From an uncultured Pelagibacteraceae bacterium (lineage in GTDB: Bacteria > Pseudomonadota > Alphaproteobacteria > Pelagibacterales > Pelagibacteraceae): a DNA stretch of 64,000 nucleotides. Below the pieces are notes generated by a model that did no database searches, was not told the origin of the DNA, and was given only the letters and a program-made list of their open reading frames with translations. Positions 1-64,000 of the stretch are shown here, in pieces. The position numbers were made by a program, and so were the translations under genes. Within the stretch, counting starts at the first letter, position 1. Each line of letters opens with the position of its first letter. Location: positions 1 through 64,000 of the forward strand of contig CACNSD010000006.1 in NCBI GenBank assembly GCA_902623075.1. The letters are read 5' to 3'.

Positions 1-677
1 TCTTTTCCAATTTCAAAAAGATGATCATATAATTTTAATCCTGAGTCATTATGCTCAACATAAATTTCATAACCACCTTGTTTAGACCATCCAGATCTTG
101 CAATTAAATGTTTATCACCACCAAATTCAAAATAATCGAAACCAAAGAATTTTAAATTTACGATCTTATCTCCAAAAACCTTTTCCATCAGATTAAATGA
201 CTTTGGACCTTGTACTGCCATTATGTCAATATTGGGTTCAAAAATTTTAACATCAAATTTATTTCCTATTGCCAATCCTTTAGCAAACAATATTACATCT
301 GAGTCAGCAAGGGAAACCCACCATCTATTTTCGTTTAATCTCAAAACCACTGGATCATTAATGAGCCCTCCTTTATCGTCAATTATGGGACAGTAATAAC
401 ATCTCCCATCTTTTGATTTTGATAAATCTCTACAGGTCATTAATTGAACTAACGTTGCAGAATCTTTTCCAGAAATCTCTACCTGTCTTTCTGCAGCAAC
501 ATCCCATACCTGTACATACTCTTTAAGATGATGGTAGGAGTCTTCCAATGTACCAAATGCAGCAGGGAGTAGCATATGATTATAAATGGTATAAGCTGTA
601 ACACCTTGTTTTTCTATTCTTGAAGTATAAGGAGTACTTCTAAGTCTTCTTGATTTTGCTATTGAAAAAGTTTTCAT
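1..677 (-). CDS. dmdA: DMSP demethylase DmdA, partial (C-terminus beyond left edge)
   Basis: The first ~225 codons are present; the rest lies outside the window. The family is a GcvT-like aminomethyltransferase that moves a methyl group from dimethylsulfoniopropionate to tetrahydrofolate, giving methylmercaptopropionate. Translating the minus strand gives the DmdA-type start [18 protein letters not shown], then [20 protein letters not shown], the strand [16 protein letters not shown] and the segment [18 protein letters not shown], which match SAR11 DmdA as I remember it and differ from ordinary GcvT. The start ATG overlaps the stop of the preceding hydrolase by 4 nt (ATGA), so it is translated from the same mRNA as dmdC-dmdB. 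The dmdB/dmdC neighbours strongly support the assignment. The clade of DmdA cannot be decided from this fragment. Confidence 0.92.
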
Positions 678-1450
678 TGTTTTAAAAATTCTAAGACCTT
701 GTCTCTCATTTCAAATGCTTTTTCAATCATAATCATATGACCACATCCTTCAATTACATGCACTGTTGAGTTTTTGACTAAATTCGAAAATTTTTTACCT
801 GATTCTAAGTTTACCATTTTGTCTAAAGATCCAAAAATAAATAAAGATGGGCATTCTATTGATTTTGCTGCATCAGTTCCGTTTTTATAATTGTTACAAG
901 CAACAAGGTCGACTGCCAATATTTCTCTTATATCTCTAGGTGACTGGATAATTTTTTCTACAGGATTACCTCCAATAAATTTTTTTGATCCCTCATATCC
1001 CCACTTCATCATTAATTTAACTGCATCAGAATCTCCGTTTTTTGCTAAATCAATTAAATCTGAATGAACTGGCATTTTATTTGAACCACCAATAAACACT
1101 ATTTTTTTCAATCTATTTTTATATTTTGATGCATACTCAAGTATCTCCAAGCATCCTTGAGAATGTCCAACTAAAGTTAATTTTTCTAAATTTAATGAAA
1201 TAAATATTTGTTCTAACCAATCAGCAATTTTTTCAATTGTATCAAGACAAGGACCATCAGAATTTCCATGGCCTGGTAAATCTAAAGATAAAACATTAAA
1301 ATTTTTATTAGAAAAAAATTGTTCTGTTAAAGACCACACTATATGGGAAAGACCACTTCCATGAAGAAATACAATAGTCTCTTTATCTAGATCTATTCCC
1401 TGTCCAGCATCAGAGGCATGGATGTTTTTATTTTCAATCTGAAAAATCAA
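674..1450 (-). CDS. alpha/beta hydrolase embedded in the dmd operon
   Basis: A 258-residue cytoplasmic alpha/beta hydrolase without signal peptide. Visible features are the oxyanion strand FLHGSG (28-33), the nucleophile elbow GHSQG with Ser97, the acid Asp210 in FGSLDK and the base His238 in GCGHM, a complete triad. The start is a TTG with an AGG upstream; no in-frame ATG precedes the first beta strands, so a TTG start is likely. It begins 6 nt after dmdB and overlaps dmdA by 4 nt. This position inside the DMSP demethylation operon suggests it acts on a pathway thioester or ester, for example hydrolysing a methylthio-acyl-CoA or its product. That is inference: the fold alone does not give a substrate, and a generic esterase is equally compatible. 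Confidence 0.8.
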
Positions 1451-1456
1451 AATTAC

Positions 1457-3073
1457 CTAAACTTGTTTTCTTAATTCAAATTTTTGTATTTTTCCTGTCG
1501 ATGTTTTTGGCAACTCACAAAAAATAACTTTTTTTGGAACTTTAAATCCTGCCAATGTCTCTTTACAAAAATCAATTAATTCTTTTTCGCTTACTGGTTT
1601 ATCTTTGACTGCTTCAATAAATGCGCATGGTACTTCTCCCCATTTTTCATCAGGTTTTGCAACAACTGCAGCAATAGAAACAGACGGATGTTTGGAAAGA
1701 GTATTCTCAATTTCAATTGAAGAAATATTTTCTCCTCCAGAAATAATTATATCTTTTGATCTATCTTGTATTTTTATATATCCATCAGGATGCATCACAG
1801 CTAAATCGCCACTATGAAACCATCCATCTTTCATAGCTTTATCAGTAGCATCTTTATCTTTAAAATATCCTTTCATTACCACATTTCCTCTAATCATTAT
1901 TTCACCAATTGTCTTTCCATCTCTAGGGACTTCCTTCATTGTTTCAGGATCTAAAATAGTTACACCTTCAGTGTTTGGATATTTGACACCTTGTCTTGCT
2001 TTAATTTCATTTTGTTTCTCTTCATCAAAATCATTCCAATCGTCATTCCAAGCACACTGGGTTACATGCCCATATGTTTCTGTTAAACCATATACATGCA
2101 TTACTTCAAAACCAAGAGCTTTCATTTTCTTAAAAATTATACTTGGAGGAGGAGCGCCAGCAGTTAAAACATAAACTTTTTGTTTTAATTTTTTTTGATC
2201 ACTCTCAGGTGCTCCAGTAATCATATTTAACACTATTGGTGCACCACCAAAGTGTGTAATTTGATATTTATCAATCAGTTCAAAAATTTTTTTAATATCT
2301 ATATTTCTTAAACAAATTGTTCGACCATTAAGCATTGGAACTGTCCATGGATAACACCAGCCATTGCAATGAAACATTGGAACAACTGTCAAAAAATTTA
2401 GTCTGTTTGGCATATTCCAGGCTACGGAGCTTCCTGTTGACATTAAATATGCTCCTCTGTGATGATATACTACTCCCTTTGGGTTTCCTGTAGTTCCTGA
2501 TGTATAGCTCAATGATATTGCTTGCCACTCATCTTCTGGCATTTCCCACTGAAAATTTTCATCTCCTGTGTTTAAAAAACTCTCGTATTCTAAGTCTCCA
2601 ATTTTTTCTAACTTGGATTGATCAGCATATTTGTCATTAATATCAATTATAGTAATTTTCTTATTAACAGATTGTAAAGCTTTTTTTACTTCACCATGTA
2701 ATTGTCTATCTACTACTAGCACCTTTGCTTCACTATGATTTAAAATGTAAGAAATTGTTTTGGCATCTAATCTTATATTTATAGTATTAATAACTGCACC
2801 CGTCATTGGTACTGAGTAATGCGCTTCAAAAATTTCCGGTGTATTAAAAGCTAAAAATGAAACTGTATCGCCTTTTTTAATACCTATTTTTGATAATGCA
2901 CTAGCAAATTTTACAACTCTTTTATAAACCTCTTCCCAGGTATATTTTCTATCCTCGTAAATTAAAGCTTCATAATTTGGATAAATTTCTTTTGCTCGTT
3001 TTAAAAATGTTAGTGGTGTGAGCGGAACGTGATTAGCTTTATTTTTATCTAAATTTGTATCGTAATGGCTCAT
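1457..3073 (-). CDS. dmdB: methylmercaptopropionate-CoA ligase DmdB (acyl-CoA synthetase)
   Basis: A 538-residue ANL-family adenylate-forming ligase that would convert 3-methylmercaptopropionate, ATP and CoA to MMPA-CoA. The phosphate-binding motif SYTSGTTGNPKG lies near residue 190, the VYGLTETYGH motif near 330, the hinge region GWFHSGDLAVMHPDGY near 420, and the catalytic-lysine motif KTSTGKIQK near the C-terminus. Length is normal for medium-chain/MMPA ligases. It sits 2 nt after dmdC and upstream of the hydrolase and dmdA, and this context is what separates DmdB from the many other fatty acyl-CoA ligases. The family assignment is certain; the MMPA substrate is inferred from the operon. 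Confidence 0.88.
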   Translation of the reverse strand: MSHYDTNLDKNKANHVPLTPLTFLKRAKEIYPNYEALIYEDRKYTWEEVYKRVVKFASALSKIGIKKGDTVSFLAFNTPEIFEAHYSVPMTGAVINTINIRLDAKTISYILNHSEAKVLVVDRQLHGEVKKALQSVNKKITIIDINDKYADQSKLEKIGDLEYESFLNTGDENFQWEMPEDEWQAISLSYTSGTTGNPKGVVYHHRGAYLMSTGSSVAWNMPNRLNFLTVVPMFHCNGWCYPWTVPMLNGRTICLRNIDIKKIFELIDKYQITHFGGAPIVLNMITGAPESDQKKLKQKVYVLTAGAPPPSIIFKKMKALGFEVMHVYGLTETYGHVTQCAWNDDWNDFDEEKQNEIKARQGVKYPNTEGVTILDPETMKEVPRDGKTIGEIMIRGNVVMKGYFKDKDATDKAMKDGWFHSGDLAVMHPDGYIKIQDRSKDIIISGGENISSIEIENTLSKHPSVSIAAVVAKPDEKWGEVPCAFIEAVKDKPVSEKELIDFCKETLAGFKVPKKVIFCELPKTSTGKIQKFELRKQV

Positions 3074-3075
3074 TC

Positions 3076-4839
3076 CTAATTAAATTTAAAATTCATAATG
3101 TTTGAACTTCCAGAAATTGCTGATTTATAATGATACTCAGCTCGAGGAAGAACTTTATCAAAATAAAATTTAGCAGTATTTATCTTATCACTATAAAATT
3201 CCTCATTTGTATTAAAATCATTAAAACTTACATCCAAGATTTTAATCCAAGCATAAGCAATTGAGATGTATCCTAAACTTTTTAAATAATCATTTGCTGC
3301 AGCACTTACGTCATCTTTTTCAATTTTATTTTTATCTCCTATCCAGCCTGTAAACTTAGACAATATATCTAAATAATAATTTAATTCTTTGGAAAATGTT
3401 TTTACTTTTCCATTTTTAGACTCACATTCTGACTTAACCATGTCTAAAAACTTATTAATAATATCCCCATTTTTATTAAACAACTTTCTAAATACTAAAT
3501 CCGCTGCTTGCACTGAATTTGTTCCCTCATAAATAGGAGTAATACGGTTGTCTCGATACAATTGTTCTATGCCTTGATCTTTTGTGTAACCGTATCCACC
3601 GTGTATTTGCATCGCATCGCTTGTAATTTCCATGGCTAAATCAGTAAATAATGATTTAACTACAGGTGTCATTAATGAAACATAATCTGAAGCATCATGT
3701 TTAATCTTTTCATCTGGATGATAAAGACTTACCTCTGTTTGTTGAGACAACCAAAAACATAAAGCCCTTTCACCCTCAATTATTGATTTCATATTCAGTA
3801 AAGTTCTTCTAATATCTGCGTGTTCAATAATAAAATCTGCTCCATTTGAAGATTTAGAATTATTCGTTTTTCCTTGCTTTCTCTCTTTTGCGTAAGCAAG
3901 TGAGTTTTGGTAAGCAATTTCAGAAATTCCTAAACCTTGAATACCAACAACTATTCTTTCTAAATTCATCATAGTAAACATGGCACTAAGACCTTTGTCT
4001 TTAGTACCGATCATATAACCAGTTGCATCATCAAAATTTAATACACATGTAGCTGAACCTTTAATGCCCATCTTACTTTCAATAGATCCAGTTGAAATAC
4101 CATTTCTAGGACCAACACTGCCATCTTCATTAACAATATATTTTGGAACTAGAAATAAACTAATACCCTTAGTACCAGAAGGAGAGTCGGCAGATCTCGC
4201 TAAAACTAAATGAATGATATTTTCAGTTAAGTCGTGGTCCCCTGAAGTTATAAATATTTTTTGCCCACTAATTTTATACGTGTCGTCAGACTGTTTGATC
4301 GCTTTAGTTTTTAATAAACCTAAATCTGTTCCACAAACTGGCTCTGTTAAACACATTGTACCACTCCATTTACCTTCAACAATTTTTGGTAAATATTTAT
4401 CTTTTATTTCATTTGATGCATGGTGATTTATACAATTATAAGCACCAATACTTAATTCACTATATAATTTAAATGATAGACTTGCTGAAGATAACATTTC
4501 ATCAAAGAATGCACTTACAGTTTTTGGCATCCCTTGGCCACCATATTTAGGATCACAAGACAATGATGTCCAGCCATCTTCAATATATTTCTGGTATGCT
4601 TCTTTATATCCTGGAGGAGTTCTAACAATACCATTTTCTAGAACAGCTGGATTTTCATCTCCTGCTTTAGCAAGTGGTAAAATTAAATTCTGATTTATCT
4701 TAGCTGCTTCCTCCAAAATATCTTTTACCAAGTCTGGAGTTACTTCATTATACTTCTCAAGCTCGTTATAATTTTTATTATCTCTTAATTTTTCAAAGAG
4801 AAACATCATATCTTTAACCGGAGCTGTGTAAGTTGGCAT
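3076..4839 (-). CDS. dmdC: MMPA-CoA dehydrogenase DmdC (acyl-CoA dehydrogenase)
   Basis: A 587-residue flavoprotein of the long acyl-CoA dehydrogenase subgroup, close to the usual DmdC length and far longer than ordinary ~380-residue enzymes. It would oxidise 3-methylmercaptopropionyl-CoA to methylthioacryloyl-CoA. FAD/substrate motifs include MCLTEPVCGTDLG and KIFITSGDHD near 165-205, the segment GYGYTKDQGIEQLYRDNRI, and the catalytic glutamate in IYEGTNSVQ near residue 435. The C-terminal extension typical of this subgroup follows. It is first of the dmd genes and separated from leuB by only 26 nt, so readthrough from the leu genes is possible. A paralogous fatty acyl-CoA dehydrogenase is the main alternative, but dmdA and dmdB next door favour DmdC. 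Confidence 0.9.
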   Translation of the reverse strand: MPTYTAPVKDMMFLFEKLRDNKNYNELEKYNEVTPDLVKDILEEAAKINQNLILPLAKAGDENPAVLENGIVRTPPGYKEAYQKYIEDGWTSLSCDPKYGGQGMPKTVSAFFDEMLSSASLSFKLYSELSIGAYNCINHHASNEIKDKYLPKIVEGKWSGTMCLTEPVCGTDLGLLKTKAIKQSDDTYKISGQKIFITSGDHDLTENIIHLVLARSADSPSGTKGISLFLVPKYIVNEDGSVGPRNGISTGSIESKMGIKGSATCVLNFDDATGYMIGTKDKGLSAMFTMMNLERIVVGIQGLGISEIAYQNSLAYAKERKQGKTNNSKSSNGADFIIEHADIRRTLLNMKSIIEGERALCFWLSQQTEVSLYHPDEKIKHDASDYVSLMTPVVKSLFTDLAMEITSDAMQIHGGYGYTKDQGIEQLYRDNRITPIYEGTNSVQAADLVFRKLFNKNGDIINKFLDMVKSECESKNGKVKTFSKELNYYLDILSKFTGWIGDKNKIEKDDVSAAANDYLKSLGYISIAYAWIKILDVSFNDFNTNEEFYSDKINTAKFYFDKVLPRAEYHYKSAISGSSNIMNFKFN

Positions 4840-4865
4840 TTTTGAACCTTAGAATAATTCCTTTT

Positions 4866-5972
4866 TTATTGCAATTTTGAAATTATCGCATCACCCATTG
4901 CTGAAGTAGATATTTCTTTCATACTATCTGACATTATATCTTTAGTTCTTAAACTATCGTTTAGAACGTCTTGTACTGCTTTTTCTAAAATATCTGCTTC
5001 TTTATCAAGATCTAGCGAATATCTTAATGCCATTGCAAAGCTTAAAATTGAAGCTATCGGATTTGCTATACCTTTTCCTGCAATGTCTGGAGCAGACCCA
5101 TGAATAGGCTCATACATTGCTCTCATTTCACCATCTTTATTTTTTGCACCTAAGGATGCAGAAGGTAAAAGGCCCAATGATCCAGTTAACATAGAAGCTT
5201 GGTCAGATAACATATCTCCAAATAAATTATCAGTTACAATTACATCAAATTGTTTAGGATTTCTTAAAAGTTGCATAGCACAGTTGTCTGCTAACATATG
5301 ACTTAGTTCTACATCTTTATATTCTTTATTATGAAGCTCTTGAACCTCTTCTCTCCACAACTGCCCAGCCTCCATCACATTTGATTTTTCGCTTGATGTG
5401 ACTTTATTAGATCTTTTCCTTGCCAAATCAAAAGCTACTCTTGCCACTCTTTTAATTTCACTTGTGGTATATGTGTGGGTGTTTATTCCTTTTCGTTCAC
5501 CATTTTCTATCGGCTTAATTCCTCTTGGCTCACCAAAATATATACCACCGGTAAGCTCTCGTACTATCATAATGTCTAAGCCTGAAACTATTTCTGGCTT
5601 TAAAGTTGAAGCATCAACTAATTGTTCAAAACAAATAGCAGGTCTTAGATTTGCAAATAGTTTTAATTCTTTTCTGAGTTTTAATAATGCTCTTTCTGGT
5701 TTTTTTGAAAATTCTAAACTATCCCAAGTAGGTCCACCTACTGCTCCTAACATAATAACTTCGCTCTCTAAAGCTTTATAAAAAACTTCATCAGTAATTG
5801 GGGTACCATGCTTATCGTAAGAACATCCACCTATGAGTTCTTGATCTATTTCAAAATCTAAAGATTTATTATCATTAAACCAAGTTATTATTTTTCTAAC
5901 TTCTCTTATTACTTCTGGGCCAATACCATCACCTGGAAGTAAAAGTATTTTTCTTTTTTTTACTTTAATCAT
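4866..5972 (-). CDS. leuB: 3-isopropylmalate dehydrogenase LeuB
   Basis: A 368-residue NAD-dependent beta-decarboxylating dehydrogenase of leucine synthesis, converting 3-isopropylmalate to 2-oxoisocaproate. It opens with the family pattern [12 protein letters not shown], carries the substrate arginine-containing segment [20 protein letters not shown], the Lys/Asp catalytic region [16 protein letters not shown] and the NAD-binding [18 protein letters not shown]. The length is normal. Its start overlaps the leuD stop by 8 nt, so it is translationally coupled, and leuC-leuD-leuB form a complete isopropylmalate isomerase/dehydrogenase block; leuA is not in the window. Confidence 0.96.
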
Positions 5973-6570
5973 TCATTATCCATGGTTTATGATCTTTTAA
6001 TTTATTTTCAAATTGTTCTATTTTTTCAGATTTTTTTAATGATAGAGCAATATCATCTAAACCTTCTAATAGACATTTTTTTTTAAAAGGATCGATGTTA
6101 AATTTAATTTCATTATTTCCATATAATATTTTTTCTTCACTCAAATTTATCGAAATTTCTTCTTTTCTTTTAGCATATTCAGATAACTCTTTTATTTTTT
6201 CATCTTCAAGAATTATTGGTAATATTCCATTCTTAAAACAATTATTATAAAAGATATCTGCGTAACTGGAACTAATTACACAAGTGATACCAAAATCTAA
6301 CAAAGCCCATGGAGCATGCTCTCTAGAAGAACCACAGCCAAAGTTATTCCCAGCAATTAAAATTTTCGAATTATTATATGGATCTTTATTTAAAACAAAG
6401 TCATGAATTATATTTCCATTTTCATCATATCGCATTTCAAAAAATAAATTTTTTCCTAGACCAGTTCTTTTAATTGTTTTTAAAAATTGTTTTGGAATAA
6501 TCATATCTGTATCAATATTCACAATAGGTAGATATGCTGGAATACTTTTAAGTGTATTAAATTTTCTCAT
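5965..6570 (-). CDS. leuD: 3-isopropylmalate dehydratase small subunit LeuD
   Basis: A 201-residue swivel-domain subunit of isopropylmalate isomerase, partner of LeuC. The family signatures are the N-terminal [15 protein letters not shown] and the substrate-binding loop [21 protein letters not shown] around residue 75-95. The length is usual for the bacterial proteobacterial type. Its ATG abuts the leuC stop codon without spacing, and its end overlaps leuB, indicating a tightly coupled leuC-leuD-leuB message. Confidence 0.96.
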
Positions 6571-7974
6571 TTAGTTTTGGTATTTTCTAACATCGTCTAA
6601 ATTTCCAGAAATAGCTGCTGCTGCTGCCATACCTGGGCTAACTAAATGTGTTCTTCCACCTCTACCTTGTCTACCCTCAAAATTTCTATTGGATGTAGAG
6701 GCACATCTTTCTTCTGGTTTTAATTTATCTGCATTCATAGCTAAGCACATTGAGCATCCAGGTTCTCTCCATTCAAAGCCTGAATCTACAAAGATTTTAT
6801 CTAATCCCTCTTGCTCTGCTTGTTCTTTAACTAATCCTGACCCAGGAACAACCATTGCATGAACATGTGATGCTATTTTTTTATCTTTTAATATTTGGGC
6901 CGCTTCTCTTAAATCCTCAATTCTGCCATTTGTACAACTGCCAATAAAAACTTTATCAATCTTAATATCAGTAGCTGCCATATCTGGTTTTAACCCCATA
7001 TAATCTAATGCTCTTTCCAAAGAATTTTTTTTGTCTTCATCTTTTTCATTTTTTGGATTTGGAATATTTCCATCAATAGTTATTACGTCTTGTGGTGAAG
7101 TTCCCCAAGTAATCATTGGTACAATTTCATCAGCTTGTAAACTCATCTCTTTATCAAAGCCTGCGTTAGAATCTGTTTTTAAACTACTCCAATATTCTAT
7201 TGCTTTATGCCAATTTTCACCCTTAGGAGACATAGGTCTGTCTTTTAGATACTGAAATATTTTTTCGTCAGGTGCAATCAATCCTGCTCTTGCGCCACCT
7301 TCTATTGTCATATTACAAATAGTCATACGTTGTTCTACACTCAAAGACTCTATTAAATCTCCAGCATATTCCAAAACGCATCCAGTTCCACCTGCTGTTC
7401 CTATTTTTCCAATAATTTGAAGAATGACATCTTTTGAAGTTACACCCAAAGGTAATTTTCCATTAACATTAATTCTAAAATTTTTAGCTTTTTTCTGAAC
7501 TAATGTTTGTGTAGCCAATACATGCTCAACTTCTGATGTTCCTATTCCAAAAGCTAACGCACCAAATGCTCCATGAGTAGCAGTATGACTATCTCCACAA
7601 ACAATAACTGTACCTGGTTGCGTGAAACCTTGTTCTGGACCTGTTACATGAACAATACCTTGCCTTTTGTCATTCATACTAAAAAGTTGTACCCCAAACT
7701 CTTTACAATTCGCTTCTAAAGTTTCTACCTGTATTTTTGAGTCAGTATCAGCAATTCCTTTTGTTCTATCTGTAGTTGGAACATTGTGATCCGCAACAGC
7801 TAAAGTCAACTTAGGATGCCTTACTTTTCTATTTGAATTTCTTAGACCTTCAAAAGCTTGTGGACTGGTTACCTCATGTACCAAATGTCTATCAACAAAC
7901 AATAATGCTGTACCATCATCTTGTTGATCTACTAAGTGATCTTTCCAAATTTTATCGTAAAGTGTTGTAGCCAT
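6571..7974 (-). CDS. leuC: 3-isopropylmalate dehydratase large subunit LeuC
   Basis: The catalytic iron-sulfur subunit of isopropylmalate isomerase, aconitase superfamily, about 467 residues. [4Fe-4S] ligands are in GSCTNGR (near residue 350) and in [11 protein letters not shown] (near 410), followed by the conserved substrate region [23 protein letters not shown] chose the ATG giving [13 protein letters not shown] at 7974, because that is the conserved N-terminus; a longer reading frame to 8004 would run into the 3' end of rplS. The resulting gap to rplS is 10 nt, so the leu block may share a message with the upstream ribosomal genes. No leucine attenuator is visible in this gap. Confidence 0.95.
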
Positions 7975-7984
7975 TGAAAAAATA

Positions 7985-8539
7985 TTATTTTTTCTCTGAA
8001 GCACCCTCTGACTTTTCTACTTTAGGAGCTTCTTCTTTAGTAGCCTCTGCTGCTGGTGCTGCGTCTACCTTAGGAGCTTCTCCAGCTGGAGCTACTTCTT
8101 CTTTTGGAGCTTCTGCTACTGGGGCTACATTTTCCTCTGTAACCGTTTCTGGTTTTACATCAATATCAATACCAATTTTTTTTCTGATTTTTTCCGCAAT
8201 CCTTGCTGATTTACCTGTTCTGTCTCTTAAATAATATAGTTTAGCTCTTCTTACTTTACCAGATCTGATGACTTTGATTGAGTCAATTAATGTTCCAAAT
8301 AAAGGAAAGGTTCTCTCAACACCTTCACCAAAAGAGATTTTTCTAACAGTAAAAGATGAATTTAAATCTCTACTCTTTTTTGCAATACAAACCCCTTCAA
8401 AATACTGAATTCTTTCTTTTTTACCCTCAGTAATTCTCACACCAACTTTAACAACATCTCCAGGATAAAATTCAGGAATTTTTTTCTCTGAAAGTATTTT
8501 CTTAACGTTATGCTGATTTATTTCTTCAATTGTTTTCAT
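7985..8539 (-). CDS. rplS: 50S ribosomal protein L19 with acidic Ala/Pro/Glu/Lys tail
   Basis: Ribosomal protein L19, from MKTIEEINQ through the core [20 protein letters not shown] and [10 protein letters not shown] near residue 120. A TTG 15 nt upstream of the chosen ATG is also open but the ATG matches the family N-terminus. The core is normal, but about 55 residues follow that are made almost only of A, P, E, V and K (repeats of the APKEE and APAGEAPK type), so the protein is roughly 184 residues against ~115-130 in most bacteria. The tail resembles that of RpsP encoded nearby. L19 sits at the 30S-50S interface; a role of the tail is unknown. Confidence 0.94.
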
Positions 8540-8555
8540 GTTAGTGTTTATCAAA

Positions 8556-9242
8556 TTAATTCTTCTTATATTTTTCCCATAAATCTGGTCTTCGGTCGCG
8601 TGTTATAGCCTCAGATTGAGATAAACGCCAGTGTTTAATTTTATTATGATCCCCTGATAATAGTACGTCTGGTACGGCTTTTTCCTCCCAAACTTGAGGT
8701 TTTGTATATTGAGGGTACTCTAGAAGACCATTTTCAAAGGTTTCGTCTAGTTTAGAGTTTTCATTTCCTAATACGCCTGGCAGTAATCTTAAAATGCTAT
8801 CTATTACTACATATGCTGCCGACTCTCCGCCTGACAGAACATAATCTCCAATACTAATCTCCTCAATTTTTCTTGTTGAAAGTATTCTCTCATCTACACC
8901 TTCAAAATGACCACAAATTATTGACAATGATTTTTCATTAGCTAGCTCTTTAGCTAAATTTTGATCGAATTTTTTTCCTTTTGGTGACAAGTATAAGACT
9001 CTCTCATTCTCATTTTTATTTTCGTCTAAAGACTTTGCAAGAACATCTGCTTTTAACAACATCCCAGAACCACCTCCATAAGGTGTGTCATCTACTGTTT
9101 TATGTTTGTCATCAGCTGCATCTCTTATGTTTACAACTTTTAATTTCCATAAATTATTTGATAAAGCTTTTCCATAAAGTCCTTTAGATAAAGGACCAGG
9201 AAAAACTTCTGGATAAAGTGTAAACACTTGAGCTTGCCACAT
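8556..9242 (-). CDS. trmD: tRNA (guanine37-N1)-methyltransferase TrmD
   Basis: A 228-residue SPOUT-class methyltransferase modifying G37 of tRNAs read with a 3' G, using S-adenosylmethionine, which prevents frameshifting. Visible signatures are the N-terminal [13 protein letters not shown], the [14 protein letters not shown] loop near residue 50, the trefoil-knot cofactor segment [12 protein letters not shown] near 108 and [13 protein letters not shown] near 130, and the C-terminal TRDRRPDLW. It lies between rpsP and rplS as in many bacteria, but the rimM gene normally found just upstream is missing. Confidence 0.96.
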
Positions 9243-9256
9243 AAATAATCTTTAAA

Positions 9257-9736
9257 TTATTTTTTTTCCTCTGCTGGAGCTGCTTCTGCTGGCGCTGCTT
9301 CTGCTTTTGGAGCTTCTTCCTTAGGAGCTGCTTCTGCTTTTGGAGCTTCTTCCTTAGGAGCTGCTTCTGCTGGAGCTGCTTCTGCTGGAGCTGCTTCTGC
9401 TTTTGGAGCTTCTTTATTGTCCTCTTCTTTTTTATTTCTCTCTTTTTTTGGTACTGCTTTATTTGGATTATTTCCGTTAGCAGGCATGGGCATTAATTCG
9501 TTCTCACCTAAAATTCTTGCTACTCTGGTTGTTGGTTGTGCTCCTTGACCAAGCCAATATTTAATTCTCTCAGCTTCTAGGCCCACTCTTTCTTTTTTCT
9601 CTTTTGGTAATAGAGGGTTAAAGAAACCAACCTTTTCTATAAATCTTCCATCTCTTGCAAAACGACTGTCGGCAACAACAACCTTATAAACAGGACGTTT
9701 TTTTGTTCCACCTCTTGATAATCTTAATTTTAACAT
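9257..9736 (-). CDS. rpsP: 30S ribosomal protein S16 with long Ala/Pro/Glu/Lys repeat tail
   Basis: Ribosomal protein S16: the N-terminal ~80 residues ([46 protein letters not shown]) are canonical. Then come about 75 residues of charged low-complexity sequence, first [13 protein letters not shown] and then tandem copies of EAAPAEAAP and [11 protein letters not shown]. The total of 159 residues is nearly double the common ~80. The tail is encoded by a tandem DNA repeat (separate entry). S16 is an early 30S assembly protein. The gene lies 14 nt after ffh and 14 nt before trmD. Confidence 0.95.
9271..9415 (-). repeat. tandem coding repeat in the 3' end of rpsP
   Basis: About 145 bp of imperfect tandem repeats built from GGAGCTGCTTCTGC and CTTTTGGAGCTTCTTCC blocks (plus-strand view). 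A 33-bp compound unit occurs twice almost exactly, flanked by shorter 15-bp Ala-Pro-Ala-Glu units. It encodes the Ala/Pro/Glu/Lys tail of S16. It is conspicuously G/C-rich for this A/T-rich window. Such repeats expand and contract by slippage, so tail length probably differs among strains. It lacks the unique spacers of a CRISPR array. Confidence 0.85.
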
Positions 9737-9750
9737 TTCTTCTCCTTTTT

Positions 9751-11109
9751 TTACTTTAATTGGTTAAATAGCTCTGGTGGTATACCTTTATCAGACATAC
9801 CTTTCAGATTTCCTTTAGACATCTTTTTCATCATTTCAGACATCATCTTAAATTGCTTAAGCAATTTATTGATAGTGGCTGGATCTGTGCCAGAGCCATT
9901 AGCAATTCTTTTTTTTCTAGAACCATCTATTATTTTTGGATTCTCTCTCTCCTTTTTTGTCATTGATAAAATAATAGCTTCATTTTTTGAAATTATACTC
10001 TCATCAATTCCTGCTGAATCCATTTGAGATTTAATTTTAGAAACACCTGGCATAAAAGACATAATTCCCTCAATACCGCCCATTTTTTTCATTTGTCTTA
10101 ATTGAGATAAATAATCTTCCATGGAGAATTGACCTTTTTTTAAATTTTCTTCTGCTTTTTTGAGATTTTCTTCTCCTAAATCTTGTGCCGCCTTTTCTAC
10201 AAGAGATACAATATCTCCCATACCAAGTATTCTGTTAGCAATTCTATCTGGATGGAATACTTCAAGATTATCTATCTTTTCTCCTATACCTAAAAATTTG
10301 ATTGGAACGTTTGAAATATATTTCATACTAACGGCGGCTCCACCTCTTGCATCACCATCAGCTCTAGTTAGAATAATCCCAGATAAATTAACTGTATTTT
10401 TAAACTCTTTTGCTACTGAAGCAGCAACTTGACCTGTTAGAGAGTCTGCAACTAAGAAGGTTTCTGTTGGGTTTATGACAGCCTCAATTTGCTTAATCTC
10501 GCTCATCATTTGTAGGTCGATTTGAGTTCTACCAGCAGTATCAAATAAAATTATTTCAGCTCCATTTAAATTAGCAGCACTTATTGCCCTTCTACAAATA
10601 TCAGTGGGTTGCTGACCTTCTATGATAGGTAAAGTTAAAATATTATTCTGTTCTCCTAAAAATCTAAGTTGTTCTTGTGCAGCTGGTCTGTAAATATCTA
10701 AACTGACCATCATTACTTTTTTCTTTTTATTATTTTCTAAAAATTTTGCTAATTTTGCTGTTGTTGTTGTTTTACCAGAACCTTGTAATCCAACTAACAT
10801 CATTGGAACAGGCGGTACTGCGTTTAGGTTTACATCATTATTTGTTGCACCTAGTAAGTCTACAAGCTCATCATAAACAATTTTGACGACCATATCCCCA
10901 GGGGAGGTAGACCTTATAATCTCTTGGCCTAACGCTTTTGGCTTAACTTTTTCAATAAAATCTTTTGCAACATCTAAAGAAACGTCGGCTTCAAGCAAGG
11001 CTTGCCTAATGCCTCTTAAACCTTCGTCTACTTGAGCTTCATCAAGTGAAGGTGCTTTTTTCAGAGAAGAAAAAATTTCTTCAAATTTATTTGTTAAATT
11101 TTCAAACAT
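9751..11109 (-). CDS. ffh: signal recognition particle protein Ffh
   Basis: The SRP GTPase of about 452 residues, binding signal peptides and 4.5S RNA for co-translational insertion of membrane proteins. In order: N domain, G1 GLQGSGKTT near 105, DIYRPAA, DTAGRTQ, the G4/G5 region [10 protein letters not shown], and a methionine-rich M domain ending in [14 protein letters not shown]. The start is placed at [13 protein letters not shown] (11109) since the open frame upstream, 26 more codons, runs through the structured leader and has no family similarity. It heads the minus-strand ffh-rpsP-trmD-rplS set and is preceded by a three-hairpin leader likely to regulate it. Confidence 0.96.
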
Positions 11110-11216
11110 ATTTATTACGCATAGCAAAAACGCACTAGTGGGCGAACCCTCGCTGACTAGTGTCGATCTCTTTGTTCCCAAAGACACCGCAAAGTTAATG
11201 TTTTTGCGGAAACGGC
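11110..11216 (-). ncRNA. structured 5' leader of ffh (three hairpins, probable cis-regulatory RNA)
   Basis: On the minus strand three perfect hairpins follow each other without gaps. A: CCGCAAA/TTTGCGG at 11187-11209. B: TGTC..GACA closing TCTTTG-GGAA-CAAAGA at 11161-11186, with a GGAA tetraloop. C: CACTAGT/ACTAGTG enclosing GCGA/TCGC at 11133-11162. An 8-nt segment GCAAAAAC in the 5' arm of A (11200-11207) is also exactly complementary to GTTTTTGC at 11124-11131, just ahead of the ffh start, so A and this long-range stem exclude each other. From memory, a comparative study of Pelagibacter noncoding regions reported a cis-regulatory candidate ahead of the SRP protein gene; this is most likely that motif. 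The ligand or sensor is unknown. Confidence 0.75.
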
Positions 11217-11269
11217 ATCAACCTATAATAGAGGTTCAAAAAGTCAATAAATAAGTTAAACATCAATAT

Positions 11270-12094
11270 ATGGATATTAAAGCATTTAAAATGGACGGTT
11301 TAGGTAATGATTTTGTCATCATAGATAATAGACAAACAATTACAAATTTGACGAAAGAGCAAATAGTTAAGATTTGTGACAGAAAATTTATTGGTTGTGA
11401 CCAATTAATATTAATTAAAAAAAATGATGAATCAGATGCTTCGCTAGAATTTTATAATTCAGATGGAGGAATCTCTGGTGCGTGTGGAAATGGTACACGA
11501 TGTATTGCTGATTTAATAGGCAAAGAAAATAACAAAAAGGAAATTGTCCTAACAACTTTATCTGGCAAATTAAAATCAAATATTGTTGGAAAAAAAATAG
11601 TTTCTACAGAAATAGGTATTGCAAAAACAAAATGGGATGAGATTCCTTTATCTAAAGAATTAAATACTAATAATTTAGGAATTAAAATTTTTGACAAAAA
11701 TAATAACGAATTTTCTGGTGGGACTGCTGTAAATGTTGGGAACCCACATATAATTTTTTTTGTTGATAATAATGAAAATTTTGAAATTAAAAAAATTGGA
11801 CCAGAAATTGAAAATCATTCTCTATTCCCAGAAAAATGTAATGTTACTTTAGCAACTGTTGTTAATAAAGCATTGGTAAAAGTTAGAGTGTGGGAGAGAG
11901 GAGCTGGACTTACCAAAGCTTGTGGAACAGCAGCTTGTGCAACAGCTTTTGCTGCAAAACAAAATAGACTGGTAAATGATAAAGTTGATATTGAATTTTC
12001 TACAGGTAGATTGAATATTTCAATTGATGAAAATAATAGTATTCATATGAAAGGACCAGTTTCAGATATTGAAGAGATAAGTTTTAAAATTTAA
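11270..12094 (+). CDS. dapF: diaminopimelate epimerase DapF
   Basis: A 274-residue cofactor-independent epimerase turning LL- into meso-diaminopimelate for lysine and peptidoglycan. The N-terminal motif KMDGLGNDFVIID is present, with the two catalytic cysteines in SGACGNGTRC (near 75) and in TKACGTAACA (near 218). The length is normal. It is transcribed divergently from ffh, the intervening 160 bp being shared by the ffh leader and both promoters. Its stop overlaps the ftsY start by one base (TAATG), so the two are translationally coupled. In many alphaproteobacteria a methylthiotransferase gene lies between these two; it is absent here. Confidence 0.96.
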   Translation: MDIKAFKMDGLGNDFVIIDNRQTITNLTKEQIVKICDRKFIGCDQLILIKKNDESDASLEFYNSDGGISGACGNGTRCIADLIGKENNKKEIVLTTLSGKLKSNIVGKKIVSTEIGIAKTKWDEIPLSKELNTNNLGIKIFDKNNNEFSGGTAVNVGNPHIIFFVDNNENFEIKKIGPEIENHSLFPEKCNVTLATVVNKALVKVRVWERGAGLTKACGTAACATAFAAKQNRLVNDKVDIEFSTGRLNISIDENNSIHMKGPVSDIEEISFKI

Positions 12095-13011
12095 TGGGAA
12101 TTTTTGAAAAATTTAAATCAGGTTTTAAAAAAAGTGCCTCAGCTTTTACAACGGGTTTAAGAGATATAGTTGTAAAAAAAGAGATAGATGACAAAACATT
12201 AGACAAAATTGAAGATTACTTAATTCAATCAGATGTTGGTATTGTTTCGGCTTCAGAAATAAGAGAAATAATTTCTCAAACAAAAATTGATCCTAATAAA
12301 AATTTAACCGACGAAATAAATAATATTTTAAAAAATTATATTATTTCAATAATGAAGCCATTGGAAAATATTGAATTCTTCAAAAAAAAAGAAAAATTAA
12401 ATGCAACATTAATTTCAGGTGTCAACGGTGTTGGAAAAACAACCACTATTGGAAAAATAAGTAAAATATTAAAGGGTAATGGAAACAAAGTAATGCTTGC
12501 TGCATCAGATACTTTTAGAGCGGCAGCTATAGAACAACTTGAAAATTGGGCAAACAAAGTTGATGTTCAAATTACAAAATCATCTCAAGGCTCTGATCCT
12601 GCATCAGTCGCTTACAAGGCTATTGAAGAAGCATTAAACAATAATTTTAATCAGGTTTTAATAGATACTGCTGGAAGATTACAAAACAAAAAAAATTTGA
12701 TGGAGGAATATAAAAAAATTGCGAACGTAACTAAAAAAATTGATCCTGACGCCCCACATGATGTTATTTTAGTTTTAGATGCAACTTCGGGTCAAAATGT
12801 AATAAATCAAGTTGAAGAATTTAATAAAATTATTCCAATAACTGGTCTTATAATGACAAAATTAGATGGCACAGCAAAAGGAGGTATTCTTTTAGCTGTT
12901 GCTAAAAAATATAAGCTACCAATTATTGCTCTTGGATTAGGTGAAAAAGAAGACGATTTACAAATTTTTGAAGCTGAAAAATTTGCAGAGGCTTTCACTC
13001 AAATTAGTTAA
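12094..13011 (+). CDS. ftsY: SRP receptor FtsY (short form)
   Basis: A 305-residue SRP-receptor GTPase that docks Ffh-ribosome complexes at the membrane. It begins almost directly with the NG domain (FEKFKSGFKKSASAFTTGL), so the acidic A domain of enterobacterial FtsY is missing, as in many alphaproteobacteria. GTPase motifs are GVNGVGKTT near 108, DTFRAAA near 138, DTAGR near 192, and TKLDGTAKGG near 250. It overlaps dapF by one base, and its 3' end overlaps a convergent gene by 8 nt. Both SRP GTPases (ffh and ftsY) therefore lie within 1 kb of each other on opposite strands. Confidence 0.96.
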   Translation: MGIFEKFKSGFKKSASAFTTGLRDIVVKKEIDDKTLDKIEDYLIQSDVGIVSASEIREIISQTKIDPNKNLTDEINNILKNYIISIMKPLENIEFFKKKEKLNATLISGVNGVGKTTTIGKISKILKGNGNKVMLAASDTFRAAAIEQLENWANKVDVQITKSSQGSDPASVAYKAIEEALNNNFNQVLIDTAGRLQNKKNLMEEYKKIANVTKKIDPDAPHDVILVLDATSGQNVINQVEEFNKIIPITGLIMTKLDGTAKGGILLAVAKKYKLPIIALGLGEKEDDLQIFEAEKFAEAFTQIS

Positions 13012-13567
13012 TTAAGTTACTAGAAATTAAAGGTTTATAAAAACTACATTTATAATTTTCTTTAAATTCATAATGTCCACAATTCTTAGCTATTGAAGAA
13101 ATAATAAAATCAAATTTGCCATTTACAGGATAAAGCTCTAATTTTCTTTCAATAATATCAAATTTGAAATTAGCCTTTAAACTTTTGACAGCACTAATCA
13201 TGACTAAAGTTTTATTATCTTTTAAGAGATAATATGCAAAGTCGTCTGGGAAAACAGGAAAATCATACTCCTCCAAAAAATGCTTAGCCGTTTTAGGAAA
13301 CCATTCATAGGAAATTAATGGTAAAGACTCTTTTGTTTTGTAATTATAAATATAAAGATCCTTTGGAAAATCATTAATATAATTTGAATTTTCTCCTCGA
13401 GCTAAAACAGCTTTTTCACGTGTTTTAAAATATAATGCAAAATTTTCATCATGTGAATTCATTTGATCGATATGAAAAAGGCTATCTACAGATGCTAAAT
13501 TTTCTTTGGCATTTGATAAATTATAAAAAGAAAACAGTATAAAAAAAAATATGAAAAAATTTTTCAT
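13004..13567 (-). CDS. secreted protein of unknown function
   Basis: 187 residues with a clear Sec signal peptide: charged MKN, a Phe/Ile-rich hydrophobic stretch, and a likely cleavage after SNA near residue 20. The mature part is mixed alpha/beta in character, with aromatic-rich segments (ISYEWFPKTAKHFLEEYDFPVFPDDFA cut into shorter pieces around residue 100) and two cysteines near 162 and 170 that could form a disulfide. I recognise no family. The gene is convergent with ftsY (8-nt overlap) and stands apart from the hydrolase upstream by 49 nt. It is probably periplasmic. Confidence 0.65.
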   Translation of the reverse strand: MKNFFIFFFILFSFYNLSNAKENLASVDSLFHIDQMNSHDENFALYFKTREKAVLARGENSNYINDFPKDLYIYNYKTKESLPLISYEWFPKTAKHFLEEYDFPVFPDDFAYYLLKDNKTLVMISAVKSLKANFKFDIIERKLELYPVNGKFDFIISSIAKNCGHYEFKENYKCSFYKPLISSNLIN

Positions 13568-13616
13568 AAAAAAAATTTAAGAAAAAAATTCGAATTATCT
13601 TTGTTTAGATTGTGGC

Positions 13617-14435
13617 TTAATTTAAACTATCAACAAATGACTTAAGGGCTAATACAAGTTTATCATCATATTCCATCATATGATCGTCATATTTGGTAAA
13701 ATATGAATATTTAGGTTCACTTGCTAAATTAAAAATTTTTTTACCCATCCAAAATGGAACTATTTGATCAGCCTCACCATGCATTACTAATATTGGAATA
13801 TTAATGTTTTTAATTTTTTCATTATTTTCATACTTATCTTTTAAAATTAAACCTACAGGGATATAAGGATAAAAATTTCTTGCAGCCTCTACCATTGATG
13901 TAAAAGGTGTTTCTAAGATTATTCCAGCAAAATTTTTATTCTGAGCAATTTGAGTTGCGACTCCAGTTCCCAATGACTCTCCATAAAGAATTATATCTTT
14001 TTCTTTAAGACCTTTTTTTTTCAGCCAATTAATTGCACTCATACCATCTATATAAAGACCTTCTTCAGTAGGGTTTCCTTCATTTCCGCTAAAACCTCTC
14101 CAAGCGATAATTAAAAAATTAACATCCATATCTCTAAAATGATTTAATTTATGTATCCTATTTTCAAGTTTTCCCGCATTACCATGAAAATAAACAATTG
14201 TTTTATGGTTTTTTAAATCTTTTTTGTGAAACCAACCTAAAAGATTAATATTATCTGTTGTTTCGATACTAACTTTTTCAATGGTAACTTCTAAATTATC
14301 TCCAAAATAATTATTCTCTTCAGGATGGTACATTAAATTTCTTTGATAAAAGAAAAGAAAAATGCAAATCAAAGTATATATTGCAAATATAAATAAAAAT
14401 ATATTAGTTAATGTCATTTTTTTATTAATTTTCAT
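13617..14435 (-). CDS. membrane-anchored alpha/beta hydrolase (BEM46/ABHD13-like)
   Basis: 272 residues: an N-terminal membrane anchor (about 10-30, TNIFLFIFAIYTLICIFLFF) followed by a serine hydrolase domain facing the periplasm. The oxyanion motif YFHGNAG lies near 82, the nucleophile elbow GESLGTG near 152, the acid in MHGEADQIVPF near 218, and a histidine in KYDDHMMEYD near 250. The pattern fits the BEM46/ABHD13/YfhR group, whose substrates are mostly unknown. The start overlaps the MFS gene by 11 nt. An esterase or peptidase role is plausible but not shown. Confidence 0.78.
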   Translation of the reverse strand: MKINKKMTLTNIFLFIFAIYTLICIFLFFYQRNLMYHPEENNYFGDNLEVTIEKVSIETTDNINLLGWFHKKDLKNHKTIVYFHGNAGKLENRIHKLNHFRDMDVNFLIIAWRGFSGNEGNPTEEGLYIDGMSAINWLKKKGLKEKDIILYGESLGTGVATQIAQNKNFAGIILETPFTSMVEAARNFYPYIPVGLILKDKYENNEKIKNINIPILVMHGEADQIVPFWMGKKIFNLASEPKYSYFTKYDDHMMEYDDKLVLALKSFVDSLN

Positions 14436-15636
14436 TTTTATTTAAATAGATAAAAAAAATATAACTTAATACACATAGAAATAAAAAGATCGAAAATGAA
14501 ATTCTATAACTACTTAAAATATCAAATCCTTTATTATTACATAAATCAATAACTAACCCTATACCCCACTGAACAAAAAAAGTTCCAGAAAAAAGAAATA
14601 CATTAAATGAAGTAAGAGATTTGCCAGCTAGATTTTTTGAAAAGTTTAGCGCAATTGCTGGCTGTGTTAAAGAAATAACAATTGATGTCATGATATATAT
14701 GGTAAATAGGAATGCTCCTGCATTATTACCAAAATAAATTATCAAAAATAATGAAAAGTAACTTATTGGCAAACCTAGCTTAATTAATTTAATACTACTT
14801 ATGCCATAATCTGAAATTTTTGGTAAGATATATCCCCAAATAAAATATGAAATTAACATAGTAATATTTATCCAAAATAAACCGGTAGCACTTTGAAGGG
14901 GCGAGTAACCTGTAATATTTAACATCCAAGGACCAGCCCATAAAGTTTGAATTGCTTGAATACCTCCATAATTAATAAATGCCAGAGGAATCATGCTTAT
15001 AAAAAATTTATTTTTCCAAATTTGACTTAATGACTCTTTCTCAGATTTTATTGTGGTGTTTTCTTTTTGCTCCCAACTAGGAATAAACAAAAAAATTAAA
15101 ATTATGCTAAATAAAATAAGTATAGCTATTAAAATAAAGATCCATCTCCATCCTATATATGGAAGTAGTATTTGAACAGGTAAAGTTGACGATACAAATC
15201 CAATATTTGCTACCATTAACATCCAAGAATTAGCTCTCTGTTGGTATTTTTCTGCAAACCATACTCTATATCCAGTAAGGGGACCCATCATGCAAGCACT
15301 TACCCCTACACCAATAAATACTCTAGATATAAATAATCCAGTAAAACTTTTTGCGAGTGCAAATGATATTGTTCCAATCAATGCTATCATTAAAAAACAA
15401 CCAATTACCTTTTTTGGACCAATTTTATCTAATAAAAGCCCGACAGGAATTTGCATTATCGAAAAACCAATAAAGTAGCCCCCTGCCAATAATCCCAGAT
15501 TTCCTGCAGTTAAATCAAACTCAGAGGTTAGAACTGGAGTTAAAGTTGCAGTTATAGATCTAACCAGATTAGATAGTAAAAATCCAAAGGCGAAAACACA
15601 AAATATGATAATGCTTTTATTTACTTTAGTAATCAT
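14425..15636 (-). CDS. major facilitator superfamily transporter
   Basis: 403 residues with about twelve hydrophobic segments. The MFS motif between helices 2 and 3 is seen as GLLLDKIGPKKVIG near residue 65-78, and helix 4 carries SRVFIGVGVSACMMGPLTGYR. Similarity in feel is to the nitrate/sugar-phosphate or cyanate-type porters of alphaproteobacteria, but no substrate can be named. It is divergent from the gamma-glutamyltransferase gene with only 29 bp between them, and overlaps the downstream hydrolase by 11 nt. Confidence 0.85.
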   Translation of the reverse strand: MITKVNKSIIIFCVFAFGFLLSNLVRSITATLTPVLTSEFDLTAGNLGLLAGGYFIGFSIMQIPVGLLLDKIGPKKVIGCFLMIALIGTISFALAKSFTGLFISRVFIGVGVSACMMGPLTGYRVWFAEKYQQRANSWMLMVANIGFVSSTLPVQILLPYIGWRWIFILIAILILFSIILIFLFIPSWEQKENTTIKSEKESLSQIWKNKFFISMIPLAFINYGGIQAIQTLWAGPWMLNITGYSPLQSATGLFWINITMLISYFIWGYILPKISDYGISSIKLIKLGLPISYFSLFLIIYFGNNAGAFLFTIYIMTSIVISLTQPAIALNFSKNLAGKSLTSFNVFLFSGTFFVQWGIGLVIDLCNNKGFDILSSYRISFSIFLFLCVLSYIFFIYLNKNEN

Positions 15637-15665
15637 TTATAAATTTTTGAGAATTAATCTTTACT

Positions 15666-17249
15666 ATGAATAATCAATCAACAAAAGACAAAGATGCACG
15701 TTCTTCAAATGCAATGGCTGCAACTTCACATCCTTTAGCTACAGAAGAAGCATTAAAAATTCTTAAAATGGGAGGAAATGCGGTAGATGCTTCGATTGCT
15801 GCCTCGGTTGTTTTATCTGTAGTAGAACCTAATGCAACGAGTATTGGTGGCGACTGCTTTGCAATAGTCAAAATGGATAAAAAAGATCCAGTATCTTTTA
15901 ATGGATCAGGCCTAGCACCAGAAAAATTAAATTATAATTTTTTTAAAGATAAGAATATTGATAAAATTGGACTAACCAGTCCACATTCAGTTACGGTTCC
16001 AGGTGCAGTGGATGCTTGGGAAAAAATTCACAAAGAGTTTGGTAAGCTTGATTTTGAGCAATTATTTTTAGGTGCGATTGATATTGCAAAGAATGGTCAC
16101 AAAGTTACTAAAGTCGTATCAAGTGCATGGAAAAATAGCTTGAATAAAATCAACGGTAATGAAAATTCAAAAAAAATTTTTTTGAAAGATGGTCGTACTT
16201 ATCAAGAAAATGAATTAATGAAAAATGTTGCATTAGGGGAAACACTTGAAGCAATTAGTAAAAAGGGAAGTAAAGAATTTTATGAAGGTGATACCGCAAA
16301 AGATATAATTGAAACTTTAAATGAATTAGGTGGTTTACATACTTTTGAGGATTTTTCGAAACAGAGTACAATAAGATCGGATACAATCAAATCTAGTTAT
16401 AAGGATGATTTTATTCATCAATGCCCTCCCAATGGTCCTGGTGTTACAGTATTGATTATGATGAAATTATTAGAAAAACTAAATATTCAAAATTATAAAT
16501 TAAATAGTACAGAAAGATTCCATCTTGAGGCAGAAGTTACAAAACAAGCTTATAAAGTTAAAGAAACTATTTTAGGCGATCCAAATTTTGTTAACTTTAA
16601 TTTAGAAGAAATTTTAAGTGATAAAAATATTGAAAAAATTTTTAATAAAATTAGTTTAAATTCATGTAGTGATGTTGGTGACTTAAATATTCCAGCTCAT
16701 CCAGAAACAATATATCTAACAGTAGTAGATAAAGATTTGAATAGTGTATCAATTATCAATTCTGTTTGTTATGTATTCGGATCAGGTATTACGACAAATA
16801 AAAGTGGAATACTTTTACATAATAGAGGTACAAATTTCAGAGTAGAACATGGACATCCAAACTGTATTGCGGGCTTAAAAAGACCGTTACATACTATTAT
16901 TCCTGGCATGGTTATTGATAAAGACAACAAAGCAACTTTAAGTTATGGCGTTATGGGTGGACAGTATCAACCAGTGGGTCAAGTTCATGTTTTAAATAAT
17001 ATGATTGATTTTGGGATGGGACCACAAGAAGCTTTGAGTTTTCCAAGAGCTTTTCATTTTAATAATATTTACAAACTAGAAAAAACTGTTGATAAAGAAA
17101 TTTTCCATGGACTCAAAGAATTAGGTCATAATGTAGAATATTTTGATGGTACACATGGTGGTGGCCAAGCAATAAAAATAAATAGAAGTGAAGGTGATCT
17201 CTTAGGTGGATCAGATCCTAGAAAAGATGGTTACGCAAAAGGATATTAA
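15666..17249 (+). CDS. gamma-glutamyltransferase family protein
   Basis: 527 residues of the Ntn-hydrolase gamma-glutamyltranspeptidase family. The N-terminal part has the family pattern ATSHPLATEEALKILKMGGNAVDA and the GGDCFAI segment; the self-processing threonine appears in HPETIYLTVVDKD (near 350), followed by FGSGITTNKSGILLHNRG and the C-terminal HGGGQAI. No signal peptide is visible, so the enzyme is probably cytoplasmic, unlike E. coli Ggt; related cytoplasmic members include cephalosporin acylase-like and hydantoinase-associated enzymes. Its stop directly abuts the CoA ligase start, and the next gene overlaps, giving a three-gene operon. The real amide substrate is unknown. Confidence 0.85.
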   Translation: MNNQSTKDKDARSSNAMAATSHPLATEEALKILKMGGNAVDASIAASVVLSVVEPNATSIGGDCFAIVKMDKKDPVSFNGSGLAPEKLNYNFFKDKNIDKIGLTSPHSVTVPGAVDAWEKIHKEFGKLDFEQLFLGAIDIAKNGHKVTKVVSSAWKNSLNKINGNENSKKIFLKDGRTYQENELMKNVALGETLEAISKKGSKEFYEGDTAKDIIETLNELGGLHTFEDFSKQSTIRSDTIKSSYKDDFIHQCPPNGPGVTVLIMMKLLEKLNIQNYKLNSTERFHLEAEVTKQAYKVKETILGDPNFVNFNLEEILSDKNIEKIFNKISLNSCSDVGDLNIPAHPETIYLTVVDKDLNSVSIINSVCYVFGSGITTNKSGILLHNRGTNFRVEHGHPNCIAGLKRPLHTIIPGMVIDKDNKATLSYGVMGGQYQPVGQVHVLNNMIDFGMGPQEALSFPRAFHFNNIYKLEKTVDKEIFHGLKELGHNVEYFDGTHGGGQAIKINRSEGDLLGGSDPRKDGYAKGY

Positions 17250-18761
17250 ATGTCTTCAAAAAGAATTGTTAAGAACATTTTTGAAAATACGGATAATGAC
17301 AAAGTTGCAATTTCGTCAGAGAGTAATTCAAAAATTAGTTTCAAAGATTTAAAAACATTTATTGAAGATATTTCAAAACAATTATCGGGTGCTGGATTAA
17401 GCAATAAAGATAGAGCAGCAATAGTTTTACCAAATGGACCGGCCATGGCCACTAGTTTCTTGGGAATTTCAAGCTATATGTCTGCTGCTCCTCTTAATCC
17501 ATCATATAAATCAGAAGAATATGAGTTTTATCTTAAAGATTTAAATCCTAAAATAATTATTGTTGAGAAAAATTCAAATAACCCATCAGTAGAAGTTGCA
17601 AAAAAATTAAATATAGAGATTTGTGAATTAAAAACTCATAAAGATCAACCTGAAGGTTTGTTTGACTTATTTGACAGTAAAAGTGATTATTCATCGCCGA
17701 ATGAAAATAACGAAGCTTTAGTCCTCCATACTTCAGGAACTACATCTAGACCAAAAATTGTTCCATTATCAAATAATAATATTTATTCCTCTTCTGAAAA
17801 TATTTCAAAAAGTTTAAGTCTTTCAGAAAATGATCATTGTTTAAATATTATGCCATTGTTTCATATTCATGGCCTTATCGCAGTTTTAGCAACATCAATG
17901 AAAGTTGGCGCATCAGTATGTGCGTCTAGTGGTTTTAATGCATTAAAATTTCTCGACTTGGCTAGATCAGAAAAAATTACTTGGTATTCAGGTGTACCTA
18001 CAATGCATCAAGCAATATTATTAAGAGCAAACAAAAAAAGAGAAGTAGCAAAAAACTTAAATTTAAGATTAATTAGATCTTCTTCAGCTTCATTACCTCC
18101 TGCTGTATTTAAAGATTTAAATGAAGCATTTAATTGTCCTGTTATTGAAGCATATGGAATGACTGAAGCAACACATCAAATGACATCTAATCCGTTGCCA
18201 CCAAAGCAACAAAAGGCAGGATTTGTTGGCCTTCCAGCAGGTCCAGAGGTATGCATTATGAACGAAAATGGGGACATAATGAAACAAGGTGAAGAGGGCG
18301 AGGTATGTATAAAAGGTGAAAACGTAACTCTTGGCTATGAGAATAATGAAGAGGCAAATAAAACAAGTTTTACAAATGGTTGGTTTAGAACTGGTGATCA
18401 AGGTTATTTTGATAAAGATGGATATTTAAAAATCTCTGGAAGATTGAAAGAAATAATTAATAAAGGTGGAGAAAAAATATCTCCATTAGAGGTGGATAAT
18501 GTTCTAATGGATCATCCTTTTGTTGAACAAGCTGTATGTTTTGGATATGAGGATAAAATGCTTGGAGAAGAAATTGCAACTGCTATTATTGTAAAAGAGG
18601 GAATGACCTGTAGAGAGGAAGACATAAAAATTTATGCAAATGAAAAACTTGCAAAGTTTAAGGTTCCAAAAAAAATATTTTTTGTAAATGAAATACCTAA
18701 AGGTGCGACAGGAAAACTGCAGAGAAATACTTTGGCTAAAAAATTCGGGTTGATAAATTAA
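17250..18761 (+). CDS. acyl-CoA ligase resembling oxalate-CoA ligase
   Basis: A 503-residue ANL-family ligase. Core motifs are HTSGTTSRPKIVPL (near 155), AYGMTEATHQMTSNPLPP (near 300), GWFRTGDQGYFDKDGY (near 377) and PKGATGKLQR with the catalytic lysine near 493. The combinations ITWYSGVPTMHQ and MTEATHQMTSNPLPP are, in my recollection, characteristic of oxalyl-CoA synthetase (plant AAE3, yeast Pcs60). That would activate oxalate to oxalyl-CoA, yet no oxalyl-CoA decarboxylase is nearby. It is flanked immediately by the gamma-glutamyltransferase-like gene (0 nt) and overlaps the reductase gene by 1 nt. Another small dicarboxylate or hydroxyacid could be the substrate. Confidence 0.82.
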   Translation: MSSKRIVKNIFENTDNDKVAISSESNSKISFKDLKTFIEDISKQLSGAGLSNKDRAAIVLPNGPAMATSFLGISSYMSAAPLNPSYKSEEYEFYLKDLNPKIIIVEKNSNNPSVEVAKKLNIEICELKTHKDQPEGLFDLFDSKSDYSSPNENNEALVLHTSGTTSRPKIVPLSNNNIYSSSENISKSLSLSENDHCLNIMPLFHIHGLIAVLATSMKVGASVCASSGFNALKFLDLARSEKITWYSGVPTMHQAILLRANKKREVAKNLNLRLIRSSSASLPPAVFKDLNEAFNCPVIEAYGMTEATHQMTSNPLPPKQQKAGFVGLPAGPEVCIMNENGDIMKQGEEGEVCIKGENVTLGYENNEEANKTSFTNGWFRTGDQGYFDKDGYLKISGRLKEIINKGGEKISPLEVDNVLMDHPFVEQAVCFGYEDKMLGEEIATAIIVKEGMTCREEDIKIYANEKLAKFKVPKKIFFVNEIPKGATGKLQRNTLAKKFGLIN

Positions 18762-19780
18762 TGACCAAAATTTGTATATTTGGAGCTGGATCAATAGGTG
18801 GTTTTATTGCTACAAGTCTTAAAAGAACTAATTCAAAAGTTTCCTTGATTGCTAGAGGAGATCATAAAGAAGCTATCGAAAAAAATGGTCTTACTTTTAT
18901 AAGAGATGATAATAAGATTAATCATAAATTTGATGTTACTGACAATCCTAAAGATTTAGAGCAGCAGGATTTTATAATTATATCAGTGAAGGCTAATGCT
19001 ATTAGTAAAATTTCTGAAAGCTTAAAACCAATTATAGGAAATAAGACGTCTATTATCTGTGCAATTAATGGATTGCCTTGGTGGTATTTTTATAAAGCAA
19101 GTACAGGGACTAAGCTTGATGACAAAATTGTAGAAACTGTAGATCCTGGTGGAAAAATTTGGGAAACACTAGGACCAGAAAGGGCAATAGGGTGCGTGGT
19201 CTATCCAGCGTGTCAAATTTTAGAACCAGGTATTATTAAACATAACGGAAATGGTGAAAGATTTTCACTAGGTGAACCAGATGGATCCAGATCAGATAGA
19301 CTTAAGATGATCTCGGGTTTATTTATAGACGGAGGCTTAAAAGCTCCTCAGAAGAAAAATTTAAGGGATGAAATATGGGTAAAACTTTGGGGAAATTGCT
19401 CATTTAATCCTGTAAGCGCTCTAACTAATATGACTATGGATGAAATGGGGAATGATCCAGAAACATATAATCTTATAAAAATACTAATGGAAGAATGCCA
19501 ATATGTTGGCGAAAAAATTGGTGTAAAATTTAATATATCAGTAGAAGATAGAATTAAAGGTGGAGTATCAATTATTGGTCATAAACCTTCTACTGCTCAA
19601 GACTTGAATGCAGGTAAACCCCTTGAAATAGATCCTATAATTGGATCAATTATTGAAATTGCAAATAAGCTAGATTTGAATGTTCCAAAATTAAAAGAGA
19701 TTAATGAGAAATTGAAATCTAAAGCTGAAGACTTGGGTCTTTATACTAGATCAGAATTAACTGACAAACTAACTAATTAA
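18761..19780 (+). CDS. ketopantoate reductase (PanE/ApbA) family dehydrogenase
   Basis: 339 residues. The N-terminal Rossmann motif CIFGAGSIGG and the 2'-phosphate-binding type LIARGDH suggest NADPH. The C-terminal helical domain shows the catalytic lysine segment WVKLWGNCSFNPVSALT and STAQDLNAGKPLEID with the conserved glutamate. It is somewhat longer than E. coli PanE (~300). A role in pantothenate synthesis is possible, but this subfamily is often a 2-hydroxyacid/2-ketoacid reductase of catabolic operons, and the coupling to the oxalate-CoA-ligase-like gene (TAATG overlap) favours a catabolic task. It is convergent with, and overlaps by 4 nt, the TRAP permease gene. Confidence 0.8.
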   Translation: MTKICIFGAGSIGGFIATSLKRTNSKVSLIARGDHKEAIEKNGLTFIRDDNKINHKFDVTDNPKDLEQQDFIIISVKANAISKISESLKPIIGNKTSIICAINGLPWWYFYKASTGTKLDDKIVETVDPGGKIWETLGPERAIGCVVYPACQILEPGIIKHNGNGERFSLGEPDGSRSDRLKMISGLFIDGGLKAPQKKNLRDEIWVKLWGNCSFNPVSALTNMTMDEMGNDPETYNLIKILMEECQYVGEKIGVKFNISVEDRIKGGVSIIGHKPSTAQDLNAGKPLEIDPIIGSIIEIANKLDLNVPKLKEINEKLKSKAEDLGLYTRSELTDKLTN

Positions 19781-22428
19781 AAGTTTAATGATATGTCTCT
19801 ATGCACTGAGTTGCATCTGGCAACAAATTTAGCTTGTTCCTTAGTCAGTCGTGACTGAAGTCTTAATCCAATATTATTTTTTATAACTTCATTATATTGC
19901 ATTAACTGAGGTAATAAATTTTTGTTAGCATCTTCTCTCCATGAAACCTCTTGGTCATATAAAATAAAAGTTTCTGAGCTAACAAGAGATAACTTTTGTT
20001 CATCGATTTCATCATTGTCTATAACGGTTATTAAATCGTCTAATTTATTAGCAAATTCATCTGTGCCTGAAATTTCACTTAATTTTTCAAAAAGATTATC
20101 AATTATTGAAATTGAATTTTCATAATCTTTATTATTTAAAGAATATTTTAGGTCATTAATTTCAGATGAAAGATTTTTTAATTTTTCGTGGTCTTTTATA
20201 AACAATGCTATTTGATCTAAATTATCATAGGCCTCGTCAACATTTTTTCTATAACGTTTTGTTCTAGTATTTTTTGCTTTTTTAAGTATTTCAAATTCTT
20301 TATTTTGAGATTTCCAAGTTTTTGGTATTTCATCCGTAAGTTCAGTAATTTCTAATTTATAACTTTCTATTTTAAGCTCTAATTTATTTTTATTGGAGAC
20401 ATCGTCTTTATCTAAATTTCTTATTTCTGATTTTAATTTTTTAATTTTATTCTCAATTTTTCTTATTTTCTTTTGTTTTTTCCTTACTGAAAAATGTAAA
20501 TCTCGATAATCCTCTGCAAATAATTCATATTCTTTCTCAGTTTTTTGAAGTTTTTGAACGATTGCAAAAGTTCCAAGTGCGTTATCAAAATGTTCTTCAA
20601 ATATATCTAATTTATCAACTGGTAAATTTGAAGGTACTAGTTTCTGGAAATCATTTATGGCATTTTTAATTTCATTTTCACTATTGTTGTAAATAGCAAA
20701 TTTATACTCCTGTAAGCAGTACTGTAATTTTGGATTCATGGGTGGAGGAGCTACATTGGAAGTCAAATACGTTCTTGCTGGCAAATAGTTAACTAATGAT
20801 GGATAAAAACCAACAATACCAAGACCAATAAGTTGAAGAATTATGAAAGGAACAACTCCTTTCCAGATGTTCAAAGTGGTAACAAGTTTTGATGCGACTC
20901 CTTTTAAGTAAAATAATGCGAACCCAAATGGTGGGGTTAAAAACGATGTTTGTAAATTAACTCCAATCATAACCCCTAGCCAGATAGCACTTACATTTGC
21001 ACCTGGTTCAGCTAATAATATTGGAGCAATAATTGGGACAACTACTACTGCAATTTCAATGAAATCAAGAAAAAAACCTAACAGAAAAATTACAGCCATT
21101 ACTACAATAAACTGTGTCCAGAAACCTCCGGGTAAATCCTGCAAGAAATCTCTTACTAATTCCTCACCTCCAAAAGCTCTAAAACCAGAGGTAAGCATTG
21201 CTGCTCCTAAAAGAATTATGAATACCATGGAAGTAGTAACGCAAGTTTCTGTAACAACTTCTTTCAAAACATTTTCAATTTTATAAGATCTCCAAAAACT
21301 CCATACGATACCTATTAAAAATGTGAATGTAAAAAAACCTGTAATTAATATTGCTGTAAGATCTCTAGTGTCTGTAGCTTTAATATTTAAGTTATAATTC
21401 TTTGCCAGAAAAAATATTGGTATCACTGAAATAACTGAAATTATTATAGGGTAATACGCATCTTTCCTTCCTTTATGAAGACGATACCCTGCCATCATTG
21501 TTGCACCAATGGCTCCAATAGAACCAGCCTGATTTACAGTAGCAATACCCATTAGAATAGATCCAAGCACAGCAAATATTAATGCAAGAGGTGGAATTAT
21601 TACTCCGATAACTTTTATCCAAAATTTAAAATCAAAATTTCCTTTAAATGCTACTGGTGGTGCGGCCTTTGGGTTTATTCTTGCAAAAACAAAAACATAT
21701 AGCATGTATAATCCAACCAAAACTAATCCAGGTAATAATGCTCCTAAAAACATATCGCCAGCACTAGTAGATCCTACTCTAAACTCCCCAGGCATGTTAA
21801 ATTCACCTGTTAAAATTTTATAATCCGTCTGTCGAATTGTATTAGCTACATCAGCTGCACTAGCTAATTGATCTGCAATAATAATTAATACTATTGACGG
21901 GGGTATTATTTGACCCAAAGTTCCTGATGAACAAACGATACCACTCGCAAGACTTTTATCATATTTATTATTTAACATGGTTGGCAATGAGATTAATCCC
22001 ATGGCAATAACTGTTGCTCCAACTATACCTGTGGTTGCTGCGAGTAAAGCTCCAACAAAAATTACTGAAATACCCAATCCTCCTGGAATTGGTCCGAACA
22101 GTTGTCCCATTGTTACCAAAAGATCCTCAGCTATCTTAGATTTTTGGAGCATAATCCCCATAAAGATAAATAACGGAATAGCTATTAATGTATCTGTTTC
22201 AACATCCCAATAGTTACTCCTGAAATTTGTAATTCCTGCAGTTAACCACTCTTTGGGACCATCTGTTGCGTAATAAGCACTTACATCTCCTTCAAAAATA
22301 TATCCAAAAAAAGCTGCGAGACCTATTGAAATGATCGCTGAACCAGGTAAAGCAAAAGCAACTGGAAAACCAGAAGCTAATGCTCCTATCATTATAATTA
22401 CGAGTAAAGCTAAAAATAAATGTTCCAT
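19777..22428 (-). CDS. TRAP transporter large permease with C-terminal coiled-coil domain
   Basis: 883 residues. The first ~560 are a DctM-type 12-helix permease (PLFIFMGIMLQKS, GIVGATVIAMG, SGTLGQIIPPS, GVNLQTSFLTPPFGFALFYLKG), already larger than the usual ~430 owing to loops around residues 200-240 and 330-400. From about 584 on, 300 residues are hydrophilic and Lys/Glu/Asp-rich, with heptad-like coiled coil about 630-720 (KKQKKIRKIENKIKKLKSEI) and acidic helices to the end. Together with the small subunit and the TakP-like binding protein it would drive Na+-dependent uptake of an organic acid. The tail is likely cytoplasmic or periplasmic; I cannot place it. It is the last gene of its operon. 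Confidence 0.88.
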   Translation of the reverse strand: MEHLFLALLVIIMIGALASGFPVAFALPGSAIISIGLAAFFGYIFEGDVSAYYATDGPKEWLTAGITNFRSNYWDVETDTLIAIPLFIFMGIMLQKSKIAEDLLVTMGQLFGPIPGGLGISVIFVGALLAATTGIVGATVIAMGLISLPTMLNNKYDKSLASGIVCSSGTLGQIIPPSIVLIIIADQLASAADVANTIRQTDYKILTGEFNMPGEFRVGSTSAGDMFLGALLPGLVLVGLYMLYVFVFARINPKAAPPVAFKGNFDFKFWIKVIGVIIPPLALIFAVLGSILMGIATVNQAGSIGAIGATMMAGYRLHKGRKDAYYPIIISVISVIPIFFLAKNYNLNIKATDTRDLTAILITGFFTFTFLIGIVWSFWRSYKIENVLKEVVTETCVTTSMVFIILLGAAMLTSGFRAFGGEELVRDFLQDLPGGFWTQFIVVMAVIFLLGFFLDFIEIAVVVVPIIAPILLAEPGANVSAIWLGVMIGVNLQTSFLTPPFGFALFYLKGVASKLVTTLNIWKGVVPFIILQLIGLGIVGFYPSLVNYLPARTYLTSNVAPPPMNPKLQYCLQEYKFAIYNNSENEIKNAINDFQKLVPSNLPVDKLDIFEEHFDNALGTFAIVQKLQKTEKEYELFAEDYRDLHFSVRKKQKKIRKIENKIKKLKSEIRNLDKDDVSNKNKLELKIESYKLEITELTDEIPKTWKSQNKEFEILKKAKNTRTKRYRKNVDEAYDNLDQIALFIKDHEKLKNLSSEINDLKYSLNNKDYENSISIIDNLFEKLSEISGTDEFANKLDDLITVIDNDEIDEQKLSLVSSETFILYDQEVSWREDANKNLLPQLMQYNEVIKNNIGLRLQSRLTKEQAKFVARCNSVHRDISLNF

Positions 22429-22431
22429 ATT

Positions 22432-23415
22432 TTAATTTTTCAGAAGTTTGTCACTACTGCTCATAAAGTAGCTCGTAAATTGAATTAACATTGAAACAGC
22501 AAATACAGCCAAATACACTGCCATCAAATAAAGTAGATATAATCCGTTTGATCCTTGTTGTGTAATTTCGAAAGAAATAACAGGACCATTAATAATACTT
22601 GCTTTTCCACCCATTCCCAAAAATAAGACTATTAAACATAAAGGAATACCTAAAATCAAAGATCCTATTGAATTAGTCCATGCTTTTTTACGCTCACTAA
22701 ATCCTGTATATAAAACGTCAACTCTTACATGCCCTTCATGAATCAAAGCATATGCACTTGCAAATAAATAAAGTGCTGAATACCAGAAACGAACTAAGTC
22801 ACCTTGAAAAGCTTGTTCGTACTCAAATATAAATCTTGATAATACTATGAAAAACTCACTTCCTACAACAAGAACTGCTAACCATATAAAACCCACAGAT
22901 CTTGTAAAATATCCAACCACAAATGATAACATGATTATTGGAAAATGGACAAATGTAATCCTAAAAGCTGGAACTACTAGTTTAATTTTTAAATATTCTC
23001 CAAATAATGGTTCAACTAATTTTTCAACAACCAAAAATGAGATAATTAAATCCGCAATACCAACAAGTAGTACGGCCCAAAAAGATGAGCGAATTATATA
23101 GGCTGTGATTTTATTTAAAATTTCCGAGTCCGCTGTTAATGTTTGATTTATTGATTTTTTTACATAAAAAATTGCCCACAATATTGAAATTAAATAAAAA
23201 AATAATTGCAAAAAGGCAAAGTTTAAAACCGAGTCTGATAATGGCTTACTTAATTTTTTAAATCCAAACATACCATAATGTGAAAATAAACTTTTTACTC
23301 CTGGCCAATCAAACCATACAGTCAATACATTATTTGCTAGAAAAACAAAAGTTGTAGCTAAAATAGAGTAGCTAAATATTCTTATTATGAATGATAAATT
23401 ATTTTTCAAAAACAT
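22432..23415 (-). CDS. TRAP transporter small permease, long form
   Basis: 327 residues, about twice the common DctQ length. The C-terminal half has the DctQ hallmark FASAYALIHEGHVRVDVLYTGFSERKKAW, in which the GHVRVD motif is diagnostic. The N-terminal ~150 residues add extra membrane helices (around 12-30, 60-85, 105-130), giving probably seven or eight in total. It lies 3 nt upstream of the large permease gene and 73 nt downstream of the binding protein gene, from which it is separated by a terminator-like stem-loop. Confidence 0.85.
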   Translation of the reverse strand: MFLKNNLSFIIRIFSYSILATTFVFLANNVLTVWFDWPGVKSLFSHYGMFGFKKLSKPLSDSVLNFAFLQLFFYLISILWAIFYVKKSINQTLTADSEILNKITAYIIRSSFWAVLLVGIADLIISFLVVEKLVEPLFGEYLKIKLVVPAFRITFVHFPIIMLSFVVGYFTRSVGFIWLAVLVVGSEFFIVLSRFIFEYEQAFQGDLVRFWYSALYLFASAYALIHEGHVRVDVLYTGFSERKKAWTNSIGSLILGIPLCLIVLFLGMGGKASIINGPVISFEITQQGSNGLYLLYLMAVYLAVFAVSMLIQFTSYFMSSSDKLLKN

Positions 23416-23440
23416 AATTTAAATGAATTTATTTTATTAA

Positions 23441-23463
23441 AAAGGGCCCTTAAAAGGGCCCTA
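23441..23463 (-). terminator. stem-loop between TRAP-1 binding protein and permease genes
   Basis: On the minus strand AGGGCCCT-TTTA-AGGGCCCT is followed by TTTTTAAT, an intrinsic-terminator-like structure. It lies after the binding-protein stop (23489) and before the small permease start (23415). It probably reduces readthrough or protects the upstream message, giving more binding protein than permease. Confidence 0.75.
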
Positions 23464-23488
23464 ATTTAAAACAATTTTAAATATTACT

Positions 23489-24625
23489 TTAACTAATTCC
23501 TAAAGCTCTATTTCTTTGACTAATGTAAGGTGAGTCTGACAAGTTAGTCCAAGCACCAATCTCTTTTCTAGCTTTAACGAAAGCTTTATGTACTCTCGCA
23601 GCAAGATCGCTGTGCTGTTGAACTTCGTCATAGACTTCTTGTGCACCTTTAGCAAAAGCATCGTAAACTTTGTCATTAAACTTCTCTAGTTTAACTCCAT
23701 TTTCATTTACTAATCTTGCTAACGCAGCACCATTCTTAGCATTGTACTCAGCCATTGTAATTTCATCTGCCCATGCACAAGCAGTTTTAATTATCGTTTG
23801 GTCTGATTTAGTTAAGCTTGTAAACCAAGATTTATTGACACCACATGCCAACATTGAACCAGGTTCATGCATACCAGGATAGTAGTAATATTTTGCAGCT
23901 TCATGAAATTTCATAGCTTCGTCATTCCATGGGCCTACCCATTCTGTTGCATCAATTGCACCTGAAACAAGGTTTTCATAAATTTGTCCACCTGGAAGTG
24001 ATATTGGAGAACCGCCAAGTTTACCAAGAACTTGTCCTCCTAATCCTGGCATACGCATTTTTAAACCTTTTAAATCATTGGCTGATCTAATTTTTTTATT
24101 AAACCATCCACCCATTTGAACACCAGTGTTACCAGCAATAAAACTTTGAGTACCAAAATCATCAGTCAATTCATCCCAAAGTTCTTGTCCACCAGCATGA
24201 TGTATCCAAGCATTGATTTCAGAATAAGTGAAACCAAATGGGCTTGCAGTAAAGTAACCAAAAGCTGGATGCTTTTTAACCCAATAGTAATCTGCACCGT
24301 GGTACATTTGTGAATTACCAGAAGCAACTTCATCAAATGAATCAAATGCTTTAACTCTTTCATTTGCAGCATAATAAGTAACTTGGATTCTTCCATCACT
24401 CATGTCTGCTATTCTTTTTGCAAGTCTTTGTGCACCAGTACCTAGACCAGGAAAATCTCTTGGCCAAGTAGCTACCATTGCAGCTTCAACTCTTTCAGCG
24501 GCAACAGCAGGAGCAGCTAAAGATGATGCAGCTACAGCGGCAACACCAGTTGCAGCAGCAGTTTTAAAGAACTTTCGTCTTGAAGGTGATTTTGATGCCT
24601 TCAATGATTTTTTTTCTTTAATCAT
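23489..24625 (-). CDS. TRAP substrate-binding protein, TakP-like, Tat-exported
   Basis: 378 residues. The N-terminus has a twin-arginine signal (SRRKFFK near 15, then an Ala-rich stretch to AVAAE). The mature protein closely follows the family of Rhodobacter TakP, a 2-oxoacid binder: GYYYW-like YYWVKKHP, the motif GNTGVQMGGWFNK with the substrate-contacting region, and GAIDATEWVGPWNDEAMKFHEAAKYYYYPG. This suggests an alpha-keto acid or related monocarboxylate as substrate, by homology only. The gene has a strong Shine-Dalgarno (AGAGGAGA), and its upstream region carries two motifs shared with the second TRAP binding protein gene. It heads the operon with the long small permease and coiled-coil large permease. 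Confidence 0.9.
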   Translation of the reverse strand: MIKEKKSLKASKSPSRRKFFKTAAATGVAAVAASSLAAPAVAAERVEAAMVATWPRDFPGLGTGAQRLAKRIADMSDGRIQVTYYAANERVKAFDSFDEVASGNSQMYHGADYYWVKKHPAFGYFTASPFGFTYSEINAWIHHAGGQELWDELTDDFGTQSFIAGNTGVQMGGWFNKKIRSANDLKGLKMRMPGLGGQVLGKLGGSPISLPGGQIYENLVSGAIDATEWVGPWNDEAMKFHEAAKYYYYPGMHEPGSMLACGVNKSWFTSLTKSDQTIIKTACAWADEITMAEYNAKNGAALARLVNENGVKLEKFNDKVYDAFAKGAQEVYDEVQQHSDLAARVHKAFVKARKEIGAWTNLSDSPYISQRNRALGIS

Positions 24626-24646
24626 TCTTATCTCCTCTTATTAGTA

Positions 24647-24662
24647 TTAGTTAATTAACTAA
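24647..24662 (-). promoter_or_regulatory. 16-bp palindrome upstream of TRAP-1 binding protein gene
   Basis: TTAGTTAATTAACTAA is a perfect palindrome 21 nt upstream of the start codon, directly ahead of the Shine-Dalgarno. The core AGTTAATTAACT recurs in the same place ahead of the paralogous gene at 29453. It may be an operator; A/T-rich composition makes chance palindromes likelier, but the matched position argues against chance. Confidence 0.45.
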
Positions 24663-24720
24663 AAGGATTAAATTACAAATGAGCCTCTAAGTCTATAATA
24701 AAATATTGAATAATAATTTA

Positions 24721-24736
24721 ATTCAATCAGGGGTAG
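24721..24736 (-). promoter_or_regulatory. conserved upstream box (CTACYCNNGATTGAAT) of TRAP-1
   Basis: On the minus strand CTACCCCTGATTGAAT matches CTACTCAAGATTGAAT at 29544-29559 in 13 of 16 positions, at a similar distance (59 versus 63 nt) from the shared palindrome. It may be a regulator-binding site or part of the promoter. An inverted repeat ATTGAAT-N9-ATTCAAT also overlaps it at 24705-24727. Confidence 0.4.
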
Positions 24737-24758
24737 TAAATAAAAGATTTGTTAAGAA

Positions 24759-24935
24759 TTATTTTTTGTCAAAAAAGGCTTCGTACAGCATCATCGATAT
24801 TGCCAAAGCCATCAGTATATAAACTGGAATAACGTCTAAAAAGCCAATCATCATTGATCTTGTTAGTGTTGTAGCTAAACCAATAAGAAAGAAAATTGCA
24901 AATGAAAGACCAATAAATGTTATTATTTTATTCAT
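24759..24935 (-). CDS. 58-residue membrane protein
   Basis: A small protein from MNKIITFIG (24935) with two hydrophobic helices (about 3-22 and 31-49) and a charged C-terminus FFDKK. A longer frame to 24959 exists but would lie deeper in the amidase gene; the ATG at 24935 overlaps the amidase end by 8 nt, typical of translational coupling. It is the last gene of the TRAP-2 operon. I recognise no family; it could be an accessory subunit or simply a small membrane protein. Confidence 0.6.
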   Translation of the reverse strand: MNKIITFIGLSFAIFFLIGLATTLTRSMMIGFLDVIPVYILMALAISMMLYEAFFDKK

Positions 24936-26265
24936 TAAATTTCTCACTTTCTTTTTCAAGCCAACTAGAAACTGCTAAGAAACGATTATCATCATATTTC
25001 TCACCAATTACTTGGATTCCTAATGGTAAGTTATTTTCCCCTTGAAGTAAAGGCAGTGAAATACAAGGATTACCAAGATAAGACCAAACTCTATTAAAAT
25101 CTGCTGACCCAGTACTTTTTAATCCCTTTGGAGCAACACCAGGACTCGATGGGGATAACACGCCGTGAAAATCTTCAAACACTTCTCTATAAGAGTCATA
25201 ACTTCTTTTCATAAAATCAATTGCCTCAGCATATTCTTTTGCAGAATGTTTGTTTCCATTTGAAATTGCACTTTGCATTATTTTAGAGAGTTTTTTTTTA
25301 TAATTTTTGTAATAGTCGCTAAAGTTGTTTGCTAGGTCTGTCTCGTAAATTATTTTATGATATTTATGTATATCATCAAAGTATGAAGGTGTATCGTGGA
25401 CTTCTATATTTTTTTTAAAGGATTTAACAAAATAATCAAAAACTTCTCTAGATTTTTTATCAATTGTTTTCCAAAATCTTGTTTTGTAAAAAATAAATTT
25501 TGGTTCATACAATGGACCTTTTTTTACCTCTTCGACCATATTGTTAGAGGAGTAATAAATAGTAGCCGAATCATGAGAGTCAATCTTGATCAATTCTTTT
25601 GCAAGGTAAGCTACATCTTCTACTGATTTTCCAAATACTCCTAGATGATCTAGTTTTTCTGACGTTTTTAAAACACCATTTCTTGAAATTAATCCATAAG
25701 AAGGTTTGTATCCAACAACTCCACAATAAGATGCTGGTCTTATAATAGAACCACCAGTTTGTGATCCTATTGAAAGTGGAGCCATAAAAGATGCAATTAC
25801 AGCAGCAGAGCCACTCGATGAACCACCTGGAGTTCTTTTATAGTCGTGAGGGTTTTTCGTTTTAGATGGATTTAAATATGCTAATTCAGTAGTAACTGTT
25901 TTTCCCATCACAATTGCTCCAGATGAATGCAACAAATCTATTATTTCTGCATTTTGTGAGTATGATTTACCTTTTCTAATTGAAGTTCCACATTCAGTAG
26001 GCATATCTAAAGTTCCAACAATATCTTTTACTGCTACAGGAATTCCGTGAAGAGGCCCAATTGGTTTTCCAGATTTTCTATACTCATCTGACTCTTTTGC
26101 TTTTTCTAATAAAAGTTCTTTGTCAAAAAATGCCCAAGCATTTATTTCTTTTTCAAATTTATTAATTCTTTCTATGTAAGCTTCACATATTTCAACTGAT
26201 GTAATTTGAGAATTTCTAATTTTATTAGTTAGATTTTCTACTGATAAATTTATAATTTCATTCAT
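24928..26265 (-). CDS. amidase-signature family hydrolase
   Basis: 445 residues with a complete Ser-cisSer-Lys triad: Lys80 in PVAVKDIVGT, Ser149 in TPGGSSSGSAA and nucleophile Ser173 in GSQTGGSIIRPA. It hydrolyses a carboxamide, releasing ammonia or an amine. It resembles stand-alone amidases more than GatA, and no gatB/gatC is nearby. It begins 5 nt after the TRAP-2 large permease and so most likely acts on the substrate imported by that transporter, or on a derivative; that is inference from the operon. Confidence 0.88.
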   Translation of the reverse strand: MNEIINLSVENLTNKIRNSQITSVEICEAYIERINKFEKEINAWAFFDKELLLEKAKESDEYRKSGKPIGPLHGIPVAVKDIVGTLDMPTECGTSIRKGKSYSQNAEIIDLLHSSGAIVMGKTVTTELAYLNPSKTKNPHDYKRTPGGSSSGSAAVIASFMAPLSIGSQTGGSIIRPASYCGVVGYKPSYGLISRNGVLKTSEKLDHLGVFGKSVEDVAYLAKELIKIDSHDSATIYYSSNNMVEEVKKGPLYEPKFIFYKTRFWKTIDKKSREVFDYFVKSFKKNIEVHDTPSYFDDIHKYHKIIYETDLANNFSDYYKNYKKKLSKIMQSAISNGNKHSAKEYAEAIDFMKRSYDSYREVFEDFHGVLSPSSPGVAPKGLKSTGSADFNRVWSYLGNPCISLPLLQGENNLPLGIQVIGEKYDDNRFLAVSSWLEKESEKFNE

Positions 26266-26270
26266 TTACT

Positions 26271-27632
26271 TTAGTTTGCAAATAACTGATCTGGTAACCA
26301 CAAAGCTATACCTGGAAATAAATACATCAACACCATTCCTAAAATCACAATTGCTAAGAAAGGCATTATGCCTTTAAATATCTCAATTAATTCTACATTT
26401 TTAGATTGTACCCCTTTTAAATAGTAAGCTGACATTGCCATAGGCGGTGTTAAAAATGATGTTTGCAAATTTAAAGCAATTAGCATTGCAAAAAAGTAAG
26501 GATTCACCCCAAAAAATTCAACCAATGGTAAAAATATTGGAACAAATATAATTAATATTTCGGTCCATTCTAATGGCCAACCTAATAAAAAGATTATTAT
26601 CTGTGTGATAACTAAAAATTGCCAAGGTTGAATATCCATTGACTTAAAAAAGTGCTCAAAAACTTCATGTCCACCTAAATATGAAAATACTGATGCAAAT
26701 GTCCATGAACCAATAAACAACCACATAATCATAGCAGTAGTTTTTGCTGTTAAAAAAACAGACTCTTTGAAATTTTTCCATTTAAGTGACTTGTAAAAAA
26801 ATGATAAGACCAACGCACCAAATGCTCCTACACCTGCTGCTTCAGCTGGAGTAGCTAAACCAGCAAGGATACTACCTAAAACCAAAATAATAAGAGAGAA
26901 CAAAGGTAAGAAAGATACCAGAACTTCTTTTAATATAACTGATCTTGGAGGAATTTCTTCCTTGGGAGGCTTTGGTGCTACTGATGGATTGAAGTAAGCT
27001 AATATAATCGCGTATAAAATATACAAACCTGCTAACATTAAACCTGGGAAAATTGCTGCAGCAAACAATCTTAAAGGTGAAAGTTGAGCTATCACTGCAT
27101 AAACAATAAGCATAATACTAGGAGGAATTAAAATTCCTAAACATCCTCCTGCACATATTACTCCTGAAGCAAATTTTTTATCATAACCAGCTTTAACCAT
27201 AGCAGGCCATGCAAGTAGACCCATTAAAGTTACAACTGCACCAATAATACCTGTCGCTGTTGAGAACAGGGTACATGTAACTAAAGCTGCAACAGCCATA
27301 GAAGCTGGGAGAGAATGAGAAGCAAGTCTAATTGCATAAAATAATCTTGCAACTATTCCTGCTCTTTCAACTAAATATCCCATAAATAAAAATAAAGGTA
27401 CGGCGGTGAGGACATGATTATCCATTACGGAATAGGTATTTTGTACAAACAGTTTAAATATCCTATTGTCAAACAGATGATCCATTCGAGATGGATCAAA
27501 ATATGCGTAATAACCAAATCCTAGACCCATTGCCATTAAAGTAAAAGCAATCGGAAATCCTAAAAGAACAGCAAATAAAAATATTACCATCATCAAAATA
27601 GCAATTTCTGGATTTGTTAGACTAAACAACAT
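26271..27632 (-). CDS. TRAP transporter large permease (DctM family)
   Basis: 453 residues with about twelve membrane segments. Family motifs: PLFLFMGYLVERAG, GIIGAVVTLMGLLAWP, GGCLGILIPPSIMLIVY, GWPLEWTEILIIFVPIFLP and ALNLQTSFLTPPMAMSAYYLKGV. The length is ordinary for DctM, unlike the other two-operon neighbour at 19777. The start is set at the ATG at 27632; a TTG one codon earlier is also in frame. It overlaps the small permease gene by 11 nt and precedes the amidase by 5 nt. Confidence 0.92.
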   Translation of the reverse strand: MLFSLTNPEIAILMMVIFLFAVLLGFPIAFTLMAMGLGFGYYAYFDPSRMDHLFDNRIFKLFVQNTYSVMDNHVLTAVPLFLFMGYLVERAGIVARLFYAIRLASHSLPASMAVAALVTCTLFSTATGIIGAVVTLMGLLAWPAMVKAGYDKKFASGVICAGGCLGILIPPSIMLIVYAVIAQLSPLRLFAAAIFPGLMLAGLYILYAIILAYFNPSVAPKPPKEEIPPRSVILKEVLVSFLPLFSLIILVLGSILAGLATPAEAAGVGAFGALVLSFFYKSLKWKNFKESVFLTAKTTAMIMWLFIGSWTFASVFSYLGGHEVFEHFFKSMDIQPWQFLVITQIIIFLLGWPLEWTEILIIFVPIFLPLVEFFGVNPYFFAMLIALNLQTSFLTPPMAMSAYYLKGVQSKNVELIEIFKGIMPFLAIVILGMVLMYLFPGIALWLPDQLFAN

Positions 27633-28206
27633 CAATATCTTCTTCCTCTTTTGATTTTCTCATTAAAATTTTTTCAGTTTCTTCAGCACCAGCTTCTCTT
27701 TCAGGCCAGTGCCCTGTTTTAATACAAATAACTGCTCTAAAGACCTCACTAACTCCTTGAATAGTAAGCAGTATGCCTGATAAAGGTATCAACGATTTAG
27801 CCATATAAATTTGGATTTGCGCAGGACTATTCCAACTAGTTTCTTTTACCATCCAGGCCTTAGCCGCATATTCATATCCATAAAAAGCAAGAGCAATTAC
27901 ACCAGGAAAAAAGAAAATAAAATACAACACCAAATCTATCCATCCTTGAACTTTGGTTGGGAATAATCTGTAAATAACATCTCCCCTCACATGAGCCTCG
28001 GTTGCTAGAGTATATGCGCCCGCCATCATAAAGATTGCGCCATACATTTGAAGACTAAAATCAAAATTCCACAAAGTTGGAGCGTTAAATGCATAAGCCA
28101 TTATTACCTCATAGCATGTTCCACCCATTAATATTACAATGCACCATGAAAAAGCTTTTCCCATTGAAGAGCTGAGAGTGTCAGCAAATTTTATATAAGA
28201 ATGCAT
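27622..28206 (-). CDS. TRAP transporter small permease (DctQ family)
   Basis: 194 residues, four hydrophobic helices. The DctQ motif appears as AYTLATEAHVRGDVIYRLFPTKVQGW, with HVRGD equivalent to the typical GHxRxD. It ends in a charged tail (MRKSKEEEDIDVV). It lies 89 nt after the binding protein gene, with a strong terminator-like hairpin between, and overlaps the large permease gene. Confidence 0.9.
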   Translation of the reverse strand: MHSYIKFADTLSSSMGKAFSWCIVILMGGTCYEVIMAYAFNAPTLWNFDFSLQMYGAIFMMAGAYTLATEAHVRGDVIYRLFPTKVQGWIDLVLYFIFFFPGVIALAFYGYEYAAKAWMVKETSWNSPAQIQIYMAKSLIPLSGILLTIQGVSEVFRAVICIKTGHWPEREAGAEETEKILMRKSKEEEDIDVV

Positions 28207-28246
28207 AAACGCCTAACTTATCTTAATTTTCTTAATAAATTCAATT

Positions 28247-28276
28247 AAAAAAAAGGGGGCTAAAAAGCCCCCTTAA
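28247..28276 (-). terminator. strong terminator-like hairpin inside TRAP-2 operon
   Basis: On the minus strand AAGGGGGCT-TTTT-AGCCCCCTT is followed by eight T residues, a textbook intrinsic terminator. It lies between the binding protein gene (stop at 28296) and the small permease (start 28206), so permease expression probably depends on partial readthrough or a further promoter. Confidence 0.85.
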
Positions 28277-28295
28277 TTTTTTATATCTTTAAACC

Positions 28296-29453
28296 TTAGA
28301 TTTTAACTTTCGCTAACGGACCAAACTCATTTTCATAAGCAAGTCTGTAGTTAGGTTGATTCATTAGTAAGTATTTCATTACTCTTTTCGCGTAAGCTTT
28401 TTGTGAATCAACAATCTTCTTAAAGAACGGGTCTTTAGAAGAGAAGTCACCTATAACTTTATCCCAACCTTTTAATTGCTCTGCAAGAATTGCATCTGAA
28501 GTTTGGTAAACATTTACTTTATGCTCATTCATCAGTTTTGATAAATCAGCAGAGTATCTTACCAAAGCTTTAAAGTAGTTAGCAGTATTTGCTGCATAAG
28601 AAGCATTTTTTAAGATTGCTTGGTTTGCAGGAGATAAGCTATTAAATGTTTTTTTGTTAATAGGTATTTCAAACATCTCTTGTGATTGGTGGAAAGATCC
28701 TAAGTGATAATGCTTAGATACATCTTGCATACCAAACTGAGAGTCTGATGTAGGGTTGTTAAACTCAGCAGCTTCAATCAAACCAGTTTTCATTGCTGGC
28801 TGAATTTCACCACCTGGTAATTGTCTAACTACCATTCCCATTGCAGTAAGAACGTTAGTTGCAAGACCAACTGTTCTGTACTTCATACCTTTAACATCAG
28901 ATACTTTAGTTACATTTTTTTTGAACCAACCAAATGGCTGTGCAGGCATTGGCATTGCAAAAACACCGACGTAGTCATATCCAACTTTAGCTAGTGTTTC
29001 TTCATATAATGCTCTTCCACCACCTTCTTCCATCCAAGCCATTACTTCTTGAGATGATAGACCATAAGATGGGCCAGTTCCGAAAAGAGACGCAGCAGGA
29101 TTTTTTCCATACCAGTAAGCAGTAACCCAGTGACCCATATCAAGTACACCATCACTTACAGCTTGTCCAATTTCTCCAGTTTTAACAACTGCTCCAACAG
29201 GCTGAAGATCAATTTTTAAACTTCCACCTGACATGTCTCCTACCATTTTGGCATAATCTCCAGCCATTTCAAAAAAGATATTAGCGCCTGATGGCCATGC
29301 TGCTTGCATCTTTAATGTTTGTGGAGCACCAAATGCAACGTTTGGCATAGCTACAGCAGTTGCTGCTGCTGCACCTGTCGCTGCTGCGGCTTTGAAGAAC
29401 TTTCTTCTTGAAGGAGTTTTAGAACCCCTCAATGATTTTTTATCTTTAATCAT
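28296..29453 (-). CDS. TRAP substrate-binding protein, Tat-exported, paralogue of the one at 23489
   Basis: 385 residues of the DctP family. The twin-arginine leader (TPSRRKFFKAAAATG) is nearly the same as in the protein at 23489, down to the preceding MIKDKKSLRGSK. The mature domain has family features such as SYGLSSQEVMAWMEEGGG, PFGWFKKNVTKVSDVKGMKYR, LPGGEIQPAMKTGLIEAAEFNNP and KHYHLGSFHQ. It belongs to the monocarboxylate/keto-acid side of the family, but the tryptophan-glycine-proline of the TakP site is replaced by FNNP, so the ligand probably differs. A strong Shine-Dalgarno (AGAGGAGA) precedes the start. Operon partners are a DctQ, DctM, amidase and small membrane protein. Confidence 0.88.
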   Translation of the reverse strand: MIKDKKSLRGSKTPSRRKFFKAAAATGAAAATAVAMPNVAFGAPQTLKMQAAWPSGANIFFEMAGDYAKMVGDMSGGSLKIDLQPVGAVVKTGEIGQAVSDGVLDMGHWVTAYWYGKNPAASLFGTGPSYGLSSQEVMAWMEEGGGRALYEETLAKVGYDYVGVFAMPMPAQPFGWFKKNVTKVSDVKGMKYRTVGLATNVLTAMGMVVRQLPGGEIQPAMKTGLIEAAEFNNPTSDSQFGMQDVSKHYHLGSFHQSQEMFEIPINKKTFNSLSPANQAILKNASYAANTANYFKALVRYSADLSKLMNEHKVNVYQTSDAILAEQLKGWDKVIGDFSSKDPFFKKIVDSQKAYAKRVMKYLLMNQPNYRLAYENEFGPLAKVKI

Positions 29454-29469
29454 TAGTTTCTCCTCTATT

Positions 29470-29481
29470 AGTTAATTAACT
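29470..29481 (-). promoter_or_regulatory. 12-bp palindrome upstream of TRAP-2 binding protein gene
   Basis: AGTTAATTAACT is a perfect palindrome 16 nt upstream of the start codon and identical to the core of the element at 24647-24662. Both adjoin the same Shine-Dalgarno sequence. Confidence 0.45.
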
Positions 29482-29543
29482 CCGCGCAGTAAAATATAAA
29501 TGACGATTAGAGTCCATAGCGAAAATGACCCATGCATATTTTG

Positions 29544-29559
29544 ATTCAATCTTGAGTAG
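29544..29559 (-). promoter_or_regulatory. conserved upstream box of TRAP-2
   Basis: CTACTCAAGATTGAAT on the minus strand, matching the box at 24721-24736 in 13 of 16 positions, 63 nt from the palindrome. Shared regulation of the two TRAP binding protein genes is the simplest reading. Confidence 0.4.
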
Positions 29560-29569
29560 AAAATATAAC

Positions 29570-30643
29570 TTAAATCAATTTATTATTCTGATATACACAA
29601 CATTTTTCAGCAGGAAAATGTAACTTTATTGTATTGTTAGAAATCTCAATTTCTCTATTAATTTTAGACTTTATTGTTAGTTGACCCATTTTCGCAGTTA
29701 ATAGTTTGAAGTTTCCAAAGTCTTCTATTTTTTGAATATTAACTTCTAACAAATTTTCGCTTTCGTCTTTAGCTACTTTTACAAATTCTGATCTAATACC
29801 TAATTTTATATTATTATTTTTCAATTTTGATAAATTTGTATTTGTCTTTATTGTTGTGTCATTAATTTTTACACTATTGTCTGAATGCAATTGGGTTTCA
29901 AATAAATTCATTGCAGGAGAACCAATAAAATAGCCAACAAAAGTAGTTTTGGGTCTTTCAAATAAATCTTTGGGAAGGCCAACTTGAACTATTTCACCTT
30001 GGTCCATTACAATAATATTATCAGCAAATGTCATTGCCTCATTTTGATCGTGAGTTACATAAACTAATGTCGTCTTATATTCCTCATTAATTTCTTTTAA
30101 ATTTCTTCTCAATCTAAATTTTAAGTCTGGATCAATGACTGTTAATGGTTCATCCATTAATACAGCAGCCACATCTTCCCTTACTAATCCTCTTCCTAAC
30201 GATATAAGTTGTTTTTGATCTGCTGTAAGTTTCCTTGCTGGCATATTTAAAAAGGTTGAGAGTCTTAAAGTGTCTGAAACGGATTTTACTCTTTCCTCAA
30301 TTTTCTCTTCAGAAAAATTTCTACACCTCAAAGGAAAAGCTAAATTATCAAAAACAGTCATCGTGCTATAAATCACAGGAAATTGAAAAACCTGCGCAAT
30401 GTTTCTTTCTTCGGTTATAAGATTAGTAACATCATTATCATCAAATAAAACATTCCCCTTTGAGGGCTTAACAAGACCTGAAACAATATTTAACATTGTG
30501 GTTTTTCCACATCCAGATGGTCCTAATATTGCATATCTTTTTCCATTTTCCCATATCATAGAAAATGGATTTAGTGCATATGTAGGATTCAAATCATTAG
30601 GATTATAACTATGAGAAATATTTGATAATTCAATTTTAGCCAT
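29570..30643 (-). CDS. ABC importer ATPase with degenerate signature motif
   Basis: 357 residues of the MalK/UgpC type: nucleotide-binding domain 1-235 and a C-terminal OB-like regulatory domain. Walker A GPSGCGKTT (near 40), Q-loop region VFQFPVIYSTMTV, Walker B AVLMDEPL, H-loop VTHDQ. The usual LSGGQ signature is instead LTADQKQLISLGR, so its signature side may be catalytically weak. Its start overlaps the second ATPase gene by 8 nt; together they would form a heterodimer, as in the GlpS/GlpT glycerol importer of rhizobia. It is the last gene of the operon. Confidence 0.9.
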   Translation of the reverse strand: MAKIELSNISHSYNPNDLNPTYALNPFSMIWENGKRYAILGPSGCGKTTMLNIVSGLVKPSKGNVLFDDNDVTNLITEERNIAQVFQFPVIYSTMTVFDNLAFPLRCRNFSEEKIEERVKSVSDTLRLSTFLNMPARKLTADQKQLISLGRGLVREDVAAVLMDEPLTVIDPDLKFRLRRNLKEINEEYKTTLVYVTHDQNEAMTFADNIIVMDQGEIVQVGLPKDLFERPKTTFVGYFIGSPAMNLFETQLHSDNSVKINDTTIKTNTNLSKLKNNNIKLGIRSEFVKVAKDESENLLEVNIQKIEDFGNFKLLTAKMGQLTIKSKINREIEISNNTIKLHFPAEKCCVYQNNKLI

Positions 30644-31715
30644 TTAAATCTCCATAAGGAGAAGAAATTAATTCTCCTTCTTTGTTAAAAGCATAAAATT
30701 TATTTTCATTAAATTTTATTTTTATTTTCTCATGAATTTTAAAATTCATTACTTCCTCTATTAATGCGATTACTTTTGAATCTCCTTTTTTTAAATGAAG
30801 CAAGGTTTCTGAACCACTTATTTCTGCAAGTTCAATTTCAAATTCCTCTCCTTGATCATCTAATTTTATTTCAGAAGCTCTTATCCCAAAATTATAGTTT
30901 TGATCCTCTAGATTTTTGAAATAAGTAGGTATGTTAATAGAAATATTTTCAAAAATTAATTTTTTTGAACTTTTAATTCCTTTTAAAATATTCATTGGTG
31001 GATCATTTGAAATTTCAGCTACTTTTAAGTTTCTAGGATTCTCAAATATTTCCTTTGCAGGGCCTTTTTGTAAAACTTTTCCCTCATCTAAAACAATTAC
31101 TTCACCATTTAACTCCATTACTTCTTGTGGATCAGTTGTTGAATAAATTAAAATCGCATCTGACGACAGCCCCTTAGAAAATATTTTTTTAAATTCCTCT
31201 CTTAATTGCTCTCTAAGTTTATAATCTAGATTAACCAATGGCTCATCTAGAAGTAATATCTTTGCTTTCTTTGCTAAAGATCTCGCTAGTGCAACTCGCT
31301 GTTGTTGTCCTCCAGATAATTCTTGAATTTTACGATTTTCAAATCCAACTAACCCTACTGTTTTTAAAGCTTCATCAACATCTGTCTTAATTTTGTCTTC
31401 GCTTAGTTTTCTTTGTTTGAGGGGAAATATTACGTTCTCATAAACATTAAGATGGGGATAATTTATAAATTGCTGGTAAACCATTGCAACATTTCTCTCC
31501 CACACTGGAATTTTACTAAAATCTTTGCCTTCGAATGATAAATTTCCACTATCTGGATTAAGTAAACCAGCTATGGTTTTTAAAAATGTAGTTTTTCCAG
31601 ATAAAGTTCTTCCTAAAATTGTGTACAAATTTCCTTTTTTAAAATCAAACGATACATTATTAAGATGAAACTGATTATCAGGTTTGTAGGTTAAGTTTTC
31701 TCCAATTAAATTCAT
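30636..31715 (-). CDS. ABC importer ATPase (MalK/UgpC type)
   Basis: 359 residues. Walker A is GRTLSGKTT (still GxxxxGKT but unusual at the central residues), the Q-loop is VYQQFINYPHLNV, the signature ELSGGQQQRVALARS is canonical, Walker B is ILLLDEPLVNLD. The H-loop position reads YSTTDPQE, where the switch histidine normally found (THDQ) is replaced by threonine-aspartate. The two ATPases thus carry complementary defects and likely work only as a heterodimer. It shares one base with the upstream permease gene and overlaps the downstream ATPase by 8 nt. Confidence 0.9.
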   Translation of the reverse strand: MNLIGENLTYKPDNQFHLNNVSFDFKKGNLYTILGRTLSGKTTFLKTIAGLLNPDSGNLSFEGKDFSKIPVWERNVAMVYQQFINYPHLNVYENVIFPLKQRKLSEDKIKTDVDEALKTVGLVGFENRKIQELSGGQQQRVALARSLAKKAKILLLDEPLVNLDYKLREQLREEFKKIFSKGLSSDAILIYSTTDPQEVMELNGEVIVLDEGKVLQKGPAKEIFENPRNLKVAEISNDPPMNILKGIKSSKKLIFENISINIPTYFKNLEDQNYNFGIRASEIKLDDQGEEFEIELAEISGSETLLHLKKGDSKVIALIEEVMNFKIHEKIKIKFNENKFYAFNKEGELISSPYGDLNG

Positions 31716-32563
31716 TATTTAAGTGCTCCAGATAAATTTCCTTTAGATAAATATCTCTCTACGACAAAGGCAACAATAATTAAAGGAGCAACCGATATTA
31801 ATGCTGATGCAGATAAACTCCACCATGGAGTAATAGACGAATTCAATGCTACAACTTTTACTGGCAATAATTGGACTTCAGTAAATGTTAGAATAAATGC
31901 AAAGAAAAAATCTATCCAACCAAATATAATACAAAACATTCCAGCTACTATTAGTCCTGGTATAGAATTGGGTAAAACAACTTTATAGAAAGCCTGATAA
32001 GGATTACATCCATCAATCAATGCAGTCTCATCAAGCTCTTTTGGAACTCTATTAAAAAAATCTACCATTATCCAAACAGCAATCGGCATTAACAAAACAA
32101 TATAAACAACCACTAAACCTAACAAGCTATCTAACAAACCTATGGTACTTAGAAAAATAAAGAAGGGTATTGATAAAACAATTGGTGGCATAATTCTTTG
32201 AGATATAAAGAAAAATGTAATATCGTTATTTCGAACAAAACCTGCTTTAAAAGTAAATCTTGATAAAGCATAAGCGGCTAATGTGCCAAGAATAATACTT
32301 ATCAGACTAGCCGTACAAGTTACAAAAATACTATTAAAGTAAGGTTCCACAATATCAACACCACCTCTTGCTGGTGATTTTACAAGTACACGCCATCCCT
32401 CTAATGTCGGTTCAAAATCTAACCATGGAATATATGTAACTTTACTATTTACAGATTGAAAATCTTTGAAAGAAGTTGAAACTGCCCATAAAAATGGAGC
32501 AACTATAAAAACTGTCCATAAAATGATAAACGTATATTTTAAAAACTTATATAATTTTTCCAT
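31715..32563 (-). CDS. ABC sugar/polyol importer permease (MalG type)
   Basis: 282 residues with six membrane helices; the coupling EAA loop reads ELDETALIDGCNPYQAFYKVVLPNSIPGL. MalG-type ending. It begins at the stop of the other permease gene (one-base overlap) and likewise adjoins the ATPase gene, so the four inner-membrane components are translationally coupled. Confidence 0.92.
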   Translation of the reverse strand: MEKLYKFLKYTFIILWTVFIVAPFLWAVSTSFKDFQSVNSKVTYIPWLDFEPTLEGWRVLVKSPARGGVDIVEPYFNSIFVTCTASLISIILGTLAAYALSRFTFKAGFVRNNDITFFFISQRIMPPIVLSIPFFIFLSTIGLLDSLLGLVVVYIVLLMPIAVWIMVDFFNRVPKELDETALIDGCNPYQAFYKVVLPNSIPGLIVAGMFCIIFGWIDFFFAFILTFTEVQLLPVKVVALNSSITPWWSLSASALISVAPLIIVAFVVERYLSKGNLSGALK

Positions 32564-33429
32564 TATTCCTTAATCATTAATTTTGTTAGAACTTTTGCTA
32601 TGATTGTTAAACTTATGATCATTATAACTAGATAAGTAAAAGAGAGAGTTGCTGCATAACCCATTTGAAATTCTCTTAATCCTTTAATGTAGATATAAAA
32701 ACTTGATGTTTCTGTTGCGGTCCCTGGCCCACCTGACGTAAGAACAAAAACAGTATCCATTATTTTTGAAGCCTCAATAAGTCTTATAATTATTGCCCCA
32801 ATTGAAATTGGAGCCATTAATGGAAAAGTAACATATACAAATTTCCTAAATGAACTTGCCCCATCTATTGCTGCAGCAAGAAAAGGTTCTTTAGGAAGTG
32901 ACAGTAATCCAGCTAATAATAGTAAAAACATAAACGGCGTCCATTGCCAAACTTCAACGATTATAACTGTAAATTTTGCGATAACGGGATCACTTAGCCA
33001 TAAAATAGGACCAATTCCAATATTTCCTAACAAATCATTTACAGGCCCGAGTGACTCGTGAAAGAAAGTTCTCCAAATTACAGTCATTATAACTGGAGTT
33101 GTCATCATGGGTATTAAGAAAATTACTCTAAAAAATCTTTTAAATTTAATTTCTCTCCACACCATTAGGGCCAGCGCAAAACCTATTATGTACTGTAAAA
33201 TTACAGTTGATACTGATAAAAAACTTAATCTAAAAAATGACTCCCAAAATCTAGGGTCATCAGTAAATAATCTTATGTAATTTGTAATTCCTATGAAATT
33301 CATTTCTGGCGTATAACTATTCCAGCCAGATAAACTTAATCTAATAGTAAATATTATTGGAAATATAAGTATTCCAATGAGCACAAATAAACCTGGAAAT
33401 AAAAAAACATACTTGTGCTTAAAATTCAT
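32563..33429 (-). CDS. ABC sugar/polyol importer permease (MalF/UgpA type)
   Basis: 288 residues, six helices, EAA loop FLAAAIDGASSFRKFVYVTFPLMAPI. The N-terminus YVFLFPGLFVLIGILIFPIIFTIRLSLSGW is a usual MalF/UgpA first helix. It follows the binding protein gene by 57 nt containing a G/C-rich hairpin. Confidence 0.92.
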   Translation of the reverse strand: MNFKHKYVFLFPGLFVLIGILIFPIIFTIRLSLSGWNSYTPEMNFIGITNYIRLFTDDPRFWESFFRLSFLSVSTVILQYIIGFALALMVWREIKFKRFFRVIFLIPMMTTPVIMTVIWRTFFHESLGPVNDLLGNIGIGPILWLSDPVIAKFTVIIVEVWQWTPFMFLLLLAGLLSLPKEPFLAAAIDGASSFRKFVYVTFPLMAPISIGAIIIRLIEASKIMDTVFVLTSGGPGTATETSSFYIYIKGLREFQMGYAATLSFTYLVIMIISLTIIAKVLTKLMIKE

Positions 33430-33453
33430 AAATTTTTTTGGATTTTATTATTT

Positions 33454-33476
33454 GTGGCCGTCGTTAAGACGGCCAC
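33454..33476 (-). other. stable hairpin between ABC binding protein and permease genes
   Basis: GTGGCCGTC-TTAAC-GACGGCCAC on the minus strand, nine perfect pairs. It is not followed by a T-run (AAATAATAAAA follows), so it is more likely a 3' stabiliser or processing site for the binding protein mRNA than an intrinsic terminator. Position matches the hairpins of the three TRAP systems. Confidence 0.7.
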
Positions 33477-33485
33477 ATTAGTATT

Positions 33486-35021
33486 TTATAACTTATTATC
33501 TTCCATTGCTACACCAACAGCGTAAGCTTTTCTTACATTATCTTTTCCTACTCTGTTAAGTATATCTTCCCACTGCTTAGCAGCTTCATCTAAAGCAGCT
33601 TGTGGTGATAATTGTCCAGCTAAAGCTTTTGCTGCAGCAGTAGCTAAGGCAGCATTAAACTCAAAAGTTCCAGGAACTCTCAATGGAAATACTCGGTTTT
33701 TACTTTTTTCCATTTCAGCTAAAGTATCTACATATGATTGAGCAATATCTTTATCCCAACCGATTTGTGTCCATACATCTGCTTTAAAGTCAGCTTCTCT
33801 AAATGGATTTACCCCAAATCTTCCTATACCAATGTCAGCTTGGTGGTTAGCTTCGTTAGCAAAGAAACAAAGATAGTCAAACGCCATTTCTTTTTCCTTA
33901 CTTTTCTTAGCAACACCAACTGCCCATCCCCATACGAAGAAAGGAGCTTGGTTGAAACCTTCGTCCCAAGAATTAGATTCTCTATTCCAAACTTTCATAG
34001 CTCCTGGTAATTGTGCAGCACCAACTTTATTATTGATAGGACTATCTGGTTGCATAGCGGCAACAAATGCATCATCCCATGAAAAACTAAATAAAGTTTG
34101 TCCACCGCCAAATGATCCAATTTCATCTCCAAGACCAAAATTTATTCCTCCTGGAGGAACATATTTAGTTGCTTCAACCCAATCAGTTAAAGCTTCAACG
34201 AAACCTGGATTATTAATTAATGGCTTCATAGTTTCTAAATCAAAGAAAAATCCACCTGGTGTTTTAGGGTTTTTAGAATAAGCAGCTGATCTAGAATAAA
34301 AAGCAGCATACATTAAGTCATCTTTTTTCATAACTTCTGCTGATCCATACTCTTTCTCACCATCACCATCCCAGTCCCAGTCATTAAAGTATGCAGCCAT
34401 TTCTCCATACTCTTTCCATGTTCGTGGAACTCTTAACTCTTTTCCAGTGTCGGCTTTATATTTTTTTTGATATTTAGGATTATCGATTACATCTTTTCTG
34501 TATTTAAGATAGTGTCTGTCACCATCTACAGGGAACTGATACATTACACCGTCCCAAGAAGCTATACCAATGTGTGATGGCGTAACGTCTTGCATTTGCT
34601 TCATTTCAACATATTTTTTTGGAACTGGTTCTAAATATCTTCTCCAATCATTAATAAAATTAGAAAATCCAAAAACTATATCATATGGAGCTTGACCTGC
34701 TTGAAAAGGTACCATCGCTTTTGCGTATAGATCTCCTGCAGGTGTATGAGTTACATCAACTTTTGCTCCTGTAAGTTTTGCAAACTGCTCAGCATGAAGA
34801 GCTGTTGGCTCTCCCATAACCGGAACAGCGTGTGTATTTATTTTCAAAGTCTTGCCTTTGTAGTTTTTCTTAGACATAGACTCATAAGAACACTCACCAG
34901 GAATATCTCCTGTAGCCTTAATATGTGGAAATTGATCACTCCACTTATCTGCATACGCCATTGGGCTAAATATCATTACACTAGATATTATAGCTGTTAG
35001 GCATGTTTTTATTATCTTCAT
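33486..35021 (-). CDS. ABC importer periplasmic binding protein (large, carbohydrate/polyol type)
   Basis: 511 residues with a Sec signal (MKIIKTCLTAIISSVMIFSPMAYA). The mature protein belongs to the extracellular solute-binding family 1 and is longer than MalE-like ones. A short DWDWDGDGEKEYG segment near residue 210 reads as a DxDxDG calcium-binding-type loop. The organisation (large binding protein, two permeases, two different ATPases, and a preceding alcohol dehydrogenase) resembles glycerol importers such as rhizobial GlpSTPQV, so glycerol or another polyol is a candidate, not proven. Strong Shine-Dalgarno AGAGAGGAA. It starts 19 nt after the dehydrogenase gene. Confidence 0.88.
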   Translation of the reverse strand: MKIIKTCLTAIISSVMIFSPMAYADKWSDQFPHIKATGDIPGECSYESMSKKNYKGKTLKINTHAVPVMGEPTALHAEQFAKLTGAKVDVTHTPAGDLYAKAMVPFQAGQAPYDIVFGFSNFINDWRRYLEPVPKKYVEMKQMQDVTPSHIGIASWDGVMYQFPVDGDRHYLKYRKDVIDNPKYQKKYKADTGKELRVPRTWKEYGEMAAYFNDWDWDGDGEKEYGSAEVMKKDDLMYAAFYSRSAAYSKNPKTPGGFFFDLETMKPLINNPGFVEALTDWVEATKYVPPGGINFGLGDEIGSFGGGQTLFSFSWDDAFVAAMQPDSPINNKVGAAQLPGAMKVWNRESNSWDEGFNQAPFFVWGWAVGVAKKSKEKEMAFDYLCFFANEANHQADIGIGRFGVNPFREADFKADVWTQIGWDKDIAQSYVDTLAEMEKSKNRVFPLRVPGTFEFNAALATAAAKALAGQLSPQAALDEAAKQWEDILNRVGKDNVRKAYAVGVAMEDNKL

Positions 35022-35040
35022 TATTTTTCCTCTCTTTTAA

Positions 35041-36102
35041 TTATGGAACTAAAACAGCTCTTCCCTTAACTTTACCGTCATTAAGATCATGAAGTGCCTT
35101 ATTAGCATCGTCTAATTTGTACTCTTGCATAGATAGCTTTACTTTGCCTCGATCAGCTAACTCCATAAGTTCGTACAACTCAGACCACGTTCCCACTAAA
35201 TTTCCTACAATTGTTTTTTCTGAAATGATTAAATCAACAGCTAGAGATTTAATTTCCTCTCCATATCCAACAATATAATAAAAACCACCATTGGAGGTCA
35301 TTTGAATACCCATTGCTGTAGATCCCTTTTCTCCAACAAAATCTATTACAGCCTCTGAGCCTTTTCCTTTTGTTAGTTCTTGGACTTTTTCTATTTCATT
35401 ACCATCAATTAAAACTCCATGATCTCCACCAAGCTCCATTGCGTGCTTAAGAGCAGTTTCAGATTTTTCTACTATAATAATATCAGCAGCACACATAGCT
35501 TTTAAACATTGAATAGCAATATGACCTAGACCACCAGCACCTATAATCGTACAGCTTTGACCTGGAAGCAGGTGTCTTGTAGCTTTTTTTACAACTCTGT
35601 AAGCTGTAAGTCCCGCATCTGAAAATGGTGCAACATCTTTTGGTGCTAAAACTTGTGGAAGCTTAATTAAATTTCTTACACTTGTTTTTAATAATTCTGA
35701 GTATCCTCCTTCTTTGATACTTAAACCTGGGAATGCTCCTGCAGCAGCATGCATGTCATTTCCTCTTCTGCAGTCTAAACAAGTTCCATCTGTACCAGAT
35801 ATTAAAGGATGCAAAATAACTGGATCACCTTTTTTAAAATCTGTAACATCTTTACCTACGTCTTCTATCCATCCTGCATTTTCATGTCCCATCACACATG
35901 GTAATAAGGTTCCATCTGGATCTTGAATATGTTTCCAAACTCCTTCGATAATGTGCAAATCTGTTCTGCAAACACCTGCAGCACCAATTTTAACTATTAC
36001 ATCTGATGCCTTTTCAATTTTTGGATCTGGCATTTCTTCACCTGTAACCCAAACTTTTTCTTTCATCTCTGGATCATATTTGTGCAGTACTTGCGCTTTC
36101 AT
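35041..36102 (-). CDS. zinc-type alcohol dehydrogenase, structural zinc site incomplete
   Basis: 353 residues of the medium-chain dehydrogenase family. Catalytic zinc ligands are visible as GVCRTDLH (Cys and Asp) and MGHENAG (His-Glu); the Rossmann motif is GAGGLGHIAIQ near 180. The structural zinc lobe reads TCLDCRRGNDMHA: the two middle cysteines are kept while the first and fourth are an Asp and an Ala, so tetrahedral Cys4 binding is not possible. It resembles NAD-dependent secondary alcohol dehydrogenases. It is the first gene of the ABC importer operon, suggesting oxidation of the imported alcohol or polyol. Confidence 0.88.
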   Translation of the reverse strand: MKAQVLHKYDPEMKEKVWVTGEEMPDPKIEKASDVIVKIGAAGVCRTDLHIIEGVWKHIQDPDGTLLPCVMGHENAGWIEDVGKDVTDFKKGDPVILHPLISGTDGTCLDCRRGNDMHAAAGAFPGLSIKEGGYSELLKTSVRNLIKLPQVLAPKDVAPFSDAGLTAYRVVKKATRHLLPGQSCTIIGAGGLGHIAIQCLKAMCAADIIIVEKSETALKHAMELGGDHGVLIDGNEIEKVQELTKGKGSEAVIDFVGEKGSTAMGIQMTSNGGFYYIVGYGEEIKSLAVDLIISEKTIVGNLVGTWSELYELMELADRGKVKLSMQEYKLDDANKALHDLNDGKVKGRAVLVP

Positions 36103-36133
36103 TCCTTTGCCTCCATATTAATTTAAAAAGCAC

Positions 36134-36162
36134 ATTAAAAATTTTATATCCCACGAAGTCAA
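36134..36162 (-). promoter_or_regulatory. candidate sigma70 promoter for adh-ABC importer operon
   Basis: On the minus strand TTGACT (36157-36162) and TTTAAT (36134-36139) are separated by exactly 17 nt, ending about 31 nt upstream of the dehydrogenase start. It lies in the 131-bp gap before the operon; nothing else is seen in that gap. Confidence 0.45.
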
Positions 36163-36233
36163 TGCCTCTTTTAAGTGTTCAATAAATTAACAAATACAAC
36201 CTGAAGTTATTATTTGATTATTTAGGAAATTAA

Positions 36234-37148
36234 TTAATCAATTGGATAATCCCAAGCATCTCCCCCGATAACTTTTGAAATTGCTGAAAAATCTTTAGTA
36301 TCATTTCCCTCTTTACAAAATTGATCATAGATTTCTAATGCCATCTTCCCTAATGGGGTTTCAGCATTCACACTTTTTGCACATTCATAAGCAAGTTTGA
36401 GATCTTTATTCATCATACCTGCGGAAAAACCCGGGCGGTAATTATTATTAGATGGTGTGCCATCAATTAGACCTGGCAGAGGTGGATAAACAGAAATTGG
36501 CCAACTATTACCTGATGCATTTTTCATTATTTCATGAACCTTTTTTATATCTATATTTAATCTTTTAGCTAACATTAACGACTCTGAAGCTGCTATCATA
36601 GCAATACCTAAGGCCATATTATTACAAATCTTAGCTCCATTACCACTTCCTATTTCACCAGCATGATAGATATTTTTTCCCAAAATTTTTAAAACAGGTA
36701 ATGCTTTATCAAAAGCTTCTTTTGATCCACCAACCATTATATTAAGAGTTGCCTTTTGAGCACCCATTACTCCCCCACTTACTGGAGCATCTATCATCAT
36801 AATATTTTGGTCATCTGCAGCTTTTCCAATTTCTTTTGAAGTTTCTATATCTATCGTTGAGCAATCAATCAACAAGCAATGTTTTGAAACTTTGTTGATT
36901 ATTCCATTTTCGCCTAGATATATTTTTTTTGAATGTTTACCCTCAGGTAACATTGTTATGACTATCGAAACTTCTTTATTTATTAAAGCCTCAATGCTTT
37001 CCGATATGTTTAGTCCCTTTTTTTTTGCTTTCTCCATCATTTCTTTAGAAACATCAAATACAGTAATTTTTTTTCCAGATTTAAGTAAGTTTTCTGCCAT
37101 TGGATTTCCCATATTCCCAACTCCTATAAAAGCGATAACGTCACTCAT
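36234..37148 (-). CDS. 3-hydroxyisobutyrate dehydrogenase family reductase
   Basis: 304 residues of the beta-hydroxyacid dehydrogenase family. N-terminal FIGVGNMGNPMAENL is the NAD(P)-binding loop, DAPVSGGVMGAQKATLNIMVGG near 120 the substrate-binding signature, and the catalytic lysine is in GNGAKICNNMALG near 170. Members oxidise 3-hydroxyisobutyrate or reduce tartronate semialdehyde, succinic semialdehyde or 2-formylglutarate. It follows the lyase gene by 62 nt in the TRAP-3 operon, so it probably handles an intermediate of the same route. The substrate is open. Confidence 0.85.
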   Translation of the reverse strand: MSDVIAFIGVGNMGNPMAENLLKSGKKITVFDVSKEMMEKAKKKGLNISESIEALINKEVSIVITMLPEGKHSKKIYLGENGIINKVSKHCLLIDCSTIDIETSKEIGKAADDQNIMMIDAPVSGGVMGAQKATLNIMVGGSKEAFDKALPVLKILGKNIYHAGEIGSGNGAKICNNMALGIAMIAASESLMLAKRLNIDIKKVHEIMKNASGNSWPISVYPPLPGLIDGTPSNNNYRPGFSAGMMNKDLKLAYECAKSVNAETPLGKMALEIYDQFCKEGNDTKDFSAISKVIGGDAWDYPID

Positions 37149-37210
37149 ATAAATCTCCTTTGGTTAAGTTTGATTTTTTTAAGAAAATACTTTTAAATTC
37201 TTTTAAAACA

Positions 37211-38086
37211 TTACTTATATTTATCTTCAATATCGTAATACTCATTGAAACCCACTATGTCTCTCAGTTCTGAAAATTTTGTTACATTGGTATTGTAAGA
37301 TTTATTTTTCATATTTTTTAAGCACTCCTGCATGGTTTTAACTGAAGCGCTCATTAAGGTTAATGGCATGACTGCAATTTTATAACCTATTTCCTCTAAT
37401 TCGTTAATTTCTAACAAGGGGGTATCTCCATCCTCAATCAAATTTACCATGTGATTTCCAGGTACCTCTTTCATAATTTTTTTCATATCTTCTTTTGTTT
37501 TGACAGCTTCTATAAAAAGAATATCAACTCCAATTTTAGAAAATATTTGCATTCTTTTAATTGCTTCATCGAGTCCATGTGTTGCAATTGCATCTGTTCT
37601 GGCCATAATTAAAATATCATTATTTCCGTATTTTCTTGCATCTACAGCCGCTTTAATTCTTGATTTTGCTTCATCTATATCTACAACATCTTTTCCTTTA
37701 GTATGTCCACATTTTTTTGGCCATTTTTGATCTTCAATCATTACTCCAGCGGCACCAGCATCAGCGTAACCTCTTACTGTTCTAAATACATTAACAGAAT
37801 TTCCATAACCAGTATCTCCGTCAAAAATAATTGGGATAGTAGTTGAATTACATATATTTCTAACCTGCTCTGCCATTTCTGAAAATGAAATCAAACCCGT
37901 ATCGGGCATACCCAATCTAGTGGAAGAAACACTGAAGCCAGACATAAATCCAACATCAAAACCCTCTCTCTCTATAAGTTTTGCTGAAAGAGCATCAAAA
38001 CAACCTGGCATAACTATTATACCTTTTTTATCTAAAATTTTTTTTAAATTTTCTGCTTTATCTTTTGATTTAATTTTTGAGAACAT
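37211..38086 (-). CDS. isocitrate lyase/PEP mutase superfamily lyase
   Basis: 291 residues. Metal-binding and catalytic features: VMPGCFDALSAKL, FDGDTGYGN near 90, MIEDQKWPKKCGHTKGKDV near 120 with the KKCGH catalytic cysteine motif of lyases, and MARTDAIATHGLDEAI near 165. The KKCGH motif argues for carbon-carbon lyase activity (methylisocitrate- or dimethylmalate-lyase-like, or oxaloacetate decarboxylase) rather than PEP mutase. It is 2 nt downstream of the TRAP-3 large permease gene, implying that a C4-C7 hydroxy-di- or tricarboxylate is imported and cleaved. True methylisocitrate lyase PrpB is an alternative, but no prpC/prpD is nearby. Confidence 0.85.
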   Translation of the reverse strand: MFSKIKSKDKAENLKKILDKKGIIVMPGCFDALSAKLIEREGFDVGFMSGFSVSSTRLGMPDTGLISFSEMAEQVRNICNSTTIPIIFDGDTGYGNSVNVFRTVRGYADAGAAGVMIEDQKWPKKCGHTKGKDVVDIDEAKSRIKAAVDARKYGNNDILIMARTDAIATHGLDEAIKRMQIFSKIGVDILFIEAVKTKEDMKKIMKEVPGNHMVNLIEDGDTPLLEINELEEIGYKIAVMPLTLMSASVKTMQECLKNMKNKSYNTNVTKFSELRDIVGFNEYYDIEDKYK

Positions 38087-38088
38087 AG

Positions 38089-39360
38089 TTATAATTTAAA
38101 AGGTATATATAATGCTAAGTCAGGAAACAAGTAAATCACATAAACTGTAAAAAGCATGATTAATACAAAAGGTATAACACCTTTGGCTATTTCAGACATT
38201 TTTGCTTTTCCAATCGCTTGCAAAACATAAATATTTAAGCCTACAGGCGGTGTTATCAATGCACACTCAATCATAAGTGTAAAAATAATTCCAAACCAAA
38301 TTAAATCTATATTCATTGCAGCAATAGAGATAGCAAATATAGGCATCATAATTAATATTAATGACAAGGTTTCCATTATAAATCCTAGAATTAATAAAGT
38401 GATTGCAACAACGAATATAAACATTCCTTGCTCGGTTATATTTGTAACAATAAAAGCAGAGAGTTCTTGAGGTATTCTATAAAGCGAAATAGCTTTACCA
38501 AAAATTTTTGCACCAGCTATAATAATAAATATTGTTACTGTTGTCTTCATGGTTTCTAAACCAGCCTCTATAAAACCTTTAAAATCTAATTTTTTTTTTG
38601 TAACAACGTATATAAAAGATATTAAAAAACCTATTCCACCTGCTTCGGTAGGAGTATATATACCAGCATAAATTCCTCCTAACATTATAAAAGCCATTAG
38701 TAGAACTGGTAAACCTTTTTTTGTATATTTAATTTTATCTTCAAATGAAGTTTTGACATTCTGAACTTCTTTATTAAAAAAAATTACATAAATGACTGAA
38801 AAAATAATAAAAAAAAGTGCCAATACTATTCCTGGTCCAATACCAGCTAAAAACATACTTAATACAGATTCTTCAACAACAAATGCATATACAATCATTG
38901 GAATAGAGGGAGGTATTAAAATTCCTAATGTTCCTCCTGCAGCTAAAATACCCAATGTAAAATTTCTATGATAACCTCTTTTAATCATTGCAGGGAATGC
39001 TACAGTTGAAATCGTTGCAGCAGTAGCAACTGATGAACCCGAGATTGCTGCAAAAATACTGCATGAAACTATAGTTGCTATTGCTAATCCTCCTGGAAAA
39101 TTTCCTACCCAGCTTTGAGCAAAATTAAACAGATCTTCACCAACACCTGCTTTTAAAAGAATATTAGACATCATTAAAAACATTGGTACAGCTAAAAGTA
39201 TAAAATTATCTGCAACACTATAAAAGGTCTGCGGAATCATAAGAGGGGAAATATCCCCTAATAACATTAAACCCAAACCCAGCGAACCAAGACCAAAGGC
39301 GATTGGCACTCCTAAAAATAATATTGAAAAAAGAACAAAAAGAATTATTGCAACTATCAT
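38089..39360 (-). CDS. TRAP transporter large permease (DctM family)
   Basis: 423 residues with family motifs PMFLMMSNILLKAGVG, GSSVATAATISTVAFPAM, GGTLGILIPPSIPMIVYAF, GFIMETLSLILIMMPI and CALITPPVGLNIYVLQAIG. The last motif is the type seen in dicarboxylate-like DctM proteins, unlike the LQTSFLTPP version of TRAP-1 and TRAP-2, so this system is of a different subfamily. It overlaps dctQ by 4 nt. Confidence 0.93.
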   Translation of the reverse strand: MIVAIILFVLFSILFLGVPIAFGLGSLGLGLMLLGDISPLMIPQTFYSVADNFILLAVPMFLMMSNILLKAGVGEDLFNFAQSWVGNFPGGLAIATIVSCSIFAAISGSSVATAATISTVAFPAMIKRGYHRNFTLGILAAGGTLGILIPPSIPMIVYAFVVEESVLSMFLAGIGPGIVLALFFIIFSVIYVIFFNKEVQNVKTSFEDKIKYTKKGLPVLLMAFIMLGGIYAGIYTPTEAGGIGFLISFIYVVTKKKLDFKGFIEAGLETMKTTVTIFIIIAGAKIFGKAISLYRIPQELSAFIVTNITEQGMFIFVVAITLLILGFIMETLSLILIMMPIFAISIAAMNIDLIWFGIIFTLMIECALITPPVGLNIYVLQAIGKAKMSEIAKGVIPFVLIMLFTVYVIYLFPDLALYIPFKL

Positions 39361-39833
39361 TTGGAAAAATTCCTAATATATCTTATTGCCTCCAAAATTA
39401 CTCTTAAAACTAAAAAAGCGAAACAGAGAGGTATCGCTAATTCTGTTAAAAATGACGGAACATCTAAAATAGTTGAGCTGGTTCGTCCGACTTTTAAAGA
39501 GTCATATGCAATTAACCATCCATAATAAACAACGAAACAACTAAAGATAATAATAAAAATAAAACTAATAAAATCTAAAATTTTTTTTCCAGTTTCATTT
39601 AATCTATCGTAAATAACAGTAATTCTAATAAAATCTTGTTTATGAAATGAATAAGTTAATGCAAGATAAGTCGCCCAAATTTGTAAAAACCTTGAAACCT
39701 CATTCACCCAAATAGTAGGTGAATTAAACAAGTATCTCATGATAACTTCATAAGAAACTATAAATCCTATAGATATAAATAAAGCTGACGCTAAATAACC
39801 TGAATATTTTACAATTTTATCGTAGTAATTCAT
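39357..39833 (-). CDS. TRAP transporter small permease (DctQ family)
   Basis: 158 residues, four helices, with TYSFHKQDFIRITVIYDRL as a divergent form of the DctQ motif. I place the start at MNYYDKIV (39833); five codons upstream there is another ATG, but it falls within the stem of the preceding hairpin (39839-39864) and would lack an accessible ribosome site. It is the second gene of the TRAP-3 operon. Confidence 0.87.
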   Translation of the reverse strand: MNYYDKIVKYSGYLASALFISIGFIVSYEVIMRYLFNSPTIWVNEVSRFLQIWATYLALTYSFHKQDFIRITVIYDRLNETGKKILDFISFIFIIIFSCFVVYYGWLIAYDSLKVGRTSSTILDVPSFLTELAIPLCFAFLVLRVILEAIRYIRNFSK

Positions 39834-39838
39834 AACAA

Positions 39839-39864
39839 AACCCCACAAATTTAATTGTGGGGTT
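39839..39864 (-). terminator. hairpin between TRAP-3 binding protein and small permease genes
   Basis: AACCCCACAA-TTAAAT-TTGTGGGGTT on the minus strand, ten perfect pairs followed by TTGTT, ending 5 nt before the dctQ start codon. As an attenuator it could limit both readthrough and dctQ translation initiation. Confidence 0.75.
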
Positions 39865-39878
39865 TATTTTATATTTAA

Positions 39879-40868
39879 TTATAGATTGTTAGCAGCTTTA
39901 ACTAACTTATCGCCGACTCCACCAGCTCCACCAGTTCTAGAAATATAATCATCTATTACTGAGGAAGATGCTTTTTTAAGAGCAGATGTTTCAGAACTTG
40001 ATAAGTTCACAATATTCATCCCATTTTCTTTTGCTTCTTTATAAGCAGCTGCTTCTATATTAGCCATGTCATCTCTAACAGCCTTCTCAGCGACTTTAGA
40101 AGCTTCAGCAATTGCATCTCTTTGTTTTTGAGTTAATGATTTTAACCATTTATCGTTTGCAACAACAACGAACTCTATATCTCCATGATTAGTTACTGTT
40201 AAAGTGTCCATAACTTGATAAAGCTTTCTTGATTTAACACCCGATACTCCTGTCATACCAGCATCTACAGTTTTTCTTTGATAAGCTAGGTATTGTTCAG
40301 ATCCAGATATTAATGCAGGCTTACCCCCTAAAGAACTTATAAAAGCTCCTAAAGTTTTTCCAAAGACTCTGATTTTCTTATCTTTAAAATCAGAAGGCGA
40401 TTTCATAGGTCCGCCATTAGAAAGCATAATTGCAGATCCATAAGCCTGATAATACAATGGTACAGCGCCTGTAGAAGCTATAGCCGGGTCAAGTATTGAT
40501 CTGATTTCAGATCCAGCTTTGGTTGCTTTTCTAATTTTTGCCTCTGAGTCAAATAGAAATGGTAAGTAAAAAATATCAACCTCTGGATTTGTGCCCGCAA
40601 ATCTAGTTATTGACGCAACACCTGCCTCAATAGCGCCTGAACCTACAGCTTGAGGCACTTCCTTGTCTTTATAAAGTTGTGCAGAGTCATAAATTTCTAC
40701 TTTTATGTCTGATCTTGACTCCAATTCTTTTTTAAACACTAAAAGGTTTTGACCTAAGTGTGCTTTTAAAGGTAGTTGAAGAGTTATTCTCATTTTTGTT
40801 TCAGCAATGCTTGCACTTGCAATAGAAACAAAAATTAGAGAAAAAATTATTTTTTTTAATATTTTCAT
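39879..40868 (-). CDS. TRAP substrate-binding protein DctP family
   Basis: 329 residues with a Sec signal peptide (MKILKKIIFSLIFVSIASASIAE), not Tat as in the other two systems. DctP features: VEIYDSAQLYKDKEVPQAVGSGAIEAG, KDKKIRVFGKTLGAFISSLGGKPALISGSEQYLAYQRKTVDAGMTGV cut across 160-210, and the RVFG arginine expected to hold a carboxylate. The GAG-rich helix near the C-terminus is normal. First gene of the TRAP-3 operon; a Shine-Dalgarno AGAGGG precedes the start. Substrate is probably a carboxylic acid. Confidence 0.9.
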   Translation of the reverse strand: MKILKKIIFSLIFVSIASASIAETKMRITLQLPLKAHLGQNLLVFKKELESRSDIKVEIYDSAQLYKDKEVPQAVGSGAIEAGVASITRFAGTNPEVDIFYLPFLFDSEAKIRKATKAGSEIRSILDPAIASTGAVPLYYQAYGSAIMLSNGGPMKSPSDFKDKKIRVFGKTLGAFISSLGGKPALISGSEQYLAYQRKTVDAGMTGVSGVKSRKLYQVMDTLTVTNHGDIEFVVVANDKWLKSLTQKQRDAIAEASKVAEKAVRDDMANIEAAAYKEAKENGMNIVNLSSSETSALKKASSSVIDDYISRTGGAGGVGDKLVKAANNL

Positions 40869-40941
40869 TTTATTTCCCTCTTAATTGTTTAACTTAATAT
40901 TAAAGTCGACTTTTATATATTTTACAAATAAATAATTATTA

Positions 40942-41841
40942 ATGAATTGGATATTAGTTACAGTTTTTGGTGCTTTTTTTCAAAATTTAAGATCATCATT
41001 ACAAAAAAAATTAAATAAAGATGTTTCTACTTTAGCTTCTACATATGTTAGGTTTGCATTTGCATTACCTTTTTCAGCAATATTATTTTTTATATTCTTT
41101 AGAGACTTACAAATCTTGAAAGAAATTTTAGTACAACCAGGGTTCCTACTTAACGTTTCTCTAGCATCAATATTTCAAATTATTTTTACATTTTTTTTAT
41201 TATATTTATTTAATTTTTCAAATTTCGTTGTAGGCACATCTCTTAGCAAAACTGAGGTTATCCAAGTAGCATTATTTGAATATTTAATATTAAACGAAAA
41301 ACTAAATAAGTTTGGAATTAGCGGAATTATTATATCAACACTCGGTGTTATATTATTATCTGTAAAAGATTTGAGACTTTTTCTTAATAATTTATTTTCA
41401 AAAACTACTATAATTGGTTTGATTTCAGGATTGTTCTTAGGTTTAAGTGTTGTTTATTTTAGAGCGGCTATTTTAACATTAGAAAATATTAGCTCAAATT
41501 TTGGGAAAGCTATTACAGCACTATTCATTGGCTTATTTATACAAACATTAATTTTAACCATTTATTTAATTTTTTTTGAAAAATCAGAATTTAAGAAACT
41601 ATATCGTGATAAGTATGAATGTCTTTTAACGGGTATAGCTGGATTATTAGCATCATTATCTTGGTTTTATGCTTTCACTTTAATACAGTCCTCATTTGTA
41701 AGAGCGGTTGGTCAAATTGAATTATTATTTAGTTATTTTTCTTCAAGATATATTTTTAAAGAGAAAGTAAAAATTATAGAAATTATTGGAATAATTATTT
41801 TTGTTATTGGAGTTACAATGCTGTTGTTATCTAGAACTTAA
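40942..41841 (+). CDS. EamA/DMT-family transporter
   Basis: 299 residues with ten hydrophobic helices in two repeats of the EamA type; the first repeat starts MNWILVTVFGAFFQNLRSSLQKKL and the second near FSKTTIIGLISGLFLGLS (about residue 155), each ending in the GVILLS / GVTMLLLS style helix. Drug/metabolite transporter superfamily members often export amino acids or metabolites; substrate not determinable. It is divergent from the TRAP-3 operon across 73 bp. Confidence 0.85.
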   Translation: MNWILVTVFGAFFQNLRSSLQKKLNKDVSTLASTYVRFAFALPFSAILFFIFFRDLQILKEILVQPGFLLNVSLASIFQIIFTFFLLYLFNFSNFVVGTSLSKTEVIQVALFEYLILNEKLNKFGISGIIISTLGVILLSVKDLRLFLNNLFSKTTIIGLISGLFLGLSVVYFRAAILTLENISSNFGKAITALFIGLFIQTLILTIYLIFFEKSEFKKLYRDKYECLLTGIAGLLASLSWFYAFTLIQSSFVRAVGQIELLFSYFSSRYIFKEKVKIIEIIGIIIFVIGVTMLLLSRT

Positions 41842-41859
41842 ACTACGATTAGACTTTTT

Positions 41860-42813
41860 TTAATTTACTTTATTTTTACAATTTCCCGTTTTGAAGTATT
41901 CATCCAAATTATCAATAGCTAAGTTAGCCATAGCTGTTCGTGTATCTTTTGTTGCACTCCCCAAATGTGGTAGAATGAATGCACTTTTGTGTTTTAAATA
42001 ACCTGGATTTAAATTTGGTTCATTTTTGTAAACATCTAAACCAACAGCATAAACTTTTCTCCTATCAAGAGCATCAATCATAGCTTCATCCTCAATAATA
42101 TCTCCTCTAGCAACGTTAGTAACAACAGCACCTTTTGGTAAGTACTCCAATGTCTCTTTATTAATCATATCTACTGTTTCTTTTGATGCAGGACAACATA
42201 CTGAAAGCACATCTGATACTGACAGAAGACTTTTTAAATTATCATGATAAGTTGCACCTTGTTCTTTATCTTCACTTAATTTTGATCGGTTATGATAATG
42301 AATAATCATACCTAAAGAATTCGCTATCTTTGCAATTTTTTGACCAATTCTACCCATTCCTAAAATTCCTAATCTAGATCCAGTTAATTGTTTTCCTATT
42401 AAATAGTCTGCTGACCATTTCCAGCCGCCTTGTTTTGCACTTTCAATTCCTTCTGAAGCTCTTCTGCAAGCACCAAGTATTAACAAAATTCCAATTTCAG
42501 CTGTTGCGTCTGTTAAAACATCTGGAGTATTTGTTACAGCAATACCTCTATTTTTAGCAGCATCTAAATCTATATTTCCAAATCCAACAGCAAAATTAGA
42601 TATAATTTTTATACTATCTGGAAGTTGGTTTATTGTTTCGGCATCCAGTTTATCCGTTAAAGAGGATAGAATGCCATCTTTGCCTGCACTTAACTCTATG
42701 AGTTTTTTTTGTGAATAAAGTTCGTCATTAGAATTGAAATTTGCATCAAACATTTCTTCAGCTTTATCTTCGCAAGATCTTAAAAGTTTTCTAGTAATAA
42801 GTATTTTTTTCAT
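41860..42813 (-). CDS. D-isomer 2-hydroxyacid dehydrogenase (glyoxylate/hydroxypyruvate reductase type)
   Basis: 317 residues. The NAD-binding motif is LGMGRIGQKIAKIANSLGM near 150; catalytic Arg in NVARGDIIEDEAM near 235, Glu in the following DVYKNEP, and His in LPHLGSATKDTR near 285. It most resembles glyoxylate or hydroxypyruvate reductases. It adjoins the FAD-linked dehydrogenase gene (11 nt), suggesting interconversion of 2-keto and 2-hydroxy acids. Convergent with the EamA gene, 18 nt apart. Confidence 0.9.
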   Translation of the reverse strand: MKKILITRKLLRSCEDKAEEMFDANFNSNDELYSQKKLIELSAGKDGILSSLTDKLDAETINQLPDSIKIISNFAVGFGNIDLDAAKNRGIAVTNTPDVLTDATAEIGILLILGACRRASEGIESAKQGGWKWSADYLIGKQLTGSRLGILGMGRIGQKIAKIANSLGMIIHYHNRSKLSEDKEQGATYHDNLKSLLSVSDVLSVCCPASKETVDMINKETLEYLPKGAVVTNVARGDIIEDEAMIDALDRRKVYAVGLDVYKNEPNLNPGYLKHKSAFILPHLGSATKDTRTAMANLAIDNLDEYFKTGNCKNKVN

Positions 42814-42824
42814 GACTGTTTTGA

Positions 42825-44198
42825 TTAGTTTAAATCAAAAACTTTTCCTGGATTCATAATATTGTTAACATCTAAACTTCTCTTAATTGCTTTCATAACA
42901 GGAACGTTGTCGTGATGTTCTTTTAAAAGATAATGTTTCTTTTGGAGTCCAATACCATGCTCACCTGTGATAGTGCCTTCTAATTCTAAAGCTTTACTGA
43001 TTAAGTCATCACTATACTGTCTTATTTTTTTTTGTTTTTCTTTATCCTGCGGGTCGTATAAAACTATTGAATGAAAATTTCCATCACCGACGTGTCCAAC
43101 CATTGGAGCAGTGAGTCCTAATCTTTTGACCTCTTTTTCAGCCCAGGAAATACATTCAACCAATCTAGATATTGGTACACAAACATCTGTTGAATAAACT
43201 TTCATATTGTGACCTAAAGCTTTTACTGAGTAATAAACATCATGTCTTGCTTTCCACAATTTTTTTTGTTCCTCTGGAGAAGATGCCCACTGAAAATCAC
43301 TACCATTATTATTTTTAGATAATTCTTCAACAATACTTATTGACTCATTGTTTGTTGTCTCACTACCATGAAACTCAAAAAATAAAGTTGGAGATGCCTT
43401 AATATTATCTAACTTAGAATACTTAATACTTATTTCCATTTGATCTTTATTGAGCATTTCAATTCTCGCAATAGGTACTCCATATTGTATGACTTCTTGT
43501 GCAGTTTTAACTGCTGAAGCTAGATCGGGAAAATAGCATACAGCGCTCATAATACTTTCAGGAATTGGTGACAATCTAAGTTGCACCTCAGTAATTATAC
43601 CAAGAGTACCTTCAGATCCTATAAATAAGTTTGTTAAATTATAACCAGCAGATGTTTTTTTTGTTCGAGCTCCTGTCTTAATTATATCACCATTTGGTAA
43701 AATTACTGTTAAGCCTGAAATAACTGTTCTCATTGTTCCATACTTAACAGCCATTGTTCCCGAGGCTGATGTTGATGCCATGCCTCCTAATGCAGCGTCA
43801 GCACCTGGGTCAATTGGAAAAAAAACACCATCTTCTCTTAAATATTCATTTAATTGTTTTCTGGTAACATTAGCTTGAACTCTGCAGTCAAAATCCTCAG
43901 CATTAACCGACAAAACTTTATTCATTTTTTCTAATGAAATTGTTATTCCGTTTGAGTTACCAACAGCGTTTCCCTCTAGGGAAGTTCCCGTTCCGAAAGG
44001 CACAACTGGTATTTTGTGCTCATTGCATAATTTTAAAATTTGAGAAACTTCTTCATTTGTCTCTGGGAATACAACTGCTTGTGATAATATAGGGTCATAA
44101 GTATCCTCACCTCTTGCATAATTTGCTCTTGTTGATTCAGATGTGGAAAATCTTCCGTTAAAGATTTTTTTTAATTCACTTTTAACTTGTTCATTCAT
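42825..44198 (-). CDS. FAD-linked D-lactate/D-2-hydroxyacid dehydrogenase
   Basis: 457 residues of the VAO/GlcD family. The FAD-binding segment VPFGTGTSLEGNAVGNSNGI (around 72-91), FPIDPGADAALGGMASTSASG (about 130), and the C-terminal TGEHGIGLQKKHYL and IMNPGKVFD are typical of D-lactate dehydrogenase (cytochrome) rather than a multi-subunit glycolate oxidase, since glcE/glcF are absent. It would oxidise D-lactate or another D-2-hydroxyacid and pass electrons to the respiratory chain. Neighbouring genes also act on hydroxy and keto acids. Confidence 0.9.
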   Translation of the reverse strand: MNEQVKSELKKIFNGRFSTSESTRANYARGEDTYDPILSQAVVFPETNEEVSQILKLCNEHKIPVVPFGTGTSLEGNAVGNSNGITISLEKMNKVLSVNAEDFDCRVQANVTRKQLNEYLREDGVFFPIDPGADAALGGMASTSASGTMAVKYGTMRTVISGLTVILPNGDIIKTGARTKKTSAGYNLTNLFIGSEGTLGIITEVQLRLSPIPESIMSAVCYFPDLASAVKTAQEVIQYGVPIARIEMLNKDQMEISIKYSKLDNIKASPTLFFEFHGSETTNNESISIVEELSKNNNGSDFQWASSPEEQKKLWKARHDVYYSVKALGHNMKVYSTDVCVPISRLVECISWAEKEVKRLGLTAPMVGHVGDGNFHSIVLYDPQDKEKQKKIRQYSDDLISKALELEGTITGEHGIGLQKKHYLLKEHHDNVPVMKAIKRSLDVNNIMNPGKVFDLN

Positions 44199-44236
44199 TA
44201 TGGCGATAATAATAAAAAATTTGAATAAAATACAGC

Positions 44237-45403
44237 TTATTTAGTAAGCATTTTTTTTATATTGTCTAATGCTTGAGAAATATTATCTCTAGAAGCTGCA
44301 AAACTAAATCTTACGTAATCTTGACAAGTTTTACCAAAAGCTGTTCCAGGAACAATAGCAACGCCAGCTTCATGCATTGCTTTTTTGCAAAATTCTGAAC
44401 CATTCATTCCAGTTTCTATCACTTTTGGAAATGCATAAAAAGCGCCTCCAGGTAAACTGCATTCAACACCAGGTAGACTGTTTAATCCCTCGTGTATTAG
44501 TTTTCTTCTTTGAGTAAATTTTTCCATCATTTCATGAATTGAGTCATCTGGACCATCTAAAGCTGCAATACCCGCAAACTGTGCAGCAGCATTTACACAT
44601 GATACACTATTGATTAATAATTTGTTTACATGTTCAACTAAGTGTTCTGGCCAAAAGCTCCAACCAAGTCTCCAACCAGTCATTGAATAAGCTTTGCTCC
44701 AGCCTTCTAGGACAATTAATCTATCTCGTAGCTCAGGATAATTAAAAAAAGTTGGCATTTCTTTATCGTCAAATATTTGTCTGCTGTAAATTTCATCACT
44801 TAGAATTGTTACATGTGGATGTTTTTTTAATCCTTCAGCTAACTTGTCAATTTCTGGTTTTTCAACAAAACTTCCGGTTGGATTGTTTGGATTAATTAAA
44901 ATTAACAATCTAGTTTTATCAGTTATTAAGGATAAAATTTTATCTGCGTTAAATTTTAAGTCCTTATCTTCGGTTAAGTCATATGACACTGCTTTTGAAC
45001 CGGTATAATTTATCATAGACTCATAAATTGGAAATGCAGGTGTTGGGTGAATTATTTCAGCACCTGGTTCACCAAAACATTGAATAGCATAATGCATGGT
45101 TGGTTTACCACCTGGCATAATAAGTATTCTCTCGAAATCAACGTCTGCATTATAACGCTTTTTAATCCATCTAGTTACCGATTGCCTACACTCTGGAATA
45201 CCATTAGACATGACATAACCATGATGACCATCATCCAAAGCTTTTTTTGCAGCTTCAACAACATGCTTAGGTGTTTTAAAATCAGGTTGACCTAATCCTA
45301 AATGAATCATCGGTTTACCTTGTGCTTCAAGTTTTTTAGCTTCAGCTAAAACTGTGAAAGCACTTTCAGTACCTAATCTATTTAATGACTCAGCTAATTT
45401 CAT
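44237..45403 (-). CDS. class I/II PLP-dependent aminotransferase
   Basis: 388 residues of fold-type I. The PLP lysine lies in EGWSKAYSMTGWRLGW near 235, NPNNPTGS near 170 is the cofactor pocket, and the C-terminal VRFSFAASRDNISQAL carries the substrate carboxylate arginine. Subgroup resembles aspartate/aromatic or alanine/keto-acid aminotransferases of the AspC (I-gamma) kind. It sits in the hydroxyacid cluster, consistent with transamination of the keto acids formed there. 38 nt upstream of the D-lactate dehydrogenase gene; its own promoter region is the 104-bp gap 45404-45507, otherwise featureless. Confidence 0.9.
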   Translation of the reverse strand: MKLAESLNRLGTESAFTVLAEAKKLEAQGKPMIHLGLGQPDFKTPKHVVEAAKKALDDGHHGYVMSNGIPECRQSVTRWIKKRYNADVDFERILIMPGGKPTMHYAIQCFGEPGAEIIHPTPAFPIYESMINYTGSKAVSYDLTEDKDLKFNADKILSLITDKTRLLILINPNNPTGSFVEKPEIDKLAEGLKKHPHVTILSDEIYSRQIFDDKEMPTFFNYPELRDRLIVLEGWSKAYSMTGWRLGWSFWPEHLVEHVNKLLINSVSCVNAAAQFAGIAALDGPDDSIHEMMEKFTQRRKLIHEGLNSLPGVECSLPGGAFYAFPKVIETGMNGSEFCKKAMHEAGVAIVPGTAFGKTCQDYVRFSFAASRDNISQALDNIKKMLTK

Positions 45404-45492
45404 AAAATTAAAGTCGCCAAACTAAACGAAAAAAACTTTTTTGTCTATTCTGAATTGAAAAATAAATTTGTTAATATTAATCAATTAAAGCT

Positions 45493-45515
45493 GAAATTAA
45501 GCAGTATTTAATTTC
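45493..45515 (-). terminator. weak A/T hairpin overlapping the 3' end of the downstream lldD-like gene
   Basis: GAAATTAA-ATACTGC-TTAATTTC on the minus strand, eight perfect pairs including the stop codon of the gene at 45508. There is no good T-run, so termination here is only possible. Confidence 0.3.
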
Positions 45516-46659
45516 GGTATATTATTTTTGACGCATCAAGATTTTTTACAGATTTACAGCCCATTAACACCATATTACGTCTTATTTCTTTTTGCATATT
45601 TTCCAACAATCTTTCAACGCCTTTTTGTCCACCAGCTCCCAAACTAAAAAGAAATGCTTTTCCAAAACTACATGCTGTTGCTCCTGCAGCCAATGCCTTT
45701 AAAACATGCGTTCCTCTTCTTACGCCACCATCTAAAATAATTTCCAATTTATCACCCACTGCATCAGAAATTGCTTTTACTTGATCAAAAGGAGACCTTG
45801 ATCCATCAAGTTGTCTTCCTCCATGGTTTGATATCATTATTGCTGTACAACCAATATCAATTGCTTTCTTAGCGTCTTCAACTGACATAACTCCCTTTAG
45901 TGCCATTGGTTTGTTCCACTTTTTAATGCAATATTCAGCGTCTTTCCAATTCATTGCAGGATCATATTGCTCATTAATATAATCCATTACTGATTTTGCA
46001 ATATTGGTACCCTTATCTGTCTTATTCTTAATATTTGCTAATTCAAATTTTCTGTTAGTAAAATATTTAAAAACCCATCCTGGTCTCATTGCAAAACTTA
46101 ATAAACTATCCAAAGTAAATTTTGGTGGAGTGGTAAAACCTGTTCTATGATCACGTTCGCGATTACCTGCTACAAGAGTATCAACTGTAATACACATGCC
46201 ATCAAAATTTGCTCTAGAACATCTATCAATTAAATCATCTGTGATTGATTTATCTTTGTGAATGTAAAGTTGAAAAAGTTTTGGACCACTTGAAACATTT
46301 GCAACCTCTTCAATTGAAAAAGACGCCATAGTAGACATACTATAAATAGTATCAAATTTTTCAGCTGCTCTCGCAGATGCTTTATCTCCTTCTGGATCAT
46401 ACAAACTTTGCATCGCTGTAGGAGATAAAAATAATGGCATACTTATTTTCCTACCAAACACTGTTGTTGATAGATCTGGCTCACCAACGCTGTTAAGAAT
46501 ATTTGGAACCAAGTCACAATCATTAAATGCTTCTGTATTTCTATTTAGTGTGACTTCATCATCTGCACCACCATCGATGTAATGAAAAATCGGTGCTGGT
46601 AATTTTTTTTTTGCTAATTTTCTGAAATCATCAAAATTATAACAGTCCTTAATGTTCAT
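45508..46659 (-). CDS. FMN-dependent L-2-hydroxyacid dehydrogenase (LldD/glycolate oxidase family), copy 2
   Basis: 383 residues. Family residues are visible: Tyr in FHYIDGGADDE near 27, QLYIHKD near 130, CITVDT near 160, the SNHGGRQLDGS motif with catalytic His and Arg near 280, and DGGVRRGTHVLKALAAGA. It oxidises an L-2-hydroxyacid (lactate, glycolate, mandelate type) to the keto acid. It is collinear over its whole length with the 383-residue gene 4 nt upstream, a tandem duplication. Substrate specificity between the two may differ. Confidence 0.9.
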   Translation of the reverse strand: MNIKDCYNFDDFRKLAKKKLPAPIFHYIDGGADDEVTLNRNTEAFNDCDLVPNILNSVGEPDLSTTVFGRKISMPLFLSPTAMQSLYDPEGDKASARAAEKFDTIYSMSTMASFSIEEVANVSSGPKLFQLYIHKDKSITDDLIDRCSRANFDGMCITVDTLVAGNRERDHRTGFTTPPKFTLDSLLSFAMRPGWVFKYFTNRKFELANIKNKTDKGTNIAKSVMDYINEQYDPAMNWKDAEYCIKKWNKPMALKGVMSVEDAKKAIDIGCTAIMISNHGGRQLDGSRSPFDQVKAISDAVGDKLEIILDGGVRRGTHVLKALAAGATACSFGKAFLFSLGAGGQKGVERLLENMQKEIRRNMVLMGCKSVKNLDASKIIYRN

Positions 46660-46663
46660 GATT

Positions 46664-47815
46664 TTATTTTCTAAATCTTAAATTATTTCTATTAAGATCA
46701 CTTATCTTTGTGCATCCCATCAACTTCATATCTCTAATTAATTCAGATTTATACTTCTCTAAAGCTCTCTCAACACCTGCTTGTCCAGCTGCTGCTAAAG
46801 CATATAAGTAAAGTCTACCACCAGAACATGCTTTTGCACCTAATGACAATGCTTTAAGCATATGAGTTCCTCTATGAATTCCCCCCTCACAGATCACATC
46901 AAGCTTGTCACCAACAGCATCAACAATTTCTGCAAGTTGATCAAAAGGTGATCTTGATCCATCAAGTTGTCTTCCACCATGATTTGAAACCATTATTCCT
47001 GTGCATCCAATATCTACAGCTCTTTTAGCATCTTCAACACTCATAACACCTTTCAAAGCGAAATGACCTCCCCATTTAGAGCATAGTTGTTCAGCATCTT
47101 TCCAGTTCATTGACTGATCTAGCATTGTGGAGAAATAATTTCCAATTGAAGAGTTTGTGCTCGTACCCTCTTTTACAAAATCTTGAAGATGAGGTAGTTC
47201 AAACTTACCTTTTGTTAAATAATTTATTCCCCACATTGGCTTTGTCGCAAAACTAAATAAACTTGATAATGTTAGTTTAGGTGGTGATGTAAACCCAGTT
47301 CTCAAATCTCTTTCTCTGTTTCCTCCTGTAATTGTATCAACCGTAAGAGCCATGACATCAAAATTAGCTGCTTTTGCTCTTTCTAAACAAGAGTCATTTA
47401 AACCTCTATCTTTATGAAAATAAAACTGAAACATTTTTGGCGTATCAACGAGTGAAGAAATTTCCTCCACACTTACTGTTGCTAGTGCCGATACCCCAAA
47501 CATGGTATTATATTTTTTAGCTGCTTTACCCACTGCTCTTTCACCATCATAATGAAATAATCTCTGCAAAGCGGTAGGTGATAAATAAAAAGGTAAATCT
47601 AATTTTTTTCCAAATATTGTTGTTGATAAATCTACATTCTCTACACCTCTTAAAACATTTGGCACTAAATCAACATCATCAAATGCGCTTGTATTTCTAG
47701 CGTAAGTGATTTCATCATCTGCAGCCCCATCAATGTAGTGAAAAATTGGTGATGGCAATTTTTTTTTAGCAAGTTTTCTAAAATCACTAAAATTATGGCA
47801 ATCATTTAAATTCAT
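46664..47815 (-). CDS. FMN-dependent L-2-hydroxyacid dehydrogenase (LldD/glycolate oxidase family), copy 1
   Basis: 383 residues, with the same motifs as its downstream paralogue: FHYIDGAADDE, FQFYFHKDRG, ALTVDT, SNHGGRQLDGS and EGGIHRGTHMLKALSLGA. Differences cluster around residues 75-110 and 215-235, near the substrate loop (SALATV versus SMSTMAS), which hints at different side-chain preference. It lies 4 nt before copy 2 and 9 nt after the PagL-like gene. Membrane association is possible as in LldD but not shown. Confidence 0.9.
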   Translation of the reverse strand: MNLNDCHNFSDFRKLAKKKLPSPIFHYIDGAADDEITYARNTSAFDDVDLVPNVLRGVENVDLSTTIFGKKLDLPFYLSPTALQRLFHYDGERAVGKAAKKYNTMFGVSALATVSVEEISSLVDTPKMFQFYFHKDRGLNDSCLERAKAANFDVMALTVDTITGGNRERDLRTGFTSPPKLTLSSLFSFATKPMWGINYLTKGKFELPHLQDFVKEGTSTNSSIGNYFSTMLDQSMNWKDAEQLCSKWGGHFALKGVMSVEDAKRAVDIGCTGIMVSNHGGRQLDGSRSPFDQLAEIVDAVGDKLDVICEGGIHRGTHMLKALSLGAKACSGGRLYLYALAAAGQAGVERALEKYKSELIRDMKLMGCTKISDLNRNNLRFRK

Positions 47816-47824
47816 GATTACTTT

Positions 47825-48340
47825 TTAAAAGTTTTTAAAAAAATTAAACATATAACTATTTGCCCCAGGATTTTTATCTCCTAAACTAGCATTAGATATA
47901 TGATTGTAAGAAAAGCCTAATTCACTTGTTTTTGATAAATCAAGTGAAATTTGTAGTTCACTTTTGAATTCAATTAAATGACCTAAATCTTTACCATCTC
48001 CCTCGTGATATATTCCTGGTGTAAAGCTAGGAGTTAGATTTAATGCTCCTAATTTATATTGAGCCTGAACACCTGTATAAACATATCCTGCGTTATCAGC
48101 TGTTATTAAAAATCCAGTTATTGGGGAGAGGTTTCCTAAAAAAGTGTCTCTATTTAAATTTTCGTTTTGATGCTGAAAACCAATTAAAGTTGATTTTTTT
48201 CCATCATCGCTAAAATCAAACATTCCTGTATAAACACTAAATTCAGTATTTTGTTTATTTGAAACTTTTTCCTCAGCAATTGATGAAAAAGCAAATATGA
48301 TTATAAAAACGTTAATTATAAATTTTTTAAGAGTGGTCAT
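47825..48340 (-). CDS. lipid A deacylase PagL / acyloxyacyl hydrolase family outer membrane protein
   Basis: 171 residues: signal peptide (MTTLKKFIINVFIIIFAFSSIAEE) and an eight-stranded beta-barrel pattern ending in NFFKNF, a C-terminal Phe typical of outer membrane barrels. The PagL active-site pattern is present as YNHISNASLGDKNPG with His147 and Ser149. The acid that in Pseudomonas PagL is, to my recollection, a Glu 14 residues after the His falls on an Asn (161) here, as in other members I recall from this clade. The family removes a 3-O-acyl chain from lipid A; activity with this triad is uncertain. Confidence 0.78.
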   Translation of the reverse strand: MTTLKKFIINVFIIIFAFSSIAEEKVSNKQNTEFSVYTGMFDFSDDGKKSTLIGFQHQNENLNRDTFLGNLSPITGFLITADNAGYVYTGVQAQYKLGALNLTPSFTPGIYHEGDGKDLGHLIEFKSELQISLDLSKTSELGFSYNHISNASLGDKNPGANSYMFNFFKNF

Positions 48341-48348
48341 AGATTAAT

Positions 48349-48711
48349 TTATTTTTTAACTATAAAACTATTATAGATTATTGCACCTCCTGCTAAAAAT
48401 ATCAATAACGGCAATAACCAAAGAATATAAGTATTTTTATTTAATCCAGGATCATAAAGTATCCATTCTCCATACTTGTTCTTGAAAAATTCATATATTT
48501 GATCCTCTGAAAGACCTTCATTAATTTTTTTATCAACTAAAATTTTTAAACTATTGGCAAATTCAGAGTCTGAGTCATAGACAGACTGGCCTTGACAGAT
48601 AAGACAGCGTAAATTTTTAGTTATTTTATTTTTAATTTCTAAATCTTCCGCTTTAAGATTGTTTGTTGGGTAAATAAGAAAAATAATAATAATGATTTTT
48701 AAAATTTTCAT
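48349..48711 (-). CDS. ccmH: cytochrome c maturation protein CcmH
   Basis: 120 residues: signal sequence, a periplasmic helical domain with the redox motif LRCLICQ (Cys36, Cys39) and a C-terminal membrane helix (WLLPLLIFLAGGAIIY). It reduces or holds apocytochrome c thiols for heme attachment. It is the short CcmH/CycL type; the TPR domain of CcmI is not fused and no ccmI gene follows. It overlaps ccmG by 4 nt. Confidence 0.93.
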   Translation of the reverse strand: MKILKIIIIIFLIYPTNNLKAEDLEIKNKITKNLRCLICQGQSVYDSDSEFANSLKILVDKKINEGLSEDQIYEFFKNKYGEWILYDPGLNKNTYILWLLPLLIFLAGGAIIYNSFIVKK

Positions 48712-49226
48712 TTAATTAATAATTTTATTTCCTCAATAATATTTAAGTTTAAGGGTCCTATATATTTTCTAATTATTTTATTATTGTAAATCAAAAAAGT
48801 TTCAGGAACTCCATATGCTCCCCACTCTATTGCAATTGTTCCTTCTAAATCTTCAAATACTCTCTTATATGGATTGCCTAATTCTTTTAAAAATTTTTCA
48901 GCATTAATTTTATTATCTTTATAATTCATACCTATAATATTTATTTTTTTATTTTCATTTAAACTCAATAAGAGGGGATGCTCTTTTCTACATGGTAAAC
49001 ACCATGAAGACCATATATTTAATAAATATGTTTGGTTTAATTTAAAAATATCTGACGTATTTAATTTCTTGCCTGTGTAAAAGTCTTTGGCATGAAAAAA
49101 AGGAATTTCTTTTTTTATATCTAAATCAGGAGTATAAATATTTGTTTCTTTTAAACCTTTAAAAAAAATAACAAATACGATAGAAAAAAACAAAAAGACA
49201 GAGATAGATAATATTTTATTTCTCAT
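48708..49226 (-). CDS. ccmG: cytochrome c biogenesis thioredoxin CcmG/DsbE
   Basis: 172 residues, an N-terminal membrane anchor and a periplasmic thioredoxin-like domain with WCLPC (Cys76, Cys79) and the later cis-proline in YGVPETFLI. It reduces the disulfide of apocytochrome c. The GVPET motif is typical of CcmG/DsbE. It overlaps ccmF by 11 nt and ccmH by 4 nt. Confidence 0.94.
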   Translation of the reverse strand: MRNKILSISVFLFFSIVFVIFFKGLKETNIYTPDLDIKKEIPFFHAKDFYTGKKLNTSDIFKLNQTYLLNIWSSWCLPCRKEHPLLLSLNENKKINIIGMNYKDNKINAEKFLKELGNPYKRVFEDLEGTIAIEWGAYGVPETFLIYNNKIIRKYIGPLNLNIIEEIKLLIK

Positions 49227-51096
49227 GATTTTTTTTTATTAAACTAATTAAACCACCAAAAGATATCAGTATAACTGAAATCCAAATCCACATCATTAAT
49301 GGTTTAACCTGATATCTTACATTAAAATAATCTTGATTTTGCACTAAATTAACTACAATAAATTTATCTGAAATAAGACTTGTTTTGATATCAGCTTCGC
49401 TTGTAGCAATTACAGGTTGGTTATAAATTCTTAACTCTGGTGAAAGTTTGTCTTCCTCTCCATTTGAGTTTCGAATAATAAAATTTGCAATAATTGAGTC
49501 ATAATTTTTACTTTTTTTTGAGTCTATACTCTCAAAATATATATTTACTTTTGAATTTTCAAAAGTTTCACCCAGCTTTAAATTAGTTATGACTTCGCTT
49601 GAAAAAAGATTATTAAATAAAATACTTAAAATTAATAAACTAAATCCAAAATGAGAAATATTTTGAGACAAGTTTTTATATTTCTTAACAAAAAAATCTC
49701 TAATTGTTATAAAAAATAAATAAAGTGCACTTGATATCAAAATTGTATTAATCAAAATTTTCTGATTAAAACTTTTTAATATAAAATAAGCTAAAAAAAT
49801 AGATATTAACAATAAGCAAATAAGGTAAAATTTATTCTCAAAATCTGACTTTATCCATTTTAATTTAGGTCCTATTGCCATCATTAGTAAAAATGGAATT
49901 AAAAATGGCATTATTAACTTATGATAAAAAGGAGGACCTACTGATATTTTTTCTGAGGATATAACGTCTAAAAATATAGGATAAACAGTTCCAATTAAAA
50001 CGACAGACAAAAAATACATCATAAACCAGTTATTTATTAAAATTGAAGTTTCTTTACTTAGCCAAAAAAACTGATTGGAATTTTTTTCATTATCCTTGTG
50101 AAAAAAGAAAAAAATAAATAATGATAAAAAAATTAATATAAATAGAAAAATTAATATAAAAACACCTCTTTCTGGATCATTTGCAAATGTATGTACAGAA
50201 TTTAAAATACCAGATCTTACAAGAAAAGTTCCACACATACTTAAAGTGAACGTTGCTATTGAAAGAATAATTGTCCATGAACTTAAAATATTTTTTTTTT
50301 CTAGAACCATTATACAATGTAATAGAGTAGTTAATGCAAGCCATGGCATTAACGATACATTTTCCACCGGATCCCAAAACCAAAATCCTCCCCATCCCAA
50401 CTCATAATAAGCCCATATTGATCCAAGTAAAATGCCTAATGTTAAAAATATCCATGAAGTCAGGATCCATTTTTTAATATGAGTTGCCCAGCTAATTGAG
50501 ATCATTTTTAAAGCTGTCGCAGACAATACTGATGAAAAAATTATTGATGATCCAACATACCCTAAATATAAAATTGGTGGATGAATTGCTAAAGCTGGGT
50601 CCTGTAAAATTGGATTTAAACCCAATCCCTCAACTGGTATAGGAAAAAGATAATTAAATGGATTTGATGTCTTTATTAAAAAAATAAAAAATCCAATAAT
50701 TATTACTTGCTGAAAAACTAAAGTTAATATTTTGTACTTTGTTGGTTGATTTTTTGTTTTTAATAAAAAAATAAATATAAAAAATGTTAAAACTAATAAC
50801 CACAATAATAAACTTCCTTCATGATTTCCCCAAGTCCCACTTATTTTATAAAATAAAGGTTTTGTAGTATGGGAATTATTAAAAACTGTTTCATTACTAA
50901 AATCTGAGACAACAAAAGAAAAAATTAAACACAAAAAACTAATAACAACAAAAAAAAATTGTAAAAATGTAAAAGATAATATTTTAGAATTTAATATTGT
51001 TGCATTATTAAAATTTTTAAAAGAAAAATAGAATAACGTTAATCCAACAATTAATCCTAATACTAAAGAATAATATCCAACTAGACTATATATCAA
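49216..51096 (-). CDS. ccmF: cytochrome c heme lyase subunit CcmF
   Basis: 626 residues with about 14-15 membrane helices. The tryptophan-rich heme-handling motif GGFWFWDPVENVSLMPWLALT lies near 235, and histidine-bearing motifs LHPPILYLGYVG-type (here AIHPPILYLGYVG) near 170. It transfers heme from holo-CcmE to apocytochrome. The start is TTG, since no ATG is available near the conserved N-terminus and GGGGGA lies 9 nt upstream. It follows ccmE with a single-base gap. Confidence 0.95.
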   Translation of the reverse strand: MIYSLVGYYSLVLGLIVGLTLFYFSFKNFNNATILNSKILSFTFLQFFFVVISFLCLIFSFVVSDFSNETVFNNSHTTKPLFYKISGTWGNHEGSLLLWLLVLTFFIFIFLLKTKNQPTKYKILTLVFQQVIIIGFFIFLIKTSNPFNYLFPIPVEGLGLNPILQDPALAIHPPILYLGYVGSSIIFSSVLSATALKMISISWATHIKKWILTSWIFLTLGILLGSIWAYYELGWGGFWFWDPVENVSLMPWLALTTLLHCIMVLEKKNILSSWTIILSIATFTLSMCGTFLVRSGILNSVHTFANDPERGVFILIFLFILIFLSLFIFFFFHKDNEKNSNQFFWLSKETSILINNWFMMYFLSVVLIGTVYPIFLDVISSEKISVGPPFYHKLIMPFLIPFLLMMAIGPKLKWIKSDFENKFYLICLLLISIFLAYFILKSFNQKILINTILISSALYLFFITIRDFFVKKYKNLSQNISHFGFSLLILSILFNNLFSSEVITNLKLGETFENSKVNIYFESIDSKKSKNYDSIIANFIIRNSNGEEDKLSPELRIYNQPVIATSEADIKTSLISDKFIVVNLVQNQDYFNVRYQVKPLMMWIWISVILISFGGLISLIKKNHEK

Positions 51097-51097
51097 T

Positions 51098-51517
51098 TTA
51101 TTTTTCCCCCAGAGCCTCTTTTACTTCAGGTGGCATATAATTTTCATCATGTTTTGCTAAAATTTTTGTAGCACTGAAAAAGTTTCTATCTTTTAAAAAA
51201 CCTTCTGCAACCACACCTTTACCTTCAGCAAATAAATTTGGAACAGCTCCTGAATAGGTTACATTAATTTCATTTTTTTGATCTGTAATTATAAAATTTA
51301 GCTCCTTGGCATTAATCGAAATTGAATTTTTTTTAACCATACCTCCAACTCTAATTTTATTTTTTTCTAATTCATTTAATAATTTAATGTCAGTTGGTGA
51401 TTGAAAATAAACTACATTTTCTTCTAAGGATTTTAAGATTAATAAAGTAGTTAAAATTAAAGTGGAAAATATTATTACTACAAAGAGAAATCTTAGTTTA
51501 ACTTTTCTACCATACAT
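51098..51517 (-). CDS. ccmE: cytochrome c heme chaperone CcmE
   Basis: 139 residues: N-terminal membrane anchor, then an OB-fold periplasmic domain with [11 protein letters not shown] near 56. The heme-binding His123 is in [12 protein letters not shown], the conserved H-x-x-x-Y motif. It carries heme covalently between CcmC and CcmF. 10 nt downstream of ccmD. Confidence 0.95.
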
Positions 51518-51527
51518 GGTTTAAAAG

Positions 51528-51755
51528 TTAATTGTTTGTTGAGTTAGCTAGAATTTCTTTATTTATCCTTTGTGATTTTGCAGAATTAGCCTGCTCAGTG
51601 TTAAGAGATCCAAATTTAGTAATAAATTTATTTTGTTCTCTAACAAATTGTATTTTAATTACCAAGTATAGACCTAAGAAACTTAAAAGTGTGAAGCTAA
51701 AAGCAGATAGTACATATCCCGCATATCCATTCATAAAAATTAATTCACTTATCAT
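51528..51755 (-). CDS. ccmD: heme exporter accessory protein CcmD
   Basis: 75 residues with one central helix (YVLSAFSFTLLSFLGLYLVI) and a charged C-terminus; the MNGYAGYVLSAF segment resembles the CcmD N-terminus, so the true start could also be that internal Met. CcmD helps release holo-CcmE from CcmC. It overlaps ccmC by 4 nt. Assignment rests on size, topology and position. Confidence 0.8.
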   Translation of the reverse strand: MISELIFMNGYAGYVLSAFSFTLLSFLGLYLVIKIQFVREQNKFITKFGSLNTEQANSAKSQRINKEILANSTNN

Positions 51756-52459
51756 AATCTATCTAAACCTTTATTTTTAATTTTTATCAGTTCTGTATTA
51801 TATTTCATTAAGAAAATTAACAGTGAAAACAGGGCAAATGCCGCAGTCATTAATAATAGTGGATAAAGCATTGAAGAATGAATTGAACTTTTTGATAAAA
51901 GGTTAATTGATGCAGGCTGATGGAGAGTATTCCACCAGTCAACGGAATACTTAATTATTGGAACATTTATAATTCCAACGATTGTCACTAAAGTAGAAAT
52001 TTTATAAACTTTTTCCTCCGCCTCGTAAATTCTCCATACAATTAAATACATTGCATAAAATAAAACTAAAATTAACATAGATGTAATCCTAGCATCCCAA
52101 GCCCACCAAGTTCCCCAGGTCGGTTTTCCCCAAATTGATCCAGTCACTAATGCTATTATATTAAAAACAAATCCTGAAGGTGCAAGACTTTTTGAGATTA
52201 AAAAAAAGTTTTTATTTTTAAAAATAAATCCAGAAATAGATAATATTGTTATTGATGAAAATATTCCAAGTGTAATCCAAGCTGCAGGCACATGGACATA
52301 CATTATTCTGACAGCATCACTTTGCTTATAATCTTCTGGGGATAGAACTAAAGCCTCTACTAACCCAATGCTTAATACAACAATAAATAAAAACAAAACA
52401 TACTTTGGAGCTCTTGATGTGATTTTAAAAATTTTATTAGGTTCAAAAAATTTTAGCAT
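51752..52459 (-). CDS. ccmC: heme transporter/handling protein CcmC
   Basis: 235 residues, six helices, with the periplasmic WWD motif as WGTWWAWDARITS near 120 and histidines in MYVHVPAAWI near 55 and WNTLHQPASI near 178. It loads heme onto CcmE. It is the first gene of the ccmC-D-E-F-G-H operon; ccmA and ccmB, usually just ahead, are not here. 174 bp upstream separate it from hspQ and contain a long hairpin. Confidence 0.95.
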   Translation of the reverse strand: MLKFFEPNKIFKITSRAPKYVLFLFIVVLSIGLVEALVLSPEDYKQSDAVRIMYVHVPAAWITLGIFSSITILSISGFIFKNKNFFLISKSLAPSGFVFNIIALVTGSIWGKPTWGTWWAWDARITSMLILVLFYAMYLIVWRIYEAEEKVYKISTLVTIVGIINVPIIKYSVDWWNTLHQPASINLLSKSSIHSSMLYPLLLMTAAFALFSLLIFLMKYNTELIKIKNKGLDRL

Positions 52460-52500
52460 TTTTCAATTTAGATTTTTGATAATTTCTATTATGAAATAGT

Positions 52501-52567
52501 TTCCTGATCAAGAATGCAGAGGGGAGATAATAAGATTGAAATTAACGTTTAACACTCTTGACCAGAA
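52501..52567 (-). ncRNA. long hairpin upstream of ccmC, possible leader or small RNA
   Basis: On the minus strand TTCTGGTCAAGAGTG (52553-52567) can pair with CATTCTTGATCAGGAA (52501-52516): about 15 base pairs with one bulged G, two pairs being G-U. The 36-nt loop holds a C/U-rich segment TATCTCCCCTCTG. The G-U pairs form only in the minus-strand RNA, favouring that strand. It lies 42 nt ahead of ccmC. I recognise no known family; no terminator is visible after it. Confidence 0.45.
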
Positions 52568-52633
52568 GATAATATAAAATAGCTAATTTATATGGCCTAG
52601 ATTTGAGGTAAATGTGTTTAAATAATGGATGCC

Positions 52634-52954
52634 TTAATTAGATAGCTTAAAATAACTGGAGCCTTTTTTACCTGAAAAAATCTCTTCAATTAAAGGGTGT
52701 TTTATTGGCTCGCCAGATTCGTCTACTAGCAAGTTTTGCTCTGAAACATAAGCCTCATAGGTTATTTCATCATTTTCTGCTAGCAAATGATAAAAGGGCT
52801 GATCTTTTCTGGGTCTTACATTTTTTGGTATAGATTGGTACCATTCTTCTGAATTATTAAATTCAAAATCAACATCATAAATTACACCTCTAAATTCAAA
52901 GTGTTTATGTTTAACAATGTCTCCAATTGAAAATTTTGCTTTTTGAACTGGCAT
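52634..52954 (-). CDS. hspQ: heat shock protein HspQ
   Basis: 106 residues of the HspQ/YccV (hemimethylated DNA-binding) family: AKFSIGDIVKHKHFEFRGVIYDVDFEF, NSEEWYQSIPKNVRPRKDQPFYHLLAE and YVSEQNLLVDESGEPIKHP are all conserved. In enterobacteria it stimulates Lon and is heat-induced. It is divergent from yciB across 86 bp. Probably monocistronic, since a 174-bp gap follows. Confidence 0.94.
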   Translation of the reverse strand: MPVQKAKFSIGDIVKHKHFEFRGVIYDVDFEFNNSEEWYQSIPKNVRPRKDQPFYHLLAENDEITYEAYVSEQNLLVDESGEPIKHPLIEEIFSGKKGSSYFKLSN

Positions 52955-53040
52955 TAATGTTAGTATGGGTATTTAAAAATAAAAATCAATGCTTAAAATA
53001 TAAATGTTTTGTGATGTGGCAAATATGTTAATATCTTTTA

Positions 53041-53592
53041 GTGAATAAATCTTTTTTGAAATTTGTTACTGATTTCGGTCCTTTAGCAATATTTTTTTTC
53101 TATTATTACAATAATGATAAAAATTTATCAATTGCAATACCTCCACTAATAGTTGCAACTTTAATTGCATTAGCTGTTGTTTGGTTTTTTGAAAAAAAAA
53201 TTCCACCAATGCCTTTGGTGAGTGGAATTTTAATCACATTTTTTGGTGGATTAACAATTTATTTTAATGATCCTATATTTATTTATATAAAACCAACAAT
53301 TATCAATATTATATTTGCTCTTGCATTATTTTTTGGAAAATATTTCACAAATGAACCTATTTTAAAAAAAATTATGGGTAAATCAATTCCTCTAACTGAT
53401 ATTGGATGGGAAATTCTTAATAGGAGATGGATGTATTTTTTCTTTAGTCTTGCTTTATTAAACGAACTTATTTGGAGAACTCAAACAGAAGAATTTTGGG
53501 TTAATTTTAAAGTGTGGGGAATGCTTCCAATAACTATAGTATTTACAGGGTTTCAGATACCTTTAATTAATAAACATAAGATTGATGCGTAG
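53041..53592 (+). CDS. yciB: inner membrane septation protein YciB/IspZ
   Basis: 183 residues with five or six helices. The family start KFVTDFGPLAIFFFYYY, the GISLTDIGW-like SIPLTDIGWEILNRRW and the NELIWRTQTEEFWVNFKVWGMLPITIVF segment are conserved. The start codon is GTG; no upstream in-frame ATG exists. Loss affects envelope integrity and division in enterobacteria. It overlaps the DUF2794 gene by 8 nt. Confidence 0.93.
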   Translation: MNKSFLKFVTDFGPLAIFFFYYYNNDKNLSIAIPPLIVATLIALAVVWFFEKKIPPMPLVSGILITFFGGLTIYFNDPIFIYIKPTIINIIFALALFFGKYFTNEPILKKIMGKSIPLTDIGWEILNRRWMYFFFSLALLNELIWRTQTEEFWVNFKVWGMLPITIVFTGFQIPLINKHKIDA

Positions 53593-53929
53593 TAATTTAA
53601 AATTAGTAGTAAATAACCCTCATAATAAAATAGAGGAAAAACATTTTTTTGAAAAAGATGAACTAAAAATTATATTAGACTTATATGCCAAAATGGTTTC
53701 AGAAGGTTCTTGGAAAGACTATGGTTTAACTATTTCTAGCAAACAAGTGGGATTTAGTGTTTTTAGAAATGCTACTGAAAATGCCCTTTATAAAATTTGT
53801 AAAAATTTTAGGCCTAAAAATAAAAATCACAAATATTTGATTACTGACACAACCGGTAAAATATTAAAAAATTCTTATGATCTTAGAATTTTATTAAAAA
53901 ATACCAACTGGAAGAAACTTCAAAAATAA
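53585..53929 (+). CDS. DUF2794 family protein
   Basis: 114 residues. The block FEKDELKIILDLYAKMVSEGSWKDYG, FSVFRNATENALYKICK and GKILKNSYDLRILL matches the alphaproteobacterial DUF2794 family. No function is known. Start chosen at the ATG at 53585; the preceding TTG codon is also in frame. It is translationally coupled to yciB (8-nt overlap) and converges with the BI-1 gene 2 nt away. Confidence 0.88.
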   Translation: MRSNLKLVVNNPHNKIEEKHFFEKDELKIILDLYAKMVSEGSWKDYGLTISSKQVGFSVFRNATENALYKICKNFRPKNKNHKYLITDTTGKILKNSYDLRILLKNTNWKKLQK

Positions 53930-53931
53930 TC

Positions 53932-54693
53932 TTATCTTCTTTGACCGAACAATCTTAACAACATTATAAATAGATTGATAAAATCTAGATATAAAGTTAA
54001 AGCGCCCATTACAGCTTTTTTGCCCATTAACTCACCTGAGTCTGAAGCAACATACATATTTTTAATTTTCTGAGTATCATAAGCTGTTAAACCAACAAAT
54101 ATTAAAACACCTAAAATTGAAATCACAAAATACATCATAGAAGATTTCATAAAGATATTAACAATTGAAGCTATAATTATTCCAATTAGACCCATCATTA
54201 AAAAGGATCCAAATTTTGTAAGATCTCTTTTAGTTGTGTATCCATAAATACTCATCGCTCCAAATGTTGCAGATGTAATAAAGAAAACTCTCGTTACACT
54301 CATTCCAGTGTAAACTAATAATATTGAAGATAATGATAGACCCATCAAAGCTGCAAAAACCCAAAATGTAGTTTGAGCTTTTGATGCACTCATCTTGTTA
54401 ATTCCAAAACTCATATAAAAAACGATACCTAGAGGTGCTAGCATTACAAGCCACTTAAGACCTGATAAATATATTGCATTACCCATCTGTGTTAGACCCA
54501 CAATTGATCCTGCATCATTAGTAACAACTGACATTTTAAATGTTATTAGTGCTACTATTCCAGTTAGCAATACACCTGTTGCCATGTAGTTATAAACTTT
54601 TAGCATGTAGGCTCTTAAGCCCTCATCCATTACAGCAACTGATTGTTGCGCTGCTTTTGCTCTATTTAGTATTCCGTTTTTATTATTTTCCAT
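53932..54693 (-). CDS. Bax inhibitor-1/YccA family membrane protein
   Basis: 253 residues, seven helices of the TMBIM/BI-1 family, with FVGLTAYDTQKIKNMYV near 205 containing the conserved acidic residue and a C-terminal DFINLFIMLLRLFGQRR. Bacterial members leak protons or calcium, and YccA modulates FtsH. The N-terminal ~25 residues are cytoplasmic. Monocistronic and divergent from the aldo/keto reductase gene by 79 bp. Confidence 0.92.
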   Translation of the reverse strand: MENNKNGILNRAKAAQQSVAVMDEGLRAYMLKVYNYMATGVLLTGIVALITFKMSVVTNDAGSIVGLTQMGNAIYLSGLKWLVMLAPLGIVFYMSFGINKMSASKAQTTFWVFAALMGLSLSSILLVYTGMSVTRVFFITSATFGAMSIYGYTTKRDLTKFGSFLMMGLIGIIIASIVNIFMKSSMMYFVISILGVLIFVGLTAYDTQKIKNMYVASDSGELMGKKAVMGALTLYLDFINLFIMLLRLFGQRR

Positions 54694-54772
54694 GATGATT
54701 TATATATATATTCTTTTACTAATTATTCAAGATACCTTAAAAGATTAACAAAATTTTAACTTAATATTTCTA

Positions 54773-55807
54773 ATGAATTATAAAAATTTAGGTAATACCG
54801 ATATTAAAGTGAGTACAATTTGTCTCGGAACTATGACGTGGGGTGAGCAAAATACTGAGCTAGAGGCATTTGAACAAATGGATTTTGCTTTAAATCAAGG
54901 TGTAAATTTTTGGGATACTGCCGAATTGTATGCAGTACCTCCTAGAAAAGAAACATATGGTGATACAGAAGAAATAATTGGGAACTGGTTTGAAAAAACT
55001 AAGAAAAGAGATAAGGTCATTCTTGCAACAAAGGTTGCTGGTCCAGCAAGAGACTATTTAAGAAGCGGAGAAAATAGTTTTACAGGTTCAAATTTAGAAT
55101 CTGCATTAAATGACAGCCTTAAAAGACTCAAAACTGATTACATAGACTTATATCAACTCCATTGGCCAGAAAGAAATGTAAATAATTTTGGAAGACTAGG
55201 TTATGTTCATAAAGAAAATAAATGGAATAAATTTGAAGATGTTCTTAATGAATTAAATAAATATATTGATCAGGGAAAAATAAGATATGTTGGATTATCA
55301 AATGAAACTCCATGGGGAGTTTTAAATTATCTTCAATTATCTAAAAATAAAAAATTACCAAGAATGATGTCAATTCAAAATCCCTACAGCTTATTAAACA
55401 GATCTTATGAAGTTGGCTTAGCAGAAGTTTCTATTAGAGAAAATATAGGCTGTTTAGCATATTCACCGCTCGCAAGTGGATATTTAAGTGGAAAATATAG
55501 AAACAAAAACTTTCCAAAAGGATCAAGAATGGAGAGAGATTATGATTTTTGGACACGGTATAGAAAGCCAAATACTGAAGACGCTGTTGAGCATTATTAT
55601 AAAATAAGTAAAAAATATGATTTAGATATGAGTCAAATGTCTATAAAATTTTGTGAAATCCAAGACTTTATGACAAGTGTAATAATTGGAGCAACTACAA
55701 TGGAGCAGTTGAAAACAAATATAGAAAGTGTAAATGTAAATCTATCAGATGATGTCATTAAAGAAATTAACCATGTTCAAAAAATTTACCCAAATCCATG
55801 TCCTTAA
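54773..55807 (+). CDS. aldo/keto reductase (Tas-like)
   Basis: 344 residues. Catalytic tetrad members are visible: Asp in FWDTAELY, Tyr in AELYAVPP, Lys in LATKVAG, His in LYQLHWPERN. The signature MNYKNLGNTDIKVSTICLGTMTWGEQN and PPRKETYGDTEEIIG follows Tas. It reduces carbonyls with NADPH; the natural substrate is not known. It overlaps the IalB gene by 10 nt. Confidence 0.9.
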   Translation: MNYKNLGNTDIKVSTICLGTMTWGEQNTELEAFEQMDFALNQGVNFWDTAELYAVPPRKETYGDTEEIIGNWFEKTKKRDKVILATKVAGPARDYLRSGENSFTGSNLESALNDSLKRLKTDYIDLYQLHWPERNVNNFGRLGYVHKENKWNKFEDVLNELNKYIDQGKIRYVGLSNETPWGVLNYLQLSKNKKLPRMMSIQNPYSLLNRSYEVGLAEVSIRENIGCLAYSPLASGYLSGKYRNKNFPKGSRMERDYDFWTRYRKPNTEDAVEHYYKISKKYDLDMSQMSIKFCEIQDFMTSVIIGATTMEQLKTNIESVNVNLSDDVIKEINHVQKIYPNPCP

Positions 55808-56310
55808 TTAAAAAAATTATAATATTTTTAGGAATATTTTTTATAGTTGGTATCAGCCAAATTTCTGCTCAAGAAATAAAAAAAATTGGTAAATATAAAG
55901 ATTGGGAAGCAATGGTTGTTTCTGATACTGATGGTAAAGTATGCTTTGCTCAGTCATTACCAATTTTACAAGCTCCAAAAACAAATAAAAGAGATGCTAA
56001 ATTATTCGTAGCTTTTAGACCAAACGACAATATAAAAAATGAAGTAAGTGTTACACCAGGTTATGAATTTAATAAAAATAATTCTGTAACAGCTGCCTCA
56101 GGAAAAAATAAATTTAAATTTGATATTAAAGAACAAGGTTTTGCATGGATTGCTGACAATAAAATAGAACTAAAAATGATCAAGCAAATGAGAAAAGGAT
56201 CTAGAATTATGATTACTGGGTACAACCAACAAGGTTCTCAAACTATTGATCATTACTCACTACTAGGATTTACTAAAGCTTATAATGCTTCGAAAAAAGC
56301 TTGTAGTTAA
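55798..56310 (+). CDS. invasion-associated locus B (IalB) family protein
   Basis: 170 residues: signal peptide (MSLIKKIIIFLGIFFIVGISQISAQ) and a periplasmic IalB domain with GKYKDWEAMVV, KVCFAQSLP near 45, a lysine-rich centre and GFTKAYNASKKAC at the end, so two cysteines could form a disulfide. The family is widespread in alphaproteobacteria; the invasion phenotype of Bartonella does not apply to a free-living cell, and its role is unclear. 4 nt upstream of argG. Confidence 0.88.
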   Translation: MSLIKKIIIFLGIFFIVGISQISAQEIKKIGKYKDWEAMVVSDTDGKVCFAQSLPILQAPKTNKRDAKLFVAFRPNDNIKNEVSVTPGYEFNKNNSVTAASGKNKFKFDIKEQGFAWIADNKIELKMIKQMRKGSRIMITGYNQQGSQTIDHYSLLGFTKAYNASKKACS

Positions 56311-56314
56311 TTTA

Positions 56315-57499
56315 ATGAAATCAAAAAAGAAAATTGTTCTAGCTTACTCTGGAGGTCTAGACACTTCTATAATTTTAAAATGGCTTCAAGAGAATTATGA
56401 TGCTGATGTAATTTGTTACACAGCAGATGTTGGACAAGAAATTAATAGAAGAAAAATTATAACTAACGCAAAAAAATTTGGTGTCAAAAATATAATAATA
56501 AAGGATTTAAAAGATATTTTTGTTAAAGACTATGTTTATCCTATGATTAGAGGGCACGCGATTTACGAGGGTGTTTACTTATTAGGTACATCGATTGCAA
56601 GACCACTTATCGCAAAAGACCAAATTAGAGTTGCTAAAAAATTCAATGCCTATGCTGTTTCGCATGGTGCAACCGGTAAAGGTAACGATCAAGTTAGATT
56701 TGAATTAGGATATCATTATTTTGGACCTAAAATTAAAATTATAGCTCCATGGCGAATTTGGAAATTAAAATCTAGAACAGATTTAATTAATTATGCCAAA
56801 AAGCATGGTATCACTATACCTAAGGATAAAAAAGGTGCCCCACCATTTTCTGTCGATGATAATTTGTTTCATACATCGACTGAAGGAAAAATTTTAGAAA
56901 ATCCAAAGAATTCTGCACCAGAATTTATTTTTCAAAGAACCATATCTCCAGAAAAAGCACCAAATAAACCTTCATTTGTTACTATCAATTTTAAAAATGG
57001 TGATCCTTTTGGAATTAACGGAAAAAAGATTTCACCAGCTAAGTTATTAACAAAGCTAAATGATCTTGCAGGCAAAAATGGAATTGGAAGAGTTGACTTA
57101 GTAGAAAATAGATTTCTAGGTATAAAATCTAGAGGAGTGTATGAAACACCAGGTGGAACTCTGTTAATCAATGCACATAGAGCAATCGAGTCAGTTACTT
57201 TAGATAAAGAAACTATGCATAAAAAAGATCGGATAATGTCTAGATATGCTGAGCTAATTTATAATGGTTATTGGTATTCAAAAGAAAGATTTAAACTTCA
57301 AAAAATTGTTGATTTAAAAAGAGGTAAAATTAACGGTGCAGTTAAGCTTAAATTATATAAAGGGAATATTACAATTCAATCAAGGGTTACTAATAGCAGT
57401 GCCTATTCAATGAAGAAAGTTTCATTCGAAGAAAACAAGTCATTTAATAAATCTAATGTAGAAAGATTTATCAATTTTCATAAAAAAAAGCTTCGATAA
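56315..57499 (+). CDS. argG: argininosuccinate synthase ArgG
   Basis: 394 residues. It ligates citrulline and aspartate using ATP in arginine synthesis. The P-loop-type AYSGGLDTS motif opens the protein, followed by AVSHGATGKGNDQVRFE near 118 and the citrulline/aspartate binding regions; EAPNKPSFVTI-like SPEKAPNKPSFVTINF near 210. The start is put at MKSKKKIVLAYSGG rather than ten codons earlier, where it would overlap ialB. No arg genes neighbour it. Confidence 0.96.
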   Translation: MKSKKKIVLAYSGGLDTSIILKWLQENYDADVICYTADVGQEINRRKIITNAKKFGVKNIIIKDLKDIFVKDYVYPMIRGHAIYEGVYLLGTSIARPLIAKDQIRVAKKFNAYAVSHGATGKGNDQVRFELGYHYFGPKIKIIAPWRIWKLKSRTDLINYAKKHGITIPKDKKGAPPFSVDDNLFHTSTEGKILENPKNSAPEFIFQRTISPEKAPNKPSFVTINFKNGDPFGINGKKISPAKLLTKLNDLAGKNGIGRVDLVENRFLGIKSRGVYETPGGTLLINAHRAIESVTLDKETMHKKDRIMSRYAELIYNGYWYSKERFKLQKIVDLKRGKINGAVKLKLYKGNITIQSRVTNSSAYSMKKVSFEENKSFNKSNVERFINFHKKKLR

Positions 57500-57559
57500 C
57501 ACTATAGTTTAGGACAAATTAACATTTGTTTTAATTATTAAAAATTATATCTTTAACTT

Positions 57560-58015
57560 ATGGAATCAATAAAGAATTGGATGAGAGATGCAGCAAATAT
57601 TTTATTTGATGATAGTAAAAATGATCTACGTGCACTTCCTAAAACAGTTAGATTACAAATACTTTTGGTTTTAAGTTTTATTTGGACCACTGTCTTTAGT
57701 TTATATGTTTTTTCTTATACAACTTTTGCATTTGGGTGGGCTGGACTTTTTTTAGCTCACATTGGTTTAATATTTGCCGTCTACATGACTTTTAAACAAT
57801 TTCATAGAGCAGAAGCAAAGTCCGCAAGTGTTTTTCGAACGAAAAATTTTGATCCTTTTAAAATAATGGTAATCGTTTTTGTAATAGTATTTATCTTTGT
57901 ATTTTCAAAAGGAATAGAGGTTTTAACAAGTCCAAACCCAAATTCTTATTCAATTCCATATGATGGTCCCTTAAAATCAGCAATTGAAAAATGGCTACCA
58001 TTTAGTAAAGATTAA
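57560..58015 (+). CDS. membrane protein of unknown function
   Basis: 151 residues with three hydrophobic helices (about 30-52, 53-75, 95-117) and a charged N-terminus ESIKNWMRDAANILFDDSKND. The region RALPKTVRLQILLVLSFIWTTVFSLYVF is striking but I recognise no family. The gene is 2 nt upstream of the PsiE-like gene; the pair probably forms an operon. Confidence 0.7.
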   Translation: MESIKNWMRDAANILFDDSKNDLRALPKTVRLQILLVLSFIWTTVFSLYVFSYTTFAFGWAGLFLAHIGLIFAVYMTFKQFHRAEAKSASVFRTKNFDPFKIMVIVFVIVFIFVFSKGIEVLTSPNPNSYSIPYDGPLKSAIEKWLPFSKD

Positions 58016-58017
58016 TA

Positions 58018-58398
58018 ATGGATAATATTACAAAAAACTTACAGTTAGCGTTGATGTGTATTATTTTAGTTAGTACAGTTATCGCTGTTGGGATTGAAAT
58101 AAAAAATATGTTCACCAACCAATCTGTAACTCTAGCTGATTTACTTTTGATGTTTCTTTACTTAGAAGTTTTAGCTATGGTAAGAGTTTTTTGGAATCAA
58201 CAGTCTATTAGTATTACACTTCCATTACTTATTGCAATTACAGCTCTTGCTCGGTTTATTATCCTGCAAGGTAAAGAAATGGACCCTACTGCACTAGTTT
58301 ACGAAGCAGTAGCAATTTTGTTGATTGCTGCAGCGATTGTTGTTTTAAGGTTAAGACACAGTGATAAATTGGGCCTGAAGAAAAAAAAATCGAAATAA
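58018..58398 (+). CDS. PsiE-like membrane protein
   Basis: 126 residues with four helices: the order of TLADLLLMFLYLEVLAMVRVFW, LPLLIAITALARFIILQGKEMDP and AVAILLIAAAIVVLRLRH is that of the phosphate-starvation-inducible PsiE domain. Function in E. coli is unknown; a phosphate link here is not shown. It ends in a lysine-rich tail KKKKSK and precedes the photolyase-like gene by 9 nt. Confidence 0.78.
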   Translation: MDNITKNLQLALMCIILVSTVIAVGIEIKNMFTNQSVTLADLLLMFLYLEVLAMVRVFWNQQSISITLPLLIAITALARFIILQGKEMDPTALVYEAVAILLIAAAIVVLRLRHSDKLGLKKKKSK

Positions 58399-58407
58399 TT
58401 AAAAATA

Positions 58408-59544
58408 ATGTTTGAAGCTTCAAGGGCTAAGGCCTTAAATCAACTAGATAATTTTATTGAAAATAATCTTGCAGAATATTCTAGGTTAAGAAATTTTGAT
58501 TTTGGACCTGAAAAAAGATCAAATGTATCTTGTTTATCCCCATATATAACTCATGGAATTATTAATGAGAAAGAAGTAATTCAAAAATCACTTAATAAAT
58601 TTTCATTCTCAAAAAATGAAAAATTTATCCAAGAAGTTCTTTGGCGAACTTATTGGAAAGGTTGGTTAGAACTTAGACCTAATGTTTGGACAGATTACCT
58701 TTCTGAACTAAATCAAATAAAAAATGAGCTTCAAAATAATGAAGATTATCTCTCTGCAATTGATGGAAAAACAAACATAGATTGCTTTAATGAATGGGTA
58801 AAAGAGCTTAAAGATAACAATTATTTACATAATCACACAAGAATGTGGTTTGCTAGTATTTGGATTTTTACTTTGGAATTACCTTGGCAGTTGGGGGCAG
58901 AATTTTTTATGCAACATCTTTACGATGGAGACGCGGCATCAAATACTCTTGGTTGGCGATGGGTTGCGGGCGTTCAAACACAAGGAAAACATTACCTTGC
59001 AAGTGAATGGAACATTAAAAAATTCACCAATAATAGATTTCAAAATATAAAGTTAAATGAAAATGCTCCTCCAAAGGTATCTGAAAAATCTTACCAAATA
59101 ATTAAACAAGATTTTAAAAACCCACCAAATATTGAGAACAAAAATCTTTTAATTTTTGAAAATAATCTGTCGTTTGAAATCACTGATTTTAAAGACAACA
59201 ACTTAAAAAAAATTTACTTAGTTTCTAATAGTAATGAAAATAGATCGATAAAACTTAGCGAAAAGTTAGTAAAATTTAAGTCTTTGTTAATTAATGATCA
59301 AGAACAAAGATTAAAGGATCGATCTATTGATTGTCAGATAATTGATATAAGTGAAATAATAAATATTGAAAATTGTTTTGGTTTATATCCAACAGTCGGT
59401 GAAAATTTAGATTTTATAAATTCAAATAATTTAAAAATAAGTTTTTTATATAGAAATCTTGATCAATTAGCCTGGCAATACTGCAACAAAGGATTTTTCA
59501 ATTTTAAAAATTATATTCCCAAAATTGTTTCAACTTTTAACTAA
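58408..59544 (+). CDS. photolyase/cryptochrome-like protein, FAD domain N-terminal, alpha/beta-like domain C-terminal
   Basis: 378 residues. Residues 1-215 match the FAD-binding helical domain of photolyases: EASRAKALNQLDNFIEN, VSCLSPYITHGIIN, FIQEVLWRTYWKGWLE, LHNHTRMWFASIWIFTLELPW, LYDGDAASNTLGWRWVAGVQTQGKHYLASEWN. The canonical N-terminal antenna domain is absent. Instead, residues ~245-378 begin NLLIFENNLSF and show short beta strands alternating with helices, which recalls an alpha/beta (antenna-like) domain placed at the C-terminus. FAD binding is likely; DNA repair or light sensing is inference. It converges with a small membrane protein gene (4-nt overlap). Confidence 0.82.
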   Translation: MFEASRAKALNQLDNFIENNLAEYSRLRNFDFGPEKRSNVSCLSPYITHGIINEKEVIQKSLNKFSFSKNEKFIQEVLWRTYWKGWLELRPNVWTDYLSELNQIKNELQNNEDYLSAIDGKTNIDCFNEWVKELKDNNYLHNHTRMWFASIWIFTLELPWQLGAEFFMQHLYDGDAASNTLGWRWVAGVQTQGKHYLASEWNIKKFTNNRFQNIKLNENAPPKVSEKSYQIIKQDFKNPPNIENKNLLIFENNLSFEITDFKDNNLKKIYLVSNSNENRSIKLSEKLVKFKSLLINDQEQRLKDRSIDCQIIDISEIINIENCFGLYPTVGENLDFINSNNLKISFLYRNLDQLAWQYCNKGFFNFKNYIPKIVSTFN

Positions 59545-59762
59545 AACCAACGGACCATACCTATAATTCCAGCGGTTGCATAAAAAAATTGTAAAAATAA
59601 AATTCCTTTATGGCCACCTCTGTAAGCCCAAATACCAATTAATATTGCAGATAAAAGTAATAAACAAAAACCAAAAAATTCTATGCCAATATTTAAAGCT
59701 ACAAACAAAGAATATAATATTGCAGTTATAACCCCTGCCCATTCAAAGATTTTATTATTCAT
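59541..59762 (-). CDS. 73-residue membrane protein
   Basis: Three short hydrophobic segments (about 8-24, 28-47, 55-70) with the pattern GIWAYRGGHKGILFLQFFYATAGIIGMVRW. No function is recognised. The WAGVITAILYSLFVALNIG start is reminiscent of small PnuC-like or SdpI-like proteins but too short for either. It overlaps the glutamine amidotransferase gene by 4 nt, so the two are co-translated. Confidence 0.65.
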   Translation of the reverse strand: MNNKIFEWAGVITAILYSLFVALNIGIEFFGFCLLLLSAILIGIWAYRGGHKGILFLQFFYATAGIIGMVRWF

Positions 59763-60490
59763 AAAAGTTTTTTAAAATTATTGTATAGAATTGTAGAATA
59801 GTTATTCATATCTTTCATGTTATCATTTGCTGATTTATCAAACTTTTCTAATGCATCATTTCCAAGCTGATCCTCTAAAGCTTTTTTATACTCTGGAACA
59901 CATCCCCATTCATTGACGGTAGTATCTTTAATTTCTATATGAAATTGAATTCCATAAGCATGGTTTTGATATTTAAAGATTTGATATTTAGTGATTGGCG
60001 AAGAAGCTAACAAAGTTACATCTTTATTATTTTCAATACCTTGAACCTCATAAGAGTGCCATTGTAAACTTTTTATAGTATTAGGAAATTTTGAAAATAA
60101 ATTATCTTCCTGTTTATCTTTTAGAAAATTAATATCCATAATTCCAATTTCTGCTGGATTTGATTTTACCACTTTACCACCTACTACTTCTCCTAAAAGT
60201 TGACAACCTAAACAAAAACCTAAATAAGGTTTTTTTAAATCCACAACAAACTCTTTAATTTTTTTCTTTTCTTCAATTAACCATGGATATTGCTTTTCCA
60301 TATATGTATCCATCGGACCGCCCATGCAAAACATTCCATCAAATTTACTTAAATCCTCTGGTATTTTTTCATCTTCATCTAACTCGATAGTAGTTAAGTT
60401 AAATCCATCATCTAACATTAAATCTTTAATGTACCCTGGGTCTTCGATTTTAATATGCTGTAATACTATTATGTTCACTAATTTAACCAT
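59759..60490 (-). CDS. class I glutamine amidotransferase-like protein
   Basis: 243 residues. The GATase1 fold is clear: GGPMDTYMEKQYPWL (oxyanion-region), nucleophile Cys93 in LGFCLGCQLLGEVVGG, and the His-Glu pair in YGIQFHIEI near 180. No synthetase domain is fused. Related stand-alone proteins include gamma-glutamyl-hydrolase-like PuuD and GMP-synthase-like domains; the substrate is unknown. Followed by the 73-residue membrane protein. Confidence 0.85.
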   Translation of the reverse strand: MVKLVNIIVLQHIKIEDPGYIKDLMLDDGFNLTTIELDEDEKIPEDLSKFDGMFCMGGPMDTYMEKQYPWLIEEKKKIKEFVVDLKKPYLGFCLGCQLLGEVVGGKVVKSNPAEIGIMDINFLKDKQEDNLFSKFPNTIKSLQWHSYEVQGIENNKDVTLLASSPITKYQIFKYQNHAYGIQFHIEIKDTTVNEWGCVPEYKKALEDQLGNDALEKFDKSANDNMKDMNNYSTILYNNFKKLL

Positions 60491-60538
60491 AGATCAAAAC
60501 TCATTACTGAACAAATTAAATAAATTTATCTAGCTAAT

Positions 60539-61276
60539 TTAATTAGTGAATGTTTTAAATATACTTACCGAAATAAAGTAAATATTTGATACAACCCATA
60601 AGAATATTAGAAAAATTTCATAAACAGGGTTTATATCTAAATCCTTTGTTATAATTAATAAAACTGACATCATAAACCAAACAATTGTGAAAAAAATTGA
60701 TAAATATTTAAGTTTCTTTACTCTTAAAGGATGAATACATTTTAAAGGGGAAAATTTAAGTAATATTAATAAAATTAAAAATAATAAATTAAAATTTTGG
60801 CTTGTTTCAAAAATGTAAAAATATAGAACAATTACATTCCAAATTGCAGGGAAACCATTGTAGTAATTATCATTTGTTAAAATATTCAAATTTACGTAAG
60901 AATAAATAGATATAAAAATCAAGATTACAGGAATTAATATAATAAACTGATCTGGTACATAGTTAAACCAGTAAATCATTATAGAGGGTATTATAACATA
61001 ATTAAAAAAATCAATTATGCTATCTAACATTTTACCATCAATATTAGGTAAATTTTTATTTACATTAAATTTTCTTGCTAATGTTCCATCAATACTATCA
61101 ATTAAAAATGCAAGTCCGAGCCAAAGAAAAGCATCTTTTTGATTATTATTCAAAACAGAAATTAAAGCAAAAAAACCTGCTACAATTCCAAAACCAGTTA
61201 ATAAATGAACAAGAGTACCCAAAAATCTTTCTTGTTTAAATGAAATGGATATTTTAAAATTTTTTTCTTTACTCAT
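60539..61276 (-). CDS. phosphatidylcholine synthase-like CDP-alcohol phosphatidyltransferase
   Basis: 245 residues with about eight helices. The CDP-alcohol transferase signature reads FLIDSIDGTLARKF and DGKMLDSIIDFFNYV: two Asp of the first motif and two of the second, with spacing kept. The N-terminus LVHLLTGFGIVAGFFAL and the segment IIPSIMIYWFNYVP resemble bacterial phosphatidylcholine synthase (Pcs), which makes phosphatidylcholine from CDP-diacylglycerol and choline. Another headgroup is possible. 10 nt after the upstream Cys-rich secreted protein gene. Confidence 0.78.
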   Translation of the reverse strand: MSKEKNFKISISFKQERFLGTLVHLLTGFGIVAGFFALISVLNNNQKDAFLWLGLAFLIDSIDGTLARKFNVNKNLPNIDGKMLDSIIDFFNYVIIPSIMIYWFNYVPDQFIILIPVILIFISIYSYVNLNILTNDNYYNGFPAIWNVIVLYFYIFETSQNFNLLFLILLILLKFSPLKCIHPLRVKKLKYLSIFFTIVWFMMSVLLIITKDLDINPVYEIFLIFLWVVSNIYFISVSIFKTFTN

Positions 61277-61285
61277 TTGTTTTAA

Positions 61286-61975
61286 CTACCTGGCTAGCTT
61301 AATAAAAATATCACCCATCCCAGTTTTTAAATTTTCTAAAGGGGTATTATTTCGAAATTCACAAAATCTTCCTGTTACTTGATGGCTATTAACAAAGTCT
61401 ATATCATTTTTTTTACAACTTCTTCCTTCGTGTAATAAGCCTATTACTAGTTTATCATTAAGACTATAAACTTGGTCATCGTTGATTTTTTCACCATTAC
61501 AAAAATAATTCTTATTAACTCTATTTGGAAAGTCTTTTTTATTGCAAGGATTTCTTATTGTGAAAACATAAAATTCTTTTAAACCATCCAAAAATTTATG
61601 TTTCATTTTTTCAACTTCTGAATATTTCATAATATCACATGAACAAGGAATACAGCACTTATAATAATCACCACAAATTTTTTCTCCAGTTTTACTTTCA
61701 TTTGTATATATGAAATCTGGTTGAGCATTAGGATCAATTAACGATCCGGAGACTGCACAATATAATTTATTAAATTCTTTGAAATCTTTATAAGTTATTT
61801 CTTTATCGATTATATATTTAAAAAACATCGGTCCCCCTGCATTTCTATTTTGATCGGGAAATATTCTAGACCAATCAGCTATTAACTCTTTATGATAATT
61901 TTTTTCCTCTGATATTGAATCAAATTGAATTAACACAAAAAAAATTACTAAAAGTTTTAATAAATTTTTTTTCAT
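61286..61975 (-). CDS. secreted cysteine-rich protein of unknown function
   Basis: 229 residues with a signal peptide (MKKNLLKLLVIFFVLIQFDSISE). The mature part has ten cysteines, clustered as YKCCIPCSCD near 110 and spread as NPC, YFC, RSC, RFC later, suggesting several disulfides or metal binding. No family recognised. Its ATG overlaps the stop of the FG-GAP protein gene by 4 nt, so the two secreted proteins are made together. Confidence 0.7.
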   Translation of the reverse strand: MKKNLLKLLVIFFVLIQFDSISEEKNYHKELIADWSRIFPDQNRNAGGPMFFKYIIDKEITYKDFKEFNKLYCAVSGSLIDPNAQPDFIYTNESKTGEKICGDYYKCCIPCSCDIMKYSEVEKMKHKFLDGLKEFYVFTIRNPCNKKDFPNRVNKNYFCNGEKINDDQVYSLNDKLVIGLLHEGRSCKKNDIDFVNSHQVTGRFCEFRNNTPLENLKTGMGDIFIKLAR

Positions 61976-63414
61976 TTTTGTTTTACAATAATAGTTTGAT
62001 TTAAAGAGTTTATTTTAATTAAATTTTTGTTACCGTTAGTCCATTTTACTTCTACTCTAAAATCTTTTTCATTGTTTCTAATTCCATAATGTGCCACAGG
62101 CTCCATTTGACACAAATAACCTGAACCAGAATCTATAGTTTTTGAGTGTTTTCTTTGATTAGAAAGCAATGTTACTGTTGCGCCTCTTGCTGGAGCACCA
62201 AATTTGTTAACAGGTTTAATTCTTAAATATTTAGTTTGTTTATCAATTTTTGCTTTATATAGAGTTAATGGTTGCTCTTTACTTTCACCGCGGGAAACTA
62301 ATAATTCTAAAATACCATCATTATCAATGTCAGCAACTGCAGCTCCCGTACCATATCCATCAGCTTCTAAACCAGTCTCTAATTTTATTTCCTCAAATTT
62401 TCCATTCTCTCTAATTTTAAAAAGCTTGTTTGGTTCAGCTATATTGTTCATAAAAACTTCATCGTAACCATCATTATCAAAGTCTGCAGATATTATTGTT
62501 CGAATTCTAGAAGGTTTATCAAATTTACTATTTCCTATATCTTTAAACTGATTATCTTTTAAAACATAAGCTCTATGATAACCCTGCCAATTTCCACTTA
62601 TTATATCTAATCTTCCTCGATAAAGTATGTCAGAAAGTGCGGTTCCTCTACCGTTCTGAATTACATCATCTACTCGATATTTAAACGCTAAGTCCTCAAA
62701 GACTCCATTGTTATTTTTTAAAAGAAAATTCGCACCTCTTTCATTTGCTGCAAAAATGTCAGATCTATCGGTTAAAATATGTCCTGAAACAACCGCCCTT
62801 CCACCTGTAACCTTATCTAAATTTAAATTAACTGATTTATCTTTAATCTTTTTGTTCTCAATTTCATAGAACCTTGTTGGACCCCCATAATTTGAAACAT
62901 AAATACCATAATTGCCATCGCCATTTCTATCCACACAAGCGACTGATCTGCCTGCTGTTAAATTTAAATCCTCTTTATTTTTTTCAATTTCAAACATGTC
63001 TAAAAACTTACTTTCAACTAAATCTATAAGTCTGTCAGAATGTTTTTTTGTTCCACTATAAGTATCTGTGTTGAGAAAATATATTTCTTCATATCCATCT
63101 CTATCAATATCACATGCAGCAACACCAATTGTTTTTCTAGTTTCATCAGAAAATATATTTTGATTAGCTATATTAATTAAGTTTCCATTTTCATATGAGA
63201 GTGCTAAATTCGGATAACCAAATCCTGTAACTATAAATTCGTAATTTCCATTTTGATCCATATCGGTAACGGAAATACCGTAACTTAGTCTTTTTGGATT
63301 ATCTGTAATTTTTGCAGTTATATCCTTAAAAAAATCAGCATTAACAATATTTGGTATTGATAAAACCGATAAAAATATTATTTTTTTAAAAAAATTGGAT
63401 AACTTACTTTTCAT
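61972..63414 (-). CDS. secreted FG-GAP/VCBS repeat protein with ASPIC/UnbV-type end (CRTAC1-like)
   Basis: 480 residues with a signal peptide (to VNA near 26). Five calcium-binding-like loops recur, DMDQNGNYE, DIDRDGYEE, DRNGDGNYG, DFDNDGYDE and DIDNDGILE, one per blade of a likely beta-propeller. The C-terminal ~90 residues (RIKPVNKFGAPARGATVTLLS, HYGIRNNEKDFRVEVKWTNG) match the ASPIC/UnbV domain. This is the architecture of bacterial CRTAC1-like secreted proteins; no enzymatic function is known. Coupled to the Cys-rich gene. Confidence 0.88.
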   Translation of the reverse strand: MKSKLSNFFKKIIFLSVLSIPNIVNADFFKDITAKITDNPKRLSYGISVTDMDQNGNYEFIVTGFGYPNLALSYENGNLINIANQNIFSDETRKTIGVAACDIDRDGYEEIYFLNTDTYSGTKKHSDRLIDLVESKFLDMFEIEKNKEDLNLTAGRSVACVDRNGDGNYGIYVSNYGGPTRFYEIENKKIKDKSVNLNLDKVTGGRAVVSGHILTDRSDIFAANERGANFLLKNNNGVFEDLAFKYRVDDVIQNGRGTALSDILYRGRLDIISGNWQGYHRAYVLKDNQFKDIGNSKFDKPSRIRTIISADFDNDGYDEVFMNNIAEPNKLFKIRENGKFEEIKLETGLEADGYGTGAAVADIDNDGILELLVSRGESKEQPLTLYKAKIDKQTKYLRIKPVNKFGAPARGATVTLLSNQRKHSKTIDSGSGYLCQMEPVAHYGIRNNEKDFRVEVKWTNGNKNLIKINSLNQTIIVKQK

Positions 63415-63937
63415 TTTTATTTTTCTTATATTTTTTCATCCAATCATCAAATACTTTTATGGCACTACCCATATCTTTTGTTTTGTTTGGATGATTTTTA
63501 GCTCTACCTAACATAGTTGAAACTACATTCACTTGGTATTTGGTAGATCTATTTTTAATTGTATTAATCGTAAATAAAGCTTTTTCTTTATTTTTAAATC
63601 CTAATCCATATGTTGTAGTTCTAGGATTATAATCTGAATATAAAGATAGGTTAATTGGTTTAATTTTTTTTCCTAATGGCATCTTATCAATTATTTGAAA
63701 AACTAACTTATAGTTTAAATCATTCATTACTTTTTTTATTTTTCCATCAAAACCAATAAGATTTACTGAGAAAGTTTTATTTTTATTTGTTCTACAAATT
63801 AATTTTACATATCTTTTGTGAAATTGCTTAATCTTGCTTTGATATATTTTTTTTACTTTTTGATATGATTTATCCTTAAAATTTGGCGTTATTATTAATA
63901 AAATTCTACTTTTCCATTTATATTTTTCTAAATTCAT
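63404..63937 (-). CDS. DUF4174-like protein with extra C-terminal domain
   Basis: 177 residues, no signal peptide. Residues 5-75 (LEKYKWKSRILLIITPNF, VNLIGFDGKIKKV) resemble DUF4174, a thioredoxin-like-looking family. Residues ~100-172 form a separate unit, YSDYNPRTTTYGLGFKNKEKA then INTIKNRSTKYQVNVVSTM, MLGRAKNHPNKTKDMGSA, of a sort I recall as stand-alone small proteins in marine alphaproteobacteria but cannot name. It overlaps the FG-GAP gene by 11 nt and follows the DUF2256 gene by 2 nt. Confidence 0.65.
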   Translation of the reverse strand: MNLEKYKWKSRILLIITPNFKDKSYQKVKKIYQSKIKQFHKRYVKLICRTNKNKTFSVNLIGFDGKIKKVMNDLNYKLVFQIIDKMPLGKKIKPINLSLYSDYNPRTTTYGLGFKNKEKALFTINTIKNRSTKYQVNVVSTMLGRAKNHPNKTKDMGSAIKVFDDWMKKYKKNKNEK

Positions 63938-63939
63938 AC

Positions 63940-64000
63940 TTAAATTTTTTTATTAGAGCATTTTTTTGAGCAGTATTTAACTCTGTCCCAGTTAAGCTTC
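63940..64000 (-). CDS. DUF2256 protein, partial (N-terminus beyond right edge)
   Basis: Only the last 20 codons are in the window: KLNWDRVKYCSKKCSNKKI and stop. The spacing W-D-x-V-K-Y-C-S-x-x-C is the second half of the small zinc-ribbon-like DUF2256 proteins (typically WDEVKYCSDRC). In my recollection DUF2256 genes often sit near photolyase/cryptochrome genes; one such gene lies 4.4 kb away here. Its stop is 2 nt ahead of the DUF4174-like start. Confidence 0.7.
   Translation of the reverse strand, partial: KLNWDRVKYCSKKCSNKKI

Follow-up and report, generated by a model that had tools for sequence, protein, structure and literature searches.

A conserved leader of the ffh-rpsP-trmD-rplS operon in Pelagibacteraceae and other Alphaproteobacteria, a candidate bS16-responsive RNA

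Which gene does the structured RNA leader in front of ffh in SAR11 bacteria answer to? We addressed this question starting from a stretch of 64,000 nucleotides of an uncultured Pelagibacteraceae bacterium (assembly GCA_902623075.1, contig CACNSD010000006.1, positions 1 to 64,000; hereafter the window), in which a leader of about 110 nt lies on the minus strand between the divergent dapF gene (11270, plus strand) and ffh (ATG at 11109-11107). The leader belongs to the Rfam family RF01793 "ffh", as it scores 60 bits at 11125-11177 against a gathering score of 35 and carries the bulged hairpin with a conserved internal loop upstream of ffh; it is the sole Rfam match at gathering score in the window. 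In the excerpts consulted, the 2009 report of this motif by Meyer et al. (PMC2704228) describes one bulged hairpin that possibly regulates ffh, and names no ligand. The statement in the first-pass annotation that a cis element upstream of ffh had already been reported in Pelagibacter was therefore correct. The terms rpsP, S16, trmD and rplS do not occur in the main text of that report, and we found no paper linking RF01793 to S16, nor any later ligand assignment after 2009. The element is thus known, and its assignment to the ribosomal protein bS16, which we propose here, is new.

The operon that follows the leader in the window has the gene order ffh-rpsP-trmD-rplS, and its features, with the putative promoter elements, are the following.

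9751-11109, minus strand: ffh, with the SRP54 GTPase, signal-peptide-binding (M) and N domains (Pfam)
9257-9736, minus strand: rpsP, encoding bS16, the proposed ligand (PF00886, E 2.3e-27)
8556-9242, minus strand: trmD, directly after rpsP (PF01746)
7985-8554, minus strand: rplS, encoding bL19 (PF01245)
11242-11247, minus strand: TTGACT, a candidate -35 element; TTGAC stands in the aligned SAR11 upstream rows read (every fourth row)
about 11224-11230: -10-like ATTATA/TATTAT, at a spacing from TTGACT that is short for sigma-70

A scan with the sigma-70 consensus gave no match. The gene rimM is absent from the window operon, where the interval between rpsP and trmD (9242-9257) leaves no room for it, and in this the operon differs from most of the named alphaproteobacterial loci searched. 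A second protein of the same GTPase type is encoded at 12094-13011 of the window, with GTPase and N domains and without an M domain, and is FtsY-like. A 6-codon open reading frame (ATGCGTAATAAATATGTTTGA) at 11122-11102 on the minus strand overlaps the start of ffh; in some similar leaders an ATG or GTG occupies the position of the ATGCGTAATAAATATGTTTGA frame, possibly by chance. The predicted S16 and L19 proteins (9257-9736 and 7985-8554) both have C-terminal tails rich in Ala, Pro and Glu.

Within the leader we distinguished three hairpins and two sets of competing pairings.

11187-11209, minus strand: hairpin P1, CCGCAAA-(9)-TTTGCGG, a perfect stem (11209-11203 with 11193-11187), outside the Rfam model
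11169-11184, minus strand: hairpin P2, TCTTTG-GGAA-CAAAGA, a perfect stem (11184-11179 with 11174-11169; loop 11178-11175)
11133-11162, minus strand: hairpin P3, with a 2x2 internal loop CA/CC, the RF01793 core
11186-11189, minus strand: CGGU, 5' strand of the basal helix of P2, overlapping the 3' arm of P1 and pairing with 11164-11167
11164-11167, minus strand: AUCG, 3' strand of the basal helix of P2
11200-11207, minus strand: GCAAAAAC, 5' strand of an alternative stem in the minimum-energy fold of the window leader, with GTTTTTGC (11124-11131) as its partner
11118-11132, minus strand: tail between P3 and the ffh start, pairing with the leader 5' end in the predicted closed state

The first-pass annotation had described three perfect hairpins, which holds for P1 and P2; P3 consists of seven pairs (11162-11156 with 11139-11133), the CA/CC loop, and four further pairs (11153-11150 with 11145-11142). 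The conservation of these hairpins was assessed in 132 distinct SAR11 leaders, obtained from 153 loci with an RF01793 match after removing duplicates and rows with N. RF01793 was found in 251 of the 297 genomes of the window's family, and in 106 of the 385 genomes of its class at E <= 0.001, 81 of these over the cut-off. Over all three hairpins, 99.7% of the alignment cells are paired and 11 pairs are changed on both sides. The covariation score is 0.209 versus 0.100 in shuffled alignments, and none of 500 shuffles scored as high, the same being true of the paired cells and of the doubly changed pairs; the number of pair types is no higher than in shuffles (144 of 500 as high). P1 is paired in 99.0% of the cells, with double changes between G-C and A-U and between C-G and G-C, P2 in 99.9%, with all six of its pairs changed on both sides, and P3 in 100%. 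As the Rfam model spans only the 3' side of P2, and that as unpaired, P1 and the 5' side of P2 lie outside it, and the selection of leaders by the model cannot create their pairing. Since all three hairpins are kept and covary, as the first-pass annotation had proposed checking, the published one-hairpin model is incomplete and misses two hairpins. RF01793 was not found in 46 of the 297 SAR11 genomes; an ffh match over the cut-off is lacking in all 20 of these that were listed (in two a piece of ffh starts at a contig end, five have FtsY-like matches only, six have only matches below 25 bits, and seven have nothing), and we read the lack of RF01793 in these genomes as assembly gaps rather than absence.

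The 109-nt leader has a predicted folding energy of -36.2 kcal/mol (z = -4.0), a stability that no sequence among 200 shuffles attains. The predicted minimum is an alternative, closed state, in which the 8-bp stem of GCAAAAAC and its partner closes a junction holding P3 and a lengthened P2, and P1 is opened; the predicted probability of the closing pair tested is 0.994, versus 0.001 for the P1 pair tested. A fold restricted to P1, P2 and P3 reaches -27.7 kcal/mol, and the best fold in which P1 is enforced, computed on a slightly longer stretch, -31.7 kcal/mol. In minimum-energy folds of growing prefixes, P1 is there up to 90 nt and is lost at 95 nt, when the tail is out. The two folds lie within 3 kcal/mol of each other in 70 of the 132 SAR11 leaders, and the window prefers the closed one by 4.5 kcal/mol.

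A two-state switch built on the 8-bp stem had been postulated in the first-pass annotation. The complementarity of 11207-11200 with 11131-11124 is exact and belongs to the predicted minimum, but the stem fails the covariance check suggested in that annotation and is not conserved in register: 63.1% of its cells are paired in the 132 leaders versus 61.8% in shuffled alignments, a value hardly above that of the shuffles (5 of 500 of which reach it), its covariation score was matched by 42 of 500 shuffles, and the leaders nearest to that of the window (L061, L063, L064, L065, L070 and L073) have one to three mismatches in it. What survives is the general idea of mutually exclusive pairings, with different partners. 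One such pairing is the basal helix CGGU/AUCG, which excludes P1 and, taken together with P2, has 99.8% of its cells paired in the 132 SAR11 leaders. Its first pair is C-G in 108 leaders, U-A in 21, U-G in one and none in two, and the three linked positions read G-C-G in 108, A-U-A in 21, G-U-U in two and G-U-G in one. Apart from a few partial changes, parsimony on the tree counts only two clean ones from G-C-G to A-U-A; two leaders are unpaired. Under a home-made phylogenetic null resembling that of R-scape, the key C-G pair of the basal helix comes fifth (E = 0.6, not significant) and the linked P1 pair ninth (E = 5.4); for the basal helix together with P2, the number of pair types is no higher than in shuffles (191 of 500 as high), and that of doubly changed pairs is not clearly higher (50 of 500). 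The basal-helix covariation rests on few events and is supportive, not proof. By eye, these strands make up a single long helix (CGGUCCC/GGGAUCG) in several other alphaproteobacteria, and in copies from the PS1 clade described below CGGU is replaced by CAAU or CAGU, and AUCG by AUUG.

The other pairing is a looser one between the 5' end and the tail. In a register-free duplex test on SAR11 leaders, the native 5' part with its tail was more stable than with swapped tails, with p values of 0.00005, 0.00015 and 0.005 for 27, 17 and 8 representatives (kinship among the representatives inflates these values), and p values of 0.11 to 0.68 in the controls. The signal comes mostly from the 5' arm and loop of P1, the flank alone giving p values of 0.03 to 0.39, and the advantage is gone for the most distant partners, against which the native duplex was more stable in 49.5% of cases. 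In 25 families outside SAR11 the same pairing gave p = 0.49, with the 5' segment taken by a fixed offset, which could miss a pairing. The sequence comparisons thus support this looser pairing within SAR11 only. Sequestration of the Shine-Dalgarno region in a fixed register was also considered and rejected (61.5% paired versus 64.3% in shuffles). The stretch after P3 (11118-11132 in the window) looks conserved by eye, roughly as C R U U U N N G Y U U G G, and is so in other alphaproteobacteria even where ffh starts much further on.

Could the leader respond to Ffh itself? P2 of the window is capped by GGAA, and the first-pass annotation had suggested that excess Ffh binds this hairpin as a mimic of the tip of SRP RNA. 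The idea gains from the position of the SAR11 leaders used, whose next gene is ffh, and from the remark in the part of PMC2704228 consulted that RNA-binding proteins often regulate themselves. The cap is indeed present in the window; however, GGAA occurs in two of the 132 SAR11 leaders (a GNRA loop of some kind in 97), and it is not the tetraloop of this genome's own SRP RNA. The latter lies elsewhere (L001 1501-1597, minus strand, G000:C2); in it UAAC takes the place of the model's GGAA, with CAG and AGCA kept in the adjacent loops. It is divergent, and its 37.9 bits fall slightly short of the Rfam cut-off of 40. The likeness of the leader to the bacterial small SRP RNA (RF00169) is confined to the GGAA-capped hairpin of the window sequence; SRP RNA models gave no match to 11000-11300 at E <= 5, the AGCA loop side shown by the genome's own SRP RNA is absent from the window leader, and the GGAA loop is not conserved. 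Together with the retention of the leader in a clade where Ffh was not detected (14 genomes), to which we now turn, these observations make the mimicry idea very probably wrong, and we regard autoregulation by Ffh through the GGAA hairpin as highly improbable.

The clade in question is PS1/OCS116, represented by 18 genomes, six of them at least 90% complete (L206-L209, L219-L232 and L235-L239). In none of the 18 did we find Ffh, another GTPase of the SRP54 type, or an SRP RNA above cut-off, two sub-cutoff matches at one place in G679 (17.2 and 20.5 bits) being set aside. Having no SRP-type GTPase, these genomes show no FtsY either: where contig breaks have removed ffh from SAR11 genomes, the same Ffh model still detects an FtsY-like protein, so named by its likeness to that at 12094-13011 of the window, so FtsY would have shown. 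Neither ffh nor ftsY was found near dapF in the three PS1 loci read (L206, L236 and L207). Judged from these genome sequences, the whole SRP pathway appears to have been lost in this marine alphaproteobacterial clade; we found no paper naming both "PS1 clade" and "signal recognition particle". RF01793 is nevertheless present in 14 of the 18 genomes, directly before rpsP and 26-33 nt from its ATG in all 14, and is carried by all five named PS1 loci. In the remaining four genomes the leader is probably missing through an assembly gap, because no S16 gene was found there either. One PS1 S16 (L206) has an Ala/Pro/Glu-rich tail like that in the window; of four PS1 loci inspected, three (L207-L209) have the end of their contig within the S16 tail or shortly after it. 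Conceivably, the PS1 copy is a relic and Ffh acts elsewhere through another part of the leader, as ffh does stand between leader and rpsP in the non-PS1 loci where both were read. However, the PS1 leaders have diverged in sequence and have kept their pairs, as seen by eye in CGGUUC/GAAUCG, CGGUC/GAUCG, CAAUCC/GGAUUG and CAGUCC/GGAUUG, so that we give the relic reading very little credence.

The linkage of the leader to rpsP was followed in 80 of the 106 leader-bearing genomes of the class, a sample that contains no PS1 genome. In 74 of the 80, rpsP lies 1.4-5.1 kb downstream on the same strand; in two it is on another contig, and in four it was not found. Viewed from rpsP, ffh is upstream in 74 of the 80 named rpsP loci, the others being five PS1 loci and one whose contig begins too close, so that in those 74 the leader might control ffh alone. 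Rfam scanning found RF01793 in 23 of 27 distinct named rpsP loci and not in L250, L258, L263 and L303; in the last three our own descriptor finds a P3-like hairpin, which we left out of the argument. Two Aquabacter loci (L257 and L312) keep the leader, and in them predicted opposite-strand open reading frames follow rpsP-rimM, with neither trmD nor rplS found within 5 kb. In addition to the window operon, rimM was not detected in the PS1 locus L239. Since ffh, rimM, trmD and rplS are each absent from the operon in some leader-bearing lineage, rpsP is the gene left, and it is probably the gene to which the element answers. The choice of ligand is thus made by elimination, under the assumption that the ligand is encoded in the operon; excerpts of PMC7247131 state that in all known cases the ligand of a ribosomal-protein leader is encoded by a gene under the leader's control. 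The element shares with such leaders a covarying structure that is conserved at the 5' end of a ribosomal-protein operon, with rpsP downstream in the lineages read. Some known ribosomal-protein leaders resemble the rRNA site of their ligand. When the genome's own 16S rRNA was searched with one simple descriptor, there was one CA/CC-loop match versus 0.66 expected, which is at chance level.

There are two further readings to be weighed. The leader might sense something other than bS16, namely bL19, TrmD or a small molecule, or might be an intrinsic attenuator formed by P3 and a U-rich tail: rplS leaders are known elsewhere, U-rich sequence follows P3 in many of the alphaproteobacteria read (by eye), and the two states are near-isoenergetic in the 70 of 132 leaders mentioned above. 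This is rendered doubtful by the Aquabacter loci, which keep the leader in operons where trmD and rplS were not found; as for an attenuator, a terminator scan of the window found none, under rules that disallow the internal loop of P3. Alternatively, a trans-acting small RNA could be transcribed or cut from the leader, given that Rfam types RF01793 as an sRNA and that, in the parts of the sources consulted, it is said to have been detected in metatranscriptomic small-RNA studies (PMC2704228) and was seen in Bartonella as "ffH leader RNA" (PMC7717549). Yet short leader transcripts also come from attenuation, and the element consistently heads the operon, both before rpsP in every PS1 copy and in the class genomes with rpsP downstream, and we consider a trans-acting role improbable.

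We therefore return to bS16. On comparative grounds, we somewhat favor the reading that the leader of the ffh-rpsP-trmD-rplS operon acts in autoregulation by a ribosomal protein, with bS16 as the likeliest ligand. A predicted S16 leader of Flavobacteria (PMC7247131, in part) is similar by description, in being a putative bS16-responsive leader of an rpsP operon, but belongs to another phylum and lies directly before rpsP, whereas the leader described here is usually upstream of ffh. Compared with RF01793 as described in the excerpts of PMC2704228, with which the window leader shares P3 and the place before ffh, the present element has two more hairpins, an overlapping basal helix, and a linkage to rpsP that outlives the loss of ffh. 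A 2024 review (PMC10931766), in the part consulted, states that there is no information on the control of expression of the trmD operon (rpsP-rimM-trmD-rplS).

In the mechanism that we envisage, free bS16 would bind P3 and the lengthened P2 and hold the closed state, which in SAR11 would tie the 5' end of the leader to the nucleotides that lie 9-22 nt upstream of the ffh start. The closed state would lower translation (or, elsewhere, read-through) of the whole operon, and the output of Ffh would depend on how bS16 and rRNA are balanced rather than on Ffh itself. More tentatively, across much of the Alphaproteobacteria the "ffh" RNA may be a bS16-sensing conformational switch that couples SRP output to 30S assembly, and a marine clade may have discarded the SRP pathway and kept the switch on rpsP. 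The PS1 clade amounts to a natural deletion of ffh, and thanks to it the question can be put directly to a binding test with a single named protein. If the proposal is true, the protein-targeting machinery would be tied to ribosome assembly in cells that are among the most abundant in the sea.
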